Of a stretch of 10,569 nucleotides of DNA, positions 1 through 10,569 are shown piece by piece (the first letter of the stretch is position 1; each line of letters starts with the position of its first letter). A program made the position numbers and the translations under genes. The stretch lies in assembly GCA_015493405.1 (NCBI GenBank), contig WGDF01000312.1:1-10569 (forward strand), given 5' to 3'. The notes under the pieces were generated by a model that was not told where the DNA came from, made no database searches, and was given only the letters and a program-made list of their open reading frames with translations. Source of the DNA: Flavobacteriaceae bacterium. GTDB taxonomy: Bacteria; Bacteroidota; Bacteroidia; Flavobacteriales; Flavobacteriaceae.

Positions 1-25
1 CGCTATTCAGTTGCGCCACGCGGGC
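1..25 (-). tRNA. 5' portion of a tRNA gene (partial, isotype unknown, possibly Arg)
   Basis: Read on the minus strand from base 25, the sequence fits the start of a tRNA: a 7-nt acceptor strand GCCCGCG, the linker TG (U8, G9), a D-stem GCGC, a D-loop AACTGAATA, and the first bases (GCG) of the returning D-stem before the window ends. The D-stem would close if the next base is C. The anticodon is outside the window. An AACTGRATAG D-loop is frequent in tRNA-Arg, so Arg is a guess. The usual GG of the D-loop reads GA here. It lies 46 bases downstream of yqeY on the same strand. Confidence 0.68.
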
Positions 26-71
26 TTATTAAGCTGCAAAAATATTGTTTTAAGCCGATTTAAACAAGCCT

Positions 72-518
72 TTAAGCTAATTTTTCTTTAACTATTTGCG
101 AAATCATCTTACCATCGGCTTTGCCGGCCATTTCTTTACCGGCCATTCCCATAACTTTACCCATATCTTTCATTGTTTTTGCACCGGTTTCTGCTATGAT
201 GCGATTGATTACAGCCTCAATATCTTCACGACTCATTTGTTCCGGCAAAAATTTTTCAATTATGGCAACTTGGTCCAGTTCGACTTGGGCTAAATCGGGA
301 CGGTTTTGTTGGGTGTAAATAGCAGCACTCTCGCGGCGTTGTTTAACCAATTTTTGTAATAGTTTCATTTCATCAGCTTCAGTAAGTCCTTCAGTTTTAC
401 CTTTTGTTTTTTCAAGTAAAATAGCCGATTTCACCGCCCGTAAAGCTTCCAAGGCCATCGTGTTTTTGGCTTTCATAGCTATTTTTAACTCGGTCATGAT
501 TTGTTGTTCTAAAGACAT
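72..518 (-). CDS. yqeY: GatB/YqeY domain protein
   Basis: This 148-residue protein belongs to the GatB/YqeY family, small proteins resembling the C-terminal helical tail of the amidotransferase subunit GatB, which contacts tRNA. The role of the free-standing form is not settled. Family features are the N-terminal MSLEQQIMTELKIAMKAKN, the segment LRAVKSAILLEKTK, a central RRESAAIY followed by FLPEQMSREDI, and the C-terminal MGKVMGMAGKEMAGKADG. The length is normal for the family. An ATG 17 codons upstream (base 569) is in frame, but its extra residues are Lys/Leu-rich and lie outside the family homology, so I take the start at 518. No Shine-Dalgarno is seen; the upstream region is A/T-rich. 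The gene follows ftsZ, a frequent neighbour in Bacteroidota, but is separated from it by a non-coding stretch with a terminator-like hairpin, so it probably has its own promoter. Confidence 0.93.
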   Translation of the reverse strand: MSLEQQIMTELKIAMKAKNTMALEALRAVKSAILLEKTKGKTEGLTEADEMKLLQKLVKQRRESAAIYTQQNRPDLAQVELDQVAIIEKFLPEQMSREDIEAVINRIIAETGAKTMKDMGKVMGMAGKEMAGKADGKMISQIVKEKLA

Positions 519-566
519 AAATAAATATTTTAAAATGAGGTATTTTTTTTCGATTAATTTGTTTTT

Positions 567-574
567 CAAATTTA
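567..574 (-). promoter_or_regulatory. possible Bacteroidota -7 promoter element for yqeY
   Basis: On the minus strand these bases read TAAATTTG, matching the TAnnTTTG -7 consensus known for Bacteroidota primary sigma factors. It lies about 48 bases upstream of the yqeY start and downstream of the hairpin at 702-733. No clear -33 TTTG partner is visible, and this consensus occurs often by chance in AT-rich DNA, so this is tentative. Confidence 0.28.
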
Positions 575-701
575 TAAAAAATACCGTTCTAATTCTAGGA
601 TTCTCTTTTAATTTTCGGGAAATGCAGTGTCATTATTAAAATTGAAGATTAAATATAACCTATCAAAATGCTTAAACTATTGTGTTTCTATTCTTTAGAA
701 A

Positions 702-733
702 AGACCTGATAGGTTAAAAAATCTGCCAGGTCT
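702..733 (-). terminator. terminator-like inverted repeat after ftsZ
   Basis: On the minus strand, arms AGACCTGGCAGATT and AACCTATCAGGTCT flank a 4-nt T loop. Seven outer pairs are perfect and most inner ones pair, with one wobble and two mismatches. The 3' arm runs into TTTTCT, as in an intrinsic terminator. It lies about 100 bases past the ftsZ stop and before yqeY. AGACCTG/CAGGTCT palindromes are, from memory, a common interspersed repeat in Bacteroidota, so this may be a repeat acting as a terminator. A further copy of the TGATAGGTT arm lies inverted at 657-665. Confidence 0.5.
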
Positions 734-834
734 GAGGCATTTTATAAACTAGAATGGCTCTTATGAAAATTAATACTGTTTATAAGATAAGAGGCATTCC
801 GCTTCCTGTTATTTATGCTATTCGTTTGTAACCA

Positions 835-2460
835 TTAATCGACATTGTCTTCTAAAAATGAATTGGTATCCCGTAGTTTGAAATTGCCCTCAGCATCCAT
901 TTCTATTTTATGAATCTCTTGTGATGATTTAGGACTTAAATCAACATCAATGCCTTTCTTTTTAAAAGCCGGTTCCTCTTTTTTGTCAATCTGAACATCT
1001 AATTTAGTCGTATAATTTTTGATGTAACTCTTTCTTTTTTTGCGTAAATTCAAAGCGAGTTCTATCGGCAATTCCGACAAATCATCGATGTCATCAAAAT
1101 TATTTTTTGATGGTTTTTCATCAAAATTGAACAAAAGCGGTTGTTCTATATTTTTTTCTTCTACTATTTTAGGCTGTCTTTCAGAATGATTGGTTTGTTT
1201 TTTATGAATCAATTTTAAATTGTCCTCATCATACAAGCCGGCATCATTGGTTACAGAATCTTTCGGTTCAATTTTGAAATCAAAAGCAAATTGCGTATTT
1301 CCGTAAGCATCTTTTTCAGTTATAATATCGGGATCAGTATTATTCAATGGTTCAATGAGGTTGTCCTGCTCTGTTGTTTCAGTTTCCGATACAGTAGTTT
1401 CAGGGGTGATATGACTACCATTTTCATCTTTTAACACATGCACTATTTTATCAGGTTCGGCATTTGAAATCAAATCTTGTTGATTTTTGTTGAATCCGGT
1501 AGCGATAATCGTTACGGAAATGGCTTCTCCTAAGTTTTCATCTTCACCAATTCCCATAATGACATCGGCACTGTTACCGGCTTCATTTTGGATAAAGTCG
1601 TTGATTTCACTGATTTCATCAATTGTAATTTCTTTATTGCCGGATAAAATGAGCAACAGCACATTTTTAGCCCCGGTAATTTTATTGTCATTGAGCAAGG
1701 GCGAATCCAAGGCATTGATAATAACTTCTTGACTTCGATTTTCGCCGGTGGCTTTAGCAGATCCCATAATGGCAGTGCCACTGTTTTCCAAGACGGTGTT
1801 GACATCTTTAAAATCGACATTAACAGTATAATTGCGTGTGATGACTTCGGCGATGCTTGTAGCAGCTGAGGCCAATACTTCATCTGATTTGGCAAAGGCT
1901 TCTTTATAAGTCAAATTGCCATAAATTTCGCGCAATTTGTTATTGTTAATAATGATCAGCGAATCGACATATTCACGTAGATTTTCAATACCTTTTTGGG
2001 CATAAACATTTCGTTTCTTACCTTCATAATTAAACGGACTGGTTACAATACCGACTGTTAAAATGCCCATTTCTTTGGCTAGTTTAGCTATGATGGGGGC
2101 TGCGCCGGTTCCGGTTCCCCCCCCCATACCGGCTGTTATAAATATCATTTTGGTATTATCTTCCAAGATACTTTTTATGGCAGACAGGTCTTCAATTGCT
2201 GCTTTTTCACCAATTTCGGGATTGGCGCCGGCACCCAAACCTTCGGTCAAGGATTTGCCTATTTGTATCTTAACCGGAATAGGACTTTTGGATAAATCTT
2301 GCGAATCGGTATTGACAACAACAAAATCGACATCTTTGATGCCTTTTTGATACATATAATTTACGGCATTTCCACCGCCACCGCCAACGCCTATGACTTT
2401 GATTACGTTTGATTTGTTTTTTTTCAAATCAAATTCCAAATTTAGATTAAAGTCGTTCAT
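835..2460 (-). CDS. ftsZ: Cell division protein FtsZ
   Basis: FtsZ is the tubulin-like GTPase that polymerises at midcell into the ring recruiting the division machinery. The 541-residue product shows the N-terminal glycine loop GVGGGGGNAV (about residue 24), the tubulin signature GGGTGTG at about 113-119, and the T7-loop motif NVDFKDV at about 214-220, whose aspartates complete the GTPase site of the next subunit. A long acidic, low-complexity linker runs from about residue 325 to 525. The last residues, LRDTNSFLEDNVD, form the C-terminal peptide that binds FtsA, in the form typical of Bacteroidota. An in-frame ATG at 2490 would add ten Lys-rich residues; I prefer 2460 because MNDFNLNLEFDL is a typical family N-terminus. 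No Shine-Dalgarno is present, only an A-rich leader. It follows ftsA by 55 bases. The signature motif is encoded over a run of nine G (2117-2125). Confidence 0.97.
   Translation of the reverse strand: MNDFNLNLEFDLKKNKSNVIKVIGVGGGGGNAVNYMYQKGIKDVDFVVVNTDSQDLSKSPIPVKIQIGKSLTEGLGAGANPEIGEKAAIEDLSAIKSILEDNTKMIFITAGMGGGTGTGAAPIIAKLAKEMGILTVGIVTSPFNYEGKKRNVYAQKGIENLREYVDSLIIINNNKLREIYGNLTYKEAFAKSDEVLASAATSIAEVITRNYTVNVDFKDVNTVLENSGTAIMGSAKATGENRSQEVIINALDSPLLNDNKITGAKNVLLLILSGNKEITIDEISEINDFIQNEAGNSADVIMGIGEDENLGEAISVTIIATGFNKNQQDLISNAEPDKIVHVLKDENGSHITPETTVSETETTEQDNLIEPLNNTDPDIITEKDAYGNTQFAFDFKIEPKDSVTNDAGLYDEDNLKLIHKKQTNHSERQPKIVEEKNIEQPLLFNFDEKPSKNNFDDIDDLSELPIELALNLRKKRKSYIKNYTTKLDVQIDKKEEPAFKKKGIDVDLSPKSSQEIHKIEMDAEGNFKLRDTNSFLEDNVD
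2117..2125 (-). repeat. nine-base G homopolymer inside the FtsZ GTPase motif
   Basis: Nine consecutive C on the plus strand give G9 on the coding strand, spanning codons for the glycines of GMGGGTGTG. It is an unusually long G run for AT-rich coding DNA and would be prone to slippage or miscalling. The frame is intact at nine. Confidence 0.95.
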
Positions 2461-2515
2461 AATTTTATTTTTTAATAATTTTTTATGCAATTCTCAGATC
2501 ATTTTTTTATGAATT

Positions 2516-3946
2516 TTATTCTAATTTTTTCAAAAAATCCATGACCGATTTATATATATTGAATTTGCGTTTTTCTTGTATTTTTTTGTTTTTTCTGACT
2601 GTTTCTTTTGGCTCATCTTCTACCTCTGCTGTTTCATCATTTGGTTCAACGGCCTTATTTTCAACTTGATTTTGGCTTTCCGATTCTTCTTCATATTCAT
2701 AGTATTCATAATTTCGTTTATCGGTCAGACCTTTCATCAATAAGCCGACAGCTGTAGCATACATCGGACTGATCAAATCGTCTTCGGTGCCACCGGCAAG
2801 ATGTTGTATGGGCTTGCCAACGCGGGTATATAAGCCGGTAATGAGATTGACCAATTGTGGTAAATGTTTGAGTTCGGCACCACCGCCCGTAAGTACGATG
2901 CCGCCCAGTAAGACCGGATCATTGCTGATTTCTTGATAGCGTTTGATCTCGGCATCTGCCAATTGTATGATTTCTTCGACGCGTGCTTTAATGATTCGTG
3001 AGATGCTTTTTAAGCTGATTTCAACAGGCGGTCTGCCGGGTAAACCTTGTATGGAGACAACTTCCATATCACTGTTTTCGGCGGGCCATGCCGAACCAAA
3101 CTTAACTTTAATTGCTTCGGCGTTGCGTTCTAAAACATAAATACCGTTGGCTAAATCTTTGGTAATAATGTTACCACCGTGAGGAATAATAGCAGTATGT
3201 CGGATAATATTGTTTTTAAAAATAGCGATGTCGGTTGTGCCACCGCCTATGTCAATTAGTACGGTACCCCCTTCTTTTTCTTCATCGACCAAGACAGATT
3301 CGGCAGAAGCCAATGGCTCTAAAGTAATATCTACAACTTCTAAATTAGCCATTTCAACACACCGAACCAGATTTTGAATGGATGCTACTTTGCCTACTAC
3401 GACGTGAAAATTAGCTTCCAAGCGTGTGCCTGCCATACCTATCGGTATTTCCGGAATATTACCTTCATCATCTACCTTAAATTCTTGTGGTAAAGCATGG
3501 ATAATTTTTTCCCCGGGTTCAACGTAAATCCTTTTAACCTGATTGATTAATTTGTCTATTTCTTCCGAAGTGATAATGCTTTCCGGATGTTCTCGCATAA
3601 TATATTCACTGGTTTGAATACTACGAATGTGCTGTCCTGCAATCCCCACAACCACTTTTTTGATGCGAATCTTGGCATTATATTCGGCTTTTTGTATGGC
3701 TTCATTTATCGCTTTGACTGTTTCGGTCAAATTAATAACGACGCCATTTTTGACCCCCTTGGTATTGGATGCCTTGCCATAGCCTAAGATTTCTACTTTT
3801 CCAAATTGGTTTTTGCGGCCTACAATGGCAACCACTTTGGTTGTGCCAATATCCAAGCCAACGACTTCAATACGTTCGTCTTGATCTCTAAATGGGGACG
3901 TTCTCGGCTGTTGTCCTTCGTCAATGTTAAAGTTTGATGTATTCAT
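2516..3946 (-). CDS. ftsA: Cell division protein FtsA
   Basis: FtsA is the actin-like ATPase that tethers FtsZ filaments to the cytoplasmic membrane. The 476-residue product has the phosphate-1 motif VVGLDIGTTKVVAIVG (about 28-43), the 1C subdomain typical of FtsA after it, the phosphate-2 motif LIDIGGGTTDIAIF, and a GGIVLTGGGAELK adenosine motif. After an acidic, low-complexity segment it ends in KFNIYKSVMDFLKKLE, which fits the amphipathic membrane-targeting helix of the family. Length is usual for Bacteroidota, longer than the enteric protein because of the C-terminal linker. The start at 3946 is chosen because AAGGA lies five bases upstream. The in-frame ATG at 3976 would overlap the end of ftsQ and add ten residues before the typical N-terminus. 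ftsQ ends 20 bases upstream and ftsZ follows, the standard ftsQ-ftsA-ftsZ order. Confidence 0.97.
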   Translation of the reverse strand: MNTSNFNIDEGQQPRTSPFRDQDERIEVVGLDIGTTKVVAIVGRKNQFGKVEILGYGKASNTKGVKNGVVINLTETVKAINEAIQKAEYNAKIRIKKVVVGIAGQHIRSIQTSEYIMREHPESIITSEEIDKLINQVKRIYVEPGEKIIHALPQEFKVDDEGNIPEIPIGMAGTRLEANFHVVVGKVASIQNLVRCVEMANLEVVDITLEPLASAESVLVDEEKEGGTVLIDIGGGTTDIAIFKNNIIRHTAIIPHGGNIITKDLANGIYVLERNAEAIKVKFGSAWPAENSDMEVVSIQGLPGRPPVEISLKSISRIIKARVEEIIQLADAEIKRYQEISNDPVLLGGIVLTGGGAELKHLPQLVNLITGLYTRVGKPIQHLAGGTEDDLISPMYATAVGLLMKGLTDKRNYEYYEYEEESESQNQVENKAVEPNDETAEVEDEPKETVRKNKKIQEKRKFNIYKSVMDFLKKLE

Positions 3947-3951
3947 AGCAT

Positions 3952-3956
3952 TCCTT
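3952..3956 (-). promoter_or_regulatory. ribosome binding site of ftsA
   Basis: AAGGA on the minus strand, within AAAAAGGA, sits five bases before the ATG at 3946. It stands out because the other genes here whose leaders I inspected (ftsZ, ftsQ, yqeY) lack a Shine-Dalgarno, as is usual in Bacteroidota. It decides the start of ftsA. Confidence 0.5.
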
Positions 3957-3966
3957 TTTACGGTAT

Positions 3967-4665
3967 TTATTTGCAAACGGCTTGATTTTCAAATCGTAAA
4001 TCTATTTGCCGGTATTTATTTTTTAGTTGTCTTTTTACCAAATAGGTATAAATGGCTTTGAGCTTATATAATTGCTCCGCTAGATTTTCTTTTAAATCTA
4101 TTTTTATATCTGCAGATAATTGGCCCGTTTTAAGCCAAATCCCATTATCCTTGATATGAATTTCTGATATAATGTCGTTTAAAAATTTATCTTGATTTAT
4201 TTTTTTTATCAAATTGATGATTTTATTTTTCTGTCCGGAATTGATAGAACCATACACCAAAACCACTTTTTCCGTGTAGTGGTCTGACAAAGGTTTTCTG
4301 ATACCATTTTCGTCCAAATAATAGGATGATGTATGGTCAAATATGCGCGCAATGGGGCGAAATTGATCTACTTCGGCAACCAAATGGCCATTTAAATCTT
4401 TATACACTTCGGCATTGCGGATGTAATCGTTTTGTTCAAGCGATTTTTCCAAACTGATAACATCTATTTTTTTTGAAGCACTATCCTTTATTTTTATCAA
4501 CTTTGCGACCTCCTTTGGCATAATAAAGGTTTTCGCCATCGGGTAAATATGCACTTGTGTTGCTTGTATTTTTTCTTTTCCGGCCAAAGCATCAAAATAG
4601 CTGCCCAATACAATTGTAAGGAGTATGATTGATATGGTTGCTATGATGAGAATGGTGTTTTTCAT
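3967..4665 (-). CDS. ftsQ: Cell division protein FtsQ
   Basis: FtsQ is a bitopic inner-membrane protein whose periplasmic domain links the early ring to the later divisome (FtsB and FtsL in other bacteria). This 232-residue protein has a single hydrophobic segment at about residues 4-24 and no cleavage site. A POTRA-like domain follows (about 37-105), including ISLEKSLEQNDYIRNAEVYKDLNG and EVDQFRPIARI. The beta domain after it contains SSYYLDENG, a common FtsQ motif. Sequence conservation in this family is weak, so the call leans on topology, the YLDENG motif and its place directly before ftsA. The start ATG at 4665 sits three bases downstream of a heptamer repeat array, with no Shine-Dalgarno, so the native leader appears to have been replaced by repeat sequence. 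murC would normally be expected just upstream and is absent. Confidence 0.92.
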   Translation of the reverse strand: MKNTILIIATISIILLTIVLGSYFDALAGKEKIQATQVHIYPMAKTFIMPKEVAKLIKIKDSASKKIDVISLEKSLEQNDYIRNAEVYKDLNGHLVAEVDQFRPIARIFDHTSSYYLDENGIRKPLSDHYTEKVVLVYGSINSGQKNKIINLIKKINQDKFLNDIISEIHIKDNGIWLKTGQLSADIKIDLKENLAEQLYKLKAIYTYLVKRQLKNKYRQIDLRFENQAVCK

Positions 4666-4668
4666 TTT

Positions 4669-4701
4669 AGATTTCAGATTTGCGATTTGCGATTTCAGAT
4701 T
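4669..4701. repeat. 7-bp tandem repeat next to the ftsQ start
   Basis: Four complete units and one partial unit of consensus [AC]GATTT[CG] are stacked without spacers. The array ends three bases before the ftsQ ATG, so a change in unit number would alter the translation initiation region. Confidence 0.85.
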
Positions 4702-4706
4702 GTTTT

Positions 4707-4734
4707 AAACCACATAAGGTACATAGGGACATAT
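4707..4734. repeat. short ACATA-rich degenerate tandem
   Basis: The segment contains ACATAAGGT, ACATAGGG and ACATAT in succession, a degenerate 8-9 bp periodicity. It resembles a CCACATAGG-type interspersed sequence I recall from Bacteroidota intergenic DNA; this was not searched. Confidence 0.5.
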
Positions 4735-4748
4735 AATGTTTTAGATTC

Positions 4749-4770
4749 GGTCACTGAGCTTACCAAAGTG
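4749..4770. repeat. GGTCACTGAGC-type interspersed repeat fragment
   Basis: GGTCACTGAGCTT followed by CAAAGTG closely resembles the GGTCACTGAGC...GAAGTG repeats I recall as frequent between genes in many bacteria. Only one copy is in the window, so repeat status rests on memory. Confidence 0.4.
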
Positions 4771-4839
4771 TCAGATTTATTTTATTTCATAGTTTATTCT
4801 TTTACCTAATATTTGTCTATTTATTCTATTTTGATTAAT

Positions 4840-4948
4840 GTCATTTCGACAGAGCGAACTTGTGAGCGACAAGAAATCTCAAATCATAATAAATCTTAAA
4901 AGAGATTCCTCGTCATCCCGACTTGCGTCGGGACTCTGTCGGAATGAC
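4840..4948. repeat. MITE-like inverted-repeat element (109 bp)
   Basis: Terminal arms GTCATTTCGACAGAG (4840-4854) and CTCTGTCGGAATGAC (4934-4948) match as inverted repeats at 14 of 15 positions. A second nested pair, AGAAATCTC (4872-4880) and GAGATTCCT (4902-4910), and a hairpin TCCCGAC-TTGC-GTCGGGA (4916-4933) lie inside. There is no coding capacity. The design fits a non-autonomous palindromic element, and the GTCATTTCGAC terminus is one I recall as very common in Bacteroidota. Target-site duplications are not evident. Confidence 0.75.
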
Positions 4949-4959
4949 AATTGCTTTTC

Positions 4960-5001
4960 ACTTATTACTTCGCACTTTCAACTTTTAATTTTCAACTCTC
5001 T
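4960..5001. repeat. degenerate 7-bp tandem repeat spanning the murG stop
   Basis: Six consecutive heptamers start with A and mostly read ACTTnnn (for example ACTTCGC, ACTTTCA, ACTTTTA). On the minus strand the array supplies the last murG codons (residues RELKIKS) and the TGA stop, so the MurG C-terminus appears to have been overwritten by the repeat. Confidence 0.75.
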
Positions 5002-6087
5002 AACAACATCATCCACAATTAACTTCGTAGCTTCCGGCATAGCCATTTTTTTAATATTTACACTTAAATTATTGGCGACTTCTTTATTTTCAAAAATCTC
5101 ATTTATCTTTTGCCATAATTCTTTTTTCATTTTTTTTTCCGGTAATAATATGGCAGCATCATTTTTAGCTAGTGCTTGTGCATTTTTGGTTTGATGATCC
5201 TCGGCTACATAAGGCGATGGTACCAAAATAACCGGTTTGCCTATTAAAGTCAGTTCGGATATGGTTCCGGCACCGGCTCTCGAAATAATCAAATCGGCAG
5301 CAGCATAAGCTTCAGGCATATTGCTTATAAACGGCATTATTTTTATCTGTTTGTCGCTCAGCTGTTTATATTGATCAAAATCATTTTTTCCTGTTTGCCA
5401 GATGATTTGATAATCTTTTTCTTTAATTTTTTCGATTATATTCATAATAGCATCATTTAACGGATGCGCGCCGAGACTGCCGCCAATAGACAATATCGTT
5501 TTTTTATCGGGGGCCAAATCGAATTTTTTTAAAGCGATATTGTGATCAATTTTTAAATTATGCAAATCTTGACGTATCGGATTACCTGTTTTTATAATTT
5601 TACGCGCTTCAAAAAAACGTTGCAATCCGTCATAAGCCGTATAAATTTTACGGGCTTTCTTGGCCAATAATTTATTGGTGATACCGGGGTATGAATTTTG
5701 TTCTTGAATAAAGGTCGGAATACCTTTTTGCTGTGCCGCATACAATACCGGACCACTGGCAAAACCGCCGGTACCGATAACAAAATCGGGTTTAAAATTT
5801 TTGACAATTTTTTTGGCTTTCCATATGCTTGATATAAGTTTAAATGGAAAACTGATATTTTTCCACATTTTTTTTCTGTTGATCCCCGAAATCCACAAAC
5901 CTTCAATCGGATAGCCGTTTGCCGGAATTTTCTCCATTTCCATACGACCTTTGGCACCTACAAATAGAATTTCGGCATCCGGATAGCGCCTTTTGATTTC
6001 GTTGGCAATAGATAGTGCCGGAAAAATATGTCCTCCGGTGCCTCCGCCACTTATAATTGCTTTGATATGTTTTTGGTCTTTCGTCAT
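4978..6087 (-). CDS. murG: UDP-GlcNAc:lipid I N-acetylglucosaminyltransferase MurG
   Basis: MurG adds GlcNAc from UDP-GlcNAc to lipid I, making lipid II on the inner face of the cytoplasmic membrane. The 369-residue GT-B fold protein has the N-domain glycine loop SGGGTGGHIFPALSIANEI (13-31), with the conserved His at 20, and a second loop GTGGFASGP (105-113) followed by QEQNSYPGITN. The C-domain donor-binding signature is RAGAGTISELTLIGKPVILV (270-289) followed by SPYVAEDHQ. Catalytic and donor-site motifs look intact. ATG 6087 starts six bases after the ftsW stop, indicating one transcript. The last seven residues, RELKIKS, are encoded by a heptamer repeat and are probably not ancestral, but they fall beyond the conserved fold. 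murC should follow and is missing. Confidence 0.97.
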   Translation of the reverse strand: MTKDQKHIKAIISGGGTGGHIFPALSIANEIKRRYPDAEILFVGAKGRMEMEKIPANGYPIEGLWISGINRKKMWKNISFPFKLISSIWKAKKIVKNFKPDFVIGTGGFASGPVLYAAQQKGIPTFIQEQNSYPGITNKLLAKKARKIYTAYDGLQRFFEARKIIKTGNPIRQDLHNLKIDHNIALKKFDLAPDKKTILSIGGSLGAHPLNDAIMNIIEKIKEKDYQIIWQTGKNDFDQYKQLSDKQIKIMPFISNMPEAYAAADLIISRAGAGTISELTLIGKPVILVPSPYVAEDHQTKNAQALAKNDAAILLPEKKMKKELWQKINEIFENKEVANNLSVNIKKMAMPEATKLIVDDVVRELKIKS

Positions 6088-6093
6088 TTTGTT

Positions 6094-7287
6094 TTATTCG
6101 GTTACAAATTCATCTAAATTTTTTCGCTCCTTAATTTCCGTATCGCGGCTGACACTCAAAATAATGCCAATGGCAAAACAACTCATCCAAATCGCAGTTC
6201 CTCCTGAGCTTAACAAGGGTAGGGGCTGACCGGTTACCGGAATCAAACCTACTGCGACAGCCATGTTGGCTAGGGCTTGTACAACGATAGGCAGTCCGAC
6301 TGCCAATACCAGTAATTTATAATACCGGTTGGGTGTTTTTTTGGCAATAAAAAACATTCGTAATCCTAAGAGAAGATACACAAACAGGATAATTAAGCCA
6401 CCGGTCAAACTGTATTCTTCTATGATGATAGCATAAATAAAATCGGAAACCGATTGTGGCAAAAAGTTTTTTTGAACGCTTTTTCCCGGTCTGAAACCAA
6501 ATAATCCGCCTTTTGCAATAGCTATTTTAGCTTGAATTTTTTGATAATTTTTATCATTTAACCTAATACTGTTATCGTCTTTGTTTGAGTCATCAAAATA
6601 ATTTTCGATGCGGTTTTGCCAAGTGTCTAAACGATTGGATAAACGATTTGGAAAAGCTTTTAGAACTAATATGAGTAAGACTAAACCTGCTAAACCTAAA
6701 CCGAATACTTTGAGTAAATCTCTAATGGGATAGCCGGCAATAATGCTGATAATAACGACCATTGAAAAGACCAATACAGCAGTGGATAAATTTGCCGGTA
6801 AAATTAAGCCTACTACGGCGAATACCCAAATCCAGAATTTTTTAAAACTCTCGGCAAAGCTTATTTGGCTCAAATCATTTTTGCCGAAAAAACGAGCGGC
6901 AAACATCATTAAAAAAACAAAAGCGATTGTCGAAGGTTGCACGCTTCCTAAGCCCGGTAAATAAATCCAACGACTGGCATTGGCACCACCCATAGTAATA
7001 CCGCGGGTTAGTGTAAATGCCAAGGTTAAAATGATAAACGGCATGGCGACTCTGGCCATATGTGAAAAATATTTTGGATTAAATTTATGGGTAAAGAAAA
7101 TAATCAACAAGCCAATAGAGATATGTATGAAATGTTTAACCCCAAAAAACAAAGGGGTACTTTTACCGTAAACATTGGTTAAGTTACTGCTGGCACTATA
7201 TACAATCCAAAATGAGAATAGCATCAATAAGATGGTATAAACCCAAAGTTGGCGGTCGCCTGATATTTTCTTTAAAAACGTTCTCAT
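6094..7287 (-). CDS. ftsW: Septal peptidoglycan glycosyltransferase FtsW
   Basis: FtsW is the SEDS-family polymerase that, with a class B penicillin-binding protein (FtsI), builds septal peptidoglycan from lipid II. The 397-residue product is strongly hydrophobic, with about ten predicted membrane spans. Signatures include FGVKHFIHISIGLLIIF near the N-terminus and the large extracytoplasmic loop with SVQKNFLPQSVSDFIYAII, whose Asp matches the catalytic Asp297 of E. coli FtsW. The C-terminal motif PVTGQPLPLLSSGGTA begins at about 350. The tail is short, charged and cytoplasmic. A basic segment between spans (about residues 215-255, NRLDTWQNRIENYFDD) is usual for the family. The start is three bases after the murD remnant stop, and murG follows after six bases, so expression from the operon appears preserved through the murD damage. 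Confidence 0.96.
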   Translation of the reverse strand: MRTFLKKISGDRQLWVYTILLMLFSFWIVYSASSNLTNVYGKSTPLFFGVKHFIHISIGLLIIFFTHKFNPKYFSHMARVAMPFIILTLAFTLTRGITMGGANASRWIYLPGLGSVQPSTIAFVFLMMFAARFFGKNDLSQISFAESFKKFWIWVFAVVGLILPANLSTAVLVFSMVVIISIIAGYPIRDLLKVFGLGLAGLVLLILVLKAFPNRLSNRLDTWQNRIENYFDDSNKDDNSIRLNDKNYQKIQAKIAIAKGGLFGFRPGKSVQKNFLPQSVSDFIYAIIIEEYSLTGGLIILFVYLLLGLRMFFIAKKTPNRYYKLLVLAVGLPIVVQALANMAVAVGLIPVTGQPLPLLSSGGTAIWMSCFAIGIILSVSRDTEIKERKNLDEFVTE

Positions 7288-7290
7288 TTT

Positions 7291-7863
7291 TTATAATTTT
7301 TGAACGGCGTTTACAAATTGTCTGCCCCGCTCTTGATAATCTAAAAATCGACTGTCCGGTTTGCAAGCGGGAGAGAGTAACACGCGTGTGCCCGGTTCAG
7401 TGATTTGATTGGACAAATGAACAGCTTCTACCATTGATGAGGCTTCGTAAATATCATTGATGACCGGTGCAAACAATTGATACAATCGGTCATTGTCTTC
7501 GCCAATCATAATAATAGCTTCTACTTTTTGACGCACCAATGACATCAATTCCCAATAATCTGTTTGGGCGTCATCACCCCCGGCGATCCATATGATGGGC
7601 TTGCGAATGCTTTGCAATGCAAAATAAGTGGCATTGACGTTTTCGGCTTTAGCATCATTGATATAAATGACGCCGTTTTTTACCCGCACTTGTTCCATCC
7701 GGTTCGCCACATTGGTGAATTCTTGGAAAGGTTTTTTTAAAGCCTGCCGTCTTTTTTGGATTAATTGTGCTGTCATTTCTTTTGATGATTTGATTTGCGT
7801 GTCCTCCCGACGTATGTCGGAGTCGGGGGTTAGTTGATTATATGTTGATTTGAGGTGTTTCAT
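7291..7863 (-). pseudogene. murD: murD remnant: C-terminal ligase domain only, active-site positions substituted
   Basis: MurD normally adds D-Glu to UDP-MurNAc-L-Ala and has about 440-450 residues in three domains. Only 190 codons remain. Residues from about 41, with FTNVANRMEQV, GVIYIND, IWIAGG and VLLSPAC, match the MurD C-terminal domain to its end; the UDP-binding and ATPase domains are absent, including any GTNGK loop. By my alignment, E. coli Thr321 is Glu74, Lys348 is Ala99, Ser415 is Pro169 and Leu416 is Asp170, so the D-Glu site is lost; Phe422 is a conservative Tyr176. Residues 12-21 (TPDSDIRRED) are encoded by a repeat hairpin (7804-7827), so the first 30 or so residues are not MurD. 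The frame is open for 190 codons and position before ftsW is kept, so it could be translated, but ligase activity is not possible. I call it a degraded gene; a repurposed stand-alone domain is the alternative. Confidence 0.82.
7804..7827. repeat. TCCCGAC hairpin inside the murD remnant
   Basis: CTCCCGAC (7804-7811) pairs with GTCGGAG (7816-7822) around GTAT with one bulge; GTCGGG at 7822-7827 gives a perfect alternative 6-bp partner for CCCGAC. It resembles the hairpin at 4916-4933 in the murC gap and lies within the open frame. Confidence 0.7.
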
Positions 7864-7920
7864 TGTTTGTTTTTGTATTCGAATGTATTTTTTAAAATTT
7901 CAATTTGTAAATTTTTTATT

Positions 7921-7984
7921 GTGACGCAGGGTCATGCGTTTTAACATGCATTATCGAGACGCATGGCCGTGCGTCTCTACGCAT
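7921..7984. repeat. paired GACGCA/TGCGTC palindromes between mraY and the murD remnant
   Basis: Two related palindromes sit side by side. The first has ACGCA (7924-7928) and TGCGT (7935-7939) around GGGTCA. The second is a near-perfect 22-base palindrome (7956-7977) with arms GAGACGCA and TGCGTCTC around TGGCCG. A further CGCAT follows at 7980-7984. The cores GGGTCA and TGGCCG and the shared arms suggest two copies of one repeat family, possibly the ends of a small palindromic element. No T-tract follows on the transcript strand, so it is not a typical terminator. The rest of the 123-base spacer (7864-7986) is AT-rich and holds nothing else I can name. Confidence 0.75.
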
Positions 7985-7986
7985 AA

Positions 7987-9204
7987 TTATCTAACTTTTA
8001 AACTAATAATACTGATGGCTGCCAATATGATTCCGATAATCCAAAATCTTACTACAATTTTATTTTCGTGCCAGCCCAATTTTTGAAAATGATGATGAAT
8101 GGGTGCCATTCTAAATACTCTACGTCCTACGCCAAATCTTTTTTTAGTATATTTAAACCAAAATCGTTGAATAATTACCGAGGCATTTTCTATCACAAAA
8201 ATACCGGCTAAAATGGGCAACAACAATTCTTTTCGGATAAATAAGGCTACTACGGCAATGATAGCGCCTATGGTTAAACTACCCGTATCGCCCATAAATA
8301 CTTGTGCCGGAAAGGCATTGAACCATAAAAATCCGACCAAAGCACCGGCAAAGGCACTGATAAATACCGAGACTTCGCCAATACCGGGGATATACATTAT
8401 ATTTAAGTAATCCGACACCATTATATTTCCCGAAATCCAAGCCAAAAGCGCTAAAGCTAATACGATAATAGCTGATGTCCCTGAGGCCAATCCATCAATT
8501 CCGTCAGTTAAATTTGCTGCGTTTGAAATGGCTGTAATGATAAAAATTACGACAAAAATGAATAGAATCCAAGTATATTTAGTCCAAGACGGACTGATGA
8601 TTTTTAGCACATTGGCATAATCAAATTCATTATTTTTGATCATTGGAATGGTTGTTTTGAGCGATTTTTCAGGTTGATTGAAATTTTCACCCAATTTCTT
8701 TTGTATCTGCGCAGGTTCCTTAAAATTTTTAGTTTGTATCGTGATATTTTGATTGACAATCATAACCGTGCCAATGACGATTCCTAAACTGACTTGCCCC
8801 AGAATTTTAAATTTGCCTGCCAGCCCTTCTTTATTTTTTTTTATGACTTTGATATAATCATCGGTGAAACCGATAAAGCCCATCCAAAGTAGTGTAATCA
8901 ATAGCAGTTGCACGTAAATATTACTCAAATTATTGAACAATAAAACCGGAATCAGAGTGGCTAAAATGATGATAATACCGCCCATAGTTGGAGTGCCTTC
9001 TTTGAGTTTTTGACCTTGCAAGCCTAAATCACGAACCGTTTCACCGATTTGCATTTGACGCAAACGGGCAATAATTTTCTTGCCGACCAATAAGGAAAAT
9101 AACAAGGCGGTTACAAATGCTATGCCTGATCGAAATGACAGATAGTCAAATAATCCGGCGCCCGGAAAGTTGTTCCATATATATTTGAAAAAGTAATACA
9201 ACAT
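7987..9204 (-). CDS. mraY: Phospho-N-acetylmuramoyl-pentapeptide transferase MraY
   Basis: MraY transfers phospho-MurNAc-pentapeptide from UDP to undecaprenyl phosphate, forming lipid I in the cytoplasmic membrane. The 405-residue polytopic protein has GTPTMGGI (70-77), the catalytic FTDDYIKV (113-120), [12 protein letters not shown] (231-242), FMGDTGS (303-309) with the third conserved Asp, and the cytoplasmic [11 protein letters not shown] (368-378). It is about 45 residues longer than the E. coli enzyme owing to an extra, more polar segment at about 150-210 between membrane spans, a form I know from Bacteroidota MraY. All key residues are present. It starts 14 bases after the murE stop. 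The following gene is the murD remnant, reached only after a palindrome-rich spacer. Confidence 0.97.
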
Positions 9205-9218
9205 AATTGTTTATTTTA

Positions 9219-10569
9219 TTAAATGGATTTGTTAATTAATCCGAATGCCATTTTTATTTCTTCGCGATCATCAAAATGCGATTTTTGTCCTTTTACAATT
9301 TGATAATCTTCGTGCCCTTTGCCGGCGATTAAAATGATATCACCTGTATTTGCCAATTGTGCTGCAGCTCTAATAGCCTGATGTCTGTCAGTTATACGCA
9401 ACGTTTTTTTATAATGTTCTCCCGGCACGCCTGTTTCCATATCATCTATAATGGCATCCGGTTCTTCGTCACGCGGATTATCTGATGTGAAAATAATTGT
9501 GTCGCTCAAACGGGCTGCTACTTCTGCCATTTCGGGTCTTTTGCTTTTATCACGATTGCCGCCGGCACCCACAACTGTGATTAGCTTTTCGGTATTTTTA
9601 GGCCGGATTTCGTTGATAGTTATTAAAACATTTTCCAGTGCATCGGGTGTGTGCGCATAATCTACAATAGCAATTTTACCTTCGGGAGATAAAACCAATT
9701 CGAAGCGTCCGGTTACACTTTGCAATTCGCTCAATATTTGTAAAATATCAAAGGGTTCCATTCCCAGCTGGTCTGCGATGCCATAAACAGCCAAAATATT
9801 GTAGGCATTGAATTTGCCAATCAGTCTCACCCAAACATCCATTTGATTGATGTTCAATAACATACCACTAAAATTCTGCTCTAAAATTTTGGCTTTGTAA
9901 TCTGCCGGATTTTTAAGCGCATAGGTCAATTTTCGGGCTTTGGTATTTTGCAACATAAACAAACCGTTTTTATCATCGGCATTAACCAATGCAAAAGCAT
10001 TTTTATTCAAAGCATCAAAAAATTGTTTTTTGGTATCCCTGTAATTGATAAATGTCTCGTGGTAATCAAGATGATCATGGGTCAAATTGGTAAAAACACC
10101 ACCGTCAAAATCCAATCCTGCCGTACGTTTTTGATCAATACCGTGAGAACTGACTTCCATAAAAGCATGGGTCACCCCTTGTTGAACCATTTTGCTCAAA
10201 TAATAATTAATCATCAACGGGTCAGGAGTGGTATGTGTAGCTGGAAAAGTTTTGTCATCAATCAGAATGGCAACCGTAGATAGCAAGCCGGTTTTAAATC
10301 CTGCTTTACTGAATAGCTTATATGCCAATGTTGCTGTTGTGGTTTTACCGTTTGTGCCGGTAATACCGACCAATTTTAGTTTTTTAGATGGATTATCATA
10401 AAAATTAGATGCCATAATAGCCAATGCCTTATGTGCATCGGGCACTTGAATTTGAGACACATCCGCCGGTAAATTATCTTGCCAGTCTTCAACAATGGCC
10501 AATTTGGCACCATTTTGAACGGCTTTTTCAATAAATTGGTGTCCGTCGACTTGCACCCCTTTAAGCGCC
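9219..10569 (-). CDS. murE: UDP-MurNAc-L-Ala-D-Glu:meso-DAP ligase MurE (5' end outside window)
   Basis: MurE is the ATP-dependent cytoplasmic ligase adding the third residue to UDP-MurNAc-dipeptide. The open frame runs off the window edge; 449 residues are visible, beginning ALKGVQVDGHQFI, which is internal to the UDP-binding domain. Comparing P-loop positions with E. coli MurE suggests about 45 residues are missing. The GTG codon at 10556 is not the likely start. Motifs by visible residue are the P-loop GITGTNGKTTT (about 68-78), EVSSHGID, FTNLTHDHLDYH with the following YRDTK that should hold the carbamylated Lys, VDYAHTPDAL, SDNPRDEEP (DNPR at 363-366) and GKGHEDYQ. DNPR is the signature for meso-diaminopimelate rather than lysine. 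The gene is intact as far as visible. Its substrate requires MurC and MurD activity, both damaged at this locus. Confidence 0.97.
   Translation of the reverse strand, partial: ALKGVQVDGHQFIEKAVQNGAKLAIVEDWQDNLPADVSQIQVPDAHKALAIMASNFYDNPSKKLKLVGITGTNGKTTTATLAYKLFSKAGFKTGLLSTVAILIDDKTFPATHTTPDPLMINYYLSKMVQQGVTHAFMEVSSHGIDQKRTAGLDFDGGVFTNLTHDHLDYHETFINYRDTKKQFFDALNKNAFALVNADDKNGLFMLQNTKARKLTYALKNPADYKAKILEQNFSGMLLNINQMDVWVRLIGKFNAYNILAVYGIADQLGMEPFDILQILSELQSVTGRFELVLSPEGKIAIVDYAHTPDALENVLITINEIRPKNTEKLITVVGAGGNRDKSKRPEMAEVAARLSDTIIFTSDNPRDEEPDAIIDDMETGVPGEHYKKTLRITDRHQAIRAAAQLANTGDIILIAGKGHEDYQIVKGQKSHFDDREEIKMAFGLINKSI

Follow-up and report, generated by a model that had tools for sequence, protein, structure and literature searches.

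The window, that is the whole stretch of DNA analyzed here (10,569 bases), is an entire contig from a draft genome of 2.07 Mb that is 91% complete and split into 395 contigs. It carries a dcw cluster on the minus strand in the order murE (cut), mraY, a short murD-like gene (the stub), ftsW, murG, ftsQ, ftsA, ftsZ and a yqeY gene. The families of seven of these frames were assigned by profile matches, while ftsA and ftsZ were named by eye. No tRNA and no Rfam family above threshold was found in the window. The features that matter here are as follows.

9219..10568, minus strand: murE, its 5' end cut by the contig end (NF001126, 593 bits; cut-off 373)
7987..9204, minus strand: mraY (profile matches)
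7777..7863, minus strand: upstream extension of the stub frame, poorly conserved and probably untranslated; the upstream frames of congeners differ
7291..7776, minus strand: stand-alone MurD C-terminal domain protein (the stub), 161 aa, most likely the true CDS
6094..7287, minus strand: ftsW (profile matches)
4978..6087, minus strand: murG (profile matches)
4666..4977: gap between murG and ftsQ, the site of murC in relatives by gene order, without a murC remnant
3967..4665, minus strand: ftsQ (Pfam match)

A tblastn search of the murG-ftsQ gap (4666..4977) with one MurD and ten MurC proteins gave no match at E <= 1. Short palindromic elements were seen by eye at 4905-4950, 7800-7830 and 7920-7980, in the gaps where murC and the N-terminal half of murD are absent, and may mark the deletions. 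The murE ends of this contig (C312, window 9219-10568) and of contig C88 (L004) overlap with amino-acid differences, which suggests strain variation that broke the assembly.

The frame at 7291-7863 (minus strand) has 190 codons and its sole Pfam domain is Mur_ligase_C (PF02875, 43.6 bits; cut-off 28.4). The murD profile TIGR01087 aligns to it over positions 283-440 of 441 with 122.8 bits, below the cut-off of 211.95. This confirms the original prediction of a MurD reduced to its C-terminal domain. The stub retains the fold of that domain and is nearest to MurD among the Mur ligases, and it lacks what defines a MurD ligase of the TIGR01087 equivalog: the score, the UDP-binding and ATPase (Mur_ligase_M) domains and the D-Glu contacts. 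It derives from MurD through loss of the UDP-binding and ATPase domains and therefore is no ligase on its own. The frame is open up to 7863, as had been proposed, but Met 7776 is the most likely start of the conserved protein, which then has about 161 aa (7291-7776), because the upstream frame shuts within 10 codons of this Met in the congeners G003, G004, G008 and G010 and the 29 codons preceding it in the window are poorly conserved. In some relatives the start could lie 12-13 codons further upstream.

The stub query matched 38 of 40 relatives, own genome included. In 10 of the 12 other congeners the match lies in an open frame of 161-203 aa (58-81% identity), whereas outside the genus 26 of 27 genomes match in frames of 436-492 aa. 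One congener (G002) gave no stub match and no MurE either, so its dcw contig is probably missing. The genus sequences are open over the full domain in 11 of 11 cases. The dN/dS check that had been suggested was run (Nei-Gojobori) and points to purifying selection, with 0.092 between the window and L073 at a dS of 0.99 and a median of 0.119 (12 sequences, 45 finite pairs of 66); the neighbours mraY and murG gave 0.053 and 0.126. When neutral change was simulated, 6.6% of runs still had an open frame at 0.1 substitutions per site, and 0 of 2000 did at a divergence of 0.5. A chance frame was considered and rejected. With dN/dS of 0.09-0.12 and no frame breaks in 11/11 sequences, the gene does not have the features of a pseudogene; it encodes a conserved single-domain protein under purifying selection, and the lone domain is almost certainly conserved and functional. 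The recent decay that the original prediction allowed for is not supported, the stub being genus-wide, and its other reading, that the C-terminal Mur domain has been retained for some different role, gains support.

Residues were numbered by phmmer alignment of the conserved 161-aa protein to E. coli MurD (1e0d), and counts refer to 51 stub proteins and 70 native-like sequences (L106, described below, was classed as native-like and lies outside the 51). Window residues 45, 70 and 140 correspond to E. coli T321, K348 and S415 and are now E, A and P, exactly the substitutions noticed at first. The codons concerned are listed here.

7699..7701, minus strand: Arg 26 (E. coli R302), invariant in 51/51 stub proteins
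7654..7656, minus strand: Asp 41 (D317), invariant in 51/51 stub proteins
7648..7650, minus strand: Lys 43 (K319), invariant in 51/51 stub proteins
7642..7644, minus strand: Glu 45 (T321 replaced), E in 47/51 stubs and T in 70/70 native-like sequences
7567..7569, minus strand: Ala 70 (K348 lost), A in 21/51 stubs, K in 2 and eleven other residues in the rest
7354..7362, minus strand: Lys-Pro-Asp 139-141 (A414, S415 and L416 replaced), K in 48, P in 41 or A in 10, and D in 48 of 51 stubs

The K348 position holds K in 69 of the 70 native-like sequences. In the available text of PMC3527612, residues 299-437 of MurD form the D-Glu-binding domain, Ser415 hydrogen-bonds the D-Glu moiety, and Lys348 and Thr321 bond a carboxyl group of D-Glu-mimicking inhibitors in simulations. 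Among 89 columns conserved in the native-like set, 40 are kept in stubs and 8 have a new conserved residue, 4 of these 8 in the D-Glu pocket. The pocket of the stub has acquired new conserved residues, and R302, D317 and K319, on the ATP side, are kept. Chance or decay as the source of the substitutions was ruled out by their recurrence across congeners.

The wider distribution was assessed on loci of the GTDB collection, taking the best 80 of 449. Among these best 80, 13 are C-only: 11 of the window clade (L073-L083), which overlap with the congener genomes and are not independent of them, plus L146 and L106. In the remaining 67 the frames run to 444-502 aa, and nearly all of these loci show NDSKATN, GGxDK and SPACAS (the pattern missed a few motifs). 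Full-length MurD proteins carrying the same substitutions, raised at the outset as a possibility, are not what these relatives have, since nearly all of the 67 show the normal residues. In L146 and in the 9 clade loci that reach far enough, ftsQ comes straight after murG and murC is absent (L078 and L081 end too early to judge). In a tree of five dcw proteins with 34 rows, the window clade and L083 form one group (100/100), while L146 groups with G014 and G015 (96/99), both of which retain a full MurD. Forcing L146 with the window clade changed the dcw-gene tree by -61 log units (p-AU 0.028), in a test made on linked genes under LG+G4 without mixture, with the group picked after the first tree. 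Separate truncations in the window clade and L146 thus have moderate support from these gene trees. L146 and its relatives P0048 and P0061 have E at 321 and A at 415.

L106, a Lentimicrobiaceae MAG of the Bacteroidales, is clearly separate from the window clade; it has a lone MurD C-domain in its dcw cluster (5935-6483) and keeps murC, T321 and S415. Its genome (G042), which is outside the window genus, encodes a second, full-length MurD-type protein (L198:1171-2451, 307.6 bits) with the motifs NDSIAT and GGYDRG, which we take to be MurD2-like. L106 may be an ordinary remnant, because this second MurD is present, T321 and S415 are kept and it is a single genome. In genus g21 (Flavobacteriales) no MurD match was found in the four genomes listed (G032, G050, G062 and G071); 17 unmatched genomes of that search lie outside the listing. 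In G032 (C10, L200) murD and murC are cleanly gone from an otherwise complete dcw cluster; MurE is kept there and MurI was not found. As a separate observation, at least 13 genomes of 600 kb from one genus (G055, G065, G074, G082, G105, G159, G163, G178, G192, G206, G221, G231 and G241) have murD frames of 304-312 aa, against 459-479 in other members, perhaps through a frame break in the N-terminal half. Their size is that of cockroach endosymbionts.

MurD is normally essential, and MurC to MurF are regarded as an essential core of wall synthesis and as drug targets. Another source of MurD activity was accordingly expected in the original prediction, and no other MurD appeared. The own draft genome has no second MurD and no MurD middle domain, as a murD2-type ligase would have, and in the 13 genus genomes a search with the Mur middle domain (PF08245) detected no MurD apart from a probable contaminant, G007:C303. 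The domain was found in MurE (11 genomes), MurF-type (12), Mpl-like (11) and FolC-type (12) proteins and in G007:C303, with types assigned by length and score; the MurE, MurF and Mpl-like proteins of G001 were checked with HMMs, and MurE passes its curated cut-off in the two genomes checked for this, the own one and G001. G007:C303 (L064) encodes a 427-aa MurD with 27% identity to the stub query. It is probably contamination: G007 is 5% contaminated and the neighbours of the gene are, by eye, unlike those of the window clade.

MurC is missing too, its cut-off being reached in 0 of 13 genus genomes versus 17 of 18 others. G001, 99% complete in about 20 contigs, yielded neither a full-length MurC nor a full-length MurD. 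Very probably, then, the genus has neither MurC nor a full MurD. L146 likewise has lost murC from its cluster, and neither a full-length MurC nor a full-length MurD turned up in its draft genome. MurA matches all 13 genus genomes (above cut-off in 11), and MurI matches 7 of 13 (in G000 as two fragments below cut-off) versus 11 of 12 others. G041 has MurE, MurF-type and Mpl-like genes, and G040 has MurE, a FolC-type gene and a cut MurF-type gene, the types being assigned partly by eye in both.

The sole UDP-MurNAc:peptide ligase found is the Mpl-like protein, which is 44-57% identical to Mpl-like paralogues of 15 relatives and 22-27% identical to ten MurC proteins. Those relatives carry it alongside a true MurC. 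Judging from these identities, the UDP-MurNAc ligase that remains in the genus is orthologous to the second, Mpl-like copy in the relatives. The G001 protein scores 248 bits with the MurC model (residues 1-378) and 177 bits with the Mpl model (residues 2-441), below both curated cut-offs, murC and mpl (TIGR01081, 388.7 bits); as the TIGR01081 cut-off is not reached, we call it no more than Mpl-like. One change in this protein, I192M (window-genus numbering), is common to the three MurC/MurD-less lineages, and some other lineage pairs share more positions than g1 and G032. Convergent change as evidence of a role switch was dropped, since 86 of 816 lineage triples share at least one position.

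All 13 genus genomes also encode an enolase-superfamily (MR_MLE) protein, distinct from MenC and enolase, with E values of 2e-30 or better to PF13378. Nine were assigned by eye, those of G000 and G001 were confirmed, and those of G003, G004 and G011 rest on score and length only. With the G008 copy as query, the match to 3iji is at 9e-68 and those to the L-Ala-D/L-Glu epimerase chains 1jpd and 1jpm are at about 1e-27. We call the protein epimerase-like only, because this copy reaches 127.8 of 343 and 134.3 of 500 bits, short of the NCBIfam equivalog cut-offs. The KxK motif and second Lys, the D/E/D ligands and the C-terminal DxDG are intact in 9/9 aligned proteins from 9 genomes; we take their roles to be catalysis and metal binding.

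Full-length relatives of the epimerase-like protein, with at least 39% identity, occur in G040, G041, G032, G062 and G071; in G050, which is without a MurD match, none was found. Among relatives keeping MurD it is present in 4 of 24 (16 searched directly, 8 from the profile listing), a 30% match in G016 being left uncounted. By lineage this gives 3/3 MurC/MurD-less versus 4/24 MurD-keeping (Fisher p 0.012), or p = 0.019 with G016 counted and 0.046 without g21, the test having been chosen after the pattern was seen. The MurC-less status of g21 rests on G032, as G050, G062 and G071 were judged by MurD only.

In G040 (L283:2-2200) the gene that comes after the epimerase-like one, on the same strand, encodes an ATP-grasp protein (ATP-grasp_4, 1.4e-58), which is nearest in the PDB to the L-amino acid ligase BL00235 (3vot, 4e-12) and weakly similar to BacD. 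The G041 locus noted alongside it is L287:1459-2676; G041 has the only other strong ATP-grasp match among 44 genomes (43% identity), on a contig other than that of the epimerase. G014 and G035 gave weak matches, and no homologue was found in the 13 genus and 4 g21 genomes.

A genus that is seemingly without MurC and catalytic MurD must have another way of starting the stem peptide. These data suggest that, in this group of uncultured Flavobacteriales bacteria, wall precursors are made by another route and that the domain left over from MurD, its last third, has a new job. The best overall explanation, which we hold tentatively and short of an even chance, combines a dipeptide route through the Mpl-like ligase with the stub as a non-catalytic partner. 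In such a route the first two residues would be added to UDP-MurNAc together, in a single step. The dipeptide L-Ala-Glu would be ligated or scavenged, the epimerase-like enzyme (of the L-Ala-D/L-Glu type) would turn it into L-Ala-D-Glu, the Mpl-like ligase would join this to UDP-MurNAc, and MurE and MurF would complete the pentapeptide. One-step attachment of a peptide that begins with L-Ala would explain the loss of both MurC and MurD. As a reading of gene content, this dipeptide bypass is quite possible, if not yet probable.

The part of the stub is less firm. It may dock, through its nucleotide-facing side, on the Mpl-like ligase or MurE, or alternatively on the MraY-MurG-FtsW machinery encoded next to it. 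Such a partner role in trans is favoured by the contrast between frozen residues on the nucleotide-facing side and a rewritten substrate pocket, and we regard it as possible but somewhat doubtful. The most complete version seems unlikely as a whole, namely that preformed L-Ala-D-Glu, made by a dipeptide ligase, the epimerase and the Mpl-like protein, replaces MurC, MurD and partly MurI, and that the C-domain of the redundant MurD was excised on more than one occasion, to work in trans with a remaining Mur ligase. Several points speak against the dipeptide route: no ATP-grasp gene in the genus, the epimerase-like protein in 4/24 MurD-keepers, MurI in 7/13 genus genomes, no Mpl-like match in G040, G003 and G010, no epimerase-like protein in G050, scores of the Mpl-like and epimerase-like proteins below their curated cut-offs, convergent change in the Mpl-like protein no higher than background, an NlpC/P60 gene beside the epimerase-like gene of G032, and the draft state of the stub-bearing genomes. 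In addition, according to the available text of PMC3060825, the Mpl of Psychrobacter (PaMpl) takes L-Ala-D-Glu weakly, at 1.4 against 260 per min for the tripeptide (about 185-fold).

That preference for the tripeptide, the known substrate of Mpl in the same text (PMC3060825), favours a different source of peptide. As happens in recycling, the Mpl-like ligase could attach to UDP-MurNAc L-Ala-D-Glu-mDAP peptides that were imported from other bacteria, with the epimerase serving peptide catabolism and the stub having an unrelated, structural role. The missing ATP-grasp gene agrees with such scavenging, and so does the NlpC/P60 gene that adjoins the epimerase-like gene in G019, G025 and the MurC/MurD-less G032, as murein-peptide breakdown predicts. 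In G032 the epimerase-like protein also has an apparent export signal (by eye), which fits breakdown of murein peptides rather than synthesis, so g21 may do only the former. However, MurE is kept (11/13 genus genomes, G032, G040 and G041), and it would be needless in a pure tripeptide route; MurI is kept in 7/13 genus genomes, and inspection by eye of the G001, G040 and G041 stretches showed no NlpC/P60-like neighbour of the epimerase-like gene. We consider scavenging unlikely, if a serious contender.

Alternatively, the Mpl-like ligase might itself add L-Ala, as MurC does, while a protein outside the Mur superfamily supplies MurD activity and the stub presents the substrate. The higher score with the MurC model and the weak L-Ala activity of PaMpl (0.7 per min, in the available text of PMC3060825) point this way, but the MurC model stops at residue 378 whereas the Mpl model runs on to 441 in the G001 protein, the relatives have the Mpl-like protein in addition to a true MurC, and no candidate non-Mur ligase common to the MurC/MurD-less lineages is known, all of which makes it improbable. 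Still less credible is a decaying stub beside a full-length murD missed by the assemblies. The genomes are incomplete, and in the own genome (91% complete, 395 contigs) murF likewise was not found, yet dN/dS is 0.09-0.12 at dS near 1, the domain is open in 11/11 genus sequences, and no full-length MurC or MurD turned up in G001 or other genus genomes, the probable contaminant aside. An assembly artefact or chimeric join at intergenic repeats has a practically negligible chance, despite the palindromic repeats seen by eye near the break in the window, as the stub-bearing genomes, although drafts, are independent MAGs that show the same arrangement on contigs of up to 124 kb, and the suspicion that mraY had been wrongly separated from a full-length murD is dispelled with it.

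As for the bearing on what is known, an entire genus whose dcw cluster is ordinary in other respects seems to do without MurC and the catalytic part of MurD while keeping MurE, MurF, MraY, MurG and FtsW, and the stub offers a natural experiment on the abilities of a Mur C-terminal domain by itself. In the open-licence PMC literature, no title among the matches listed deals with a MurD C-domain that stands alone or with Flavobacteriales that lack both MurC and MurD; PMC9116674, in its available text, treats peptidoglycan metabolism in aphid symbionts (Buchnera).

Compared with E. coli-type MurD, the stub is without the UDP-binding and ATPase domains, has T321, K348 and S415 replaced and scores below the TIGR01087 cut-off. 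L-Ala-D/L-Glu epimerases act in the breakdown of murein peptides, whereas the epimerase-like protein is proposed here to work in the biosynthetic direction. The L-amino acid ligase BL00235 (3vot) and, weakly, BacD resemble the ATP-grasp protein of G040, which among 44 genomes has strong matches in G040 itself and G041 only, and none in the window genus. A parallel is the MurD2/MurL pair of Xanthomonas, a natural alternative to MurD and glutamate racemase by way of Glu epimerization (PMC8788868, available text). However, as that text describes, MurD2 is a ligase of full length whose substrate is UDP-MurNAc-L-Ala, and the nucleotide is epimerized by MurL, whereas in the window genus no second MurD was found, the probable contaminant aside, and MurC is also gone. 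Known Mpl is non-essential, serves recycling and strongly prefers the tripeptide (PMC3060825, available text), whereas the Mpl-like protein of the window genus, which scores below the Mpl model cut-off, would be the sole route.
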